Below are positions 1 through 64,000 of a stretch of 64,000 nucleotides of DNA, piece by piece. Both the position numbers and the translations under genes were made by a program. The DNA lies in assembly GCA_012034575.1 (NCBI GenBank), contig JAAUPF010000004.1, positions 1 through 64,000 of the forward strand, read 5' to 3'. Origin of the DNA: Richelia sp. CSU_2_1 (lineage in GTDB: Bacteria > Cyanobacteriota > Cyanobacteriia > Cyanobacteriales > Microcoleaceae). The notes under the pieces are model-generated. The model did no database searches. It worked only from the letters and a program-made list of their open reading frames with translations, and was not told the DNA's origin. Position 1 is the stretch's first letter. Every line of letters starts with the position of its first letter.

Positions 1-82
1 AAAAGGCGATGAAATTCCTTACTTGTCGTTGCGCTTCGGGTGGTAGTGCGAAGAATTCATCTAACAATTCTTGCTGAGTCAT
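1..82 (-). CDS. DUF2281-like small protein, N-terminal part
   Basis: The window edge cuts this gene. The visible N-terminus begins MTQQELLDEFFALPPEAQ and continues QVRNFIAF, which resembles the 'L..LPPE.Q.EV.DF..FL' start of DUF2281-type small proteins, often antitoxin-like partners. The ATG lies 24 bp downstream of the hsdS stop on the same strand, so it probably belongs to the end of the same type I restriction-modification operon. The family call rests on about 27 residues only; function is unknown. Confidence 0.5.
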   Translation of the reverse strand, partial: MTQQELLDEFFALPPEAQRQVRNFIAF

Positions 83-106
83 AAGGATACCTCTGGTTTG
101 TGGTTT

Positions 107-1277
107 TCAGTTGACGTTTACTCGAATTTTTCCGGTGAGGAGTTGTTGCATTAAGCCGCGTTTTTGTTGTTTGTAGGCGGCGAGTTGTTTTTCTAGGGTT
201 GAGATTTCTGTGTCGGCGGCCCAGAGGACAGAGGCGATTTTTTCTTGTTCTGCAATTAATAATGGAATTAAGAACATACAACTTTTAATATCACTACTAT
301 TTATCGAATCAAATGTACTACCTTGTGAAAGTTTTGACCAACGTCCTTCACAAAATAATAAAAGCTGATATAAATAACTTGAAAGAGATTTATTTTTTTG
401 TGATTGAATAGATGCTAAGCCACGACCAATACAAGCATGGTGTAATGAAATTGCTATTGTTCCAACAGGAGCACGTACACTTATTAAAATATCAGTTGGA
501 TAGCATTGCTTTGTAATTTCAGTTGTCCAAATTCTTGGTGCAGAAAATCGATTTACAATGTCTGCATTTCCTTGAAGAAGTGGCAAACCTTCTTTTTTTT
601 TATTGTATGATTCTGATTTTGGAGAAGTACCCATTGTTATATCTGCAATATCTGATAGTTGATATTGCTTCCACTCGCTGCCTTCAAACTCCTTAAAGCG
701 TTTTTTGCCAGTTAATAGCTGCTGCATGAGTCCCTGCTTGAGCTGGCGCTTGGCGGTGATGAGTTTTTCTAGAGTCGATATTGCCTCATCCCAAGCCCCA
801 AGTATCTCTGCAATTTTGCGTTGTTCTGGAAGTGGGGGTAATAGCAATGGAAGATTAGATAATATTGTACTATTCATGTTTGGCATGGTTTGCCCAACAG
901 AATTAGATTTCAGCCAATCTTTTACTGTCTCATTTTGAATTAGAGTATTTAAGAAAAGTGGAAAGACATAATTTATATCTGGTCTTACTCGCAAACAACC
1001 TGTTCCACAGATATAATCAACTTCATTCCTTGTAATAATTGCTGCACAAGTAACATCTCCCCGGCGACTAAATACTAAATCTTCAAACTTCAACTTATGT
1101 TTGGATAACAAGTTCGCTTTTTCGTTGGATATTTTTGCCGTTTTATCAACAACAACTTTTCCATTTAGTAAATCTTTTGGCATTACTACAGGAATACCAT
1201 TTTCTACATACTCGTAAGAATGTAACTGACTACCAAAAGGGCCAGTTTGAATTTTTACTTTACAGACTTCCCCTATG
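107..1277 (-). pseudogene. hsdS: Type I restriction enzyme specificity subunit HsdS, 5' end lost
   Basis: HsdS reads the bipartite DNA target of a type I R-M complex. The frame has the usual two half-repeats: target domain, then 'PLLLPPLPEQRKIAEIL' and a long helix ending 'KQGLMQQLLTGKKRF', a second target domain, then a second 'EQEKIASVL' helix ending 'RGLMQQLLTGKIRV'. The first ATG (1183) is not the true start: upstream codons stay open to the IS boundary and read IQTGPFGSQLHSYEYVENG, a standard HsdS N-terminal stretch. The real start and roughly the first ten to twenty residues are missing beyond the IS1182 end at 1278. No HsdS-like start is seen on the far side of the IS (3111-3203), so the 5' end is probably deleted. 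Likely non-functional. Confidence 0.85.
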
Positions 1278-1295
1278 GAAAGAGACCGTTGGCGA

Positions 1296-1325
1296 ATGTC
1301 TGAGGGGTTTCACCCCCTCAGACAT
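1296..1325. repeat. Subterminal hairpin in the IS1182 left end
   Basis: A strong inverted repeat (arms ATGTCTGAGGGG and CCCCCTCAGACAT around a short loop) lies directly inside the left terminal repeat and upstream of the transposase start. Such hairpins in IS ends can damp read-in transcription or translation from outside; that role is an inference. Confidence 0.6.
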
Positions 1326-1383
1326 CGCCGTCGAGAATAGGCAGAATGATTGTGCGATCGTACACCAGACTAAATAATTAATT

Positions 1384-3091
1384 ATGACTCTTCACCCGCG
1401 CTCCTTGTCATCGATTCCAGAAATGACAGCAACTGTGGCACGAACCTCATTTCCTAAAGGAAATCCATATATGAAAATGCGGGACGAATTAGGAGTGTTG
1501 TACGAGGATACTGACTTTATTACCTTGTTTCGAGCCGATTGCGGTCAAAGTGCTTTATCGCCTGGGCAATTAGCATTAATCAGCGTGATGCAATTTGCAG
1601 AGGGATTGACCGATCGACAAGCAGCAGAAGCGGTCAGAAGTCGTATAGATTGGAAGTATGCTTTAGGACTAGAAATTACTGATAGCGGCTTTGATTATTC
1701 AGTTTTAAGCGAGTGGAGAAGTCGGTTAATTGCTGCGGGACGTGAAAGTCAATTACTCGATAAAATGCTAGCACATTTTCAAGAGAAGGGATGGCTCAAA
1801 GCTAGGGGGAAAGCCAGAACTGACTCGACCCATGTCATCGGAGCCATCCGTAAAATGAACCGTCTAGAATGCGTTGGAGAAACTTTACGTCATGCCTTAA
1901 ATCAGCTAGCTACTGTGGCGGATGAATGGTTATTAACAGTAGTAGATCGAGATTGGTCTGAGCGTTATAGTATCAGATTTGAGCAGTATCGCTTGCCAAA
2001 ATCTGAAACCGAAAAACAAAAGTTGCTATTGACTATTGGCTGTGATGGTCATCATTTGTTATCAGCTTTATACGACGATTCATTGAGCCCTCAATGGTTG
2101 CGCCAGCTTAAAGCTGTAGAAATTCTACGCTGTGTCTGGATACAACAATATGGGGTGTCTGAAGGCAAAATTTATTGGCGAGAAGCCGACGATCTACCGC
2201 CTCACAAGCAGTTAATTACCTCACCTTACGATACTGAGGCTCGCAATCGCACAAAAAGAGATACCAATTGGACGGGTTATATAGTACATCTTACAGAAAC
2301 TTGCGATCGAGATTTACCTCATTTAATTACCAATGTGGAAACGACACCTGCAAGCATTGGAGATGTCGAAATGACTCAGGTGATTCATCAATCCTTAGCC
2401 GATAAACACCTGTTACCACAAGAACATCTTGTCGATACTGCTTATGTGGATGCCCAACACTTACTCACAAGTGAAATAGAATTAGGTATCGATCTCGTTG
2501 GTCGAACCCCATCTGACTCTAGCTGGCAAGAAAAAGCGCAGCAAGGCTTCGATCTTTCTTGTTTTGCGATTGATTGGGAGCATCAGCAGGCTATTTGTCC
2601 GCAAGGTAACGCCAGCAAATCCTGGCACCAACGCTCGGATAATTATGGCAATCCGACCATTCAAGTGCGATGAAAGTCGGCCCGATTGTGCTGCTTGTCC
2701 TGTTCGTTCTCAATGTACCCATTCGCCTGCCCAGGCCCGTGTTTTGACTCTGAGACCTCAACCTCTTTATGAGGCTTTAGCCAAGGGTAGGGCTAGACAA
2801 CATACCGAGGATTTTAAGCAGCGTTATGCCCTACGGGCTGGTGTTGAAAGTTCCTTGTCGCAAGGAATTAGTGTTTTCGGTTTGCGTGAGGCTCGTTACA
2901 TTGGTCTTGCTAAGACTCGTCTACAACATATTGTGACTGCTGCTGCAATGAATCTGTCAAGAATGTGGGCGTTTTGGCGCAACATTCCGATTGGCTTGAC
3001 TCGTGTATCTCGTTTTGCGGCTCTTTTTCCCTCTGCCTCATCAGAGTTTTTTTTCCCAATCTTGGGATGTTTGGTTTCACCCTTTTTTTAA
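1384..3091 (+). pseudogene. IS1182-family DDE transposase, frameshifted
   Basis: The first frame (1384-2673, 429 residues) matches the IS1182 N-terminus: 'KGNPYMKMRDELG', 'LALISVMQFAEGLTDRQAA', 'DSTHV', 'VETTPASIGDVEM' and 'DTAYVDAQHL'. It stops at TGA 2671. The rest of the protein continues in another frame to 3091: 'CAACPVRSQCT', 'RAGVESSLSQGI' and 'TRLQHIVTAAAMNLSR', the usual C-terminal signature. Comparing the frames around 'PTIQVR / DESRPDC' suggests an indel near 2665-2675. No A6/A7 slippery run is present there, so programmed frameshifting is unlikely and the copy is probably dead in cis. The start at 1384 gives the family-typical opening MTLHPRSL. Confidence 0.85.
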
Positions 3092-3107
3092 TTCGCCAAC
3101 GGTCTCT

Positions 3108-3204
3108 TTCAACCGCCCGCCAATGATGCGGCTTCGATCGCAATGACACAATAAACAATTAATTATTGTCAAGACGCTCACTAATGCGGTTTCAACCGCC
3201 CGCC
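3108..3204. repeat. Short dispersed repeat copies between IS and hsdM
   Basis: The sequence TTCAACCGCCCGCC occurs at 3108-3121 and again at 3191-3204, each beside a TGCGG(T/C)TTC stretch, so this gap is two copies of a small GCGGTT/AACCGC repeat. A related palindrome, GCGGTTGAAACCGC, lies at 11736. The right end of the IS lies in or at the edge of one copy. Confidence 0.55.
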
Positions 3205-4100
3205 TAATCACCCACAAATCCCAACTCTTCCAAATAACTCCCCATCTTAATTTTAACTTCCACCAACTCTTTTTCCAACCTCTCAATCTCCGCCTGCACC
3301 GCCCCAATATCGATTTCCTCCTCCTCCTCAAACGTATCCACATATCGCGAAATATTCAGATTAAAATCATTCTCTTTAATCTCCTCAAAACTCGCCAAAT
3401 ACGCATACTTCTCCACCGTCTCCCGCCGCCGATATGCCCCCACAATCTTCGCAATATCTTGCTCCCGCAAATTGTTCTGCGTCTTCACATCCGCATAATC
3501 CCGACTGCCATCAATAAATAATACCGAATTATCCGATTTATTCCGTTTAAACAACAAAATTGCCGCCGGAATTCCCGTGCCAAAAAACAAATTGCTCGGC
3601 AATCCTACCACCGCATCTAACAAATTTTCCTCAATCAATTGCTGCCTAATTTTCCCCTCGCTACTGCCCCGAAATAACACCCCATGCGGCACGACTACAG
3701 CAACTCGCCCGCCTGTTAAACTCATCGTTTCGATCGTGTGACAAATAAAAGCAAAATCCCCCTTGCCCTTCGGTGGAATCCCCCGCCCAAACCGCTTAAA
3801 ACGGTCAGATCCCACATCATCTGCCCCCCATTTATCCAAACTAAAAGGAGGATTCGCTACCACCACCTCAAACCGCATCAACTTATCATTTTCCAACAAT
3901 TTCGGATTGCGAATCGTATCGCCCCACTCAATTCGCGCCCCATCTACCCCGTGCAAAAACATATTCATCTTGGCTAAAGCCCAAGTTCCGCCCGTATTTT
4001 CCTGCCCGTATAAACTATAATCATTACTGCCCCATTGCTAACAAGTTAAAAAGAAGTATATTTTGTCAATACCTCTTTAGATATAAAAAACATATTTAAG

Positions 4101-4175
4101 AATGAGAATCATCAAACAGGGGAGGGTGGAAGAAGCAGCCTTAGGCTGCTTCTTCCACCCCCGATGATTCTCATT
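4101..4175. repeat. Long hairpin inside the IS4-like element
   Basis: Outer arms AATGAGAATCATC and GATGATTCTCATT pair perfectly, and so do inner arms GGTGGAAGAAGCAGCC and GGCTGCTTCTTCCACC around a TTA(G) loop, with a small bulge between. It lies upstream of the transposase gene. It may insulate the transposase from read-through. The arms also resemble Fur-box halves, but no regulatory link is shown. Confidence 0.7.
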
Positions 4176-4327
4176 ACCATAGTCACGGGCGATCGATAAC
4201 AGTTACGGGCGATCGATAACAGTTACGGGCAAACGCCAAGCCCAGGAGTCCCTTGATAGTTAAGAGCCTTGGTATTATCAAACTATATAATAGACAAATA
4301 ATTGAGCGATGGTGTAGGTTAATAAAT

Positions 4328-5038
4328 ATGGGTGCCAGTCGAAAAACCAACCGATCCCACGCTAAAAAAACCACAAAACCGATGGTGGAAGATGAGGAGA
4401 TCGCCTCGCAACTATCAGCATTGTTAACACCCGCCATCACCTCACAAGAAAATTACTACCGTCAACTGGGTATGCGAGGGAGAATCCTTAACCTACCGTT
4501 GATGGTAGCAGCAGTATTAACTTTGCTGTGGCGAGAGGTGGCTGGAGTGACAGAGCTCACAAGAATGCTGGCAAGAGAAGGTTTTTTGTGGTGCCGACCC
4601 ACGACAGTCACTCAACAAGCAATGTCTCAAAGGTTTTTAAGTTTTCCCGCCACATTATTTGAGGGAGTCTTCAAGAATTTATTACCGAGTTTAAGAACCG
4701 CTTGGTATCAGAGAAACCAACGACCCCTACCAGAAAGCATTCAATTTGCCTTGAGAAAATTTTCGAGAGTTTGGATAGTAGATAGTTCAACACTCGAAGC
4801 ATTATTTTGCAAGCTCAAAAGCCTCGAAGATATACCTAAAGGGCAGTTGGCAGGGAAAATGGCAACAGTTATAGATTTAATGACCAGGCTCCCTGTTGAT
4901 ATTTGGTTTCAGGAAAATCCGAGAGCTTCGGATGTTAATTTTGAAGAAAATATCCTGCAATTAGTGCCAGCTCAAACCTTACTCTTACTAGATAGAGGAT
5001 TTTGCTGCGCCCGAAAATCGAGATTTAGGTATTATTAA
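4328..5038 (+). pseudogene. IS4-family transposase, C-terminally truncated
   Basis: The start is set at ATG 4328 (MGASRKTNRSHAKK). The protein has the first DDE residue in 'VDSSTLEAL' and the second in 'LLLDRGF', then leaves the family pattern (CCARKSRFRYY) and stops at 5038. The YREK block with the catalytic Glu is absent. A second frame opens at the break and runs 'ENRDLGIIKSQRKPN' to a stop inside the right inverted repeat; it is probably what remains of the C-terminus after an internal deletion. Not expected to be catalytically active. Confidence 0.8.
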
Positions 5039-5971
5039 ATCTCAACGAAAACCCAACGTTAAGTTAATTGTGGCACCTTTCCCCGAACGACAGCGAGGGT
5101 CTGACTGCTTTTTCTTTGAAGCATCTTCTGAAATACCCTTGACAATTGCCATCCAAGCTTAACTTGTTACCAATGTTACTGCCCTGCCGCCGCACGTAAT
5201 TCGCACATTTAATTAACAGCGAACCCGATCCGCAAGTCGGATCGCAAATCCTTTCCCCCGGCTGCGGCGCAACTAATTCCGCCATCAATTCCGACACTTC
5301 CGAAGGCGTATAAAATTCCCCCGCTTTCTTCCCCGCACCCGCTGCAAATTTGGCGATTAGGTACTCATAAGCATTGCCAATTACATCCAGATTCCCAATC
5401 CGCGAAGGACGTAAATCTAACTTCGGGTTGGCAAAATCTTCTAATAGCATTTTTAGGCGCGTATTGCGATCGCGACTTTGCCCCAAGTTCGCCTCGCTAT
5501 TAAAATCAATATTGCGAAATACTCCCGCCAGTTTCAGCTTATTCGCTTCTTCAATCTGTTCTAGGGCCTTGTTAATAATTTCGCCCAAATTGGTCTCATT
5601 TCGCTGTCGGTACAAATCATCAAAACTGCATCCCGGCGGCAATACAAACCTCTCCCGCGCCAACCGCCGCAAAATGCGTTCTTTGTCATCCCCATACTCT
5701 TTTTGCAGTTGTTCGTAATGTTCCGCCCACACATCGCTGACATACTTGACAAACAACATCACCAGCAAGTAGTTTTTATATTCACTCGCATCGATCGTAC
5801 CTCGAAACGTATCGCAAGCGCGCCAGAGAATATTATCGATTTCATCTTGACTGACAGGAAATAGGGGCAATGTATAATTATCCATAAATCGGGCGATCGA
5901 TCCCAAAAATGCAACCAGTTAACTTAACCATTTAACCAGAATTTGGAATGATTGAATTTTCAAATGAATTT

Positions 5972-6157
5972 TCAATTGTTGCGCCGCCTGCGGGTGAACC
6001 AACCCAAAATATTCAAATCTCCCTGCATTTTCTGCAATTCCTGCTGGTGCTGCTTGGCTGTAGCGTAATACCACTGACAGTAGCGTTCTAGTTCTTGACG
6101 GTGCTTAATTTCATCGTAAAACTCGCGAACAATTTGGTGTCTCTGAAAAATTTCGGC
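5972..6157 (-). pseudogene. Small helical protein fragment without a start codon
   Basis: A minus-strand frame reads AEIFQRHQIVREFYDEIKH, then an acidic/aromatic helix and ends LGWFTRRRRNN. It looks like a genuine C-terminal protein segment rather than random translation. The frame stays open upstream to about 6237 but contains no ATG, GTG or TTG start. I do not recognise the family. It is most likely the remnant of a gene whose 5' end is gone; a complementary plus-strand frame overlaps it (6109-6321). Confidence 0.35.
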
Positions 6158-6334
6158 CGTTGAGTCGGCTCTGGGACAATGTTTTGCAGCTCGTGGGGCA
6201 ACATGATTGTTTGGGGGCGAGTGTCGCAGGTATTAACCTTAATTATTCTAACGCCAGTCCGGCGGAAATTGCTGAAACCATCACGATTAGAGTAAAACTG
6301 GACTTATATCAAATCCGGTAGTATCGGAATTATT

Positions 6335-6630
6335 AATGTTACTCACAGCCCGGAGGTGGCAGTGCCGTGTCCCTACAATCTCGCGGGGTAGGGACACGGC
6401 ACTGCCGTGTCCTCTATGTCATTCCGGTGTTACCGGAATTGATATAGTGGGTCTAAATCATTCGTACAAATATGTAGGGGTAGTGCCCCCGTGCCTACCC
6501 CGAAAAGTAGGGGCAACCACGGGGGGATTGCCCCTACAAGAATTACACAAATGATATAGGTTAGCTATATTACACACAAACTCTATATGTAGGGTGCGCA
6601 GTGCGCACCTTACCGCTATAAATTATGTTT
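6335..6630. repeat. Cluster of dispersed palindromic intergenic repeats
   Basis: The block holds inverted pairs built on GGCAGTGCCGTGTCCCTAC and its complement (6357-6412), a GTAGGGGTAGTGCCCCCGTG / GGGGGATTGCCCCTAC pair (6475-6535), and GTAGGGTGCGCAGTGCGCACC (6591-6611). Related pieces recur at 18000-18065 and 18667-18690, and a GGGGACACCGCCCCTACGG relative lies inside the oxoprolinase gene. No gene is seen in 6322-6783. Confidence 0.65.
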
Positions 6631-6783
6631 TAAATTTATTTTTGCGTAAGTCCTATAAAAATTTCCAAAACTGCTATAAAAGAGCTTTTTTACGGCCGGG
6701 TTTTCAGCAAGAATTGAGTTCGCGTCCGTGAAAGTCAGCACCTGTTCTCTAACCCCATTCTTGCTGCAAGCTGCTTTCTGCGC

Positions 6784-7371
6784 TTACTTGCCAATATTCC
6801 GTTTCATGCGATCGAGCTCTTCGTCAGCTTCCCAACGCTGAAATTGTTCTTCTAAAGGATCTGCTGCCTTAAAATTGGCGTAACTTGCGCTCTGATTCCA
6901 ACCCTTAGTATCCCAACTCTGCTCTTTCTTAGTATTTGCCTTAGCATTAACACTAGCTGCGACTTCCACTGCTTTTGCTCGAACTTCCTTCCGCCGCACT
7001 TGAATTTGGCGGTACAATTCTTTAGCTTTTTCAATCCGTTCTTTGCAGCCCTGCATTTGTCCCCATTTTTGATTTCCCTGACGCAGTAAAGCTGCTTGTC
7101 GCTCTTGAGCTGCTTGAGCGAGATCGAGTCTTTGAGCTGCTTTAGCTTTGTTAACGCGATCGTTCCACCGTTGGATTTCTTGAGCTGTTGACAAAATCTC
7201 ATCTTGCAATTGTTTCTCTTGTTTTTGGATTTGGAGAATCAAGCGCAGGGTATCATCTTCTTGTTCCTTCAACTGTTCTTCAATTGCCTGCAATTCCAGA
7301 TGGGGATTGCTGCGCATGAATTCTTCTAATTTAGTTTCGAGAAAGCGGCTGAAATCATCAAATAATCCCAT
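6784..7371 (-). CDS. Cyanobacterial coiled-coil protein, TIGR04376-like
   Basis: A 195-residue soluble protein, almost entirely helical and rich in Glu, Gln, Lys and Ala. It starts MGLFDDFSRFLETKLEEF, then has a long coiled coil about residues 25-125 and ends with an acidic tail 'EEQFQRWEADEELDRMKRN'. The opening and overall layout match what I recall of the cyanobacterial TIGR04376 family. Function is unknown; a PspA-like scaffold role would be a guess. No signal peptide or membrane segment is seen, and no operon partner. The gene is monocistronic on the minus strand. Confidence 0.7.
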   Translation of the reverse strand: MGLFDDFSRFLETKLEEFMRSNPHLELQAIEEQLKEQEDDTLRLILQIQKQEKQLQDEILSTAQEIQRWNDRVNKAKAAQRLDLAQAAQERQAALLRQGNQKWGQMQGCKERIEKAKELYRQIQVRRKEVRAKAVEVAASVNAKANTKKEQSWDTKGWNQSASYANFKAADPLEEQFQRWEADEELDRMKRNIGK

Positions 7372-7499
7372 GTTTATTAGTCCTATTTTATTAGTTATAT
7401 TGCATTCGATCGATTACCAATCATAAAAACGGTTTGTAGTGCGGTCAAAAGACTGTCCACGATCGGATTAGTTATTAATTTTTAGTTGATAACAACAGT

Positions 7500-7560
7500 T
7501 GACATTTAACTGATGACTAAACTCTGGTAACTGTCAACTGTCAACTGTCAACTGTCAACT
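7500..7560. repeat. Heptameric short tandem repeat (CAACTGT)n
   Basis: Tandem seven-base units (caactgt) lie just beyond the 3' end of the PilP-like gene. Copies or variants occur at 11818-11845, 28458-28490, 47815-47930, 49043-49078 and 49975-50005. This is the short tandemly repeated repetitive sequence class known from filamentous cyanobacteria. Confidence 0.8.
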
Positions 7561-7562
7561 AA

Positions 7563-8788
7563 TTAAAACTTCTGCCCGACAAAAACCGATCGCACGTCTC
7601 CGCCCTTGCGGATCACTGCTTCTTGATTTTTGATTTCTGCCAGAGTCCAGCCGCTGGCACCGATGCTTTCGCCCACATAAATTCTGCGAGCTACACCGTC
7701 GATTTCAAACAAAGCGGCCGATCGATCGCCCAACTCCAAAATCCCCACCAAAGTGTGGGCAGCAGTCGGAGCGGTGTTTGCAGCCGGTGCGGCGGGCTGC
7801 GGTGCTGCTTGCGGGGCCGATGGTGCCGGATCGGCAGCGGGTGCCTGTGCCGGCTCGGTTTCGCGAGCCAAAATCCTCGGTTGCGGGGCTTCTGATGTGG
7901 CAGGGGAAGCGGCAGCCGGGGAAGGGGCTTGAGTTCCAGCAGCGGCGAGCGCGCGGCCTGAGGCTTGGGCTGCGGGCGAGGGGGAAACAGAGGCAGTTTG
8001 AGCTGGAGTTGGAGCCTGGGCCGGAACCTGGGCCGGAGCCTGGGCCGGTGGCAGGATAACTACTTGCGGTGCTGGAGCACCGGGTTGAGCGGCGGCTTGT
8101 TCGATCGCCTCGGCGATCCGGTTAACAGCACTGGAAAGGCCGGCATTTGCTGGAGGCGCGCCGGAAATTGGAATGCTGGGCAGTGCTCCTGGGGCGGTGG
8201 CTCCGGGAACTCCGGGCAGTTGCGAGTTAGCTGGGGCCGGTTTTTTTGTTCGATCGCCTCTAGGGATCGCTGGATGTATTCGACAAACTCGGTATCTGGC
8301 TCTGTTTTGGCGGCTTCTGTGGTTGCGGAACCTGCGGGTGCGACTGCGGGCAAGCGGACGAGTCCCGATCGGCTTGCCAGCCACAGCCCCAACACCAGCA
8401 GCAGGGAGCCAAAAGCCGCTCCCAACAGCATTTTGTCGAAGGATTGTTTTGACTGGTGTTTTTTGGTAGTTTCGAGGGCGACTTGGCGGGCGATCGCTTC
8501 TACATCTTTGGCTGGGGCCGCTGGCAGTGCCGGCTGGGAGAGGACTATTTGAGGTACGGAGATCTGTTTGAGGGCGACGAATTCCGGATGCAATGGCTCG
8601 GCGAGCATTCCTCCGTTGTCGTCAAAAGCTCGATCGACCCCTGCAAACAGTTCGTCCATCAGCCGATCGGCGTAGGATTCTACTGCCACAGCTTCGACAG
8701 GTACTGCTTCAACAACGGTTGTGGTGGTGGCTGTCGGCTCTTCGGTTGTTTCCAAAGCCATTTGTTGGGCGGTTAAATTCTGAGGCAT
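7563..8788 (-). pseudogene. Single-pass membrane protein with PilP/GspC-like C-terminus, frameshifted
   Basis: Frame one (8788-8060) gives an acidic cytoplasmic segment and one membrane helix 'MLLGAAFGSLLLVLGLWLAS' at about residues 120-140. Frame two (to 7563) gives a long Ala/Pro-rich linker and a compact end 'VGILELGDRSAALFEIDG... VYVGESIG'-like (actual RIYVGESIGASGWTLAEI, then FVGQKF), the style of PilP/GspC periplasmic domains that bind secretin or pilus partners. The frames meet in an A7 run (8241-8247); one extra A would give one continuous protein of about 408 residues (E-Q-K-K-P-A-P). It is either a real one-base deletion, a sequencing error, or slippage. A link to type IV pili or secretion is inferred from domain layout; no pilus gene is adjacent. 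Confidence 0.65.
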
Positions 8789-9499
8789 AGTTTTTCCTGG
8801 TTGGCGCTGCTCGAAATTCCTGAGACTTTAATTTCCGACTTTTATAGGTAATTTTAAACTTTACCAATTCTGTCTCAAACAAGTGAATTTTAGATCGCTT
8901 ATAACAAAATTTTTAGTTAACGGCAAACCGATCGGGGTTTTGGCTCGTGTTTTTGGGGCTGGCTGAGTTTTCGGCTGCGATCTGGGCGATCGGTCTTATT
9001 TTGATGTATATGCAGATTTTGCGGTTTTTGTCAATGGTGTTGTGGGGTCGATCGGCTTTTTGAAACAAAACTTTATTTTACCGTTGCTGGTAATTTTGGA
9101 CTTCCCGGCTGTATTAACTGTTAATATTCAAAACAATAGCTAAAGCTTGACTTATCTGTTGCATAGATTCTGTTGCATAGATCCAAATTTCACCTCTACG
9201 CATACTCTCCATCATATTTTTTTAAAAGACGACAGATTTTTCGATCGACTTTTTTAATGTTACCAACCATATTTTAGCATCACTCTTGAAAAAACACCAC
9301 TAACTCACATTCCCGAAAGCACAGAACCCACTTTCACGAAACTAAAAATCTAATGTCAATCTCTAAACTGAGAGTAAAAACTCATTTCTCATTTTGTAGG
9401 AAGCTCTTACCCAAGGCTTAGCAAAACTTTTATGGATGCGATCGCGCACTGAGGCTTTACAATCTGTTTCATTTTTGAATTTAAATGCTTGGAAAATTG
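8789..9499. other. Intergenic region, AT-rich, no gene seen
   Basis: About 700 bp without a convincing coding frame on either strand. It separates the divergent PilP-like gene and the three-Cys gene. A short direct repeat CTGTTGCATAGA occurs twice around 9157-9182. Nothing else is recognised. Confidence 0.6.
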
Positions 9500-9528
9500 T
9501 TGACAAATTCTTCAATAAATCATACAAT
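9500..9528 (+). promoter_or_regulatory. Consensus sigma-70 type promoter of the three-Cys gene
   Basis: TTGACA (9500-9505), a 17-bp spacer and TACAAT (9523-9528) lie about 100 bp upstream of the ATG at 9631. This is a near-perfect -35/-10 arrangement, stronger than usual for cyanobacterial genes, and suggests constitutive expression. No transcript evidence is available. Confidence 0.6.
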
Positions 9529-9630
9529 TGAATTGTGGGTCAGACTGAAGCTTTCTCAAAAAATATATAAAACTGAGCAGTCCAGCGATCCCAAAAAGAT
9601 AATTTGTTGTTTCAGTGGTAAAGTCATTTT

Positions 9631-10419
9631 ATGGCTAGCATCAAAACAGGTATCGAATGGACCGATCGGACGTGGAATCCCACAACTGGCTGCGATAAAA
9701 TCAGTCCCGGCTGCACTCATTGTTATGCAGAAGCATTAACAAAGCGATTCCATACTAATTTTCCTCATGGGTTTACTTTAACAGAATACCAAGAACGTTT
9801 GAACGAACCTAAGCGTTGGCGACAACCCAGCCGAATTTTTGTTAACTCAATGAGCGATTTGTTTCATAAAGATGTTTCTCTGGAATTCTTGAAACAAGTT
9901 TTTGATGTAATGCGCGAAACCCCTCATCATATTTATCAAATTCTGACCAAGCGACACGAACGTTTACTAGAGTTAGCTCCTCAACTCGATTGGTCAGATA
10001 ATATTTGGATGGGGGTATCTGTGGAAAATCAAAACTACGTGCATCGTGTGGATTACTTGCGACAAGTGAATGCAAAGGTACGCTTTTTATCCTGCGAACC
10101 ACTTTTAGGGCCTTTGCAACTCGATTTAACAGATATTCACTGGGTAATTGTTGGGGGAGAATCGGGGCCAAAATACCGTCCGATACAGGAAGAATGGGTA
10201 AAAGATATTCGAGTTCAATGTCAGGATGCTGAAGTCGCGTTTTTTTTCAAGCAATGGGGAGGTAGAACACCTAAAGCTGCTGGGAGACTTTTGGATGGAA
10301 GAATTTGGGATGAGATGCCCGCAGCATGGGAGAAACACCAAAAACAATGGAATAGATATACTTTGAGTGTGAGTCGAAATTCAAATAAATTAGTAACGCC
10401 TACTTTAGTGGGAATGTAA
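9631..10419 (+). CDS. Phage Gp37/Gp68-type three-Cys-motif protein (DUF5131)
   Basis: A 262-residue protein of the Gp37/Gp68 family. Near the N-terminus it has the invariant 'GIEWTDRTWNPTTGC' followed by Cys21-x6-Cys28-x2-Cys31-Tyr, the three-cysteine cluster that resembles radical-SAM iron-sulfur sites. Further family signatures are 'IFVNSMSDLFH', 'YQILTKR', 'WMGVSVENQ', 'FLSCEPLLGPL' and 'VIVGGESG'. The family is known from phages and as the standard neighbour of TcmP proteins; its reaction is not established to my knowledge. Here TcmP lies tail to tail with a 20-bp 3' overlap, so the two are co-inherited but transcribed separately. A strong promoter precedes it. A role in nucleic-acid modification or phage conflict is inference. 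Confidence 0.85.
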   Translation: MASIKTGIEWTDRTWNPTTGCDKISPGCTHCYAEALTKRFHTNFPHGFTLTEYQERLNEPKRWRQPSRIFVNSMSDLFHKDVSLEFLKQVFDVMRETPHHIYQILTKRHERLLELAPQLDWSDNIWMGVSVENQNYVHRVDYLRQVNAKVRFLSCEPLLGPLQLDLTDIHWVIVGGESGPKYRPIQEEWVKDIRVQCQDAEVAFFFKQWGGRTPKAAGRLLDGRIWDEMPAAWEKHQKQWNRYTLSVSRNSNKLVTPTLVGM

Positions 10420-11557
10420 CTCTCACCTTGTCCCCAAATGTAATTTCTCCTTTGTTCTTTTTTCGCCCAGTAGCAGGTGGCTCAGCTATGATTTTACCTT
10501 GTTGTTCTAGTTTCCGCAGAGCTTCCTTGTAATTTTTACTAATATAACGCTTACCAACATGATGCTGATTATAAATTTCTTTCATTGTCAGTGTTTGACC
10601 CGCAAATTCATCAAGTAGCATATTTTCGAGTTCATCAGGTGGTTTAATATCAAATAGCGAAAGCTGTATTGCAGGCGCAGGGTTGTACTCAAAAGAGGGG
10701 ACACCTCGATCGAAAATAGAGCTTTTTTTAGCCATAATATCTTTAATAATAGAATGACCTCGTGAATTCTTAGATACAAATATTAGATAATGGCTAGTCC
10801 GACTACCGCTAGCATTTTTGAAGCAAAAATCTTGAACGTGCGACCCTCCAACATCTTTCAATGCCTGACAAATAGCTTCTATGATAGTTGATTCTCGTTC
10901 TTCAGGCTGCATAGGTTTAAGTTCTTCTCTCAGCGTATCTGCTCGTTCTTTTCCGAAAAGAGAGTTCATGTGTTCTTTGACAATTGGGTTATTTAAACCC
11001 ATGTTAATACGGTTATAATTAAAGAAAAATATACAATCACAACCCCAACCTTTAATTAATGCTCTAATTAGTGAAAGAGACAATCCTTTATAACCCCAAG
11101 GATCTATAAAAAACAGTGTAGGAACTTTATTGATAATGGGTTGAAGTGCTTGAAAAATTTCTTCTCCAACTTCCTTATTTAAGATTATTGGCTGATAGCT
11201 CAATCTACTTATATCTGGAATAAATTCTATAGCCTGTTGGAGAGACTGAGTATTATTTAAATCTTTATCATTAAACAGCGTTACTAGCATTTCTGACATA
11301 TCTATATCTGCAATCGCACGTTCCAAAATAAGTAGTGGAGTAGACTTAGAACCGTCTTGATAGCTACCCGGTCCAGAAAATAAATCAACGTATGCAATTT
11401 TACTGTCTTTTTTGGGTGATTTTTTATTGTCATTTTCTTTCGCTTTTTTGAGTGTGTTTATCATTATTTTTGCCCAAGACCAAAAGTATTTAGCAACTAT
11501 TTCGGATTTTACTAAAGAATTATCTTTGGACTCATCAAAGAAAGAACTGTCAGCCAT
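10400..11557 (-). CDS. tcmP: Three-Cys-motif partner protein TcmP
   Basis: About 385 residues. The N-terminal half shows 'SEIVAKYFWSWAKIM', then 'YVDLFSGPGSY', a methyltransferase-like motif I, and 'TLFFIDPWGYKGLS', a motif IV-like D-P-W-G. The C-terminus is a winged-helix-like segment ('MKEIYNQHHVGKRYISKNYKEAL'-type; key residues K, R, Y) followed by a basic stretch. These are the hallmarks of the TcmP (TIGR04474) family, which is found beside Gp37/Gp68 three-Cys proteins, exactly as here. The start is placed at ATG 11557 (MADSSFF) because GAGG lies 8 nt upstream; an in-frame start at 11653 lacks this. Biochemical function unknown; probably nucleic-acid or nucleotide modification. Confidence 0.85.
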   Translation of the reverse strand: MADSSFFDESKDNSLVKSEIVAKYFWSWAKIMINTLKKAKENDNKKSPKKDSKIAYVDLFSGPGSYQDGSKSTPLLILERAIADIDMSEMLVTLFNDKDLNNTQSLQQAIEFIPDISRLSYQPIILNKEVGEEIFQALQPIINKVPTLFFIDPWGYKGLSLSLIRALIKGWGCDCIFFFNYNRINMGLNNPIVKEHMNSLFGKERADTLREELKPMQPEERESTIIEAICQALKDVGGSHVQDFCFKNASGSRTSHYLIFVSKNSRGHSIIKDIMAKKSSIFDRGVPSFEYNPAPAIQLSLFDIKPPDELENMLLDEFAGQTLTMKEIYNQHHVGKRYISKNYKEALRKLEQQGKIIAEPPATGRKKNKGEITFGDKVRVTFPLK

Positions 11558-11605
11558 CCCTGTTACCTCTACATTCTCGATCGTGAATCTGCATACTGAT
11601 GGATA

Positions 11606-11614
11606 ATTGTACCA
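11606..11614 (-). promoter_or_regulatory. Extended -10 promoter candidate for tcmP
   Basis: On the minus strand TGGTACAAT (TG-N-TACAAT) lies about 45 nt before the ATG at 11557. This fits an extended -10 element. No good -35 box is seen at the right distance, so this promoter looks weaker than that of the partner gene. Confidence 0.4.
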
Positions 11615-11653
11615 TATTATCTGTCCAGGAGTCTCGATCGCAAACATAATCAT

Positions 11654-11844
11654 CTTTACTCGTCATAAAGTGCGATCGAACTATCCAAATCTAGTGTATA
11701 GATAACAATAGATTCGATAAGTCCTCATTATGACTCGGCGGTTGAAACCGCGTCTACACAAGCAAAGTCCGCCTACGCGGACTAAGAAAATAACAGGAAT
11801 CTTAAAGCCGGATTTGCTATCAACTATCAACTATCAACTATCAA
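11654..11844. other. Intergenic gap with GCGGTTGAAACCGC palindrome
   Basis: It contains a small palindrome GCGGTTGAAACCGC near 11736, a GTCCGCCTACGCGGAC palindrome near 11770 and a heptamer repeat (ctatcaa) run at 11818-11845. No coding frame is convincing. Confidence 0.6.
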
Positions 11845-14800
11845 CTATTTTCCATATCCTCCACCCCCCGGAGTTTCAATGACAAACACATCTCCCGGCT
11901 GCATTTCCACACTCGCCGTACTCCCCAATTCCTCAATTTTTCCCCCAACTCTTTCCACATAATTCCGCCCAACTTTCCCCGCTTCACCTCCTTGTAAACC
12001 GCAGGGAAAAACAACCCGTCTTCCTGACAAAATACCCGCCGCCATCGTTTTTAAAAACCGGATTTTCCGCACCACTCCATTACCGCCGCGATGCTGTCCG
12101 TTACCCCCGCTATTTTCGCGAATGGCAAAACTTTCTAACAACACCGGAAACCGCCATTCCAACACTTCTGGATCGGTTAAACGCGAATTTGTCATGTGAG
12201 TTTGCACCGCATCTGTACCGTCAAAATCCACGCCCGCACCGGAACCGCCGCAAATTGTTTCATAATATTGATAGCGATCGTTTCCAAAGGTAAAATTGTT
12301 CATTGTTCCCTGAGAAGCTGCCATTACTCCCAAGGCACAATACAAAGCATCGGTTATATTCTGCGAAGTTTCTACATTGCCTGCAACTACCGCCGCCGGA
12401 TAGCAAGGATTCAACATACAGCCTTCGGGATTGATGATTTCGAGAGGTTTCAAGCAGCCCGCATTCAAAGGAATATCGTCATCTACTAAGGTGCGGAAAA
12501 CGTACAAAACTGCTGCTTTGCACACTGCTGCGGGAGCGTTGAAATTGTTGTTTTGTTGCAATGAAGTGCCAGTAAAATCTATTTTCGCACTGCGCGCGGA
12601 TTTGTCAATAGTAATGGTTACTTTAATTTGTCCGCCGCTATCCATTTGATAGGTAAATTCGCCATCTTTTAAAACATCAATTACTCGCCTTACCGATTCC
12701 TCAGCGTTGTCTTGCACGAAGCCCATATAAGTTTGTACTGTTTCTAAACCGTAATGTTCTACCATTTTCAGAAGTTCTTCGGCACCGCGTTTGTTGGCGG
12801 CAATTTGTGCTTGCAAATCGGCGATGTTTTGGACGAGATTGCGTGTGGGAAAATCGCCCGATCTGAGAATTTCTAGCAATTCTGGTTCTTGGAATTTGCC
12901 TTCGCTTACTAGCTGGAAATTGTCGAGCAATATGCCTTCTTCGGTTACTGTTTTACTGTTGGGAGGCATGGAACCGGGAGTGATGCCGCCGATGTCGGCA
13001 TGGTGTCCTCGCGATGCTAGGTAGAAAAGAGGGGCTGAAGTCCCTACTACGAACTTATTTTCGGTGGAAAATACTGGGGTGATGACGGTGATATCGGGTA
13101 AGTGCGTGCCGCCGTTGTAGGGATTGTTGGAAACGTAAACATCGCCTGGTTTAATTGTATCGCCTTTGGCTTTAATTAAGGCAGTAACGCTTTCACTCAT
13201 GGAACCTAAATGCACGGGAATGTGCGGGGCGTTGGCAACTAATTGTCCGTTTTTGTCGAAAATTGCGCAGGAAAAGTCGAGGCGTTCTTTGATGTTAACT
13301 GATGAACTGGTATTTTGTAATGTTACTCCCATTTGTTCCGCGATCGCCCGAAATAAGTTATTAAATATTTCTAGGAATACTGGATCGGATGCAACCGCAG
13401 ATTTGGCAGATGAACGGGGATTAACGCTGATTTTTGTAACCGCAGATTTGGCGGATGAACGCGGATGAACGCTGATTTGATCTGTGTCGATCTTTGCGTG
13501 CTGCAGATTTAATATTAGATTGTTATTGGCGGTGATTGTTGCTTCCCATCCGGGTTCGATTATATTAGTTCCAGTTGTTTCAACAATTATTGCCGGGCCG
13601 CTGATGCAGTCGTTCGATCGCAAATTCTCTCTTTGATAAACTGGCGTTTCCCGCCACTCGCCCGCAACATACATTTGCACTGTAGAAATTGCCTGCAAGG
13701 GCAAATTTTCCCTGTCGCTAACTGGAGGAATTATCGCAGTATCTGGTAAATCCATTCTCTCTACAACTTCTACCGAAACTGCTTCCACAATTAGTGCTTT
13801 TTCCGGCATGATAAAACTGTAACGCTGTTGGTGCGCTACTTCAAAATCAGCTTGCATCTTTTCAATGCTTTCAGCAAAATTTACAAGTAAAATCGAGTCG
13901 CTTCCCTGATATTTTAAATGCACCTTGCAAATCACTCTAACCTCTGTTGCTTCTCTCTCTGCGCCCTCTGCGCCTCTGCGGTTCAATTCCCTCTTTCCTT
14001 CTGTTTCCAATTGCGCTAAAATATTATGCAAATCCCGAATTAATTCAGCAGTTAATAATTGCTCGATCGCCCTTTCGCGAATTGCCCGCACGTCAGCTAA
14101 ACCCATACCGTAAGCTGACAAAACACCCGCATACGGATGAATAAATACTCGTTTCATTCCCAAAGAATTTGCGATCGCGCAAGCGTGCTGTCCCCCCGCA
14201 CCACCAAAACAACATAAGGTGTATTCTGAAACATCATAACCGCGTTGCAGCGAGATTTTTTTCACCGCATTTGCCATCTTTTCCACCGCGATCGCCAAAA
14301 AACCCTCCGCTACTTGTTCGGGAGTCTTATCGCCTCCAATTTCCCCCGCTAATTGCACGAATTTTTGCCTTACTATGTCGGGGTCGATCGGCAAATTTCC
14401 CTCCAATCCAAACACTTTTGGAAACAATTCGGGTTGAATTTTTCCCAACATCACATTGCAATCTGTCACCGTTAAAGGGCCACCTTTGCGATAGCAAGCC
14501 GGCCCCGGATTCGCCCCTGCAGATTCTGGCCCGACGCGGTAGCGAGTACCGTCAAAAAATACGATCGAACCGCCACCGGCTGCTACAGTATGAATTGCCA
14601 TTACGGGCGATCGTAATCTTACCCCCGCAATTTCTGTCTCGAATTCGCGTTCGTATTCGCCGTTGAAATGCGCGACATCTGTGGAAGTTCCACCCATATC
14701 AAAGGTGATGATTTTGTCAAAACCTGCCTGTTTGCTAGTTTGAACTGCACCGACAATTCCCCCAGCCGGACCGGATAAAATACTGTTTTTTCCTTGAAAT

Positions 14801-15792
14801 TGCGCTGCTTCTACCAACCCACCATTCGATTGCATAAACATTAATTTGGGGAATGGGGAATTGGGAATGGAGAATTGGGAATTGGGCATCGATAATTCCC
14901 GATTTGCTTCGTTGTTTGCAAGTACATCGGGTAGACTCGAAGAGGGCGGGCACGGGGACACCGCCCCTACGGATAATTGACTGGTTACTTGTTCGACATT
15001 TTCCTCGTTGTTTGGAGGTGCATCGGGCGGGTTTAAAGAGGGCGGGCACGGGGGCACCGCCCCTACGGATAATTGATTGGTTACTTGTTCGACATAGTGG
15101 CGCAAAATAGGGGATAAATAAGCATCGACAACCGCAGTGTCTCCCCGCGAAACTAATTTCATCAGCGGGCTGACTTCGTGGGATACTGATATTTGAGTAA
15201 AGCCAATTTCCCTCGCTATTTTAGCAACTTGTTGTTCGTGTTCCGAGTAGCGGTAGCCGTGCATGAATGCGATCGCGCAACTCCGAATTCCCTCGTCGTA
15301 AGCTTGTTGTAAAGATGGGATAAAATCGAGATTGACAGGAATTAATTCTTCCCCTGTCGCACTGTACCGTTCCGTAACTTCGATCGCGCGATCGTACAGC
15401 ATTTCTGGTAAAATAATATGGCGGGCAAAGATATTCGGACGATTTTGATAGCCAATTCTCAAAGCATCGCGAAAACCTTTAGTAATTAGTAAAACAGTTC
15501 GATCGCCCTTGCGTTCTAATAAAGCATTTGTTGCTACCGTCGTCCCCATTTTAATTGCTGCAATTTGACTGGCGGGTATGGTAACATCGGCGGGAATTCC
15601 TAAAATATCGCGAATTCCTTGAACTGCTGCATCGGTGTATCGATCGGGATTTTCTGACAGCAATTTGTGAACCGTTAAATTACCATCGGGGTCTTTAGCA
15701 ACAATATCAGTAAAAGTGCCGCCGCGATCGATCCAAAATTGCCAGCCCCGAAATTGCCAGCCAGGGCGATCGGTAAAATTAGCATTCATCAT
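11845..15792 (-). CDS. 5-oxoprolinase / hydantoinase HyuA-HyuB fusion
   Basis: A 1315-residue ATP-dependent 5-oxoprolinase-type enzyme, which opens 5-oxoproline to glutamate (or a related hydantoin). The N-terminal HyuA half has '[13 protein letters not shown]', '[15 protein letters not shown]', '[10 protein letters not shown]', 'GPAGGIVGA' and '[11 protein letters not shown]'. The C-terminal HyuB half has '[14 protein letters not shown]', '[11 protein letters not shown]', '[20 protein letters not shown]' and the terminal 'PGGGGYG'. Catalytic residues look intact. It is somewhat longer than usual because of in-frame inserts derived from intergenic repeats (about residues 232-302, 600-618, 766-803 and a short one before ASRGHH). 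It is transcribed alone. The substrate could be another lactam. Confidence 0.9.
13031..13054. repeat. Dispersed repeat piece inside the oxoprolinase gene
   Basis: The bases AAGTCCCTACTACGAAC here match 17 bp of an intergenic palindrome copy at about 26046-26064. Within the gene they are translated as FVVGTSAP just before the conserved [11 protein letters not shown] block. Confidence 0.6.
13391..13480. repeat. AACCGCAGATTTGGC(G/A)GATGAAC repeat inside the oxoprolinase gene
   Basis: Two tandem copies of a repeat based on AACCGCAGATTTGGC and GATGAACGC. The same words recur between genes at 61977-62042 and 63706-63795. In the gene they encode the paired peptides [13 protein letters not shown] and [13 protein letters not shown]. 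Confidence 0.75.
14910..15101. repeat. 96-bp tandem duplication inside the oxoprolinase gene
   Basis: Two direct copies with a 96-bp period (14910-15005 and 15006-15101) encode two 32-residue units that each begin VEQVT(N/S)QLSVGAV. They contain GGGGACACCGCCCCTACGG, a word of the intergenic repeat class. Beside them (14849-14886) is a gaattgg heptamer run encoding the peptide around [14 protein letters not shown]. Confidence 0.8.
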
Positions 15793-16012
15793 CTTTTTCC
15801 TAAACTTAGTTATTTGTATAAATTCAAATTATTCAATAAAACTAGCTGCAAGTCAATTCATAAAACTCATAATTTTCATAATTTGAAGATCGTAAAATAT
15901 AAATTATCTACAGGCAATAGGCAACAGGCAACAGGCAATAGGCAGAGGAATGGGTGAATCGCATTGCGAAACTGCCACTTTGACGCAGACTAACAAGTCG
16001 CCTGTTTTTGTA
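15793..16012. other. Intergenic gap with GGCAACA/GGCAATA heptamers
   Basis: This is the upstream region of the oxoprolinase gene. It contains a short heptamer run (aggcaat/aggcaac) at 15912-15943. No gene is seen. Confidence 0.6.
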
Positions 16013-16990
16013 TTAAGCTGGATTTGCCGGAGAATATTCTCCAAATTTCCAGCGCAGGTTTGTGGCATTTTGAGTTTCAATTACTCGATCGATTCTAACT
16101 TCTATCAGTCGTTGCGCGCCTGAAAAATCTGCAAGTTGTTCTGCATCCCAAAGGATGGTAACTTGTCCAGTTAATTGCAGTGTATGTCCGCGATCGAAAT
16201 CAACAAACAGCAATCCAGCCCTGGGATTTACAGCCAAATTTCCCAAGGTTTGAAACATATTATTACCCGCATAATCTGGAAAAAGTAGCGTGTGGGAATT
16301 CATCACCCGCACGAATCCCGGATATCCCCCTCGATGAGAAGCATCCGCCCCTTGTGTGGAATTAGCACTGGCAATAAAAAAGGTATCCGCTTGAGTAATC
16401 CAGCTTTCATCTGCTGAATTCAAGGTATTTCTTGCGTGACTTTCAGTAGGTTGTAGGGGTGCGATCGCGCTTGTTTCTAAAAAACGAGTTTGAATGTATT
16501 TCGGACAGTTAAAAAATGACTGTTGAATCTGAAGCTGAAGTTTTTCTGGGTGCTGTATTGTAACATGGCCGTTTAATCTTAACCGCCTGCGATTCGAGAG
16601 GTCGATCGCCAGCAAGCCAATTTGAGAGTTACTCTGCAAGTTTTTATGCAGCAAATTAATTAAGCGATCTGAGATTGCACCTTCACTAGCACTGTTTGTT
16701 TGAGCAAATAAATTGAGCTGAATTGTAGATTCATCTAATGCCCGCATAAAGCCCGGTTCACCTGCCAGCAAAGATGCCCAAATAGTGCCATCTGGTGCGA
16801 TCGTGCTGGCAATAGCAATCTGCTGCGTGCGAATAAAATCTACAGCAACAGGGTGAATTGTGCTGCTAATAACTCTGCCAACTTGTGCGGCTTCTTCTCG
16901 CACTCCCGCACGAGTTTGCACCGCAATTTCTCCTGAATGAAATGGCATCATTGCATTATTATCGATATTATAAATATCGAATAGCTTCAA
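16013..16990 (-). CDS. Pyridoxamine 5'-phosphate oxidase-family protein
   Basis: A 325-residue protein with two PNPOx-like split-barrel halves. The first half shows 'MPFHSGEIAVQTRAG' and 'IASTIAPDGTIWASLLAGEPGF'. The second shows 'FFIASANSTQGADASHRGG', 'PDYAGNNMFQTLGNL' and 'AGLLFVDFDRG', the family's flavin-binding style. Members bind FMN or related cofactors; the substrate here is unknown. The ATG (16990) lies inside the 3' end of the upstream M28 peptidase gene (23-bp overlap), so the two are probably translationally coupled. Confidence 0.85.
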   Translation of the reverse strand: MKLFDIYNIDNNAMMPFHSGEIAVQTRAGVREEAAQVGRVISSTIHPVAVDFIRTQQIAIASTIAPDGTIWASLLAGEPGFMRALDESTIQLNLFAQTNSASEGAISDRLINLLHKNLQSNSQIGLLAIDLSNRRRLRLNGHVTIQHPEKLQLQIQQSFFNCPKYIQTRFLETSAIAPLQPTESHARNTLNSADESWITQADTFFIASANSTQGADASHRGGYPGFVRVMNSHTLLFPDYAGNNMFQTLGNLAVNPRAGLLFVDFDRGHTLQLTGQVTILWDAEQLADFSGAQRLIEVRIDRVIETQNATNLRWKFGEYSPANPA

Positions 16991-17815
16991 TTAACCCCCG
17001 ACAAACACCTGCCAAAAAATCCAAATCCAAAGTTTCAATTGTATCGCTAGCTTGATGGTAGTGCGGATTTCGCATATTAGCTGTATCCGTCATCATAATC
17101 GCTGGATAACCGTTATCCCAAAAGGAACGTGGTCGCTTCTGCGAGTATCCGGCACAATTAAACCGCGCTGCGGTACCGGCAGCCACTCGCAAGGCTGGCC
17201 GGATTTGCGGATATTTCTGCTCAAATTAATCATATCTGGAATAGTTCGCAAATTGCCGATTAACGCAATAAAATTACCGCAATTCGGATAGAAATATTGC
17301 AAGCCTGCCGGATATCTTTGGGAATTGGGAGTGCGATCGCAATAACCCAACATTTCCAAAGAAATCATCAACCGAATTGACTGCTGCTGTTGCTTGTATT
17401 TAGCTGCATGATGCGTACTGCCAAAATAACCAGTTTCTTCTAGATCGTAGGCAACTAATTGCACCGGATACTTTACAGGTTTCGATGCGAATTCTGCTGC
17501 CAATTCCAGCAAAACAGCAACACCCGTAGCATTATCATCAGCCCCAGGCGTTCCCGGCACGCTATCGTAATGCGCGCCGATGATAATCGGCAAATTTTCT
17601 TGCTTCCCCCCCTGATTGAGGGGGGGTAAATTTAAGATAAAATTATGATGAGTTTGACCGCGCACTACAAAATCATCAATCTCTACAGTTCCCCATTGTG
17701 CCAAGTTTTCGCGAATATATTGTTGGGCGTAAAAATGACCTTCAGAGGCAAAATAAGGGTTGCGATCGCGCACAATTTGAATTAGATGGTCGTGCAAGCG
17801 CTTTTTTAGTTCCAT
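16968..17815 (-). pseudogene. M28-family zinc aminopeptidase, one-base frameshift
   Basis: The frame from ATG 17815 encodes a metallopeptidase with metal ligands in 'IIGAHYDSVPGTPGADDNATG' (H, D), 'YDLEETGYFGS' (E) and 'ISLEMLGYCD', then 'RRSDHVPF'. It then runs off frame at 17120-17123. The other frame (to 16968) continues the family exactly: WDNGYPAIMMTDTANMRNP with the final metal-site His, then 'HQASDTIETLD'. One T is missing in the coding run (T4 instead of T5) at that junction. All active-site residues are present across the two frames, so this is either a recent mutation or a sequence error. The start is supported by the family opening. The gene overlaps the PNPOx gene. Confidence 0.8.
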
Positions 17816-17925
17816 GCTGTATTACAGGCAATGTTTATCGTAAAATTATACTCAATTTAATCTCAAATAAAGTCTGTCTTGTTAACGGAGATTTAGGAAG
17901 ACTCAGACTCGGGTAAAACTAATAG

Positions 17926-18073
17926 AACTCACGCAGCATAGAGATTTAAGACACTATTTATAAGCTGTAAGGTGCGCCATAAGCACCCTACATATATAAA
18001 ACTCACGCAGCATAGAGATTTAAGACACTATCTATAGCGGTAAGGTGCGCCATAAGCACCCTACAGATAGAGT
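17926..18073. repeat. Two tandem 74-bp intergenic repeats
   Basis: Direct copies start at 17926 and 18000, each reading AACTCACGCAGCATAGAGAT, then TTAAGACACTAT, then a GGTGCGCCATAAGCACCCTA palindrome-like end. The terminal GGTGCGC...GCACC words link it to repeats at 6591-6611 and 18667-18690. Confidence 0.8.
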
Positions 18074-18183
18074 TTTTGCGTAAGTCCAGACTGAGACCTT
18101 ACATCATGCGGCAAAATTTCATCCGGAATTCTCCCCAAAGCAAAAGAAATATGCTAAGAAGTTCCCGATGCCCCGATGGAGGT

Positions 18184-18639
18184 ATGCCACCCAAAGCTCA
18201 CCTAGAATCTCACCTGACGGCGGAGGAGCTCAAAATTCGCTACCGGCAGGCAGAAGACACCACAGAATCCCGCCGCTGGCATTTGCTGCTATTAGTCTCG
18301 CGAAATTGGACTATCAAACAAGCAGCTCAAGTCGTAGGCCTCAACTACGACTACGCCAAAGAAATTGTCCAGCGTTACAACCGAGAAGGGCCCGACTCCG
18401 TTCGCAACCGTAGCGGCGAACGCCAGCCCCCTCCCGCTAAATCCTTGCTGACTCCCGAACAGCAAGAAGAACTCCGACAAGCACTGCAAGGCCCGGCCCC
18501 CGACGGCGGATCTTGGACTGGCCCCAAAGTAGCTCGCTGGATTGCTGAAAAAACCGGTGTCGAGCGTGTTTGGCCTCAACGCGGTTGGGATTATCTCAAA
18601 CGCTTGGGTGTTGACTGGCGGCGCCGGCGCAGAAAGTAG
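18184..18639 (+). CDS. Orphan IS630-type winged HTH protein (transposase N-terminal part)
   Basis: From ATG 18184 (MPPKAHLESHLTAEELK) the 151-residue product has a helix-turn-helix 'WTIKQAAQVVGLNYDYAKEIV', then 'RYNREGPDSVRNRSG' and a second winged-HTH 'TGPKVARWIAEKTGV...WDYLKRLG'. This is the DNA-binding N-terminal module of IS630-type transposases. It ends RRRRRK at 18639, where the DDE catalytic part would begin; no such part follows. Earlier in-frame starts (18106, 18151) exist; the chosen start begins the conserved region. It is either a decayed IS or a domesticated DNA-binding protein of the kind common in cyanobacteria. Confidence 0.65.
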   Translation: MPPKAHLESHLTAEELKIRYRQAEDTTESRRWHLLLLVSRNWTIKQAAQVVGLNYDYAKEIVQRYNREGPDSVRNRSGERQPPPAKSLLTPEQQEELRQALQGPAPDGGSWTGPKVARWIAEKTGVERVWPQRGWDYLKRLGVDWRRRRRK

Positions 18640-18843
18640 AGCCCCACGCAATCTTGACAGTACATTGTAGGTGCGCACCCGCGCACCTTACTGCTTTTTT
18701 TGAGCGCGACATAACTACCCCCCAAGCCCCCCCCCTTAGCAAGAGGCGGCTTTGCTGTAGCAAATATTTATGAAATTGCTATTACTGCTTTTTTTGAGCG
18801 CGACAGCGTATATTTAATTGTGGTTGTGTTGAGGATGTTGATT
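18640..18843. repeat. Repeated GCTTTTTTTGAGCGCGACA and GTGCGCACC words
   Basis: TTACTGCTTTTTTTGAGCGC occurs twice (about 18689 and 18782), separated by a C-rich stretch. A GTAGGTGCGCACCCGCGCACC palindrome lies at 18667-18688. No gene is seen. Confidence 0.65.
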
Positions 18844-20145
18844 ATGCTGGGGCTTCGGCGTTTTTTGCCTGGTGCAAACAAGACTTTGGCAGTAGTAGCT
18901 GGGATCGGATTGGTTCAGGTGTTGACGATCGCGCATTCATTTTCTCAATCATCGAACCAGCGCTCTCTAGACGAACTATACAAAATCCGCGATCGCCTTG
19001 TCACCGAATTAGAAAACCCTGACTCTCCTTCCCCAGAACCCACTTTTCTCTCCCGTTTGGTTCCCTTCACTGCCACTCCTCAGGAAGCCACGATTCGGAA
19101 CCTGCAAGCAGTAGAGGTTCAAATATTAGTAGAACAGAGGGCTAACGATAATTTTCAGCAAGCAGTTCGTTTGGCCGCCCGAGCCGTAGAAACTGGAGGA
19201 GAGCGAAATCAGTCGATCGAATCCGCGCAGCAAACTCATTTTTTGTGGCAAAAAGCGATCGACAACTTGCAAGAAATTCCTCAAAATTCATTTTTAGCCG
19301 GCGTGACTGCTGCCAAAACCCGAGAATACAGCGAAAATTTAAGCGCAGCCGCAGCTCGATTGCAGCAAGAAAAATCCGAGCTTTTGGGTGTGTTTGCCCG
19401 AGAAAGCGGTTTGTCTGGGAAAGCTTCGATCGGCGTTTGCAGTCTTTCCCGACAGTGCGTTAACCTGCGGGGCGATGTGCCGCCCGTCAGCCCGGCCAGC
19501 TTAATTAAAGTTCCGGTTGCTGTTGCTTTGATGGATAAAGTTGAGAAGGAAAAAATAAATTTGAGCGAGCCGGTTTTTGTCGATCGGGGCAATTTTACTG
19601 AAGACGCATCGACGCAGATTGTGTCACCTAAAAACTACCCGCTGCAGATGCTGTTAGAAGAAACGATCGAGCGCAGTAGCAATACAGCTACCAATCAACT
19701 CATTGATTATGTGGGCTGGGATTACATCAATCAATCCTTAGCAAATCGCGGCTACCAAGTCACCCGCGTCAAATCCAAGTTAATGGGTGCAAAAATTAGA
19801 CCTGCAAATCTCGGTCCCGGCCCCAATCGTTTAACTGTTAACGAACTTACCGAAATGATGGTGCAAATTTACAACGGCGAAACACCGGGTGCTAAACTGT
19901 TAGTAGAAATTCTGAACCAGCAGTACGATCGCAAGTTGGGATTTGCCGCCCTGGAGGGAACTCAAGCTCAATGGTTGGGCGAAAAAACAGGGGAAAATTC
20001 TCTGGTACTCGGCACAACTTTAGCGATGAGTATTGACGGCGAAGCGTACATTATTACTGTAATTGACAGTGGCGGCAGAGATGCCCAAATTCGCCAGTCT
20101 ATTTCTAAAATTGCCGCTTTTATTACTCAGAATCCCAGCTTTTAA
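18844..20145 (+). CDS. Class A beta-lactamase-like serine hydrolase
   Basis: An exported or membrane-anchored protein of about 433 residues. An N-terminal hydrophobic segment (KTLAVVAGIGLVQVLTIAHS) is followed by a helical region (about 45-190) and a beta-lactamase2-type domain. The domain has the SxxK nucleophile in 'SPASLIKVPVAV', an S-S-N in 'IERSSNTATNQLI' and K-T-G in 'LGEKTGENS'. Family members act on peptidoglycan or beta-lactams; here a cell-wall role is as likely as resistance. The start is set at ATG 18844 because GAGG lies about 9 nt upstream; GTG 18820 and ATG 18835 are alternatives. The gene is followed by the kinase gene, 132 bp away on the same strand. Confidence 0.8.
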   Translation: MLGLRRFLPGANKTLAVVAGIGLVQVLTIAHSFSQSSNQRSLDELYKIRDRLVTELENPDSPSPEPTFLSRLVPFTATPQEATIRNLQAVEVQILVEQRANDNFQQAVRLAARAVETGGERNQSIESAQQTHFLWQKAIDNLQEIPQNSFLAGVTAAKTREYSENLSAAAARLQQEKSELLGVFARESGLSGKASIGVCSLSRQCVNLRGDVPPVSPASLIKVPVAVALMDKVEKEKINLSEPVFVDRGNFTEDASTQIVSPKNYPLQMLLEETIERSSNTATNQLIDYVGWDYINQSLANRGYQVTRVKSKLMGAKIRPANLGPGPNRLTVNELTEMMVQIYNGETPGAKLLVEILNQQYDRKLGFAALEGTQAQWLGEKTGENSLVLGTTLAMSIDGEAYIITVIDSGGRDAQIRQSISKIAAFITQNPSF

Positions 20146-20277
20146 ACTGCCCGAGCTAATATAAATTAGCATTGCATTAGCGATCGCTGCCGCATACTTC
20201 GCTCTGCCATAGCGATCGTCCCTGCTTTCTGGTAAAATTAACGCCAACGAGTGCAGACAGTTGGGAAATAAAAACTT

Positions 20278-22821
20278 ATGTGTCTCAATCCAGGCGATAT
20301 TTTGCGCGATCGCTACGAAATTATCAGTTTGTTAGGTGAGGGAGGTTTTGCCAGAACTTATAAGGCTAACGATTTAGAGCAACCCGACAATTATCCTTGT
20401 GTTGTCAAGGAAATTAAGTCGCCTCAATCTACAGATCCCGAGGTTTTGCAGAGGGCAATAACTCAATTTCAAACAGAAGCAGCAGCTTTGTGCCACCTCG
20501 GCGAACAACACTCGCGCATTCCAAACTTAATAGATAGCTTTGAAAATAATGCCAGGTTTTACTTAATTCAGGAATACATTGCCGGACAATCCCTGAGCGA
20601 GGAATTAACTTCAAGTCCGCGATGGACTCAAGAACAAGTAGTTTTCCTATTGCAGGAAATTCTCTCCATTATAGAGTTCGTCCACGATCGAGGAATGGTT
20701 CACCGAGACATTCATCCCGGCAATTTAATCAGGCGTGCGTGCGACAATTCGATCGTACTAATAGATTTTGGTGCAGTTAGAGAAATCAGCACCTTGGGTG
20801 TTACTAATTCAGGCGAAATATCAACAACGCAAGCAATCGGCACCCGCGGTTATATGCCAGCCGAACAACTTTTGATGCCCTGGAACCCTCAGCCTTACAA
20901 CGATATTTACGCGATCGGGACGATCGCAGTTCAAGCCCTCACGCACTTACATCCTAACAATTTGCCGCGAGATCCCCTCAGTTGCGAACTGCTGTGGCAC
21001 TTCTCAACCCCCGATCGAGATCTGCCGCAGGTTAGCGACGGTTTGAGAACAATTTTAAATAGAACGATCCGCTTTCCCTACTGCGATCGCTATCAATCCG
21101 CTACTGATGTTTTGCGGGATTTGCAAGCTATTCAATTGCCTTCAGAGGAACTGAATTCCGACACCAATACCGAAAATGGAAATTCTCCCCGTTCCACTAA
21201 TAACCCAACTGTTCCAGGGGCTGAAAACTGCGGGCAAGACCCTGATTCTACAACCAACAATTCAAATTTTACAACGGTTTCCGACCCGTCTTCCCAAAAA
21301 TTGAAAATTGGGTTTTCGATCGCGATCGCAATATTAGTTGGATTGGGAACATTTTTAATGCGCGCGATCGCTTTTTCACCCAAAAGTTATCCTTTAATTC
21401 AGGGAGATGCTTTGAGTGGTGGGGAAGAAATTCTCATCAAAACTTCCGCGCCTCGGTTAAAGAAAAAGGGAGTTGAGGAGTTTGCCAAATCAAATTATGA
21501 ATCGGCTTTTAAGTTATTCAAAAAATCCTGGAGCGAAGAATACAACAAAGATTCTGAAACTTTAATTTATCTGAATAATGCCTTTTTGGAGGTCAGCAAG
21601 ACTCCTTATTACACAATTGCTATGGCTCTTCCCATTAGCAACTGGAGAGATCCAGGGCGTTCTGCTTACATGGGCGATCGAGCGAAAGATTTTCTGCGCG
21701 GAGTCGCTCAAGCGCAAACAGAAGTTAATTTAGGATTGTTCAATACTAAAAAAAATCCAGACTTTCCAGGTCAAGGTTTTTTACCGATTAAAGCTATCAA
21801 CGGTAAAGGATTGAAAGTAATTATTGCGGACGATATGAATGATGGATCGTCAGCCCAAAAAGTAGCAAGTTCTCTGGTCGATCGATCGGATATTTTAGCA
21901 GTAATCGGTCACGCTAGCAGCGAAATGACAATGGACTCTGTAGATATTTACAATCGCAATAATCTGGTTTTGATGTCTCCGGGTGCAGCCACGGAAGAGC
22001 TGACACATGAGCCGAGAAAAAATTTCTTTAGGACTCTATATACAAGCAGTGCGATCGCGAGGGATTTAGCCAACTACCTACTCAAAAAAAATCAAAAACA
22101 AGCTGCAATTATCTACAATCCGGCAAGTCCGTTCGGCTCATCTTTTAGGGAAGAGTTCACAAAGTATTTTCAAAAAGAGCGAGGGGGAAAAATAGTCTGG
22201 ATTCGCGATTTCGATTTATCTAAACAAGACTTCAACGCTGCCAGAGCGATCGCAGAAATTCAAGGAAAAGGAGAAACTGCGATCGTGTTAGTTCCAGATC
22301 CTCACCTGACGGCATCCCTCGATCGCGCCTTTGAGATAATCAAATTTAACAAAGATCGCAATTGGATTGTCGGGGCATGGACGCTGGTGTTTCCGCAAAT
22401 GTTAGAATTTGCATCGAAACAACAGCAAAAGTTGTTTACAAAACTCATCTTTGCTGTTAGCTGGCATTCCTTAAACAGTCCCAACAAAGAATTTCCCCAA
22501 CAGGCTCGATTGCTGTGGCGAGAAGAGGGAAATACTCGTACAGCTTCGGCTTACGATGCAACTCGCGCGCTGATAAAATCATTGGAGATGCAGCAAAATC
22601 CCAGTCGCACAGGAATGCAAAAAGAGCTTTCATCTCCTGATTTTAGAGCTGATGGAGCAACTGGAACCATTCAGTTTGACTCGCCGAAAACGGGCGATCG
22701 CAAAAATCCTCCCAGCGATTTAGTACATATTGTAGAATGTCAAAAAGAGCAGTTCGGGCTAACTTTTGTTCCCGTCAAGTATCCGACAGCGGCAGCGGCT
22801 GGTTTAAAGTGCGATCGTTGA
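20278..22821 (+). CDS. Ser/Thr protein kinase fused to ABC-type substrate-binding receptor
   Basis: An 847-residue one-pass sensor. The kinase domain (about 10-285) has the Gly loop LLGEGGFARTY, Lys44 in CVVKEIK, HRDIHPGN with Asp144 and DFG at 163, and 'TRGYMPAEQL', so it should be active. A Ser/Asn/Thr-rich linker leads to one membrane helix (about 342-365). The C-terminal part (about 380-847) is a periplasmic-binding-protein domain of the Leu/Ile/Val receptor type ('VIGHASSEMTMDSVDIYN', 'LMSPGAATEEL', 'AAIIYNPASPFGSSF', 'ASAYDATRALI'). The layout implies extracellular ligand sensing coupled to cytoplasmic Ser/Thr phosphorylation. This architecture is known in cyanobacteria; the ligand is unknown. 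Start ATG 20278. Confidence 0.9.
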   Translation: MCLNPGDILRDRYEIISLLGEGGFARTYKANDLEQPDNYPCVVKEIKSPQSTDPEVLQRAITQFQTEAAALCHLGEQHSRIPNLIDSFENNARFYLIQEYIAGQSLSEELTSSPRWTQEQVVFLLQEILSIIEFVHDRGMVHRDIHPGNLIRRACDNSIVLIDFGAVREISTLGVTNSGEISTTQAIGTRGYMPAEQLLMPWNPQPYNDIYAIGTIAVQALTHLHPNNLPRDPLSCELLWHFSTPDRDLPQVSDGLRTILNRTIRFPYCDRYQSATDVLRDLQAIQLPSEELNSDTNTENGNSPRSTNNPTVPGAENCGQDPDSTTNNSNFTTVSDPSSQKLKIGFSIAIAILVGLGTFLMRAIAFSPKSYPLIQGDALSGGEEILIKTSAPRLKKKGVEEFAKSNYESAFKLFKKSWSEEYNKDSETLIYLNNAFLEVSKTPYYTIAMALPISNWRDPGRSAYMGDRAKDFLRGVAQAQTEVNLGLFNTKKNPDFPGQGFLPIKAINGKGLKVIIADDMNDGSSAQKVASSLVDRSDILAVIGHASSEMTMDSVDIYNRNNLVLMSPGAATEELTHEPRKNFFRTLYTSSAIARDLANYLLKKNQKQAAIIYNPASPFGSSFREEFTKYFQKERGGKIVWIRDFDLSKQDFNAARAIAEIQGKGETAIVLVPDPHLTASLDRAFEIIKFNKDRNWIVGAWTLVFPQMLEFASKQQQKLFTKLIFAVSWHSLNSPNKEFPQQARLLWREEGNTRTASAYDATRALIKSLEMQQNPSRTGMQKELSSPDFRADGATGTIQFDSPKTGDRKNPPSDLVHIVECQKEQFGLTFVPVKYPTAAAAGLKCDR

Positions 22822-23079
22822 AATTGGGAATTGGTAATTGGTAATTGGTAATTGAGAATTGGTAAACGGATTCGATCTCATAGCAAAATTCGGTTAAAAT
22901 TAATATCTTGCAGCAATTTCAATAAAAAAGATTTTGCGTGGGGTGGGGGCGGGTTTATTTAACTTGTTTGCAAGCTTCAAAGCCCTTGGCGAACCCGCCC
23001 CTACAGGATTCTTGAAAGGCTTGCAAGATTAGCTATAAGACAGGAAATTCATTCTGTGTTGGACTATCTATTTTACATC
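22822..23079. other. Intergenic gap with gaattggt heptamers and GCGGG...CCCGC repeat
   Basis: A heptamer run (ttggtaa) occupies 22827-22862. An inverted pair GGGGCGGGTTTA / GAACCCGCCCC spans 22946-23010, similar to intergenic repeats elsewhere. No gene is seen. Confidence 0.6.
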
Positions 23080-23089
23080 GTGACATACT

Positions 23090-23120
23090 CCCACGTCAAG
23101 CGAGTACGCTATGACGTGGG
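23090..23120. repeat. Right-end hairpin of the IS200/IS605 element
   Basis: Nine-base arms CCCACGTCA and TGACGTGGG surround a 13-base loop, preceded by TGACATACT. In this family such subterminal hairpins are bound by TnpA, and the region between the tnpB stop and this end normally forms the 3' part of the guide RNA. Confidence 0.8.
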
Positions 23121-24491
23121 CGTCTTTGCAGCCCGATGAAGGGTATGCAAAATTTCCTGCGTGATACTGTTATCTATAGTTCCTACTACAGAAAGATTCC
23201 CACTACGGCGTTTTATACTTGGGAAAATGTCCAACCCAAGTTTCTTTAAATTAATCGCAGCGTTAATATCGCGGTCAACCATCAGAGAGTTTTGCTCATC
23301 CCAATAATCTCGCATACTGCAATCGGTGAAAATAATTTCATTCCGATAACTTAGCACCATTGAGGTGTAAGCAGGTTTTTGTGAAACGACAACTGCTCCA
23401 GCTTTTACGGCTATGTAGTCCAGTGTCTTGAAAAATTGACCAAAGGCAGCATCCAACCAAGACTTATTCAGTCCGGATTTGGTTGATTGACCATTGGGCA
23501 GATAAGTCCCATCATCATCTTGCTTGATTTTATTGCGCTTGGTTAAACCTTGAAGGTTTAAATCTTCATAGAAGAAGAATTTAGCTCCTGTTCGTGCAAG
23601 CTTATGAGCAGTTTTGTACTGAAAGTCTTGACGAGAACGAGCGATACGTTGATGCAGACGCGCCTCTCTTTTTGCTAGTTTTCGTCTAGCTCTACTTCCT
23701 CGCTTCCGTTTATTTCGCTTGATTGAGATGCGAGCTAGTTTAAATTGATTCTTTCGTAATGGCTTAAGTGAAGGCAGTTTATCGCCTTCAGATGTTGCCA
23801 AATAGACATCTTCATGAAGCACCGCATCCAACCCAATCGAGTTACCCCAATCTGGAGTAAGTTTGTCAGAGATGAATTTAGGTACTGAAGGATCTTCAAG
23901 CATTAATTGAATGAACCAACCATCAGCTTTTCTAGTCACACTAGCTTGCTTGACGGTAAATCCATCTGGGATGGGGCGGTGCATCCGAACCTTGACAACT
24001 CCTAGCTTTGGCAATCGAATATAAAGCCAGTCATTGCGGACTAGCTTAATCCAATCATCGCTAGCAGTCGCAAAAGTCATTGTCCGGTAGTCAGCTTCAG
24101 TTTTAAAGCGAGGTTTACCAGACTTGCTACCCTTACTATCACCGATAATAAATCGCTCAAATGCTTTGTCTACTCGTTTGGAAACATCTTGCAAAACCGT
24201 TGAATCTACTTGCTTAAGCTCCAATAATTCACCACTATGAAAAATTTTTACTAAGTCTTTTTTGAGTGATGGTAGTAAAGCTTTTTGGTTGTAATAATTT
24301 GGCTTTTCTCTGGGAGTAGCAATACTGCTTATTAGTGGACAAGCATCAATACCAGTACGGTTCATCTGCCACCAATCAAATCTGTCACCTAACTGACGAT
24401 TATACCAATAACGACAAATCCTCAGCCAGTGATTTAACTCTAGTTTTTGATTAGTGTTTGGGTAAAATTGGTACTGATATGTTGTTTTCAT
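23109..24491 (-). CDS. tnpB: TnpB RNA-guided endonuclease-family protein
   Basis: A 460-residue TnpB of an IS200/IS605 element. The RuvC triad is visible: Asp222 in 'SIGLDAVLHEDVYLA', Glu309 in 'FFFYEDLNLQGL' and Asp408 in 'MVDRDINAAINLKK'. A strongly basic bridge-helix-like stretch lies near 255-275. Unusually, the zinc-ribbon CxxC...CxxC between Glu309 and Asp408 is absent: the segment after 'SQKPAYTS' reads MVLSYRNEIIFTDCSMRDYW with a single Cys. Start ATG 24491 (MKTTYQYQFYPNT) is family-typical. TnpB proteins cut DNA guided by an RNA from the element's right end; whether this variant does so is untested. Confidence 0.9.
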   Translation of the reverse strand: MKTTYQYQFYPNTNQKLELNHWLRICRYWYNRQLGDRFDWWQMNRTGIDACPLISSIATPREKPNYYNQKALLPSLKKDLVKIFHSGELLELKQVDSTVLQDVSKRVDKAFERFIIGDSKGSKSGKPRFKTEADYRTMTFATASDDWIKLVRNDWLYIRLPKLGVVKVRMHRPIPDGFTVKQASVTRKADGWFIQLMLEDPSVPKFISDKLTPDWGNSIGLDAVLHEDVYLATSEGDKLPSLKPLRKNQFKLARISIKRNKRKRGSRARRKLAKREARLHQRIARSRQDFQYKTAHKLARTGAKFFFYEDLNLQGLTKRNKIKQDDDGTYLPNGQSTKSGLNKSWLDAAFGQFFKTLDYIAVKAGAVVVSQKPAYTSMVLSYRNEIIFTDCSMRDYWDEQNSLMVDRDINAAINLKKLGLDIFPSIKRRSGNLSVVGTIDNSITQEILHTLHRAAKTPTS

Positions 24492-24557
24492 TGCGTTACG
24501 ACCTTTACGCTTTAGTTAGTGTTATCATAACCGGGTATATTGTTTAGTGTCAAGCAG

Positions 24558-24971
24558 ATGGCGAATGATTTTATCCATAAAGCTAGAGGGGTTTCAGACC
24601 TCAAGTGCCATTTAGTGTTAACTACCAAATATCGGCGAAAAGTTCTCACCGATCCAATGCTGACCAGGCTTGAAGAGATATTCAAAGCTCTGATGGAAAG
24701 GTGGGAAGGGCGATTGGTAGAATTCAATGGCGAGCGTGACCACGTACACTTACTGCTCCAGTACAGGCCGCAGACTGAGCCTAGCAAGTTAATCAACAAT
24801 CTCAAGACCGTATCCAGTCGGTACTTACGGAAGGAGTTTGCAACCGACATCAACAAGGTCTATTGGAAGGATGTATTATGGACAAGTGGTTACTTTGTTG
24901 CTTCTTGTGGTGGGGTGACAATTGACCAATTGAAGAAGTATATAGAGAAACAAGATCGACCCGTTGAATAA
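24558..24971 (+). CDS. tnpA: IS200-type Y1 transposase TnpA
   Basis: A 137-residue single-strand transposase. It shows the family opening 'ARGVSDLKCHLVLTTKYRRK', the HUH motif in 'RDHVHLLLQY' and the C-terminal helix with the catalytic Tyr in 'LKKYIEKQ'. The length is normal and the frame intact, so it should be active. Start at ATG 24558 (MANDFIHKARG); a TTG at 24540 is less likely. It is divergent from tnpB, with 66 bp between starts. Confidence 0.92.
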   Translation: MANDFIHKARGVSDLKCHLVLTTKYRRKVLTDPMLTRLEEIFKALMERWEGRLVEFNGERDHVHLLLQYRPQTEPSKLINNLKTVSSRYLRKEFATDINKVYWKDVLWTSGYFVASCGGVTIDQLKKYIEKQDRPVE

Positions 24972-25064
24972 AATTTGTTCGTCTCGTCATCCGCCCGTCC
25001 GCTGCTAACATCTTCGATTATTAGATTGCATAGGGGCGGAATCCTCACCTCACGCGCCTTTCAT

Positions 25065-25094
25065 CCCACACTAACCGAGGCGGTATAGTGTGGG
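25065..25094. repeat. Left-end hairpin of the IS200/IS605 element
   Basis: Arms CCCACACTA and TAGTGTGGG lie around an ACCGAGGCGGTA loop, followed by GGATTCCCG. It lies 34 bp before the alpha/beta hydrolase start, so insertion landed in that gene's leader. Confidence 0.8.
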
Positions 25095-25127
25095 GATTCC
25101 CGTCTGTTTTGCTAAAATCTCAAAAAA

Positions 25128-25943
25128 ATGCCTCACGCCCAACTCAATGTTTATGTCAAAGGACAAGGATTTCCGATCCTTTGCTTGCACGGCCATCCGG
25201 GTTCCGGCTACTGTATGTCCGTTTTTACAGAACACCTATCAAAACGCTTCCAAACCATTGCCCCTGACTTGCGCGGCTACGGAAACAGTCGCACATCGGT
25301 TCCCTTTGAAATGACGGATCACTTGCTCGACTTAGAAGCACTTTTGGACAGATTTGATATTAACAAATGTTTGATACTGGGATGGTCTTTGGGGGGGATT
25401 TTAGCCCTCGAATTAGCCATAAAATACCCGCAGCGAGTTGCAGGTTTAATAATACTCGCATCGGCAGCAAAACCGAGGGGAAGTCACCCTCCCGTTTCTT
25501 GGCAAGATCACCTTTACACGGGTTTAGCCGGAATTATTAATTGGGTAATACCGGGATGGCAGTGGAATATCGACACTTTGGGCAAAAGATCGCTTTTTCG
25601 CTACTTAATAAACCAGCATACACCGACCCCTTACCGCTATCTAGCCGCCGCCGGCACCCCCGCTTATTTGCAAACATCTAGCGCCGCTACTAAGGCTTTA
25701 AATACTGCTTTGAGGGCCGGGTACGATCGACTTCACCACCTCGCTGAAATTCAATGTCCCTGCTTGGTATTGGCTGGAGAGGGCGACAGACACATCACTG
25801 CACAATCCAGCTTAGAAACAGCCCACCACCTTCACGATTGTCAGTGGCAGTGCTATCCGAATACAGCCCATTTATTCCCCTGGGAAATTCCCGATCGCGT
25901 ACTCGCAGATATCGATCGCTGGATCGATGCTTTCTCGCAATAA
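25128..25943 (+). CDS. Alpha/beta hydrolase
   Basis: A 271-residue soluble alpha/beta hydrolase. It has an oxyanion-hole 'LCLHGHPGSGYC', the nucleophile elbow G-W-S-L-G-G, the acid in 'LAGEGDRH' and the His in 'NTAHLFPWE', so the catalytic triad is complete. 'IAPDLRGYGNSR' is a typical strand-4 motif. Substrate is unknown. The ATG lies about 18 bp beyond the end of the IS200/IS605 element, which may have replaced its native promoter. Confidence 0.88.
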   Translation: MPHAQLNVYVKGQGFPILCLHGHPGSGYCMSVFTEHLSKRFQTIAPDLRGYGNSRTSVPFEMTDHLLDLEALLDRFDINKCLILGWSLGGILALELAIKYPQRVAGLIILASAAKPRGSHPPVSWQDHLYTGLAGIINWVIPGWQWNIDTLGKRSLFRYLINQHTPTPYRYLAAAGTPAYLQTSSAATKALNTALRAGYDRLHHLAEIQCPCLVLAGEGDRHITAQSSLETAHHLHDCQWQCYPNTAHLFPWEIPDRVLADIDRWIDAFSQ

Positions 25944-26009
25944 TCGAGCAATTTCAAGCTTTGAGTTTTGAGATTGTATTCGCTCTATCGACCGCAAAAA
26001 ATTAGTTTG

Positions 26010-26068
26010 TAGTGAGGGATTTAGCCCGCAAAATCAGCAGGACTCAAGTCCCTACTACGAACCGTTTT
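26010..26068. repeat. Dispersed palindromic repeat, GTAGTGAGG...CCCTACTAC type
   Basis: AGTTTGTAGTGAGGGATTTA at the left and GGACTCAAGTCCCTACTACG at the right form an imperfect inverted pair. Related copies lie at 37553-37608 and 61076-61132, and a fragment lies inside the oxoprolinase gene. Confidence 0.7.
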
Positions 26069-26165
26069 AATTGCACGCAATCGATCGGACACTATCTGAC
26101 TCCGCCTTTAGCAAATAATTGCCTAAAAGTCAAGAGTTTTCCATTCAAAACTCAATACTTCTCAA

Positions 26166-26447
26166 CTACGATTGACCGCTAAAAATAGGCAACATACCTC
26201 CGTCACCAATCTTTCCCAAATCCTCCGCAACCGTCAAATCAATAGGTTTGCAGCGCTGGATCGCCACAGCAAGACCTTGGGCTCCTTCATTTTCTAAGTC
26301 TTCTATATATCCTGCTTTTGCAGCGTCAGCCTCTTTAGCAGTCAAGAACGGACCAAAATAGTAAGTACAGCGAGGTGTGGAGGTTTTGACTTCAACCCAC
26401 CAAGCCAATCCGAAGAAGTTAAGCAAGCTAATCAAGAGTTCTTTCAT
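26166..26447 (-). CDS. DUF1816 domain protein
   Basis: A 93-residue protein that starts MKELLISLLNFFGLAWWVEV and carries 'TPRCTYYFGPF', 'EADAAKAGYIEDLENEGA' and 'RCKPIDLTVAED', the DUF1816 pattern found in cyanobacteria. Function is not established in the literature I know. The N-terminal helix is hydrophobic but short. The gene stands alone. Confidence 0.85.
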   Translation of the reverse strand: MKELLISLLNFFGLAWWVEVKTSTPRCTYYFGPFLTAKEADAAKAGYIEDLENEGAQGLAVAIQRCKPIDLTVAEDLGKIGDGGMLPIFSGQS

Positions 26448-26964
26448 GTGCTTTTGTAATGTATTTGACGGTTTTTTTTTCTGAGCGATGCGGGCAGAGT
26501 CTGCGCCGTTGTTATTGACACTTCTTTTTTATACTGTGTTGGATTCGTTTTTTCAATCACCGATATTTTTTTGCTAATGTTGGTTAACACGCGCACAAGT
26601 TGAGGTTTTCTCCTCGAAGCTTGGAGCGATCGAGCCTTGCCCCCGATCGGCACACGCGACTACCATTGAAATATCGGTTCATTTGAATTTGTACAGACGG
26701 CAACTTATTTTCTCTTCCCCTAGATACTCGATCGTGTTACCTGTTATTAAAACAAGTAACATCATCCCCTCAAATCCCCTTAAAAAGACTTACTTGAAGA
26801 CTCTTTCTCCCCCCTTTTTAAGGGGGGCTGGGGGGGAGCGAAGACTTTGAAGACGCGCCCTAGGGCTAGCACCTGCCCGAGTCGATGGTTTCGTAACTTT
26901 TGCTGCGGCTTAATGGTAGCACACACTAGCAATTTCGATCGGGCAAAGACGTGGCAGCAGTCCC
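26448..26964. other. Intergenic region, no gene seen
   Basis: About 500 bp between DUF1816 and rlmB. It contains a CCCCCCTTTTTAAGGGGGG palindrome near 26808-26828 that could act as a terminator or is a dispersed repeat. Short frames here lack protein-like composition. Confidence 0.55.
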
Positions 26965-28254
26965 TCAAGACCCGTGTACGTGAAACTTTTTCGGCCCGCG
27001 CTGGCGGTAAATTTCGTACAAGGCCATGCCAGTTGCTACCGAGACATTCAAACTCGGAGTATTTCCCCTTAATGGAATTGAAACTAATGCGTCGCAACCG
27101 CGCTGTATCAAAAGGCTCAAACCGTCAGCTTCACCGCCCACAACTAACACAGTCGGACCCGAAAATTTGACTGTATCGATCGATTGGCTGGCATCTGCAG
27201 CCGTGCCGTAAATCCAAAATCCTGCCTCTTTCAATTGTTCCAAGGCGCGAGTGAGATTGACAACCCTCGCCACCGGCAGATTTTCCAGCGCCCCTGCTGC
27301 CACTTTTCTCACTGCTGAGGTAATCCCCACGGCCCGCCGTTGCGGGATTACCACGCCCTGAGTTCCCAATGCTTCTGCGGTGCGAATAATCGCCCCTAAA
27401 TTGTGGGGATCGTTGAGGCCTTCTGCTACTAAGATTACTGGCTGTTCGCTAGCAGCTTTTGCTTTGGCGATCAGTTCGCTCAAATCCAGATATTCGTAAG
27501 CGGAGATTTGGGCTGCTACCCCTTGGTGGTTGGCTTTGCGCGTGATGTAATCGAGTCGCAAATCGTCAACTTCGTCAATGATGCTGCCGTTGGATTTGGC
27601 TTCGGTTAGCAAGCTGTGAAATCGGGGATCGTAGCGCAGGTGGGGGACAACCCAGATTCGGTTGAGGACTTGGTGTGTTTCTAAGGCTGCTTGCACTGCA
27701 TGGCGGCCGTAAATCATGTCTGTGTCTTCGTCTGGCTGTACGACTACCGCCGACCCATTTTCGACAGGGTAGCTGTCTCTGCTTTTGTTTCTGTCTCTGT
27801 TTCTGTCTCTATCTCTGTCCCAATTTTTGTCTCTGTTCCTGTCTCTGCCATAATTATTTTCTGCTGCCGGTTGGGGGCTGCTGTCTCTGTCCCTGTAATA
27901 GCGATCGCCCCGTGCCGCAGGCGGGCTGCTGTCCCTGTCTCTGTCTTTGTAAGGACGATCGCCCCGTGCCGCTGGGGGGCTGCTGTCTCTGTCTCTGTCT
28001 TTGTAAGGACGATCGCCGCCCCGGTATTCCGATCGATTTTCGCCATCGTAACTGCGTTTAAAACCCGATCTTTCCGGCATTTCTCGGGATCGCGGGTCAA
28101 AGGGCGATCGCTTTTGAGGCCCTGTGGTGGGTCGAGTGTCAGGACGGGACTGCCTTTCTGCGCGCCCGTAGGGTTTTGAGTCTTGACGGCGGGCGTCGCC
28201 TTTGAACGGCTTGCTGTCAGAATGCTGGGGATTCGGTTTCGGAAATTTTCTCAT
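26965..28254 (-). CDS. rlmB: 23S rRNA (guanosine-2'-O)-methyltransferase RlmB, TrmH/SpoU family
   Basis: SAM-dependent ribose methylation of 23S rRNA (G2251 in E. coli). The C-terminal 250 residues hold a SpoU substrate-binding region ('[11 protein letters not shown]') and the knotted SPOUT domain: '[20 protein letters not shown]', '[11 protein letters not shown]' and '[20 protein letters not shown]', with the conserved N, R and S residues. The N-terminal 180 residues are an Arg/Asp-rich extension with 18-residue repeats ([18 protein letters not shown]), seen in cyanobacterial members and likely RNA-binding or disordered. Start at ATG 28254 ([10 protein letters not shown]); the frame is open further upstream to 28371 but without support. 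mrnC lies upstream on the same strand. Confidence 0.88.
27897..28058. repeat. 54-bp tandem repeat in rlmB
   Basis: Three direct copies with a 54-bp period (starting near 27897, 27951 and 28005) each contain AAGGACGATCGCCCCGTGCC or a close variant and a CTGTCTCTGTCTCTGTC run. They encode the 18-residue [18 protein letters not shown] units. Confidence 0.8.
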
Positions 28255-28457
28255 TTGTTTGTTGTGGCAATAAGTGTGGCAATAAGTAATTTTTGGTCGA
28301 TCGAGAGATTTGGGATTGTCGATCGATTGGAGATTGGAGATTGACGGATTTATCGATCTGAGATCTGTCAAATATTTAAGAATCCGTATTTTCCGTTTTG
28401 ATTGACGGACTATTTTGAGAGATCTATTTCAATCCCTGCGTGAAAAATGTCGCCTTT

Positions 28458-28491
28458 CACTGTCAACTGTCAACTGTCAACTGTCAACTTT
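28458..28491. repeat. Heptameric repeat (CTGTCAA)n
   Basis: Four tandem seven-base units sit between the mrnC stop and the rlmB start. Confidence 0.75.
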
Positions 28492-28971
28492 TTAAGTTTC
28501 TTGAGGACCGAGTTCTAAAAGTCCCATAAGGTGCGTCAATCTTTCGGGATCGGTGAGGTACAAGTATCCCACCAAAGTTTCTAAGCTGCTAGCTTGTTGG
28601 TAAGTTTCTGCATCTGCCCGTTTGGAACGGCCCGCTGCGGCATTGCGGCCGCGCTTGACAATTGCTAATTCTGTGCTGCTCAAGTAAGGAGAGAGCGATC
28701 GCAAGTGACGCGCTTGAGTTTCGGCCCGTACTTGACCCACCACCAGTTCGTGATAAGCATTCAGTCTTTTCGGCGGTACTAAGTACAAAGTCCGAACGTA
28801 GAGTTCGTACACCGCATCTCCCAAATACGCCCAGGCTGCGGGTGAAAGCCTTTCGATTTCTGCTGGTGTCGCCATCGCCGGATGCAGTCGCTGTAAACCG
28901 ATCTCTTTTTGAGACTTAGCGCGAGACTCAGCGAGACTCAACTCTAGGTGGTCATCGGCGATCGGCGACAT
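28492..28971 (-). CDS. mrnC: Mini-ribonuclease III
   Basis: A 159-residue RNase III catalytic domain without a dsRNA-binding domain. It shows 'AAWAYLGDAVYELYVR' (metal-binding region), 'KRGRNAAAG' and 'YQQASSLETLVGYLYL'. Mini-III matures the ends of 23S rRNA, which agrees with the downstream rRNA methyltransferase gene. There is a 237-bp gap to rlmB containing a tandem repeat, so co-transcription is possible but not shown. Start ATG 28971. Confidence 0.9.
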   Translation of the reverse strand: MSPIADDHLELSLAESRAKSQKEIGLQRLHPAMATPAEIERLSPAAWAYLGDAVYELYVRTLYLVPPKRLNAYHELVVGQVRAETQARHLRSLSPYLSSTELAIVKRGRNAAAGRSKRADAETYQQASSLETLVGYLYLTDPERLTHLMGLLELGPQET

Positions 28972-29155
28972 AATTTTTTAATAAGACTTCCGCACAGCTC
29001 GATTTTTACATTCACTTAGTTGTTCTGCATACATTCGATTCTGGTAATAATAGCATCTTTTGTGTTTTGGCGTAACCACTACGGAGATTTTCGACCTTGA
29101 GGTGAGAGGTTTTTTGAAAAAAATTTGGTTTCTCACTCCTCGATCGTAAATTCTA

Positions 29156-29950
29156 TCAATTTTTCGCATTCAAATCGGTGCGTTTTTTCTGGCGTTTTAA
29201 TCCCGCCATTCCTGCTAAAGCTAAAGCCGTACCTGCAAGTGCGATCGGTTCGGGGACTGGTTGTGCGAAGTCATCCTCTGAGACTAACTCGTAATTAATA
29301 GCATCTTGTCGCGGTGGAAGAGATCTGTCCAAAAGAGTATTTCGCACGCCGTTGCGTTCGCGAGATTCGTACAAAGAGACGATCGCAGTGCTGCCAAATA
29401 CATTACTGTTCGCCCTCCAACTTAAATTGAATGAAATCTTGTCAATATGTCCTGCGTAATTGTCGCTGGGCAGAACCCGATTAACCCATGACTGACTGTG
29501 AGATCCCTTACCTACTAATCCATCAAAATGCAGTTGATTTTGGCTGAAACGGCCGTAATAATAGGAAACGTAGGATCTTCTGATGCCGGATGAAGTTTGC
29601 TCCCCTGCTAAGTTCTCAAATGTGGGATTTATGGTAGGATCTCCTTCAATTGTGGTCGTCGTGTCATCATTGTATGTAGTTTGTTTGTAAAACAACTTTC
29701 CTTCGATTATCGGTTGCAACATCACGCCATCAAAAAAAGGATCTACTGCTGCACTTGCTGCCCATTCGTCTAATTTTGATTGCGATATTTTATTGATTTT
29801 GAAATAGCCGTGAAACAGACTTGTATCAAAATTGTACGTGAGAACGGCTGCTTGAACTTTGGGGACGATCGCGGTTAATGTCGCTGTGGAGGCGATAGCG
29901 ATCGCTCCTAAATACTTTAAAACTTGTTGTCCTGATTTTCTGTTCATCAT
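29156..29950 (-). CDS. PEP-CTERM sorting-signal protein (copy 1)
   Basis: A 264-residue exported protein. An N-terminal signal peptide ('YLGAIAIASTATLTAIVPKVQA') is followed by a beta-rich body ('VLTYNFDTSLFHGYFKIN', 'SYYYGRFSQNQLHFDGL'). The C-terminal sorting signal is the motif V-P-E-P, the hydrophobic segment IALAGTALALAGMAGL and a basic end KRQKKR. Such proteins are processed by exosortase; none is in the window. It is a paralogue of the next gene upstream (about the same layout and near-identical ends). GAGG precedes the double ATG (29950/29947). Function unknown; likely surface or extracellular matrix. Confidence 0.88.
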   Translation of the reverse strand: MMNRKSGQQVLKYLGAIAIASTATLTAIVPKVQAAVLTYNFDTSLFHGYFKINKISQSKLDEWAASAAVDPFFDGVMLQPIIEGKLFYKQTTYNDDTTTTIEGDPTINPTFENLAGEQTSSGIRRSYVSYYYGRFSQNQLHFDGLVGKGSHSQSWVNRVLPSDNYAGHIDKISFNLSWRANSNVFGSTAIVSLYESRERNGVRNTLLDRSLPPRQDAINYELVSEDDFAQPVPEPIALAGTALALAGMAGLKRQKKRTDLNAKN

Positions 29951-30045
29951 CCTACCTCTTTTTTGTTTGTTTTAGGCTGTTAAATTTCGCTCAACTGTGC
30001 GGTTCGATCGATATTCATCCTGTCGCTTACTTGGATCGATCGCCA

Positions 30046-30834
30046 TTAGTTTTTCGCATTCAAATCGGCGCGTTTTTTCTTGTGTTTTAATCCCGCAATT
30101 CCTGCTAAGGCTAAAGCCGTACCTGCAAGTGCGATCGGTTCGGGAACTGGTTGAGCGCAGTCAATATCGGTATCCGATACTAACTCGTAAGTAACGGGAT
30201 TGTATGTGATATTGTCTCTAGCCAAGTTTACTGTTGACCCGCCTTCGCGTTCTCGATAATGGTTGGCATAAACAACTACACTGCTACCAAACACGAGAGA
30301 TCTCAAGTCCCAACTCCAACCTGTTGAAAGTCTTTCAATGCCTCCCGGATCGCTGCCGAATGGCGGAACTCTATAAACGAATCTCTGACTGGTACCTCCC
30401 ACACCTGACAAGCCGTCAAAATGCAGTTGATAATCACTGAAACGACCGTAATAATAGCTAACTGAATACCCTGGTGTTGCTAAATTATGCGATTTTGGCA
30501 CTGTTTCTGGGTCTGCCTCTATCACTTTTTCTGGGGAATACCTTAGAAAATCTGGAGTGTAATCTGTTGTTTTATAAAATAAATGTCCTTCGATTATCGG
30601 TCGGTATTGTATGATATGCTCTGAAGGATCTGCTGTCGATCGGGCGGTTATTTCGTCGATTTCTGACTGCGATAATTTATTGAATTTGAAATAGCCTTTA
30701 AACAGATTAGTATCAAAAGTGTAGGTGAGAACTGCTGCTTGAACTTTAGGGGCGATCGCTGTTAATGCCGCTGTGGAAGCAAGGGCGATCGCTCCTAAAT
30801 ATCTGAAAACTTTTTGCCTTGACTTTCCGCTCAT
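30046..30834 (-). CDS. PEP-CTERM sorting-signal protein (copy 2)
   Basis: About 262 residues. The signal peptide 'YLGAIALASTAALTAIAPKVQA', the segment 'VLTYTFDTNLFKGYFKFNK', 'SVSYYYGRFSDYQLHFDG' and the C-terminal VPEP plus IALAGTALALAGIAGL and a basic tail mirror copy 1. The two genes are adjacent, co-directional and 95 bp apart, so a tandem duplication is clear; the central parts have diverged. Start chosen at ATG 30834 (MSGKSRQK); a TTG in frame at 30876 would add 14 residues before the signal peptide and is less likely. Confidence 0.88.
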   Translation of the reverse strand: MSGKSRQKVFRYLGAIALASTAALTAIAPKVQAAVLTYTFDTNLFKGYFKFNKLSQSEIDEITARSTADPSEHIIQYRPIIEGHLFYKTTDYTPDFLRYSPEKVIEADPETVPKSHNLATPGYSVSYYYGRFSDYQLHFDGLSGVGGTSQRFVYRVPPFGSDPGGIERLSTGWSWDLRSLVFGSSVVVYANHYREREGGSTVNLARDNITYNPVTYELVSDTDIDCAQPVPEPIALAGTALALAGIAGLKHKKKRADLNAKN

Positions 30835-31216
30835 AATTTTCAGCTTGTAGTTAGAGTTATTATTTTCAACTTTCAATCCTACATCAACTTTAACTTGTCG
30901 ATTTATTTTTATTTTGATATTAATAATATTTAATTATTCTACTACTCCGGACACTAATTATTGTTAAGCTTAAATAAAAATAATAACGCTTTTTTGATTT
31001 ATATTAATTTTAAATTGTTTCAATAATAGTTGGCAGCGCCTCTACGGATTACCTAAATGCTTGCTAGAGTGATTTCTTCTCGAACTTAAACGAAATTTAT
31101 CTCCAAGCAAAAGGAGATTTTAGATTGAAGATTGTTCGATTTCCCAATTACCAACAGTTAAAAAAATATGCTATCCAGTATAGAGAACTGGATAGCGAAT
31201 TTAATGCACTTTTGGA
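30835..31216. other. Intergenic region, AT-rich, no gene seen
   Basis: An AT-rich leader of the PEP-CTERM pair (long A/T runs at 30900-31020), followed by 3' sequence of the STAS gene. No coding frame or structured RNA is recognised. Confidence 0.6.
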
Positions 31217-31585
31217 TCAAGCATCCTTGACGTTTTTTACGGCTTCGTCAACCGAAGGCTGCAAAGACAAAAATTTCTCTAAGCGAACCAGTTTCACAGT
31301 TTGAGTTACGCGGGGATTGGAGACAATTTGCAAAGTCCCCTCCAGAGTTTGGGCCTTCTTGACAAGTTGCACCAGTGCGCCCAGGCCCGAACTGTCCACA
31401 AAGTCTATCTGAGACAAGTCCAAAATTACGTGTTTTGGGCCCTCATCGATACATTTGCTCAGTACCTTCCGAAAAGTTGCCTCTGAAAAAGCGTCCAGCA
31501 GACCGGTCAGGCGAAACAACTGACAGTTATTCCTGACTTCGCGAGTGCCTCTGAGGCTAACGGTCAGGGTCAATGACTCAGGAAT
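31217..31585 (-). CDS. STAS-domain anti-sigma factor antagonist
   Basis: About 118-122 residues with a complete STAS fold: 'LTVSLRGTREVRNNCQLFRL', 'GPKHVILDLSQIDFVDSSG' with the phosphorylatable Ser in D-S-S-G-L-G, and 'RVTQTVKLVRLEKFL'. It should act in a partner-switching regulatory pathway with a kinase and phosphatase that are not adjacent. No ATG or GTG exists in frame. AGGAGG (31591-31596) is spaced 5 nt from an ATT codon (31585), giving I/M-P-E-S-L-T; a TTG at 31573 is 17 nt away. The ATT start is preferred on spacing, but TTG is possible. Confidence 0.85.
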   Translation of the reverse strand: MPESLTLTVSLRGTREVRNNCQLFRLTGLLDAFSEATFRKVLSKCIDEGPKHVILDLSQIDFVDSSGLGALVQLVKKAQTLEGTLQIVSNPRVTQTVKLVRLEKFLSLQPSVDEAVKNVKDA

Positions 31586-31590
31586 GACAC

Positions 31591-31596
31591 CCTCCT
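31591..31596 (-). promoter_or_regulatory. AGGAGG Shine-Dalgarno deciding the STAS start
   Basis: A consensus ribosome-binding site on the minus strand. Its spacing is ideal only for the ATT codon at 31585-31583, implying a rare initiation codon. Confidence 0.5.
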
Positions 31597-31776
31597 AGCT
31601 AGATATTGCTTAAAGTTGAGGATACATTATACGAGGTTTTTGGTTTTGTGTCTACTGTTTTTAGTCATTGGTCATTAGTCATTGGTCATTAGTCATTAGT
31701 TATTGGTTATCGATCGCGATCGGGACTGGTGACTGCTGGCGAGGTTAACTGTTGACCAAGGACTGATGACTGTTGA

Positions 31777-32934
31777 CTATTGACTGATGGCTGCTTTCCG
31801 ATTGTCTCGCATCGCCTGGACGAATCGATCGAACAAATAGTCAGCATCGTGGGGGCCGGGACTGGCTTCGGGATGGTACTGAACGGAGAACAGCGGCAGG
31901 GATTTGTGCTTCAATCCAGCTACAGTGCGATCGTTCAAATTGAGGTGAGTAATTTCTACTTCGGGAGTCAGCGATTCTGGGTCGATCGCAAAACCGTGAT
32001 TTTGGCTGGTAATTTCAACTCGCTGCGTCAAACCCGCCGGCTGGTTCAATCCCCGGTGTCCGAACTTGAGTTTAAAAGTATCCGCACCCAAGGAACGGCC
32101 TAAAATTTGGTGCCCCATACAAATGCCAAATATCGGTTTCTCTGACTCTAACAGCGCTTTAGTAGTAGCGATTCCTTCCGTAACCGCCGACGGATCTCCC
32201 GGCCCGTTGGAGAGAAAAATGCCGTCGGGATTGTGTTTGAGAATTTCCTCTGCTGGGGTGTCGGCGGGAACAACGATTACCCGACAGCCGTAACTCGCCA
32301 AACGGCGCAGGATGTTGCGCTTGACTCCAAAGTCGATCGCCACTACAGTCCACTGTTCGCCGCTGTCTGGCTTGACTGTCGGGCTGAACTCCCAAAGCGC
32401 ATCCGTAGCCTCATTCCACTCGTAAACCTCGCGGGTGGTAACTTCTCGCACCAGATTCAGCCCGGCCATGCTGGGGGCGTCTTGCACTTGCTCCAAAAGT
32501 TCCGCCGGATCGAGAATAGAGGTGGAAATGCCACCGTTAATTGCTCCCACGGTGCGGATTTTGCGGGTGAGGGCGCGGGTGTCGATGCCGTAAATGCCGG
32601 GGATGTTGTATTGTTTGAGGTAATCTTGCAGGGATTGCGAGCAGCGCCAGTTGCTGGGACGGCTGCAAACATTGCGGGCGATCGCGCCTCGAATTTGCGG
32701 GCCTGCTGATTCCTCATCTTCCAGATTTACCCCCGTATTCCCCAATTCCGGGTAAGTAAATGTGACAATTTGGCCGCAATAGCTGGGATCGGTCAATACT
32801 TCCTGATAGCCGGTCATCCCAGTATTAAATACTACTTCGCCCACGACTGTACCGCGAGCGCCAAAGGACCAGCCGCGGTAAGCAGTACCGTCGGCCAGGA
32901 CTAGGAGAGCGGGTTGTGCTGTAGAAATTGACAT
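31777..32934 (-). CDS. carA: Carbamoyl-phosphate synthase small subunit
   Basis: The glutamine amidotransferase subunit that feeds ammonia to CarB for carbamoyl phosphate (pyrimidine and arginine synthesis). The N-terminal CPSase domain has '[11 protein letters not shown]', '[20 protein letters not shown]' and '[12 protein letters not shown]'. The C-terminal class I GATase has the Cys in '[10 protein letters not shown]' and the His/Glu pair in '[12 protein letters not shown]'. Start at ATG 32934 ([11 protein letters not shown]); the upstream extension of the frame to 33042 is not family-like. carB is not adjacent, as is common in cyanobacteria. A heptamer repeat lies downstream (31665-31790). 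Confidence 0.95.
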
Positions 32935-33089
32935 GGCATCCTTAATTACTGTAGTTGGTTTTATTTTTATCACTGGCTGGGATTTGATGCTAGACCTGCA
33001 GCTTTTTTTCGGTTTGCAGTCAGCGCGTAACTGCAAACCCAATTAGAAACTTAATTTATACCAAAAGACTGTTGTCGCTGTTACCTAGA

Positions 33090-33917
33090 ACAGCAGAATT
33101 CCCCGACTAGAACGGTACTCCGTTTGGTAGTGGGATGAATGCGAGTGAGACGACGATTGAGAACCCGACAAGCCCAACAATCGGCAGATCTCCCAAGGAG
33201 GGCTCTCATGTTGTCGCCCACAAATTCATTGTCTTATTTTATCTGAGTATTTCTGGATAAAACTATGCTATCGTAGACCCGTGATAGTTAAAGAAGCCAA
33301 GCTAAAACACGGTACAGCAGAGCAATATTCTGCCATTGATGATGCCATCCGAACAGCTCAGTTCATTCGGAACAAAGCCGTTCGCTATTGGATGGATAAC
33401 CAAGGTACGAGTAAAGCCGATCTGTACAGTATATGCAAAGACTTAGCCAAAGAGTTTGACTTTGCTAAAAAGCTCAACTCCGCCGCTAGACAAGCTAGTG
33501 CTGAACGTGCTTGGGCTGCTATCTCTAGCTTCTATACCAGATGTAAAAAGGGCGAAGGAAAGAAAGGCTTTCCCAAGTTTAAAAAACATTATCGCTCTGT
33601 TGAATACAAAGTTTCAGGCTGGAAGCTATCTGACGATTGCAAATCGATCGCATTCACAGGTTGCAAGATAGAGATTTGTCGTGATACGAATGCGGCTTTA
33701 AATATCTTGCACAAAGGATTGAACATTCTTGGAGTTGAGTGGAATAAACACAGTACCTCTGGGCAAGAGGAATCTGCCGAGAAATCGGGAAAGCATGGGG
33801 AGAAGACCACCGCTGTTGCTGATAAGTAATTTGATGCAATAAGTGGACTTCAATGAGCCATGAATAAGAATCCCCCGCTATATCGGTACTCCGATCCTTC
33901 GGCGGGAGTATGTCAAG
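33090..33917 (+). mobile_element. Deleted IS200/IS605-type element (tnpB-only derivative)
   Basis: A hairpin near 33098-33143 (CCCCGACTA...TAGTGGG-like arms), a shortened tnpB frame and a right-end hairpin at 33868-33910 (CCCCCGCTATATCGGTACTC...GGCGGGAGTATGTCAAG) mark the remains of one element. The right-end sequence read on the other strand, TTGACATACTCCCGCC, matches the ends at 23081 and 48837. No tnpA is present. Confidence 0.7.
33281..33829 (+). pseudogene. tnpB with large internal deletion
   Basis: A GTG-initiated frame of 182 residues. The N-terminal part (1-125: 'FIRNKAVRYWMDNQG', 'QASAERAWAAISSFY', 'GFPKFKKHYRSVEYK') is a normal TnpB start. It jumps at 'IAFTGCKIEICRDTNAALN' straight to the last RuvC block and tail ('NAALNILHKGLNILG'). 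The central RuvC-I/II motifs and zinc ribbon are missing, so it cannot cut DNA. The frame stays open across the deletion. Confidence 0.85.
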
Positions 33918-33943
33918 ATCGAAGCATAGCGTTTCACCCAACT

Positions 33944-34588
33944 ATGGCCAGCAAATCCTCTCTGAATTTACTTTCGCACTTAACAAAACATCTACTCAAG
34001 TTTCAAAACCGACGCCAACCCGTACTGGTTTTAACAACACTTCTAGCTCTAACCAGCTCTATTTTAGTTGGGACTGCTGCTAGCTCCTCGCGAGTGGCGG
34101 CTCAAGAGAGGGAGGGGTGTTTTATGCGCACCTCATCAGGTCAAACTTTTAACTTAAGTCAATCCGTCTGCGGTTTTGTCCCCCAAGAATTGGCTCCCAC
34201 TGATGCGGCTGCTGCCAAATCGGGAGTTTTTCAAGCAAAAATTAAGCGCAGGGAGGCGAATATCCCGGTAATAGAAGTTACGTTTAACGGCAAACAAAAG
34301 TTTGAGATGATGGTGGATTCAGGAGCGAGCAAGACAGTAATTACGCCAGCAATGGCTCAAGCTTTGGGAGTTGTTCCTCAGGGAAGTATCCAAGCAAAAA
34401 CTCCCAACGGAGAGGCTACTTTTGCTCTCGGTCGCCTGACTTCTATGGAAGCTGGGGGTCTGGCGATGAAAAATGTAGTTGTAGCAATCTCGCCTTCACT
34501 GGATATCGGACTTTTGGGTCAGGATTTTTTTGGCAATAAAGATGTGACAATCAAGCAAGATACGATCGAATTTCGCTCGCGATCGTAA
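33944..34588 (+). CDS. Retropepsin-like aspartic protease, membrane-anchored
   Basis: About 214 residues. The start is set at ATG 33944 (MASKSSLNL), since the upstream frame lies in the IS end. A hydrophobic segment 'VLVLTTLLALTSSILVGTAA' is followed by a short Cys-containing stretch and a single retropepsin domain: 'IPVIEVTFNGKQKFEMMVDSGASKTVIT' (catalytic D-S-G-A), 'GLAMKNVVVAIS' and 'DIGLLGQDFF'. It belongs to the bacterial clan AA, TIGR02281-like proteins; these act as homodimers, with no defined substrate. It follows the IS remnant by 27 bp, so its promoter may be IS-derived. Confidence 0.85.
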   Translation: MASKSSLNLLSHLTKHLLKFQNRRQPVLVLTTLLALTSSILVGTAASSSRVAAQEREGCFMRTSSGQTFNLSQSVCGFVPQELAPTDAAAAKSGVFQAKIKRREANIPVIEVTFNGKQKFEMMVDSGASKTVITPAMAQALGVVPQGSIQAKTPNGEATFALGRLTSMEAGGLAMKNVVVAISPSLDIGLLGQDFFGNKDVTIKQDTIEFRSRS

Positions 34589-34712
34589 TAGGAAGGAAGA
34601 AGGAAGAGGGAAGAAGGAAGAGGGAAGAAGTAGGTATGAGAAAAAACCTAAAACCCAAAACTTAAAACCTAAAACCTAAAACCTAAAACCTAAATTTAAA
34701 ATTAGTTAGCCG
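34589..34712. repeat. GAAGAGG and ACCTAAA heptamer repeats
   Basis: Runs of ggaagaa/ggaagag (34590-34632) and of aacctaaa/acctaaa (34650-34695) fill the gap before the adhesin gene. A gttttagg run near 63796-63830 is the complement of the second type. Confidence 0.8.
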
Positions 34713-37544
34713 ATGAAACTAAAAATTTGCCAATTCGGGATCAGTACGGTTTGTTTGAGTTCGATCGCGATCGCCCCCGCTGTCGCCCAGATCGTCCCCG
34801 ATCGCACGCTGCCAGTCAATTCTACAGTTACTGTTAGCGAAAAAACTAGCTCGATCGAGGGCGGCACTCGGGCGGGAGGCAATTTATTTCACAGCTTTCA
34901 AGAATTTTCAGTTTTGACTGGTAACACGGCTTTTTTCAACAACTCTGTAGATATCCAAAATATTTTTACCCGCGTTACGGGCGAGTCGATTTCTAATATT
35001 GACGGTACGCTCAAAGCCAACGGTACTGCAAATTTATTTTTGCTCAATCCTCACGGAATTATTTTTGGCAAGAATGCTGCATTAAATATTGGCGGCTCGT
35101 TTGTGGCGAGTACGGCGAATGCAATACAGTTTGGCAATGGTAGGGAATTCGGCATTAATGTTGGCGGACAAAATTCACCTTTACTGTTAGTTAGCGTTCC
35201 CCTAGGATTGCAGTACGGACAAAATCCTGGAACTATTATCAACCGATCGACCGCTGGATTGGCAGTGCGATCGGGCAACAGTTTGATACTTGCCGGAGGC
35301 GATGTGAGAGCCGACGGCGGAAAATTGCTGGCTCCGGGAGGGCGAGTCGAGCTGGGAGCCTTTACAGGAGCCGAAACTGTCGGGCTGCTCTTCGGTAACA
35401 ATGTGAGTTTAAATCCGATAAGTGCGATCGCCAGAGCCGATGTATCTCTCACAAACGGAGCCGAGGTGAATGCACGCGCGGGTGGCGGCGGAAATATTGC
35501 TGTCAGCGCTGGGAACTTCAGTATGTCAGGAGGAAGTACGCTACGTGCGGGAATAGCAGCAGGGTCGGGTGCGGCTGGCGCATTGGCGGGAAATATAGAT
35601 GTGAATGCGACGGGGGCGATCGCTCTTGATGGTGACGGAACCTTCCTTTCTAATGCAGTGTTAGAAAACGCCACAGGCACCGGAGGCGATGTTAACCTCA
35701 CGGCCAACTCACTTACTGCAACCAACGGCGTGCAAATATATGCAGGCACTCGCGGGCAAGCAGATGCCGGCAGCGTGAATATGAATGTCAGCAATGCAGC
35801 CTCCTTTGACGGGGCGAAAACTTTCTCCAGCGGTGCGTACAGCCGGGTGGAAAGCGCGGGTAGGGGTCAAGGAGGCAGCGTCAATCTCACAGCAGGCTCA
35901 CTTTCTGTAACTAACGGTGCTGTCCTGCAAGCGAGTACCTTCGGGCGGGGGAATGCGGGCAGCGTTAACATTAACGTGCGCGAGACAGCGATTTTTGACG
36001 GGACGACTATTGATGACAATGTTGTTTTCTCTAGCGGTATCTACAACCGAGTAGAGACAGCCAAAAGCGCAGTAGGTGAGGGAGGAAGCATTAACATCGC
36101 GGCGGGATCGCTATTTGTGACCGGCGGTGCTGTGATTACTGCCAGCACCGGAGCCCAAGGCAATGCTGGCAATTTAACAGTGATTGTCCGGGATAACATT
36201 ATTTTGGATGGCGCCGGCCCGCTGTCGCCATCTTTGGGATTCTCACAATCCAGCGGTTTGTTCAGCAGTGTCAAAGAAACTGCTGTTGGCGAAGGCGGAA
36301 ATATTCGCATCTCAACTAGGTCGCTTTCGGTGACAAATAGTGCTTTGGTAATTGCCAGTGCTTTGGGTAAGGGAAACGGTGGCAGGATTTTGATTGATGC
36401 CGATACAGTCAATCTAGCAGGAGTTGACGACGGACAACCCAGCGGCATCTATAACACTACTGAGCCAACCGCAACGGGCAGAGCAGGAGAAATTACAATT
36501 AATGCTAATAGCTTGCGAGTAGCCGATGGAGCAGTTATCACTTCCCGAACTCTCAATGCCAGCGACGGCGGCAGTATTGTAATTAATGCCCGCACTTTTG
36601 AAGCGATTAACGGCGGGCAAGTTCTAACTACTGCTAATAGCCGTGGGAGCGCCGGGAATATTAATCTCAATGTTTCTGAGAGTATGATGCTTTCTGGGAG
36701 CGATCGCACTTTTGCTGGCAGAGTTTTCGATGCCGGCACAAATTTTTTACCCAACACCTTCGGTGCTGCTAGCGGAATCTATGCCAATACATCAGCAAAT
36801 TCTACAGGTGCGGGCGGCAGTTTAAACGTTCAAACCGGACAGTTAACTGTCCGAGAAGGAGCAGAAGTTACTGTTAGTTCGGATGGCAAAGGAGCGGCTG
36901 GGAATTTGAGAATTGATGCACGATCGATTCGTTTGGATGGCGGCGCAATTAAAGCGACAACTCAAGCCGGAAATTTCGGCAACATTACATTGCAAGCACC
37001 CGATCTGCGAATGCAGGGCAACAGTCAAATTACTACTAATGCGTTCGGCACTGCCATCGGCGGCAATATTAACATCGACACTCAGTTCTTAATTGCTAAA
37101 GAAAATAGCGACATTCGCGCCAATGCCGTTCGCGGTCGCGGAGGAAATATTGTAATTAATGCTGAAGGTATTTTTCGCTCTTTGGACAGCGACATTGACG
37201 CCAGTTCGGAATTAGGAATTGACGGCAACGTAGAACTCAGAACACCCGCTACAGATCCCGTACAAGGATTGAATCTGCCAGAAAATCCCGGAGTTCCGGC
37301 GCAGTTAACGCAAGCTTGCGAAGCTAGTCCCAGAAGGGCAAGTCGGTTTGTAATTACCGGGCGCGGTGGTTTGCCTCCCGCTCCCAGGGAGCTAGTTAGC
37401 GGCGATAATAACTATCAGATACCGGAGCAGCTTGTGGAAGCTCAAGGCTGGATTATTAACAGCAAAGGTGAGGTGGAATTGGTGGTAAATTCGCCGGAGG
37501 TTGTGCCTTACAGCCCCGGCGCTGCGCCGCCTATTTGTGAGTGA
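34713..37544 (+). CDS. Two-partner secretion exoprotein, haemagglutinin-type adhesin
   Basis: A 943-residue surface protein. A signal peptide (MKLKICQFGISTVCLSSIAI...VAQ) is followed by a TPS domain with 'LPVNSTVTV', 'RAGGNLFHSFQEFSV', 'IFTRVTGESISNIDGTLKA' and 'NLFLLNPHGIIFG' (the NPNG/NPHG motif). A long beta-helix follows, made of degenerate repeats such as 'GNAGSVNINV' and 'SLSVTNGAV' (residues about 200-880). It should be exported by a TpsB outer-membrane partner, which is not in the window. Its role is probably adhesion or filament matrix. The end 'SPGAAPPICE' is usual for cyanobacterial members. Confidence 0.88.
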   Translation: MKLKICQFGISTVCLSSIAIAPAVAQIVPDRTLPVNSTVTVSEKTSSIEGGTRAGGNLFHSFQEFSVLTGNTAFFNNSVDIQNIFTRVTGESISNIDGTLKANGTANLFLLNPHGIIFGKNAALNIGGSFVASTANAIQFGNGREFGINVGGQNSPLLLVSVPLGLQYGQNPGTIINRSTAGLAVRSGNSLILAGGDVRADGGKLLAPGGRVELGAFTGAETVGLLFGNNVSLNPISAIARADVSLTNGAEVNARAGGGGNIAVSAGNFSMSGGSTLRAGIAAGSGAAGALAGNIDVNATGAIALDGDGTFLSNAVLENATGTGGDVNLTANSLTATNGVQIYAGTRGQADAGSVNMNVSNAASFDGAKTFSSGAYSRVESAGRGQGGSVNLTAGSLSVTNGAVLQASTFGRGNAGSVNINVRETAIFDGTTIDDNVVFSSGIYNRVETAKSAVGEGGSINIAAGSLFVTGGAVITASTGAQGNAGNLTVIVRDNIILDGAGPLSPSLGFSQSSGLFSSVKETAVGEGGNIRISTRSLSVTNSALVIASALGKGNGGRILIDADTVNLAGVDDGQPSGIYNTTEPTATGRAGEITINANSLRVADGAVITSRTLNASDGGSIVINARTFEAINGGQVLTTANSRGSAGNINLNVSESMMLSGSDRTFAGRVFDAGTNFLPNTFGAASGIYANTSANSTGAGGSLNVQTGQLTVREGAEVTVSSDGKGAAGNLRIDARSIRLDGGAIKATTQAGNFGNITLQAPDLRMQGNSQITTNAFGTAIGGNINIDTQFLIAKENSDIRANAVRGRGGNIVINAEGIFRSLDSDIDASSELGIDGNVELRTPATDPVQGLNLPENPGVPAQLTQACEASPRRASRFVITGRGGLPPAPRELVSGDNNYQIPEQLVEAQGWIINSKGEVELVVNSPEVVPYSPGAAPPICE

Positions 37545-37552
37545 TATTATGT

Positions 37553-37608
37553 TCGTTTGTAGTGAAGACTTGAGTCCTCAAAAAGAAGGACGGAAGTCCT
37601 GACTGCGA
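37553..37608. repeat. Dispersed palindromic repeat between adhesin and hybrid kinase
   Basis: GTTTGTAGTGAAGACTTGAG and GGACGGAAGTCCTGACTGCG form an imperfect inverted pair in the gap between convergent genes. It could serve as a two-way terminator; relatives are at 26010 and 61076. Confidence 0.6.
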
Positions 37609-37618
37609 AATGTTTTTG

Positions 37619-40600
37619 TTATGAAACTAAACTTTTTACGGCTGCTATTAATTCATCGGGCTCTGCGGGTTTAGCAAGGTGGCGCTGGAATCCGGCAGAT
37701 ATGGCACCTTGTCGATCGACCTCTCCAGCGTAAGCCGTGAGCGCGATCGCGGGAATTTCTCCGCCTCGATCGGCCGATTGCCTTCTCAGCAGTCGCATTA
37801 GCATATAACCGTCCATTTCCGGCATCCCGATATCGCAAACCAACACGTCGGGTAATGACTGTTCGATCGACTTGAGGGCTTCGAGTGCAGAAGAGGCTAT
37901 GCTAACCCCTGCACCCGCATCCTCCAAAATAAACGACACAATATCCCGAATATCCGGTTCGTCGTCCACCACCAAAATCCGCAATCCGGTAAGATCGATC
38001 GTTGAAGTTGCCGGCGAATTATCTCTCGGTGTTTGAGTGGGAGCCTGTATCAACGGGAACCTGACGGTAAAAGTAGCGCCCAAACCTTCACCCGGACTCT
38101 CGGCCCCAACAGTGCCACCGTGCAGTTCTGTAAGGTAGCGGACGATCGCCAGCCCCAATCCCAAACCGCCAAACTTGCGAGTTGTCGTGCCGTCTTCCTG
38201 CCGGAAATAGTCAAATACGTAGGGCAAAAACTCCGGTTTGATACCTTTACCGCGATCGATAACTTGAATTTGAGCGCAAGTATCAATTTGTTCCAAGCGA
38301 ATTTCTACTGACTCTCCTGTTGGGGTGAATTTTATAGCGTTGGAAAGCAAGTTCCAAATCACCTGCTGCAAGCGCGCCGAGTCTCCCAAAATTTTTCCCG
38401 CCGGTAAGTTTAAGCATTTTTGAATTTGAATGCCTTTCGCTTCTGCTGCCAGCTTGACGGTTTCCATAGCAGATTCAACGGTATTTGTCAAGGGAACGGG
38501 AACTTGATTTAACACCAGCTTGCCTTGCAAAATCCGAGAGACATCGAGCAAATCTTCAATTAGTTGAGTTTGCAGTCTGGCATTGCGCTCGATCGTTTCT
38601 AAAGCCAGCTTGGTTTTTTGCGGGTCGAGGCGGCCCGATTGCAGCAGCTTCGACCAGCCGAGAATCGGATTCAGGGGCGATCGCAATTCGTGGGACAGCA
38701 CCGCCAAAAACTCATCTTTGATGCGGTTGGCTTTTTCGGCTTCGGCTCTGGCTGCTTTCTCCTGTTCCAGCACCCGATCGCGCTCGGCCTCTGCTTGCTT
38801 GCGATCGGTAATGTCAATCACCGAACCCACATAACCTTGGAATTCACCGCCAGCCCCAAATCGCGGGCTAGCAGCATCGATCGCCCAAATATACTCGCCG
38901 TCAAAGCGCCGCAAGCGGTACTCCAGGCGGAACGGTTCCCGGCGATCGTTCGCTGCCAAAAAAGCACGCTCTGCAGACTCGCAGTCCTCTGGATGCGTCA
39001 CCTTCAGCCATCCAAAACCCAAACTCGATGCCTCTGTTTGACCTGTAAACTCGTACCAACTTTGGCTCAGATAGGTGCAGTAGCCCGTCGGATCTGTGAC
39101 CCAAACCATGAAAGGAGCATTGTCTGCCAAGTTGCGGAACTGTTCTTCGCTGTCTCGCAGCGCTGCTTCAGCTTGCTTGCGGTCTTGAATATCTGTGGCA
39201 GTACCGAACCATTTGATGATTTGACCGCATTCGCCGGCGATCGGGATGGCTTGGTGCAAATGCCAGCGGTAGGTGCCGTCGCACCTGCGCAGCCGACCTT
39301 CAGCTTGGTAATCGCTCCCCGTTTGTTGTGCGGCCCTCCAGCAAGCCCCCAGTTCCGGCAAATCTTCTGGATGAACGATCGCCTGCCAGCCCTGGGCTTG
39401 CACTTCGGCGAGTGTCTGCCCGGTGTAGGTTGACCAGCGCTGGTTGACATCTAGCAAGTTGCCTTGGATGCCGGCTGTCCACACCAACTGCGGGATCGAT
39501 TCTACGAGATAGCGGTAGCGTTCCTCGCTCTCTTGCAGTTGCGATAAAGCAAGTTTGCGATCGGTAATATTTGTGGTAAAACCGACAACCGCAATAATTT
39601 TTCCATTCTCGTCCCGCTGCAAACAACCGCGTTCCCACACATCTACCCAGCTACCGTCTTGATGGCGCACGCGGTATTCGTCTTGGTAGCGATCGGCACT
39701 AGCAAGAGATGCCAGCTTGGACTGCAAATAGATTAAGTCGTCGGGATGAATGCGCTCGGCCCACCACTCCCGCGTAGCCTCTGCGTCTTCCGGCTTGACT
39801 CCGAGAAGCTGAAACAATCCCTCGGAACGGTAGACTGAGTTCTCTGACAGGTTCCACTCAAACACGATGCCATCGACTGCCTGCATTGCTGCCTGAAATC
39901 GTTCGTTGAGCTGGCGCAGGGCGGCTTCTGCTCGTTTTTGGGCGGTAATGTCCTGAAAAATCACCACGATCTCGCTGACGCTGCCATTGTCTCCGTAGAG
40001 GGGAGCCGCCGACAGGCTGACAATTACCTTTGAGCCGTCCTGTTTTTGACGGTAGGTTTCCATACCGAGAAATGTTTCTCCGCGAGCAGTGGCTTCGCGC
40101 AATTGGAGGCATTCGTTGAGTTGTTCCTGGGAAACGATCGGAATTGGCCGACCCAAAACCTCCGATTCGCTCCAACCAAACAGGCTTTCTGCAGCTTGGT
40201 TCCAGAGTTTGACCTCGGCATCTGGTTTAATTAGGGCGATCGCTAAAGGCGAGGCTGCAATTAGTGTGCTTAAGGTTTGATTGGTTTGTCGCAGTTGCTG
40301 TTCGATGCGCTTGCGATCGGTAATATCGATTCCAACTCCCAAAAGTTGTCGCACCCTGCCTTCTGGCGTTCTGCTGAAGACAACCGTGCGACTGAGGAAC
40401 CAGCGCCATTGGCCGCGGGCATTTTGGAGGCGGATTTCGATTTCGATCGCCTCTGGTGGCTTTGAAGCGTTGCAGCGTTCTAGGTGCGCTGCGATTTGCG
40501 GTATATCGTCTGGATGCACCGTTTTTGGTATTACCTCAGACCCCATCTCCAGCATTTGCTCTGCCGTGTATCCCAGCAGTTTGCCCACCTGAGGGTTGAT

Positions 40601-42448
40601 GTAAACGTGGCGCTGCTCGATCGCATCGTAAACGGACAGCACGCCGGGGAGGGTTTCTGCGACTTGTTGGTTGAAGCGCTGGCTTTCTTGCAGGGCTGCT
40701 TCAGTTTGTTTGAGAGCGGTAATATCGGTGTTAGTACCGACCCACTCTACGATCTTCCCGGACTCATCTTTTAATGGTACGGCGCGGCAGAGATACCACC
40801 GATCGACTCCATCGCAATGCCGCCAGCGAAACTCTGTCTCGTAAGGCACTCCCGCCGCGATTGCGGTTTCCCACTGTTGCTGAATCGAGTTTTTATCGTC
40901 GGGATGCACCCGATCCCAACCGCTTGCCATTGCTTCGGCAAAGGAAACGCCGTAGTAGTTCAGCCACTGCTGGTTGCTGAAACGGAATTCCTGGGAGGCT
41001 CCCATCACCCAAATGGCGTGGGGAATGGCATCAATTAGGGATTGCAACTGCTGTTGGGAATTTGCTAGGGCTGCTGCGGTTTGTTGGCGATCGGTGATGT
41101 CGATCGCCAAGACTGAGAGTCCGCCGTTCCAGGGAGAAACGCGCAAATCGAACCAGCGCTGCCAAGTCGGGTAGAAATATTCAAACTGCACGGGTGTTTG
41201 CTCCCTCAAAGCCCGATCGAACTCCACCCAAACCTCAGTACCCACAGTATCTGAGAACAGCTCCCAAATGCAGCGACCCAGAACCTGTTCTCGTCGCATT
41301 CCCACGAGCTCGCAGTAGCGATCGTTGGTGTAGGTGTAGCGCCAATCGCGATCGAGGGTAAAAAATCCGTCTCGGATACTTGACAAAATGCTTTCAATCT
41401 GCAAGCAAGGTGCGATCGGGGGCGGGCGATCGACTTTAAGGCACAAATGTTGTTGGCAATCACGGGCGTTGGCGATCGCAGTTGTTACTTGTCCCGCCGC
41501 TAAATCGAAAAAGCCCCGGAGATCGCCATCTAATGCCCGCAGGGGGCTGACTCCGATAATTATTACCCCTAAGGTTTCGGGCGATCGCACCAAGGGGATA
41601 ACTGCTGCGGTGTGGGGAGATTGCGCCCCCGCGCCCCCCGGTAAAAGTCCGAATTTTGTTTCTAAATCTTCAAGGATTTGGGTTTTGCCTGCTGCGATTG
41701 CTGGCTGCAATTGCCAGTTGTCGGGGGTTGTGGCGGATGTCAGATCGATCGACTCCGGGCTGGCGATCGTCCCGGCTGCTAATCCGATCGTACTTGCCAG
41801 CTTTGCCGATCGGCCGCCGTCTTCTAACAGGTAAAACAAAGCAAACGGAATGTCGGGATTGCTGCTCAGTACGACTGCGGAAATTTCGCAGGCTGCTGCT
41901 GGTGTTTTGGTAGCAATTGTTGCTGCAGCTAATTCGCGCAGGGCTGCGAAGCGGCGATCGCCCAAAACCCGCTGGGTGTCATCGATGCAGGTGCAGAAAA
42001 CGCCTGCAACTTTGCCGCCATCGCTGCTTGCCGGACTGCAGGAAAAGGTAAAATAGGTTTCTTCTGGATATCCGTTGCGTTCCACAATTAACGGTAATTC
42101 GCGATTCCAGGTCGATCGACCTTCCTGCAAAACTGCTGCTGTTTGCGGGCCGATCGTGTCCCAAATTTGGGCCCACACTTCTGATGCCGATCGGCCGAGG
42201 GCTTCGGGGTGGTGCTTGCCGAGTACAGGAATGCCAGCATCGTTATAAAAGTTGGTGAGGTGTTCTCCCCACCAGAGAAACATCGGGTAGGAAGAAATCA
42301 AGAGCGATCGCACTGCGTTTTTTAAGCTAGAAGGCCAGTTTTCAACGGCACCTAGGGGTGTTTGCGACCAATCGCGCGATCGCATCAGCCCTCCCATTTC
42401 GCCACCGCCTGCAAAGATATCTTCAGCTACTGATACTTCTCGCTCCAC
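37619..42448 (-). CDS. Multi-PAS/GAF hybrid histidine kinase with receiver domain
   Basis: A 1609-residue soluble sensor with no membrane helix. An N-terminal PAS-like region ('RSRDWSQTPLGAVENWP', about 20-160) is followed by a GAF domain (about 170-330) and a string of about seven PAS/PAC units, each ending 'VGTNTDITALKQ'-, 'GVGIDITDRKR'- or 'ITDRKQAEA'-like. Then come HisKA with His1253 in 'LAVLSHELRSPLNPILGW', HATPase with N box 'NLLSNAIKF' and 'GLGLGLAIV', and a C-terminal REC with Asp1539 in 'VCDIGMPEMDGY'. All phosphorelay residues are present. The input signal is unknown. No response regulator gene is adjacent. The gene is convergent with the adhesin gene. Confidence 0.92.
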   Translation of the reverse strand: MEREVSVAEDIFAGGGEMGGLMRSRDWSQTPLGAVENWPSSLKNAVRSLLISSYPMFLWWGEHLTNFYNDAGIPVLGKHHPEALGRSASEVWAQIWDTIGPQTAAVLQEGRSTWNRELPLIVERNGYPEETYFTFSCSPASSDGGKVAGVFCTCIDDTQRVLGDRRFAALRELAAATIATKTPAAACEISAVVLSSNPDIPFALFYLLEDGGRSAKLASTIGLAAGTIASPESIDLTSATTPDNWQLQPAIAAGKTQILEDLETKFGLLPGGAGAQSPHTAAVIPLVRSPETLGVIIIGVSPLRALDGDLRGFFDLAAGQVTTAIANARDCQQHLCLKVDRPPPIAPCLQIESILSSIRDGFFTLDRDWRYTYTNDRYCELVGMRREQVLGRCIWELFSDTVGTEVWVEFDRALREQTPVQFEYFYPTWQRWFDLRVSPWNGGLSVLAIDITDRQQTAAALANSQQQLQSLIDAIPHAIWVMGASQEFRFSNQQWLNYYGVSFAEAMASGWDRVHPDDKNSIQQQWETAIAAGVPYETEFRWRHCDGVDRWYLCRAVPLKDESGKIVEWVGTNTDITALKQTEAALQESQRFNQQVAETLPGVLSVYDAIEQRHVYINPQVGKLLGYTAEQMLEMGSEVIPKTVHPDDIPQIAAHLERCNASKPPEAIEIEIRLQNARGQWRWFLSRTVVFSRTPEGRVRQLLGVGIDITDRKRIEQQLRQTNQTLSTLIAASPLAIALIKPDAEVKLWNQAAESLFGWSESEVLGRPIPIVSQEQLNECLQLREATARGETFLGMETYRQKQDGSKVIVSLSAAPLYGDNGSVSEIVVIFQDITAQKRAEAALRQLNERFQAAMQAVDGIVFEWNLSENSVYRSEGLFQLLGVKPEDAEATREWWAERIHPDDLIYLQSKLASLASADRYQDEYRVRHQDGSWVDVWERGCLQRDENGKIIAVVGFTTNITDRKLALSQLQESEERYRYLVESIPQLVWTAGIQGNLLDVNQRWSTYTGQTLAEVQAQGWQAIVHPEDLPELGACWRAAQQTGSDYQAEGRLRRCDGTYRWHLHQAIPIAGECGQIIKWFGTATDIQDRKQAEAALRDSEEQFRNLADNAPFMVWVTDPTGYCTYLSQSWYEFTGQTEASSLGFGWLKVTHPEDCESAERAFLAANDRREPFRLEYRLRRFDGEYIWAIDAASPRFGAGGEFQGYVGSVIDITDRKQAEAERDRVLEQEKAARAEAEKANRIKDEFLAVLSHELRSPLNPILGWSKLLQSGRLDPQKTKLALETIERNARLQTQLIEDLLDVSRILQGKLVLNQVPVPLTNTVESAMETVKLAAEAKGIQIQKCLNLPAGKILGDSARLQQVIWNLLSNAIKFTPTGESVEIRLEQIDTCAQIQVIDRGKGIKPEFLPYVFDYFRQEDGTTTRKFGGLGLGLAIVRYLTELHGGTVGAESPGEGLGATFTVRFPLIQAPTQTPRDNSPATSTIDLTGLRILVVDDEPDIRDIVSFILEDAGAGVSIASSALEALKSIEQSLPDVLVCDIGMPEMDGYMLMRLLRRQSADRGGEIPAIALTAYAGEVDRQGAISAGFQRHLAKPAEPDELIAAVKSLVS

Positions 42449-42723
42449 AGTTTTTGTTCCTGCTATCTCAAAACTGGATACTTATCTAAATATGATTTTT
42501 TGTTGTCGCAGGCAGTTAAATATTTACAATACGATCGGATGTCTGGCTTGCCGGTGCTTAGCAAAAATACTGCTTTATTCATACTGCATCAGTGGTCTCG
42601 CTTGCCTCTACCACAGGGAAGATTTCCTGTGGCAATTCTTAAAAAAATCTCAAATCCCTCGCTCTCCCCAATCTCAAAACAATCTAAAATCTAAAATCTA
42701 AAATCGCTCGATCGTCCGTTATT

Positions 42724-43767
42724 TCACCGCAAAAATTCAATTAATTGCTGCAATTTCACCCAAGGTTCGCCGCTGGCTAAAATGTCTTTAGCTAAAGACA
42801 CTCCTGCACCGTGAGAACCCAAAGGAACTGCACCTCCTACTTGCAAAGCTAAAGACGCATTTAAAGCTACGGCATCCTGTTGGGCGCGCGTTCCTTTACC
42901 TTGCAAAACGTTGCGTAAAATGTCAGAATTTTCTCCAACATCTCCTCCTTTTAAAGAGCCGATCGGGCTTGGTGTCAATCCGATCTTTTCGGGTTCCAAA
43001 GTAGTTAATTCGACTTTGCCATCGGACAAAACTGCCAAATCTGTAATGTCTCCCAATCCAGCTTCGTCCAACTTTTCTCTACCGTGAAGGACGATCGCCA
43101 ATTCCGTTCCCAACTCGCCCAAAGCTTGCGCTACAGTCGATACCAACCCCGGATCGAATACCCCGATTACCTGGCCTGTAGGGCGCATGGGATTGACGAG
43201 CGGGCCTAAAAGGTTAAAAACAGTCCGCACTTTTAAAGTACGCCGGAGCGGCGCTACAGCCTTCATTGCGGGATGCCAGCCCGGAGCGAATAAAAAGGTG
43301 ATGCCGACTTCACCTACGGCAGCTTTAACTTTGGCAGGATCGGCGCTGAGGTTGACTCCCAAGGCTTCGAGTACGTCAGCGGAACCGACTTTACTGGATG
43401 CCGATCGATTTCCGTGTTTGGCGACAGGGACTTTGCCGGCGGCGGCGACAAAGGCGACGGCGGTGGAAATGTTGAAGGTTGATGCGCCGTCGCCGCCGGT
43501 GCCGCAAGTGTCGATTAATTTCAGATTGGCGATCGAAAATGGGGACTCGCTGGCTAGAGATTGAGACTGCAACACGCCAGCCATCCCCGCCAATTCTGCA
43601 GCAGAAATACCTTTGGCTTGGAGGGCTGCTAAAATAGCGCCGGAAAGCACGGGGGGAATAGCTTCTGCCAACCATCCCTGCATTAAGTCGGCTGCTTGCG
43701 ATCGCGAGAGAGATTGCTTGTCTAATAGTTGTTGCAGCAGGGAAGGCCACAGGGGAGAATCAGTCAT
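42724..43767 (-). CDS. trpD: Anthranilate phosphoribosyltransferase
   Basis: The second step of tryptophan synthesis, joining PRPP and anthranilate. The 347-residue length is normal. The PRPP/Mg site is '[16 protein letters not shown]', and substrate sites are '[20 protein letters not shown]', '[18 protein letters not shown]' and '[13 protein letters not shown]'. The gene is not in a trp operon, as is usual in cyanobacteria. Start ATG 43767. Confidence 0.95.
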
Positions 43768-43979
43768 GGAATTTTAGATGGGAGATTTGAGATGGTGCGA
43801 AGCAGGATGCTGGTTCTCGATCGCGGCGGGGGTGACGCAAAACCGAGAATCGATCGGGATTTTACCAGACTTGCCGGCCAAATTTTGCGCGCCTCGGTTC
43901 AGATTTTTGCCCAAATGCTAGCACCACTGCGGAATAAATCCCAACAGGCTAGATCGATAATGAATTTTTTGATACAACA

Positions 43980-44261
43980 ATGCTCCCCCAGATTGTGACA
44001 ATTGTACATAGCGAACCCATGTCTGCATGGATCTATCGACAGTCAGCACCAGGATCTGCCAGCAAAAATCAAGTTCAACGGACTGGATTGGTAGCAAACG
44101 TCAAATTTGGATTGGCGGATGAGTGGCAAGGATCGAGCCGATCGTGGTTAGCGTTAGCTTTGGCACTGGCTGGAAAGCCCTTGCCGGGGATCGCTTACCG
44201 TTCGTCAAATCGGTACTTGGTGCTTTACCTGGAGCAGTTCGATGGTTGTATAATTCGCTAA
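43980..44261 (+). CDS. Hypothetical protein, possible small gene
   Basis: A 93-residue frame with protein-like composition (for instance 'SEPMSAWIYRQSAPG', 'KFGLADEWQGSSRSW', 'YLVLYLEQFDGCI') and no gene on the opposite strand. I do not recognise a family. An alternative start is ATG 44019 (MSAWIYRQ). No clear ribosome-binding site is seen. Confidence 0.45.
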   Translation: MLPQIVTIVHSEPMSAWIYRQSAPGSASKNQVQRTGLVANVKFGLADEWQGSSRSWLALALALAGKPLPGIAYRSSNRYLVLYLEQFDGCIIR

Positions 44262-44809
44262 CCAAACAAGAGAAACTGTCTTGACGCTAACTAAATTTAG
44301 GGGTGCGTAATTGTTAATATATTCAGGGAGATTTTAAAGAACGGATTTAGCTAAAATAACTGCTACAAAAGCAGGTAAATTGGTCGATCCGATTTTGACA
44401 TTTATTTGTGCATCTATCACAAACAGGACGGACTGCTTAAGCTGTCATCATTTACTAACAAATTACAGCGCAGTAGATGCAGTGAATCAAGAGTAAATAA
44501 ATACAGCAGTGTCACTGGCAGTTAGAACTCTAGCGGTTCTCGATCGGGTAAAATACAGATCTTATCCAAGGGTGCAACAATATGGTATTCCGATCTTTAC
44601 TGCTGGCAATTGAGAATAAATAGAAACAACCGTAGGGGTTTGCGGTTGATTTCTCGCTGCGAGGCGACACAGCTAAAATCCACTATTTGCTGCGGGAAGA
44701 TTAATAACCAGGTTTATACATTACCGCGATCGATTTTTTGGGTTTTAGCCATATTGCTAACAGATAGTCAATTATCTTAAATTTTTCACAGTAAGCCGGG
44801 TATTCACAA
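44262..44809. other. Intergenic region, no gene seen
   Basis: About 550 bp of AT-rich sequence upstream of the second PAS kinase. No convincing frame, palindrome or structured element is found. Confidence 0.6.
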
Positions 44810-47800
44810 GTGAGACACCAAAAATTGGACAATCAAACGATCGACTGTAAATTGGAAAATAAACCGATCGACTTCCTTAATGTCGAGGAGGCACTGCACA
44901 AAATGGAAGCAAAATATTACAGTATGTTTGAAAATGCGGTGTCAGGCATTTTCCAAACCACCTACGACGGTCGCTACATCAGCGCTAACCCAGCTTTGGC
45001 TCGGATTTACGGATATAATTCAGCCGCAGAATTAATGGACTGTCTGACTGATATCAGCGATCAGCTTTACGTCGAACCAAATCGGCGCGATGAGTTTATT
45101 TGTGCTTTGCAACAAAAGGGTGTCGTATCGGATTTTGAGTCGCAGATTTATCGCCAAGATGGAACAATAATTTGGATCGCTGAAAATGCGCGGGCTGTCT
45201 GTGATGAAGCAGGAAAATTGCTCTATTACGAAGGTTTTGTGGAAGATATCACTCAGCGGAAGCAGGCAGAATTTGCACTGCGAGAAAGTGAAGAGCGCTT
45301 GCGATCGATCGTGGAAGGAGTTAAAGATTACGCTATATTTATGTTAGATCCTGAGGGATATGTAGCTAGCTGGAATTCGGGAGCCGAACGCATTTTAGGA
45401 TACAGTTCTCATGAAATTATTGGCAGTAATTCCGAGTGTTTCTTCACGAAAGAAGATATTAAAATCGGCAAGCATCAAGAAAAATTAACGATCGCGACTG
45501 CAGAAGGTAGATACGAAAATGAAGGCTGGCGGCTGCGCAAAGACGGCTCGCTATTTTGGGCAAATATTATTGTTACTCCTTTGCGCGATGAAAGCGGGGA
45601 ACTGCGCGGCTTTTCTCAAATCATGCAGGACATTACCGACCAAAAGCAAGCTGCAGAGGAAAAAATGCGGTTGATTGCTTCTTTGCAGGAGTCGGAAAAG
45701 AAGTTCCGTACCCTGTACGAATCGACTACCGATGCGGTAATGCTGCTAGATGAAAATGGTTTTTTGGATTGCAATCCAGCAACTTTAAATTTATTTGGAT
45801 GCAGCACTCTATCGGAGTTTTGCGGCAAGCATCCTTCGGAATTTAGCCCGCTACAGCAACCGAATGGGGAAGATTCTGCGAGTTTAGCTAGAGAACAAAT
45901 CGATACAGCTTTGCGATCGGGAAATTGTCGTTTTGACTGGCGTCACCGCCGCTTGGATGGTTCGGAATTTCCGGCGGAGGTGCTGCTAACTTCTATGGAT
46001 GTTGGCGGCAAAATTGGGCTGCAAGCAGTGGTGCGCGATATTACTTCCCGAGTGCAGGCCCAGGAGGCTTTGCAACAGGCAAATGAGGCGTTGGAATGCC
46101 GCGTGCAAGAGCGAACGAGTCAGTTAGAAGATGCGATCAAACAGTTGCGGTTGTCGGAAGAAAAGTTTTCTAAAGCTTTTCGATCGAGCCCAGATCCGAT
46201 GACTATTACTACTTTTGCTGAGGGTAGATTTCTGGAGGCTAACGACAGTTTCTTGTCCGCGATCGGTTACTCTAAAAATGAGGTAATCGGCCATAAAGTA
46301 CCTGAATTAAATATCTGGGTCAATCCTGAATACAGACTTGATTTTCGGCAAAGTTTGCAGGAAAAAGGTGTTGTTCGCAATTACGAATGCGAGTTTCGGA
46401 TGAAATCTGGATCGGTAGTTGTATTTCTGATGTCAGCGGAATTGATTAATTTAGATGGTGAACTCTGTATGCTGGCGGTAATGACAGATATTACCGATCG
46501 CAAGCGGGCTGAAGAAGCTTTGCGGGAAAGCCAGCGGGCATTATCGACGCTGATGAGCAACTTACCCGGTATGGCTTACCGCTTCCGCAACGATCCCGAT
46601 CGCAGCATGGAATTTGTCAGCGAAGGTTGCTATAAGTTAGCAGGTTATTATCCCGAAGACTTTATGGAAACCAAGCAAGTTTCGATCGCCAAGTTGACTC
46701 ACCCGGACGATCGCGATATCTTGTGGAATGCCGTACAAGTTGCTTTAGAAGAAAATCGACCCTATCAGCTTACCTACCGCATTACTTCTAAAGACGGGGA
46801 ATTAAAATGGGTTTGGGAACAAGGTTTGGGAGTGTTTTCTGACTCGGGAGAATTGATAGCTTTGGAAGGGTTAATTACAGATATTTCCGAACAGAAACGC
46901 AGCGAAGAAGCTTTAGTGCGATCGCAGATTGAACTGACGCAGCAAAAACTTCAACTGGAATTAACTTTGCAGGAATTGCAACAAACTCAAGCGGTATTAA
47001 TTCACACTGAGAAAATGTCTACCCTCGGTCAAATGGTAGCCGGTGTCGCTCACGAAATTAACAATCCCGTCAGCAGCGTCTGCGGCAATCTCGTTCATGT
47101 CGGTCACTATACAGAAGATTTGCTGGATTTGATCGATATGTATCAGAAACACTGCCCGGAACCGCCGGCAAACATTCAAGATAAAATTGAGGATATCGAG
47201 TTAGAATTTCTGTTAGAAGATTTGCCGAAAGCGATGTCTTCGATGCAGGTAGGGGCCGATCGCATTCGGGAAATAGTACGATCTTTGAGGAATTTCTCGC
47301 GCAAAGACGATTTTCAAATGACTACAGTTAACTTGCACGAGGGGATTGAGGGAACGCTATTAATCTTGCAAAGCCGCCTGAAATCCCGAGGTGGCTATCC
47401 CGAAATAGCGGTAATTAAAGAGTATGGAAATTTGCCATTAGTTGAGTGCTATTCGGGTAAAATCAATCAGGTATTTATGAATTTGATCGGGAACGCGATC
47501 GACGCGATCGAGGAGTATAACGAAGAACGTTCTGTTGCTGAAGCAAAAGTTAATCGCAGCAAAATCAAAATTAAAACAGAAGTTCAAAACTCCCAAGTTG
47601 TAATTCGGATTTCTGATAACGGTCCCGGTATGCCAGAAGAAGTTTGCCAGCAATTGTTCGAGGCATTTTTTACTACCAAACCAGCAGGTAAAGGTACGGG
47701 TTTGGGGCTGTCAATTTCCTATAAAGTCGTGCAAGAACACGGTGGAAATTTGAGTTGCGTTTCTGCACCCGGACAAGGGGCAGAGTTTATCATTGAACTG

Positions 47801-47830
47801 CCGATTAAACAGTTGATAGTTGACAGTTGA
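44810..47830 (+). CDS. Multi-PAS sensor histidine kinase
   Basis: A 1006-residue soluble kinase. Five PAS/PAC units (about 30-155, 160-280, 290-420, 445-570 and 575-705) each end 'ITQRKQAEFAL'-, 'ITDRKRAEEAL'- or 'ISEQKRSEEAL'-like. A coiled coil ('QTQAVLIHTEKMSTLGQM') then leads to a variant HisKA with His748 in 'AGVAHEINNPVSSV'. The HATPase domain has 'NLIGNAIDAI', 'DNGPGMP' and 'GKGTGLGLSISYKVV'. The kinase type is the 'HEINNP' class common in cyanobacteria. Start is a GTG at 44810; the first ATG in frame (44905) would cut the start of the first PAS. The last residues (KQLIVDS) and the stop are encoded by a heptamer repeat. Confidence 0.9.
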   Translation: MRHQKLDNQTIDCKLENKPIDFLNVEEALHKMEAKYYSMFENAVSGIFQTTYDGRYISANPALARIYGYNSAAELMDCLTDISDQLYVEPNRRDEFICALQQKGVVSDFESQIYRQDGTIIWIAENARAVCDEAGKLLYYEGFVEDITQRKQAEFALRESEERLRSIVEGVKDYAIFMLDPEGYVASWNSGAERILGYSSHEIIGSNSECFFTKEDIKIGKHQEKLTIATAEGRYENEGWRLRKDGSLFWANIIVTPLRDESGELRGFSQIMQDITDQKQAAEEKMRLIASLQESEKKFRTLYESTTDAVMLLDENGFLDCNPATLNLFGCSTLSEFCGKHPSEFSPLQQPNGEDSASLAREQIDTALRSGNCRFDWRHRRLDGSEFPAEVLLTSMDVGGKIGLQAVVRDITSRVQAQEALQQANEALECRVQERTSQLEDAIKQLRLSEEKFSKAFRSSPDPMTITTFAEGRFLEANDSFLSAIGYSKNEVIGHKVPELNIWVNPEYRLDFRQSLQEKGVVRNYECEFRMKSGSVVVFLMSAELINLDGELCMLAVMTDITDRKRAEEALRESQRALSTLMSNLPGMAYRFRNDPDRSMEFVSEGCYKLAGYYPEDFMETKQVSIAKLTHPDDRDILWNAVQVALEENRPYQLTYRITSKDGELKWVWEQGLGVFSDSGELIALEGLITDISEQKRSEEALVRSQIELTQQKLQLELTLQELQQTQAVLIHTEKMSTLGQMVAGVAHEINNPVSSVCGNLVHVGHYTEDLLDLIDMYQKHCPEPPANIQDKIEDIELEFLLEDLPKAMSSMQVGADRIREIVRSLRNFSRKDDFQMTTVNLHEGIEGTLLILQSRLKSRGGYPEIAVIKEYGNLPLVECYSGKINQVFMNLIGNAIDAIEEYNEERSVAEAKVNRSKIKIKTEVQNSQVVIRISDNGPGMPEEVCQQLFEAFFTTKPAGKGTGLGLSISYKVVQEHGGNLSCVSAPGQGAEFIIELPIKQLIVDS

Positions 47831-47935
47831 CAGTTGACAGTTGACAGTTGATAGTTGATGGTTGAGGGTTGATAGTTGATGGTCGATCGTTGATGGTTGA
47901 GGGTCGATCGTTGATGGTCGATCGTTGATGGTGCG
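47812..47935. repeat. Heptamer repeat tract (TTGACAG / TTGATGG)n overlapping a stop codon
   Basis: Units of gttgaca, gttgata and gttgatg with gtcgatc variants run for about 120 bp from inside the last codons of the kinase gene into the gap before larB. Confidence 0.85.
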
Positions 47936-47983
47936 AGCTTAAGAGCTCGCGATCGATAATATTACTGCTTTAATCGCGGTCAA

Positions 47984-48787
47984 TCAATCGTCCAGGATAT
48001 TATTGTTTAACTTGCCAGCAGTGCGGAGGATTCGCCCTGCTAAAATAGCAGCGCCAAACCCATTATCAATATTCATCACGCCAATACCCGACGCACAAGA
48101 ATTTAACATCGTTAACAGTGCAGCAATACCGTTGAAACTTGCACCGTAACCCACACTGGTGGGGACAGCAATTACCGGACAATCCACTAAACCACCCACA
48201 ACACTGGGCAACGCTCCTTCCATTCCTGCTACTACAATTAAAACATCTGCTTGGGCGATGAAGTGGAGGTTTTGCAGCAAGCGATGGATTCCCGCTACTC
48301 CCACATCCCAAAGACGGTTAACTTTAAAACCCAATAATTCGGCAGTTATAGCTGCTTCTTCAGCGACTGGTAAATCCGATGTTCCAGCAGTAATTACGGC
48401 GATCGCACCCGGATATTTAGGCTCCATGTTTTGAGGAACCAGCGCGCAAATTCTTGCCATCCGATAGTATTTTAGTTCGGGGATTTGGGCTTGCAATTGC
48501 GTAAATACTTCCGGCTCGATCGAAGTTGCCATCACGGGCAAATCCCGATCTAATTCTCTATTTTTGCGTGCCATCACTTCGATAATCTTGACGATTTGTT
48601 CGGGAGTTTTTCCCGCACCCCAAATCACTTCAGGAAAACCATTTCTTAAACTTCGGTGGTGGTCAATTTTAGCAAAGTCTTCTACTTCTTCAAAACCAAA
48701 ATTTTTCAGCTTATCTAGCGCGCTATTAATTGTAGTTTCTCCGGAAGCTACTGATTCTAGAAGATTTTGCAGTTTTGATCGATCCAT
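47984..48787 (-). CDS. larB: Nickel-pincer cofactor biosynthesis protein LarB
   Basis: LarB carboxylates and hydrolyses nicotinic acid adenine dinucleotide in pincer-cofactor synthesis. The protein (267 residues) has a LarB N-terminal segment ('VEDFAKIDHHRSLRNGFPEVIWGAGK'; keys D, R, G, P, E) and an AIR-carboxylase/PurE-like C-terminus: 'AVITAGTSDLPVAEEAA', 'VVAGMEGALPSVVGGLVD' and 'AVPTSVGYGASFNGIAALL'. larC/larE are not adjacent. nadC lies upstream on the same strand and makes nicotinate mononucleotide; the shared NAD-precursor theme may be coincidence. Confidence 0.9.
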   Translation of the reverse strand: MDRSKLQNLLESVASGETTINSALDKLKNFGFEEVEDFAKIDHHRSLRNGFPEVIWGAGKTPEQIVKIIEVMARKNRELDRDLPVMATSIEPEVFTQLQAQIPELKYYRMARICALVPQNMEPKYPGAIAVITAGTSDLPVAEEAAITAELLGFKVNRLWDVGVAGIHRLLQNLHFIAQADVLIVVAGMEGALPSVVGGLVDCPVIAVPTSVGYGASFNGIAALLTMLNSCASGIGVMNIDNGFGAAILAGRILRTAGKLNNNILDD

Positions 48788-48836
48788 AATTTTTTACCTT
48801 CTCTCGCCTAATAATCTTTGTGCCTGATACTTTTTT

Positions 48837-48886
48837 TGACATACTTCCGCCACTAAGCGGAGTACCGCTATAGTGGGGGCATTCTG
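48837..48886. repeat. Solo right end of an IS200/IS605-type element
   Basis: TTGACATACTTCCGCCACTA, a loop with GCGGAGTACCGC, then TATAGTGGGGGCATTC matches the layout of the right end at 23081-23125. No tnpA or tnpB is nearby, so it is a leftover end in the gap between nadC and larB. Confidence 0.65.
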
Positions 48887-49039
48887 CTGTCCTAGGTAAA
48901 GTACAGGGCGATCGCCCTAATCGCTTCTCATGCTCGATCGCAGCGCGCACCTATAGCAATCGCCAAAGCACTCTTGACATTCAGGAACTCATGAATAAAG
49001 TCCTTATCCTGCTAGAATCAACGGTTTAATTCCTGTATC

Positions 49040-49080
49040 ATAACTGTCAACTGTCAACTGTCAACTGTCAACTATCAATT
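49040..49080. repeat. Heptamer repeat (CTGTCAA)n
   Basis: Four to five units of ctgtcaa lie directly after the nadC stop. Confidence 0.8.
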
Positions 49081-49083
49081 GCC

Positions 49084-49953
49084 CTACATATCGATCCTCA
49101 TGCTCAAATCGAGCCAACTCGATCGGGTAATGGGCGCGCTACTAGAAATGTAATCAACTCCGGTTTCAGCAGCGCCTCGAATGGTTTCTAGGGTAATGTT
49201 ACCTGATGCTTCAATCTTCATCCCAGGAGCTTTTTGCCGAATTAACTGCACCGATTCTCGCATCAGTTCTAAAGGCATATTATCTAACATAATAATATCA
49301 GCTTGATGCTCGATCGCTTCTGCTACTTGAACTAAAGTTTCTGTTTCTACTTCTATGGTGAGTGGGTAGGGGATGCGGGAGCGAATTTGAGCGATCGCGG
49401 CTGCAATTCCCCCGGCGGCTGCGATGTGATTGTCCTTAATCATTACAGCATCATCTAAACCCATCCGATGATTGATTCCCCCGCCAAGTTGTACGGCATA
49501 CTTCTCTAAAATTCTCAAGCCTGGTGTAGTTTTGCGAGTATCCACCAATTGAGTTGGCAAATCGGCAATCTGCTGCACGTATTTATCAGCCAGCGTGGCG
49601 ATTCCACTCAAGCGCATCGCTAAATTTAGGGCAACTCGTTCGCCCATTAACAAAACATCAAGGGGACCTTCAATATTGGCAATAGTTTGGCCGCGATCGC
49701 ACTTTTCCCCCTCTTTTACTAGAGGTACAAACTTGACTTTGCTGTCGAGCAATTGAAAAACTCTAGCGGCGATCGGCAATCCAGCAATAATGCCTGTTGC
49801 TTTAGAAACCCATTTGGCAAATCCCGCTGGCGCACCATCGGGAAACAGACTTTGAGTAGTACGATCGCCCCTACCAATATCCTCCATCAACCAACTTTGC
49901 AACAGCGGATCTAATACTAAAAATGGTGGCAATATCGCTTTTTTTTCGTTCAT
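49084..49953 (-). CDS. nadC: Nicotinate-nucleotide diphosphorylase (quinolinate phosphoribosyltransferase)
   Basis: Converts quinolinate and PRPP to nicotinate mononucleotide in de novo NAD synthesis. The 289-residue length is normal. Family motifs are 'EDIGRGDRTTQSL', 'ERVALNLAMRLSGIAT', 'DTRKTTPGLRILEKYAV', 'GGGINHRMGLDDAVMIKDNH', 'EVETETLVQV' and 'IMLDNMPLELM', ending 'GVDYISSSAPI'. All substrate-binding residues expected in these motifs are present. Start ATG 49953. Confidence 0.95.
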   Translation of the reverse strand: MNEKKAILPPFLVLDPLLQSWLMEDIGRGDRTTQSLFPDGAPAGFAKWVSKATGIIAGLPIAARVFQLLDSKVKFVPLVKEGEKCDRGQTIANIEGPLDVLLMGERVALNLAMRLSGIATLADKYVQQIADLPTQLVDTRKTTPGLRILEKYAVQLGGGINHRMGLDDAVMIKDNHIAAAGGIAAAIAQIRSRIPYPLTIEVETETLVQVAEAIEHQADIIMLDNMPLELMRESVQLIRQKAPGMKIEASGNITLETIRGAAETGVDYISSSAPITRSSWLDLSMRIDM

Positions 49954-49974
49954 TTTATAGTCGATCTTTTATAG

Positions 49975-50125
49975 TCGATCGTTGATAGTTGGTAGTTGAT
50001 AGTTTAGAGTGCGAGCGTCTCCAGCTTGCGAAAGGTGGTTGGTAGTGCGATCGCCCCCGCGAGCTAACCGAGTTAACAGTCGATCTATTCCCAATTCCCA
50101 ATTCCCAATTCCCAATTTTTATTCA
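49975..50125. repeat. GTTGATA and AATTCCC heptamer runs
   Basis: A ttgatagt/ttggtagt run (about 49970-50003) and a cccaatt run (50090-50118) lie between nadC and ftsI. Confidence 0.75.
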
Positions 50126-52045
50126 TTAATTTTGCTGTCGATCGACCTGACTCGGCGGAATCTTTTCAATAGAAATCAGTGCTTCCATAATAGACTCGAC
50201 AATCGGTGCCGCCACTACCCCGCCAGAACCTCCCTGAGGTTCGTCAACTACCGCCAGCACCACATACCGAGGAGATTCAACCGGAATTATGCCCACAAAA
50301 CTGGTAATAATCGAATTCTTAGAATAACCGCCTCCGGCATTAGCTTTTTGAGCCGTACCAGTTTTTCCCGCAATCCGATATCCGCGAATTTGTGCGGCTT
50401 TCCCCGTTCCGCCTTCAACCACAGTTTCCATCATTTCTAACACTTGCTTAGTAGTTTCTGGGGAAAAAACTTGCTTCGGTACGGGGCGGGGAAGTTTCCA
50501 ATAAGCTTGACCGTCTCGATCGTACAGTCCCCGCACAACGTGAGGAGTTACTAACTTTCCGCCATTAGCTAAAGCACCGTTAAGCTGCACCAACTGAATC
50601 GGAGTAATCGAAAAACCCTGCCCGAATGCTGTCGTAGCAACTTCCACCGGAGAGTGAACAAATTGGTCGCGATTTTTGAGCTGGCTGGTTACTTCAAAAG
50701 GCAAATCCGTTCCCGCAGTTTGTCCGAGTCCGAGTTTTTCTAAAGCTTGATAGTAAAGTGAAGGCTGCATTTTTCTCATGATATGCACCATGCCGACGTT
50801 ACTAGAATACTTCAAAATCTCAGTAACAGTTGAAGGGCCGCGCGCGCCTGCTTTTTGGTAATCGGAATTTTGGATTACCCAAGGATTCATGAAAATCCGA
50901 CCTTCGTCGTTAAATACTGTATCGGGTTTGACTGTACCTGCTTCGAGAGCGATCGCTATATTGATCGCTTTAAAAGTCGAACCCGGTTCGTAAACATCGG
51001 TGACAGCCCAATTTTTGTAGCGTTCCAAACCGAAATTAAAATATTGATTCGGATCGTAAGTGGGTTCTGATACGAACGATAGCAACTCACCGTTGCGAGC
51101 ATCCATGACGATCGCCGCGCCCCGCTTCGCCCGGTGTTTTTCCATTTTTTCCTTCAAAGCAATCCGCGTAGCCCGCTGCAGGCGGCTGTCGATCGTTAAT
51201 TGCAGTTTCAAGTCATCAAATTGGACAAATCCCGCCGTCAGCCGATCGGGCACCCAATTGCCGTCGATCGCCCTGCTAAATTGAATTGAGGGCATCGATC
51301 GTTCGAGCAAATTCTGCTGGCTGTACTCTACTCCCGCTTGCCCTTTGCGTTCCCCATCCACATAACCGAGGATATCCGCCGCCAAGTCCTGTTGCGGGTA
51401 GAAACGCTGCTGCTGTCGCACCAACTCCAAACCGTCAACGGGACTGTGTTTGATTTGCATTCCCAGCACTCGATCGGCCACTTCTTGGGGCAGAGAGTCA
51501 GCCACGGTAATGCCACTTTCAGCTAGGTTAAATTTTTGCAGCAGTTCCGCGACTGGCGAATTGCCCTCGCTGGTTTGAATGGGTAGCAGGGGAGCAAGTG
51601 CGGTAGCGATTTCGTCCTTGGTGCGATTGAATAACTTCGGGTGAGCGTAGAGGGTGTATACCTGCCTGTCAAGGGCCAAAATATTGCCGTGACGATCGAC
51701 GATCGAGCGTCTGGGTACGAAGGGGCGAGTTTTGAGAGTTTGCTGCTGCTCGGCTTGTTTGCGCAGTGTCGGCCCCCGCGTTACTTGCAAGTAAAACAAA
51801 TTCACTGCCAGCCCCAGTCCCGACAGCACCAATACCGCCCACACCGCCCACAAGCGAAACTTGTGACGATGCGAGCGATCGAGCCGGGGTCGGGGAAATG
51901 CTGGATCTGGTTGTTGCAGGTGTTTGGCGGCACCGCTACCAACAGAGCGTTTGGTCGGTTTGCCCCGCAGAATCCGATCGCCCTGAGAGTGCGGGCGCTG
52001 GGAATCGGGCGATCGGTGGCGGTCAAAACGGGAATCGTAGCCCAT
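50126..52045 (-). CDS. ftsI: Peptidoglycan transpeptidase FtsI (penicillin-binding protein, class B)
   Basis: Septal transpeptidase. A cytoplasmic tail of about 65 basic residues precedes one membrane helix ('LWAVWAVLVLSGLGLAVNLFY'). The dimerisation domain contains 'PRRSIVDRHGNILA'. The transpeptidase domain has SxxK in 'YEPGSTFKAINI', S-S-N in 'LKYSSNVGM' and K-T-G in 'RIAGKTGTAQKA'. The length (639) fits cyanobacterial FtsI. An FtsL-like gene lies 79 bp upstream on the same strand, the usual order for division genes. Start ATG 52045. Confidence 0.93.
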   Translation of the reverse strand: MGYDSRFDRHRSPDSQRPHSQGDRILRGKPTKRSVGSGAAKHLQQPDPAFPRPRLDRSHRHKFRLWAVWAVLVLSGLGLAVNLFYLQVTRGPTLRKQAEQQQTLKTRPFVPRRSIVDRHGNILALDRQVYTLYAHPKLFNRTKDEIATALAPLLPIQTSEGNSPVAELLQKFNLAESGITVADSLPQEVADRVLGMQIKHSPVDGLELVRQQQRFYPQQDLAADILGYVDGERKGQAGVEYSQQNLLERSMPSIQFSRAIDGNWVPDRLTAGFVQFDDLKLQLTIDSRLQRATRIALKEKMEKHRAKRGAAIVMDARNGELLSFVSEPTYDPNQYFNFGLERYKNWAVTDVYEPGSTFKAINIAIALEAGTVKPDTVFNDEGRIFMNPWVIQNSDYQKAGARGPSTVTEILKYSSNVGMVHIMRKMQPSLYYQALEKLGLGQTAGTDLPFEVTSQLKNRDQFVHSPVEVATTAFGQGFSITPIQLVQLNGALANGGKLVTPHVVRGLYDRDGQAYWKLPRPVPKQVFSPETTKQVLEMMETVVEGGTGKAAQIRGYRIAGKTGTAQKANAGGGYSKNSIITSFVGIIPVESPRYVVLAVVDEPQGGSGGVVAAPIVESIMEALISIEKIPPSQVDRQQN

Positions 52046-52124
52046 AAAAATTCAAACTTTTAGCCATTGTTAACTTTTACCGATCGCCGATCGCACTCCT
52101 ACCCCCAGGTCTCTAGAATTTGCC

Positions 52125-52703
52125 TCAATAACCCAGAGGTGTTTGGTCCTCGGCTCGATTTTCGATCGCCGGATCGAGATTGGGGAGCGCAGTTTCTTCG
52201 GGTGTGCGGCTCTCAGGGACTGGCTCAAGGAAAATCAGATCGGCCGGATTCTGAGGTGCTAAACCGGTTTCGGGATTTTCGGCCTCTTTGGCAAGTTGGT
52301 GTTTCATCACTTCGCTGCCAGCGCTCAACTGCTGTTCGCTCAGGCGCAAGTTTTCCAGCTTTTGGTACTCTTGACTCCACTGCTGCTCGCCGTAAACCGT
52401 CAACCCGTAGAGCGTCATCGCTGAGCCTGCGAGCAAAAAAGCTACTGCACAGGAGGCACGCTGTACCTGCAGCAGCGATCGCAGCCATGCGGGCTGTCCC
52501 TGCGGATCGGGCAGAACTTTGAGAACGGGTATTTGCGGCCGAGTTATAACTTTTTCGCTCGCAGGGTAGTCGGGCAGCATCGGCCCGGTTTTTGCCCGCC
52601 GCGCTCGGGCGATCGAAGTAATTTTGCCGTTGGCTGGGGCGGTCGCCGGCTTGCGGGCAGCTCGGGGACGCCGGGGCTCTGGGGATCTGATAGCAGCAGT
52701 CAT
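52125..52703 (-). CDS. FtsL-like single-pass membrane protein upstream of ftsI
   Basis: A 192-residue protein with a basic, Pro/Ala-rich cytoplasmic segment, one membrane helix ('ASCAVAFLLAGSAMTLYGLTVY', about 85-107) and a helical, probably coiled-coil stretch ('WSQEYQKLENLRLSEQQL') that ends in an acidic tail. The size, topology and position directly before ftsI match FtsL-type division proteins, which have little sequence conservation. Start at ATG 52703; a GTG at 52712 would add three residues. The FtsL assignment is inference from topology and context. Confidence 0.65.
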   Translation of the reverse strand: MTAAIRSPEPRRPRAARKPATAPANGKITSIARARRAKTGPMLPDYPASEKVITRPQIPVLKVLPDPQGQPAWLRSLLQVQRASCAVAFLLAGSAMTLYGLTVYGEQQWSQEYQKLENLRLSEQQLSAGSEVMKHQLAKEAENPETGLAPQNPADLIFLEPVPESRTPEETALPNLDPAIENRAEDQTPLGY

Positions 52704-52712
52704 AGAGTTCAC

Positions 52713-53275
52713 AAAATAGATTTCACAAATGCTTCAGCTCGATTTTAGCTTGCAAGTTGTCCGGGCCGATCGGGGGTAACGACAATCGGGCATTCGATCG
52801 GCGATCGGAAAGCTGGGTTTAAAACCACGTCTTTTGAGAACGACTTGGTTTCCGGCTTTGCTGCCCCCAATCGTGTAGTATAGTGTACAAAAGTCGGGAT
52901 AAGCCATTGTCTTGACTCGCCTGTGGACTCTTCGGGAGAGTCAGACTCTCGAAAGTAGCATTACTTGCCGGAAGTGTCAAAAATTACAGCGCCGAGAATT
53001 ACAGCGTCAAGAATTACAGCACTTTTAGGGCAGTGGATGCGCCCGCAAAAATAGCTCGCAAGCAGACAAACCCATCCTACCACCGGTTTTTTTGACTTCA
53101 GGATTGGCAAAAATTAGGAAATCTTTGCCAATTTGGTAGAATCAATGTGAAATTTTTTAGTAAATGCAGTATTGTAATCAACGAGCTAACCATCGTCGAT
53201 CCATTCGTGCCAGCATTGGTTCTCAAGTACACCATCCCCTTCCTTGCGACGGGTTTTGAATCTTAAGGAGTGTTT
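52713..53275. other. Intergenic region between divergent ftsL-like and lipoprotein genes
   Basis: About 560 bp with no convincing gene. A short direct repeat, AATTACAGCG, recurs near 52981-53010. AAGGAG at 53265-53270 serves the lipoprotein start. No structured RNA is recognised. Confidence 0.55.
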
Positions 53276-53524
53276 ATGAACAAAAAATTGATTCGTCTGA
53301 CTTTGGCACTGAGCTTGGCTGCCGCTCTCGGCGCTTGCGCGGGCGATACCAGTGCTCCCGGCGGTGCTAGCCCGTCTCCTGGCGGTGGCTCGTCTCCGGC
53401 AGTTAGTCCTGCTCCGGATGCTTCTCCTTCGCCCAAGGAATCTCCTAAGGCTTCTCCCGGTGCAGCTTCTCCTGGCGCAGCTTCTCCCGGTGCAGCCTCT
53501 CCTTCTCCTAAAAAGTCTCCCTAA
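53276..53524 (+). CDS. Small lipoprotein with Pro/Ser-rich tail
   Basis: An 82-residue product from ATG 53276, chosen because AAGGAG is spaced 5 nt upstream (a GTG at 53270 overlaps that site). The signal peptide MNKKLIRLTLALSLAAALG ends at a lipobox L-G-A-C. The mature part is low-complexity Ser/Pro/Gly/Ala with tandem SPGAA units and a basic SPKKSP end. It is probably a membrane-tethered extended linker or cell-wall-facing peptide. I do not recognise a named family. Confidence 0.8.
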   Translation: MNKKLIRLTLALSLAAALGACAGDTSAPGGASPSPGGGSSPAVSPAPDASPSPKESPKASPGAASPGAASPGAASPSPKKSP

Positions 53525-53685
53525 GAAAGGGCGATCGCGCAGTGTCCCAACAAGCTTAGCCAGCGGCTGAAAAGTTCATCGCTCCTCGCATTTTTTAATG
53601 CCGCTGGCAAAAGCTACTATTTGGGCTCTACTGTTTGTCTGGTGCTTTTGCTGCAGTTCTTGATTTTTTAACTAGACAGGCGGGA

Positions 53686-54150
53686 ATTCCCCTTCCTCGC
53701 CAAGCGTTGTGACGCTTGATGTGCAAGGGACATAGCGTAGCAGGGAGGGGATGAGAGCCGTGCGAGGCGAGCAAAATATAAAGCCAGAAAATTAGTGGCT
53801 AAAGTCCACTCTAAAATTATGGGAAAACTTATATTGAGGTTGACCGATTTTTTCCTAGCTCTAAGACTTGCAATAATTGCTTGCATAAAGTATCCGATAT
53901 GCCTTTGGATGTTCGTAATTGGGATTGCCCTAAATGTAAATCTCGAAACGATCGCGATGTGAATGCGGCAAAAAACATTAGAGATGAAGCCTTGCGGTTT
54001 TTGGCATTAGGAACTAGTGCTACTGCCAGTGGAGGGAATGTAAGTCGTGGTGGCAAGATTTCGGTCTTGTCAGATGCTGTTCCCCGCGAAACTGGAAGCT
54101 CCATCCTCGCCAATGAGCGCGTAAGCGCGAAGTAGCAGGATGGGGTAGTT
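53686..54150 (+). pseudogene. Decayed IS200/IS605 tnpB remnant 1
   Basis: Pieces of TnpB remain: 'KARKLVAKVHSKI' (about 53785-53815), then in another frame the zinc ribbon 'SSKTCNNCLHKVSD' and 'WDCPKCKSRNDRDVNAAKNI' with the last RuvC Asp, and a tail 'SVLSDAVPRETGSSI' to 54135. The RuvC-I/II core is gone. Palindromes at 53688-53740 and around 54096-54145 (CCATCCT...AGGATGG) are the likely element ends. Confidence 0.75.
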
Positions 54151-54174
54151 CACATGTGCTGTAATATTTCTATC

Positions 54175-54951
54175 AAAACAATACGGGAGCTTGAGAACCC
54201 CTGCCTTTACTTGAGGGGATGAAAAGCGACGCGACGGGTTTTAACCCGTTGTTTCTCTTTCCCCTAAATACTCCTGCCGCAGTTAGTATAATTAGATAGG
54301 AGGTGATAAAAAACCTGTTAACTTTGACTTACGAATATAAAGCCAGCCCGACCAAAGAACAAGTCCAGATTATCGAACACACGCTAACCGTTTCACCAAC
54401 GGATTGCAGACACGCGAAAGGATTGGCACTTTAAATTAGCCCACAAACTTTGCGACAGTGCTGGAATGATATTTGTTGAAGATATCGATTTTCGCGTTTG
54501 GGCTAAGGGTATGTTTTGCAAGCATACTCTTGATGCCGGGTTCGGGCAATTTATCTCAATCTTGCAATGGGTGTGTTGGAAGCGCAGAGTATACTTTGAC
54601 AGAGTAAACTCATATTACACTTCCCAAGTATGTCCGCAATGCGACGCGCACACTGGCCCGAAACAGTTAAGTGACAGAATTCATGAATGCCCTCACTGCG
54701 GCTATACCACGCATCGCGACGTGGCAGGGGCACAAGTAATTCCCTTTTCAAGGTATAGTTCAATTGTCACCAGGGGAGACGCCTCTTGGACGTTAAAGAA
54801 AATGCCTGTGGAGATGGTCTGGCGGGGACGGGCAACCGTCTAGTTAAGAATCGAAGAAGCAGGAAGAAGAAAGCATGAAGGCGCGGTTTTTAACCCGCCT
54901 TCATGCAACCTTTGAGAATCCCCGTCGATTCATCGCGGGGAGTACGTCAAA
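54175..54951 (+). pseudogene. Decayed IS200/IS605 tnpB remnant 2 with right-end hairpin
   Basis: An N-terminal TnpB piece ('TLTYEYKASPTKEQV', about 54322-54370) is joined after a deletion to the C-terminal half (54466-54843): 'WHFKLAHKLCDSAGMIFVED' with the RuvC-II Glu, zinc ribbon C-P-Q-C...C-P-H-C-G and 'THRDVAGAQVI' with the last Asp. The ends appear as a hairpin near 54190-54225 and GAATCCCCGTC...GCGGGGAGTACGTCAA at 54915-54951, which on the minus strand gives the TTGACGTACTCCCC right-end signature. Confidence 0.75.
54873..54906. repeat. GCATGAAGGCG palindrome inside the tnpB remnant end
   Basis: Arms GCATGAAGGCG and CGCCTTCATGC, with nested GGTT/AACC, form a stable hairpin 40 bp before the element's right end. 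It lacks a T run, so it is called a repeat rather than a terminator. The GCGGTTT...AACCCGC core resembles other palindromes in the window. Confidence 0.55.
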
Positions 54952-55288
54952 CTAGGACTGACTCGACAGCCAACTCGGACAGCGTGTCTGGGTTGAGAAC
55001 ACCCAATCTTTCCCGCTAGCCAGCTAGGGACGAACCCTACAGGCTAATTAGTGTGAAAATTGCATCCGAAACTGTATACTGCTGCGAGCAATACCGACAG
55101 ATTTAGGCTGCGGGCAAATAAATCATTTGCCGTGCAGCTCAAGTTCGATCGGCTGCTGCGGCGACAACAGGGCAAATTTATGTTAAGAAGTAGCATTAAC
55201 AAAAAAAATTGTATACAAATGTAAAGCGCCGCTCGCTCGCAAATTTTTTTGATCACCATTTAGTCAAGTAGTTCAGGTAGGTAGTTTT
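54952..55288. other. Leader region of glgB, no gene seen
   Basis: About 340 bp between the IS remnant and the branching-enzyme start. No recognised riboswitch or clear promoter. The sequence near 55195-55275 is AT-rich with poly-A. Confidence 0.55.
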
Positions 55289-57583
55289 ATGCTCGCAACC
55301 GTCCCCTCAGACCAGATTGACCGTATCGTGTGGAACCAGCATCACGATCCATTTGAAGTGCTAGGTCCCCACCCGATCGACTCCAACGGCAAACAAGTCT
55401 GGGCCGTGCGCGTTTACCTGCCGAATGCGGATGCCGTATCGGTAGTGGTTCCGGAGACGAGAACCGAATACCCGATGAAATCGGTACATCACCCGCATTT
55501 TTTTGAATGCAACATCGATACCCCAGAACTGGCAAACTACCAACTGCGGGTCAAAGAGGGCGATCGCGAACGGTTCATCTACGATCCCTACGCCTTTCGA
55601 TCGCCCAAACTCACAGAATTTGACATTCACCTGTTCTCGGAAGGCAACCACCACCGCATTTACGAAAAACTCGGAGCTCACCTCACCGAAGTAGACGGCA
55701 TCGCCGGAGTCTACTTTGCAGTTTGGGCCCCCAACGCCCGCAACGTTTCAGTTTTAGGGGATTTCAACTACTGGGACGGTCGCAAACATCAAATGCGGAA
55801 AAACCACAACGGCATCTGGGAATTATTTATTCCCGGACTCGAAGCAGGGACGCACTACAAGTACGAAGTCAAAAACCAAGAGGGACATCCCTACGAAAAA
55901 TCCGACCCCTACGGTTTCCAGCAAGAAGTGCGGCCGAAAACAGCCTCGATCGTCACTGACTTAGATACTTATACTTGGAACGACAGCGCTTGGATCGAAA
56001 AGCGCCGCCACACCGACCAACTGACGCAGCCGATTTCAGTTTACGAATGCCACATGGGTTCTTGGCTGCACGCCGCCTCTGCCGAAATTCCCGTGGGGTC
56101 TGACGGAGAAGTAGAACCCGCAGTGCAGGTTTCAGAACTCAAACCGGGCGCGCGTTTCTTAACCTACCGCGAATTGGCCGATCGCATGATTCCCTACGTC
56201 AAAGATTTGGGATACACCCACATCGAGATGCTGCCCGTCGCCGAACATCCCTTCGACGGTTCTTGGGGCTATCAAGTAACGGGCTATTTCGCCCCAACTT
56301 CCCGCTACGGCAAACCGGAAGATTTTATGTATTTTGTAGACCAGTGCCACGCCGCAGGCATCGGTGTCATTGTGGACTGGGTGCCGGGGCATTTTCCCAA
56401 AGACGGACACGGTTTGGCATTCTTTGACGGCACTCACCTTTACGAACACGCCGATCCCCGCAAGGGCGAACACAAAGAATGGGGAACTTTGGTATTCAAC
56501 TACGGCCGCAACGAAGTGCGGAATTTCCTAGTAGCCAACGCTTTGTTCTGGTTTGACAAGTATCACATCGACGGCATTCGGGTCGATGCGGTAGCTTCGA
56601 TGCTGTACTTGGATTATTGCCGCAAACCGGGAGAATGGGTTGCCAACCAGTACGGCGGCCGGGAAAATATCGAAGCTGCAGATTTTGTGCGGCAGGTGAA
56701 CCACGTAATTTTTAGCTATTTTCCAGGGGCATTGTCGATCGCCGAAGAATCTACCTCCTGGCCGATGGTATCTTGGCCGACTTATGTAGGGGGCTTGGGC
56801 TTCAACCTGAAATGGAACATGGGTTGGATGCACGATATGCTCGACTATTACCACATGGACCCGTGGTTCCGGCAGTTCCACCAAAACAACGTAACTTTCA
56901 GTATGTGGTACAACCACAGCGAGAATTTTATGCTGGCGCTGTCCCACGACGAGGTAGTTCACGGCAAAAGCAACATCATCGGCAAAATGCCGGGGGACGA
57001 ATGGCAGAAGTTTGCCAACGTGCGGTGTTTGTTTGCGTTTATGTTTGCTCACCCCGGCAAGAAAACCATGTTTATGGGGATGGAGTTCGGGCAGTGGCAA
57101 GAGTGGAATGTTTGGGGTGATTTGGAGTGGCATTTGCTGCAATACGAACCGCACCAAAAGTTAAAACGCTTTTTTAAGGATTTGAACCATTTGTACTGCA
57201 CCGAACCGGCGCTTTACACTCAGGATTTTGCTGAAGAGGGTTTTCAGTGGATCGATTGCAGCGACAACCGGCACAGCGTGGTAGCGTTTGTGCGCCGCGC
57301 TAAGGATGGGGAGGAGTTTGTGGTAACGGTGTGCAATTTTACGCCGCAGCCGCATTCTCACTATCGGGTAGGCGTGCCGGAACCGGGTTTCTATACGGAA
57401 CTGTTTAACAGCGACGCGCGGGAGTACGGCGGCAGCAATATGGGGAATTTGGGCGGTAAGTGGACTGACGAGTGGTGGTTCCACAACAGTTCTTATTCGA
57501 TCGACCTGTGTTTGCCTCCTTTGGGCGTGTTAATTTTGAAGCTCGATCGGGAGAAAACATTGGCTGCGGTAGAAAATGAATAG
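55289..57583 (+). CDS. glgB: 1,4-alpha-glucan branching enzyme
   Basis: Introduces alpha-1,6 branches in glycogen. The 764 residues comprise an N-terminal region, a CBM48 domain ('[20 protein letters not shown]') and a GH13 barrel. Catalytic residues are Asp433 in '[11 protein letters not shown]', Glu486 in '[11 protein letters not shown]' and the transition-state Asp554 in '[13 protein letters not shown]'. Others seen are '[19 protein letters not shown]' and the C-terminal beta domain '[20 protein letters not shown]'. The ATG start is at 55289. The gene stands alone downstream of IS debris, followed by a hairpin at 57630. Confidence 0.96.
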
Positions 57584-57629
57584 TTTTGAGTCGATCGATC
57601 GGTTGGCAAATGTAACTTAATTTTTTAAT

Positions 57630-57663
57630 AAAGCTACCCATTGTTGATTGTTTGGGTAGCTTT
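57630..57663. terminator. Hairpin terminator candidate after glgB
   Basis: Perfect 11-bp arms AAAGCTACCCA and TGGGTAGCTTT surround a 12-base loop, 47 bp after the glgB stop and before the next gene. There is no downstream T run on the plus strand, so termination strength is uncertain. Confidence 0.5.
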
Positions 57664-57704
57664 AGTAAAAAGAGCTGAATTTTCTTGAGAAGAGATAGAT
57701 CGCC

Positions 57705-58406
57705 ATGAAAAATCAAGCATCAAATGTTGTTTTTGACGAAAATTTTGCTGCTAATTACGATCGGCGATTCGCTAAATTGGCCCCGATGCGCAATGCGCTT
57801 CATTTGTCGATCGGCCTGGTACTTTCCGAACTTCCTGACAGCGCACGAATTCTGTGCGTCGGAGTGGGAACCGGCTTAGAATTGATTGACCTCGCTCAAA
57901 AATTTCCACAATGGCAATTTACTGCGATCGAACCTGCCGCACCGATGCTAGAAATCTGCCGTCAGAAAGCAGAAGAATATGGGATTGCCTCCCGTTGCAC
58001 GTTTCACGAAGGTTATCTCGATTCACTTCGCGCATCAGAACCTTTTCATGCCGCAACCTGTCTTTTAGTTTCTCATTTCTTTATTCAACAAGAGGAACGG
58101 CGCAACTTTTTTCGTCAAATTGCCGCACGCCTTCTTCCTGATGGATATTTAGTTAGTTCCGATTTAGCTTCCGATATGTCTGGTTCAGCTTACCAAAGTC
58201 TTTTGGAAGTTTGGGTGCGGATGCTGAAATATTCTGAAGCACCTGCTGAAGAAATTGAGAAATTTTTGACATCCTACGGGCGGGATGTTGCCATATTACC
58301 GCCGCCAGAAGTTGCAGCGATTATTGCGTCAAGTGGATTCGATACACCTGTATTGTTTTTTCAAACTCTGCTCATTCACGCTTGGTATGCAAAGCGATCG
58401 CAGTGA
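57705..58406 (+). CDS. Class I SAM-dependent methyltransferase
   Basis: A 233-residue protein with a Rossmann-type SAM fold: motif I 'ARILCVGVGTGLELIDLA', acidic loop 'FTAIEPAAPMLEIC', 'RCTFHEGYLDSL', and 'HAATCLLVSHFF' as the motif IV region. It resembles small-molecule methyltransferases; the substrate is unknown. Start ATG 57705. No partner gene is adjacent. Confidence 0.85.
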   Translation: MKNQASNVVFDENFAANYDRRFAKLAPMRNALHLSIGLVLSELPDSARILCVGVGTGLELIDLAQKFPQWQFTAIEPAAPMLEICRQKAEEYGIASRCTFHEGYLDSLRASEPFHAATCLLVSHFFIQQEERRNFFRQIAARLLPDGYLVSSDLASDMSGSAYQSLLEVWVRMLKYSEAPAEEIEKFLTSYGRDVAILPPPEVAAIIASSGFDTPVLFFQTLLIHAWYAKRSQ

Positions 58407-58535
58407 GTTAAATCAGAACGAAATATCTCGTTTGCAACTAACCTAAATTAATTGAAATTGCCTGCCTCACTCAACCACTACGTTTCAGGTAAACGGCGGT
58501 AAACATCTCGATCGCCCTTGTTTTACTTGATACAA

Positions 58536-59408
58536 TTATTCGCCTGAATCCGAACCGCTATTTTGCGACTGTTGGGAGTCGAATAAATTTACTGGGACGG
58601 GTTGAGGAATTTGGATTCCGGCAGCATCGCACGCTGTTTTAAGCGCTATCAATACTCGAGTTTTTGTCCGCCTCACCTGTGCTTTTTCCGGCAGCGTCCA
58701 ATAGCGGACAATCAAATGCAATGAACCGTCGCTGATGCTGGAAATATCTACTTCGGGTACAGGCTTTGCTAAAACTCCTTCGACTTCGACAACTGATTGC
58801 ATTAAGGTTTCAATTGCGAAGGATGGCGGTGTTTCGTAATCTACGCTTAATTCTAAGTCTGTCCGCCTGTGGGGCATTGCCGTAAGTACCCGAACTGGAT
58901 TGGTAAATACTGTCGCATTCGGCACCACAACTCGCTCTCCTTGATAGGTAATTATTTGAGTCGATCGAATCGAAATTTCTTCGACAGTTCCTTCAAAGTC
59001 TTCGACAATTATTTGGTCGCCTAATTGAAACGGTTCCTGTAACAGCAGCAAGATTCCCGCTAAAAAGTTTTTGAAGATTTCTTGAAAAGCAAAACTCACA
59101 GCTACCGAACTCAATCCGATCAAACCGATGATGTCTCCCGGACGCAAAGCGGGGAAAGCAATTATGCAGGCAATACAACTGCCGGCAGCCCAAGCAAGGG
59201 CATAGCTGGTTTGCACGAAGAGCGATCGCAGGGATAAACTTTTAACTGTGCGTTGGGTAGCAGCCGAAACGATTTTCTGGAAAAATTTAGCTGCGATCCG
59301 GGTTAGGAAAAGCACGATTATTGCTGCTACTAGCGACGGCATCGACTCGATCGCTTGACCCAGCAAGTTCAATAAGCTAGTTTGGATTTGTTGAATTACA
59401 GCACCCAT
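58536..59408 (-). CDS. MscS-family mechanosensitive channel
   Basis: A 290-residue protein with three N-terminal membrane helices (about 22-45, 65-90, 95-115). The pore helix continues 'SVAVSFAFQEIFKNFLAGI', followed by the MscS beta domain 'PFQLGDQIIVEDFEGTVEEI', 'RVVVPNATVFTNPV' and a cytoplasmic alpha/beta end. It should open under membrane tension and release solutes in osmotic downshift. It is shorter than multi-domain cyanobacterial MscS proteins but complete. Start ATG 59408. Confidence 0.92.
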   Translation of the reverse strand: MGAVIQQIQTSLLNLLGQAIESMPSLVAAIIVLFLTRIAAKFFQKIVSAATQRTVKSLSLRSLFVQTSYALAWAAGSCIACIIAFPALRPGDIIGLIGLSSVAVSFAFQEIFKNFLAGILLLLQEPFQLGDQIIVEDFEGTVEEISIRSTQIITYQGERVVVPNATVFTNPVRVLTAMPHRRTDLELSVDYETPPSFAIETLMQSVVEVEGVLAKPVPEVDISSISDGSLHLIVRYWTLPEKAQVRRTKTRVLIALKTACDAAGIQIPQPVPVNLFDSQQSQNSGSDSGE

Positions 59409-59629
59409 TTTTGGATTCTATCTGATTGGATTCTATCTGATAAGTTTTATGCAATTAAGTTTGATGCAATTTGCGATCGCGCTATCGGGCAGGCTAAAAA
59501 AGCTCGATCGCGCGTATTTAAAAAATTCACATCATTCAAGCCAGTGACAATTTACTAAAATCGCGGAACTTGCAGCTCAATGGGTTAATCTAGTAAAACT
59601 GGTAAAGTTAGATGCTTTCTGAGAAATAA

Positions 59630-60913
<1,284 letters not shown>

Positions 60914-61075
60914 TTAAGTTTAGATTCTTCCCGATCGCGCCTGGAAACGAACGCCGGGAGGCAGAATCTCCAGAAACTTCGCAGGCGCGATCGAGCTAGA
61001 AAATCGCTTGTTTGAGTTGCCAGATAGAGTCTGGAAGTAACATCGCGATCGATAGTATTGACTGCGATAAGTCAG

Positions 61076-61132
61076 GTTTGTAGCGAGGACTTAAGTCCTC
61101 TGAAAATGCGGACTAAAGTCCGCACTACAAAC
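61076..61132. repeat. Dispersed palindromic repeat, GTAGCGAGG...CACTACAAACC
   Basis: GGTTTGTAGCGAGGACTTAA and GGACTAAAGTCCGCACTACA form an inverted pair with inner GGACTTAAGTCC-like symmetry. It lies in the 450-bp gene-free gap (60914-61366) after ahcY and is related to copies at 26010 and 37553. Confidence 0.75.
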
Positions 61133-61199
61133 CGTTTTTTTACGAGCAATAGTATCGATCGCAATCTAAAAACCTAACTCTCGACTGTCTGGACGATTT

Positions 61200-61335
61200 T
61201 AGATTTTAGATTGTGGAATTGTGGGATTGTGGGATTGTCGATTGCTATCGTGCCCTCAACTCTTCTTTCTTCCTTCTTCTTTCTTCTTCCTTCTTCCTTC
61301 TTCCTTCTTCCTTCTTCCTTCTTCCTTCTTCCTTC
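61200..61335. repeat. TTGTGGGA and CTTCTTC heptamer repeat tract
   Basis: A gtgggat(t) run (61213-61240) and about ten cttcttc/cttcctt units (61262-61335) end shortly before the DedA start. They make up most of the gene-free interval not occupied by the palindrome. Confidence 0.85.
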
Positions 61336-61366
61336 GTGTCAACTGTTCGTAAATTAGCTAAACAAA

Positions 61367-61969
61367 ATGGTTGAATGGATAACTAATACAATGGAGTCGA
61401 TGGGCTATCTAGGCATCGGACTTCTGATGTTTTTAGAAAACCTGTTTCCGCCCATTCCCTCAGAATTGATTATGCCGCTGGCAGGATTCACCGTATCGAG
61501 GGGCGATATGCAAATGATACCAGCGATCGCTGCCGGAGTAATCGGTACAGTTTTAGGGGCATTTCCTTGGTACTATGCTGGTAAATTAATCAGCGAAGAA
61601 AGGTTGCGGAACTTAGCTGACAAATACGGCAAGTGGCTGACAGTATCCGGCGCTGATATCGACAAAGCAAATGAATGGTTTAACAAACACGGCGGCAAAG
61701 CCGTATTTTTGTGCCGCCTCGTACCCGGAGTGCGCACCTTGATTTCACTACCGGCGGGCATCAATAATATGCCCTTAATCCCGTTTATACTCTACTCAAC
61801 AATCGGAACCACTATTTGGGTAACATTCCTCACAGTTGTTGGATACAAACTCGGAGCAAATTACGAACTCGTAGATGAATATCTCGGCCCGGCTTCCAAA
61901 ATAATCTTAGTAATTATCGTCATCTGGTGTCTCTTGTGGGTAGTCAGAAAGAAAATGCGCCAAGAATAA
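61367..61969 (+). CDS. DedA-family membrane protein
   Basis: A 200-residue integral membrane protein with four to five hydrophobic segments. DedA/SNARE-associated motifs are 'ENLFPPIPSELIMPLAGF', 'GTVLGAFPWYYAGKLI', 'FLCRLVPGVRTLISLPAGIN' (the conserved Arg pair) and 'GTTIWVTFLTVVGYKLG'. Family members are implicated in lipid (undecaprenyl phosphate or phospholipid) flipping and in membrane homeostasis. Start ATG 61367. Confidence 0.92.
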   Translation: MVEWITNTMESMGYLGIGLLMFLENLFPPIPSELIMPLAGFTVSRGDMQMIPAIAAGVIGTVLGAFPWYYAGKLISEERLRNLADKYGKWLTVSGADIDKANEWFNKHGGKAVFLCRLVPGVRTLISLPAGINNMPLIPFILYSTIGTTIWVTFLTVVGYKLGANYELVDEYLGPASKIILVIIVIWCLLWVVRKKMRQE

Positions 61970-62269
61970 ACTCCCAGATAAACGCAGAAACCATCAAAAC
62001 AATCTGCGTTCATCTGCGTTTATCTGCTGCCATCTGCGGTTAAAAAAATTTATCTGCTGTGTTTACCTGCTGCGATCTTCAACTAAAAAATACCGACAGT
62101 CGTTCACCTGCCGAACTCGGCAGTTTTAAAGTAGCGATCGCTCCAATGCTAACAATACATTCAAACTCATAAAAAACATAAAAATTTAGGCAATTATTTA
62201 GAATTTATTTAAGCCGAAATCGATAATTCGTGGGAAAATAAGAGCGTATTTATATCGGCACTACAAAGT
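61970..62269. other. Intergenic gap with CTGCGTT(C/T)ATCTGCGTT repeats
   Basis: The section 61977-62042 is built from ATCTGCGTTCATCTGCGTTT and CATCTGCGGTT words, the complement of the repeat at 63706-63795 and of the insert in the oxoprolinase gene. The rest is AT-rich leader of icd. No gene is seen. Confidence 0.7.
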
Positions 62270-63694
62270 ATGTACGAAAAAATTACACCCCCCACAACAG
62301 GTTCTAAAATTACTTTCAAAAACGGTTCGCCGATCGTCCCTGACGATCCGATCGTTCCTTTCATTCGCGGTGACGGTACGGGCGTTGACTTGTGGCCGGC
62401 ATCTCAGAAGGTAATGGATGCTGCGGTAGAAAAGGCCTACAGCGGCAAACGCAAAATCAATTGGTTTAAAATTTACGTCGGCGATGAAGCTTGCGATGTC
62501 TACGGAACTTACCAATATTTGCCGCAGGATTCCTTAGACGCCATCAAAGAATACGGCGTCGCCATCAAAGGGCCGCTGACAACGCCAATCGGAGGCGGAA
62601 TTCGATCGCTCAATGTAGCTTTGCGGCAAATCTTTGACCTTTACGCCTGCGTGCGGCCTTGCAAGTATTATGCCGGTACGCCATCGCCCCACAAAACACC
62701 GGAACTGCTAGATGTAATTATTTACCGGGAAAATACTGAGGATATTTACCTAGGAATTGAATGGAAACAAGGCAGCGGAATTGCCAATAAATTGATTGAA
62801 TTCTTGAATAAAGAATTAATTCCGGCGACACCGGAACACGGCAAAAAACAAATTCGCCTCGACTCGGGAATCGGCATCAAACCGATTAGCAAAAGCGGTT
62901 CCCAGCGTTTGGCGCGGCGGGCAATTACCCATGCTTTGCGGTTGCCGAAAAACAAGCAGCAAGTAACCTTGGTGCACAAAGGCAACATCATGAAATACAC
63001 TGAAGGCGCTTTTCGAGATTGGGGTTACGAGTTAGCAACTACCGAATTTCGCGCGGAATGCGTGACGGAAAGGGAGTCTTGGATTCTCAGCAACAAAGAA
63101 CACAATCCCGACATTAGCTTAGAAGACAACGCGCGCAAAATAGATCCGGGATTCGATGCTTTGACTCCGGAAAAACAAGCAGACATCTGTCAAGAAGTTG
63201 CTGGCGTTCTAGATGCAATTTGGGACAGCCACGGTAACAAGCAATGGAAAGACAAAATTATGGTCAACGATCGAATTGCTGACAGCATTTTCCAGCAAAT
63301 TCAAACTCGACCCGGAGAGTATTCGATTTTGGCGACGATGAATTTAAATGGGGATTATTTATCCGATGCTGCGGCTGCGATTGTCGGCGGATTGGGTATG
63401 GGTCCGGGGGCAAATATTGGCGATGAATGCGCGATTTTTGAAGCTACTCACGGCACTGCACCGAAACACGCTGGCTTGGATAAAGTCAATCCCGGTTCGC
63501 TGATTTTGTCGGGGGTGATGATGTTAGAATATATGGGCTGGCAGGAAGCTGCAGATTTGATTAAGAAGGGTTTGGGTGCAGCAATTTCTAACGGTGAAGT
63601 TACCTACGATTTGGCGAGGTTGATGGAACCGCCGGTGCCGGAACTTAAATGTTCTGAGTTTGCGGAGGCGATTGTCAAGCATTTCGATGATTGA
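62270..63694 (+). CDS. icd: NADP-dependent isocitrate dehydrogenase
   Basis: Oxidises isocitrate to 2-oxoglutarate, the nitrogen-status metabolite in cyanobacteria. The 474 residues are typical of the longer cyanobacterial form. Motifs include '[15 protein letters not shown]', '[19 protein letters not shown]' (substrate Ser), '[13 protein letters not shown]', '[15 protein letters not shown]', '[17 protein letters not shown]', '[17 protein letters not shown]' and '[15 protein letters not shown]' (NADP site). Start ATG 62270. No clear NtcA box was found upstream by eye. Confidence 0.95.
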
Positions 63695-63705
63695 GTTTGT
63701 GCAGC

Positions 63706-63835
63706 CGCAGATATTGCAACCGCAGATGAGTGCGGATTAAGGCAGATATTGCAACCGCAGATATTGCAGATGAACGCGGATGAACGCAGATAGGTGTTAG
63801 GTTTTAGGTTTTAGGTTTTAGGTATTGGGTTTTAA
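63706..63835. repeat. GCAACCGCAGAT repeats and TTTTAGG heptamers
   Basis: Tandem words GCAACCGCAGATATTGCAGA and GATGAACGC (63706-63795) are followed by a gttttagg run (63796-63830). Both are members of families found elsewhere in the window. Confidence 0.8.
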
Positions 63836-63936
63836 GTTTGTTCTAATTTCGATCGCCCACATCAATTACCTGCACCTACAACTTACGATCTAACACTAAC
63901 TACCTGATTCTTGCTTCTTGCTTCTTGCTTCTTCCT

Positions 63937-64000
63937 TCAAATAGATGGAACTGCCATGCCTCGCTGTACTGCGGAACGTTGTTGCAAGGTTTCTGCCCAG
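63937..64000 (-). CDS. C-terminal end of a probable glutathione S-transferase
   Basis: Only the last 21 codons are inside the window. They read WAETLQQRSAVQRGMAVPSI and then stop. The pattern R-x-A-V-Q-R-G at the very end is typical of GST-family C-terminal helices in cyanobacteria and proteobacteria. The call depends on this short stretch. Confidence 0.5.
   Translation of the reverse strand, partial: WAETLQQRSAVQRGMAVPSI

Follow-up and report, generated by a model that had tools for sequence, protein, structure and literature searches.

A DUF5131–TcmP gene pair in Richelia sp. CSU_2_1: a putative mobile nucleobase-modification module of RlmJ-like and radical-SAM-like proteins

The pairing of DUF5131 with TcmP is not new, as PADLOC-DB already holds PDC-M30 and PDC-M41 as candidate defence systems, which are unvalidated and come with no description or mechanism. 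Of 100 P. aeruginosa strains, 32 were predicted to carry PDC-M30, and 68.8% of these were resistant, where 52.5% or more is called prevalent; this is an association only (PMC10855318). Both genes of the pair described here match components of these candidates, membership meaning that adjacent genes, judged by their ORF coordinates, match the component models. The best values were 2.3e-111 for PDC-M41B and 4.9e-108 for PDC-M30B with DUF5131, and 4.2e-23 for PDC-M30A and 2.9e-7 for PDC-M41A with TcmP. Prokaryotic viperins are radical-SAM enzymes of anti-phage defence that work on free nucleotides and are not known to have a TcmP-like partner. Among the matches listed from the mainly open-access literature, where the name TcmP is swamped by unrelated uses, no paper gave TcmP or DUF5131 a function.

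We read the pair, which is found across many phyla and in phages, as a mobile module of two enzymes that modifies nucleobases and serves in conflict with phages and mobile elements; this reading has in our judgment an even chance of being right, and its substrate and phenotype are putative. The module is probably nucleic-acid-modifying, because a likely radical enzyme and a likely adenine-methylating enzyme are found together in both bacteria and phages, frequently close to genes of anti-phage defence.

In the window, by which we mean the whole stretch of 64,000 nucleotides analysed, the DUF5131 gene (PF07505, Gp37/Gp68; 262 aa; 9631 to 10419, plus strand) encodes an SPL-like, radical-SAM-like protein that scores 335.4 bits (E 2.5e-100) against a gathering cut-off of 28.9 for the curated Pfam profile. 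The TcmP gene (TIGR04474; 10400 to 11557, minus strand) scores 191.6 bits (E 2.4e-56) against a cut-off of 53; its longest ORF begins at 11653, and relatives start at the conserved ATG at 11557, giving an RlmJ-like methyltransferase of 385 aa. The stop codons lie at 10417-10419 (plus) for DUF5131 and 10402-10400 (minus) for TcmP, so that the two 3' ends overlap by 20 bp (10400 to 10419). ORFs and profiles thus agree with the first-pass annotation, which had described a tail-to-tail pair of these two families with a shared 20 bp and their stated motifs.

The convergent arrangement is also seen in the genus, where 9 of 13 pairs (the window plus 12 loci) share an overlap of exactly 20 bp and the rest overlap by 17 or 26 bp or are separated by gaps of 65 or 73 bp. 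It does not extend to the module in general, as tail-to-tail is one of four arrangements: 43 of the 68 adjacent pairs on genome contigs are codirectional, all 25 Bacteroidota pairs have the order TcmP>DUF5131, and 2 of 14 Mycobacterium pairs are divergent. The convergent overlap is therefore lineage-specific, and we rejected it as a defining feature.

The earlier suggestion that each gene has its own promoter holds for DUF5131, which is preceded by TTGACA-17-TACAAT (9500 to 9528, plus strand; 11 of 12 consensus positions), with TTGAYA-17..19-TAYAAT found upstream in 15 of 19 loci and absent from L066, L067, L068 and L079. It is not borne out for TcmP. The candidate there matches at only 9 of 12 positions, sites of this kind number 11 against 8.1 ± 3.1 in shuffles, and in relatives the stretch preceding TcmP is largely the end of a same-strand neighbouring gene (14 rows, 4 of them mis-picked); a conserved TcmP promoter was rejected for these reasons.

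That the two genes form a conserved module is borne out by co-occurrence. TcmP lies within 300 bp of DUF5131 in 68 of 80 DUF5131 loci on genome contigs. Among the loci found via TcmP, one or other partner adjoins TcmP in 132 of 142, a count that includes four TcmP fragments, two with a radical-SAM neighbour and two without a partner in the stretch. By group, a partner is present in 75 of 80 cyanobacterial loci (57 DUF5131, 18 radical-SAM), in all 14 Mycobacterium loci, in all 18 loci above the cut-off in the Pseudomonadota sample and in 25 of 30 in the Bacteroidota sample. In these 18 cyanobacterial loci the place of DUF5131 is taken by a radical-SAM enzyme that has the canonical CX3CX2C motif and belongs to the SPL (spore photoproduct lyase) superfamily. 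This alternative partner passes the Pfam Radical_SAM profile, aligns with SPL in HHalign (98.3%, E 1.3e-14), and has the SPL and PA0069/Rv2578c radical-SAM families as clear relatives. A careful tree of one TcmP clade has three partner changes, two of them forced by starred branches, and a quick tree (110 of 155 rows) has four; taken at face value, the trees need repeated partner changes. DUF5131 can also persist alone under selection, as five DUF5131 genes without TcmP show a dN/dS of 0.13, that is, purifying selection, which rules them out as dying genes.

Defence and mobile genes are commoner near the pair than in same-contig controls, in line with the defence association proposed by the first-pass annotation: 112 PADLOC models surround 20 pairs against 11 in the controls, where models rather than proteins are counted and the control is one stretch per contig.

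For TcmP, the evidence goes beyond the methyltransferase-like character first proposed and points to an RlmJ-like enzyme. Its predicted structure (pLDDT 92) matches Trm1, CmoA, RlmJ, METTL16 and MnmM, and HHalign against 12 RlmJ-like proteins gave 97.1% (E 7.3e-11), with a score of 78.9 compared with 14.4 ± 2.4 (maximum 22.6) in 40 column shuffles. These profile comparisons indicate homology between TcmP and RlmJ, the 23S rRNA m6A2030 methyltransferase, and the two proteins have the catalytic lysine and aspartate in common. In the HHalign register, Lys17 (codon 11507 to 11509, minus strand; invariant in 167 of 167 rows) corresponds to RlmJ K18, and Asp152 of the IDPWG motif (codon 11102 to 11104, minus strand; invariant in 170 of 170) to D164. 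In RlmJ, K18A or D164A is reported to abolish activity (PMC3814359). TcmP, which also carries an FSGPG motif, differs from RlmJ in motif IV, where the RlmJ-type DPPY/F was not found and the window protein has DPWG; across 170 rows, P153 occurs in 142, F, Y or W154 in 142 and G155 in 136. It also differs in having an added C-terminal GMT-like winged-helix domain (residues 291-362; 10472 to 10687, minus strand; PF22560, E 2.7e-19), which is present in 29 of 47 members of set A3. The RlmJ N-terminal Tyr4/His6 tail falls outside the alignment, and a sequence-profile search of the PDB with TcmP ranked RlmJ (E 0.07) behind the best hit, isocitrate dehydrogenase (E 0.002). Taking GMT in the domain name as Gamma-Mobile-Trio led no further, there being nothing on TcmP among the literature matches listed.

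The DUF5131 protein has a confidently predicted structure (mean pLDDT 93), a partial TIM barrel in which the cysteine loop follows the first strand and is flanked by strand 18-20 and helix 32-39. Its best structural match is SPL, which repairs DNA by radical-SAM chemistry and accounts for six of the top eight PDB matches; none of the PDB matches reaches E 0.001, and their TM values are 0.43-0.51. Cys21, Cys28 and Cys31 (CX6CX2C; 9691 to 9723, plus strand), a putative 4Fe-4S site, are each conserved in 195 of 195 aligned rows, which take in the window sequence and some near-duplicates. All 52 of 52 DUF5131 members match the radical-SAM family TIGR04471 at scores under its cut-off (for the window protein, 84 bits where the cut-off is 355), and HHalign against the radical-SAM partner gave 20%, with a score of 32.8 compared with 16.5 ± 3.5 (maximum 29.1) in 60 shuffles. 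Together with the partner swaps and SPL matches, these results favour the earlier description of the three-Cys protein as radical-SAM-like. It is set apart from SPL by its CX6CX2C spacing, the canonical CX3CX2C motif not being found in DUF5131, and by Met74, invariant in 195 of 195 rows, which a weak alignment places where SPL has a cysteine before the TSD segment that we take to be its hydrogen donor. Sequence similarity to SPL is weak (HHalign 2.7-8.6%), and among 60 block-wise shuffles the score of 29.0 was exceeded at least once (by 32.4). SPL was absent from a DUF5131 profile search against PDB sequences, its family TIGR03886 was not found in 19 relatives, and PDB sequence searches with the single DUF5131 and TcmP proteins had no useful outcome. 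The weak similarity, the departure from canonical spacing and the generic TIM barrels among the structural matches would all fit a TIM-barrel nucleotide enzyme outside the radical-SAM group, whose cysteines hold zinc or a structural cluster. We consider this very improbable given the first rank of SPL, the uniform TIGR04471 matches and the canonical radical-SAM enzyme that sits beside TcmP in the 18 loci lacking DUF5131.

The likeness to SPL also bears on what the pair does. We take Rv2735c of M. tuberculosis to be TcmP and Rv2734 to be DUF5131, and BCG_2748c is presumably the counterpart of Rv2735c. Co-transcription of Rv2735c with recA-recX is reported, at least in part (PMC3062782), as is a mitomycin-responsive cluster that groups it with Rv2734, recX and recA (PMC5057432); BCG_2748c is named a three-Cys partner protein (PMC7387457). 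The transcription data and the SPL match speak for a DNA-repair module in place of defence, in which DUF5131 would act as SPL does in reversing a base lesion or crosslink, with TcmP methylating or recognising the lesion site. This main rival is nevertheless unlikely, as TcmP is patchy (present in 12 of 60 Mycobacterium genomes and in 32 of the 61 genomes from the cyanobacterial family), its neighbours are rich in defence and mobile genes, a motif search found no RecA in 14 mycobacterial loci with flanks of up to 1.5 kb, and a temperate Gordonia phage carries the pair between integrase and immunity repressor. Phage carriage could instead mean that the element modifies its own DNA or RNA, as an anti-restriction or RNA mark, and that hosts later retained a phage or plasmid module. 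DUF5131 relatives occur in 161 phage records, 46 of 80 viral DUF5131 loci are without TcmP, a DNA methyltransferase is annotated nearby in two of the four annotated phage loci inspected, and Dam- and Dcm-like ORFs were seen by eye close to a second copy in the same genome. We rate such self-protection as rather improbable, given the copies in a chromosomal hotspot, around which no prophage was noticed, and the excess of host-defence models nearby relative to controls. SPL itself was seen at one locus in viral contigs.

Under the preferred reading of a nucleobase-modification module in conflict, TcmP would be a SAM-dependent, RlmJ-like enzyme methylating adenine N6 via Lys17 and Asp152, its winged-helix tail helping to locate or grip nucleic acid, RNA or DNA. 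DUF5131 would be a divergent radical-SAM enzyme of the SPL superfamily whose CX6CX2C loop carries a 4Fe-4S cluster; it would cleave a second SAM and take a hydrogen atom from the nucleotide that TcmP acts on or from a neighbour of it, leading to a modified or repaired base. We infer that both may act on one base, and that the pair would be an accessory of hosts, plasmids and temperate phages, subject to turnover and deployed in conflict with phages or other mobile DNA. More tentatively, an RlmJ-related adenine-N6 methyltransferase working with a radical-SAM partner that can be exchanged (either the CX6CX2C protein DUF5131 or a CX3CX2C member of the SPL superfamily) could constitute a previously unseen two-step modification of phage or host nucleic acid, a defence chemistry free of nucleases; by inspection of the annotated and listed loci, a nuclease was not noticed as a recurrent neighbour. 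The RlmJ link and the partner swap point to nucleoside mass spectrometry, SAM cleavage assays and defined point mutants for phage tests.

In the window, the type I R-M operon beside the pair is indeed dead, as first annotated, with hsdM split into 5064-5906 and 3204-3968, hsdS at 107-1183 and transposase domains at 1384-3091. A CRISPR candidate at 11761-11784 was rejected, its Rfam match falling under the gathering score. The right anchor of the chromosomal hotspot in which the pair sits is a hydantoinase/oxoprolinase-like gene, named by eye (11845 to 15792, minus strand), which is matched at the DNA level in 53 of the 61 family genomes, and the cargo beside it varies within the genus, indicating turnover.

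In the window, the pair consists of a DUF5131 gene (9631-10419, + strand; 262 aa) and a TcmP gene (10400-11557, - strand; 385 aa from the conserved ATG), both identified by Pfam, NCBIfam and PADLOC, which lie tail to tail and have 20 bp in common. PADLOC-DB v2 holds both genes as the candidate systems PDC-M30 and PDC-M41; the module itself is therefore not new, and the window pair adds a new member to an uncharacterised candidate system listed there. Type I R/M remnants, namely hsdS and an hsdM split in two (5064-5906 and 3204-3968), occupy 107-5906, with transposase domains (1384-3091) and an ORF without a Pfam match (4253-5038) among them. A GTCCGC...GCGGAC hairpin was seen in a repeat-like stretch (11730-11790) between TcmP and an oxoprolinase-like gene; a CRISPR was considered there and rejected, the Rfam CRISPR-DR28 match being sub-threshold and probably spurious.

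The pairing of DUF5131 with TcmP exceeds chance. Among the best 80 of at least 594 confirmed DUF5131 relatives in genome_contigs, 68 loci had TcmP within 300 bp, in convergent (n = 25), TcmP>DUF5131 (n = 26) or DUF5131>TcmP (n = 17) order, and none of these 68 pairs was divergent; one further locus had a distant TcmP and 11 had no TcmP in the locus, some ending at contig ends. The first-pass annotation had described the pair accurately except for a promoter of TcmP's own, which was not upheld, and the emphasis it gave to the convergent overlap, as the convergent order of the window is elsewhere one arrangement among several. In the best 80 viral-contig loci, TcmP was present in 34 (18 convergent, 10 TcmP>DUF5131, 6 DUF5131>TcmP) and absent from 46.

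Searches based on TcmP found one or other partner at 132 of 142 loci overall, which bears out the earlier claim of a conserved two-gene module. The 36 loci of the cyanobacterial family carried DUF5131 (n = 23, window included), another enzyme (n = 9) or neither (n = 4; a truncated gene, a fragment and two loci at the ends of contigs), and 44 further loci from a sample of the phylum carried DUF5131 (n = 34), the other enzyme (n = 9) or neither (n = 1, a sub-cut-off match). DUF5131 lay beside TcmP in 14/14 Mycobacterium loci (12 convergent, 2 divergent), and was the partner at 18/18 loci over the cut-off in a Pseudomonadota sample and at 25/30 loci returned from a Bacteroidota sample, where the remaining five were a fragment and four TcmP genes that are short and divergent. 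These four TcmP-like genes (L415-L418) have neither partner within flanks of up to 1.5 kb and may be a stand-alone subfamily. One Salinispora locus (L155) carries DUF5131 twice, at 1963-2724 and 7992-8747, some 6 kb apart.

The TcmP model (pLDDT 92) matched class I methyltransferases in the PDB, several of them RNA-acting (Trm1, CmoA, RlmJ, METTL16 and MnmM), while the sequence profile matched isocitrate dehydrogenase best (E 0.002) and then RlmJ (0.07). The TIGR04474 search in Pseudomonadota returned 12 additional sub-cut-off loci whose proteins look like RlmJ by eye, and a broad TcmP profile aligned with these by HHalign at 97.1% (E 7.3e-11), with a score of 78.9 against at most 22.6 in 40 shuffles. 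In this register TcmP K17 (167/167 rows) and D152 (170/170) are invariant and correspond to RlmJ K18 and D164, either of which abolishes activity when changed to alanine, according to an excerpt of PMC3814359. RlmJ motif IV is DPPY, whereas TcmP mostly has DP[FYW]G.

For DUF5131 (AlphaFold2 model, pLDDT 93), Foldseek placed spore photoproduct lyase (SPL) at ranks 1-4, 6 and 8 in the PDB (TM 0.43-0.51), with a best E of 3.2e-3 and no match at E 0.001. TIGR04471 (radical SAM mobile pair A) matched 52/52 members and TIGR04470 12/52; in the single member displayed, these were all relatives scoring under the cut-off. HHalign to SPL gave a weak probability (2.7-8.6%), yet the alignment is co-linear, joining TGC...C..CY to TGCMGHCHYCY, VNSMSD to AACTSD, LTK to VTK and VSVEN to FSVNS; its score of 29.0 exceeds all 60 single-column shuffles (maximum 23.6) and is surpassed by the highest score among 60 block shuffles (32.4). 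C21, C28, C31, S73, M74, D76, T106, K107, E156, E177 and K207 are invariant in 195/195 rows.

Among the cyanobacterial TcmP loci, 23 lack DUF5131: in 18 of these TcmP adjoins a canonical radical-SAM protein (GC-x3-C-x2-C), and five have neither partner; at least L105, L109, L450 and L452 are broken. This enzyme matches Pfam Radical_SAM in L104 (44.5 bits vs 29.5), lies near the PA0069 and Rv2578c families of NCBIfam under their cut-offs, and aligns by HHalign with SPL (98.3%, E 1.3e-14) and with DUF5131 (score 32.8, 20%; above all 60 shuffles, maximum 29.1). Its open frame extends to some 660 codons in L099 (7182-9146), L101 (10628-12583), L103 (3047-5005) and L109 (733-2712) because of an intein-like insert at the third Cys of the motif, inside the iron-sulfur loop; LAGLIDADG domains, where tested for, were present in L099 and L101.

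Both short and long TcmP types pair with the radical-SAM enzyme, and each also with DUF5131. A quick tree (110 of 155 non-redundant rows, 15 with the radical-SAM partner) needs four partner changes (shuffled mean 14.3), and its starred branches require two of these. For the long clade plus outgroups (19 rows), a careful tree needs three changes, a number that stays the same with the bootstrap mark at 5% or 95%, and starred branches again require two; the short set (25 rows) needs one. None of the 16 radical-SAM loci first found has both partners within the stretch covered. The simplest reading is that the two enzymes do equivalent work for TcmP. On another contig of the window's own genome (C292), L097 (4864-10256) has a second, class-2 DUF5131 gene, near ORFs that resemble Dam and Dcm by eye and near a truncated ORF for the type of radical-SAM enzyme that partners TcmP.

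A neighbourhood rich in defence and mobile genes was supported by comparing 20 pair loci with 20 control stretches of equal length, taken some 40-80 kb off on the contigs of those loci (each set totalling 193,518 bp, with 139 ORFs near pairs and 138 in controls by a simple ORF rule): 112 PADLOC models matched at 1e-10 near pairs and 11 in controls, counts that include overlapping models and derive from one control stretch per contig and from 20 of 30 genomes. The first 25 of 119 Pfam families near the pair include resolvases, integrases, N6 methylases, IS21 and relaxase; the first 25 of 188 in controls are mostly transporters and metabolic enzymes. A Gordonia temperate phage carries the pair between integrase and immunity repressor, and two plasmids have DNA methyltransferase, integrase or transposase genes nearby. 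We take Rv2735c of M. tuberculosis to be TcmP. Excerpts of published work describe this gene as sharing transcription, at least in part, with recA-recX (PMC3062782) and as lying, with Rv2734, in one mitomycin-responsive cluster (PMC5057432), list SMa2243, the TcmP gene of S. meliloti, beside the Hna defence gene in a table of expression (PMC12445080), and predict PDC-M30 in 32/100 P. aeruginosa strains, 68.8% of these phage-resistant (PMC10855318). Such associations may point to a function in conflict in some cases and in DNA damage in others.

The first-pass idea of a modification system, perhaps anti-phage, is partly supported and now sharper. The analysis shows the pairing, the homologies, the catalytic residues, the exchange of partners, the turnover and the neighbourhood; for chemistry, substrate, order of steps and phenotype, we infer that two SAM-using enzymes probably act on nucleic acid: TcmP would methylate adenine N6, and DUF5131 or its radical-SAM stand-in would perform hydrogen-atom chemistry at that base or one close to it. 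The modification itself might harm or silence the invader's nucleic acid or host RNA, or else protect the carrier. Since no recurrent nuclease was noticed among the pair's neighbours in the loci annotated or listed, the module does not look like an R/M system.

Within the genus, the pair lies at one chromosomal hotspot adjoining the oxoprolinase-like gene; where a second anchor exists, it is a ferredoxin-like/glucan-enzyme-like block (named by eye), and neither the window nor its closest relative, G031, has it on that side. The cargo differs between loci: some have DUF5131 with TcmP, others DUF5131 with a distant TcmP type (L062, L063), with an RNase H-family gene (L066, L068, L077) or with two further genes, of which one weakly matches HEAT repeats (L069, L076), and L276-L279 and L281 have no DUF5131. 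The RNase H-family protein, 156 aa in length and checked against PF00075 in L119, adjoins DUF5131 in TcmP's place (L066 7032-7517; L068 7247-7732; L077 10072-10557) and stands alone in L278 (486-1010); it has IYTHGL or IYTRGI at the site of RNase H's usual catalytic Asp. In G031 (L107 5528-8191, against window 8501-12300) the flanks are 90.6-91.2% identical, DUF5131 is absent from the site and the TcmP remnant is only 77% identical, which suggests that the allele was replaced or that TcmP diverged rapidly ahead of loss. Median dN/dS was 0.13 (10 pairs) for five solitary DUF5131 genes, from genomes without a TcmP match, similar to the 0.16 of paired DUF5131 (66 pairs), and was 0.20 for TcmP (55 pairs).
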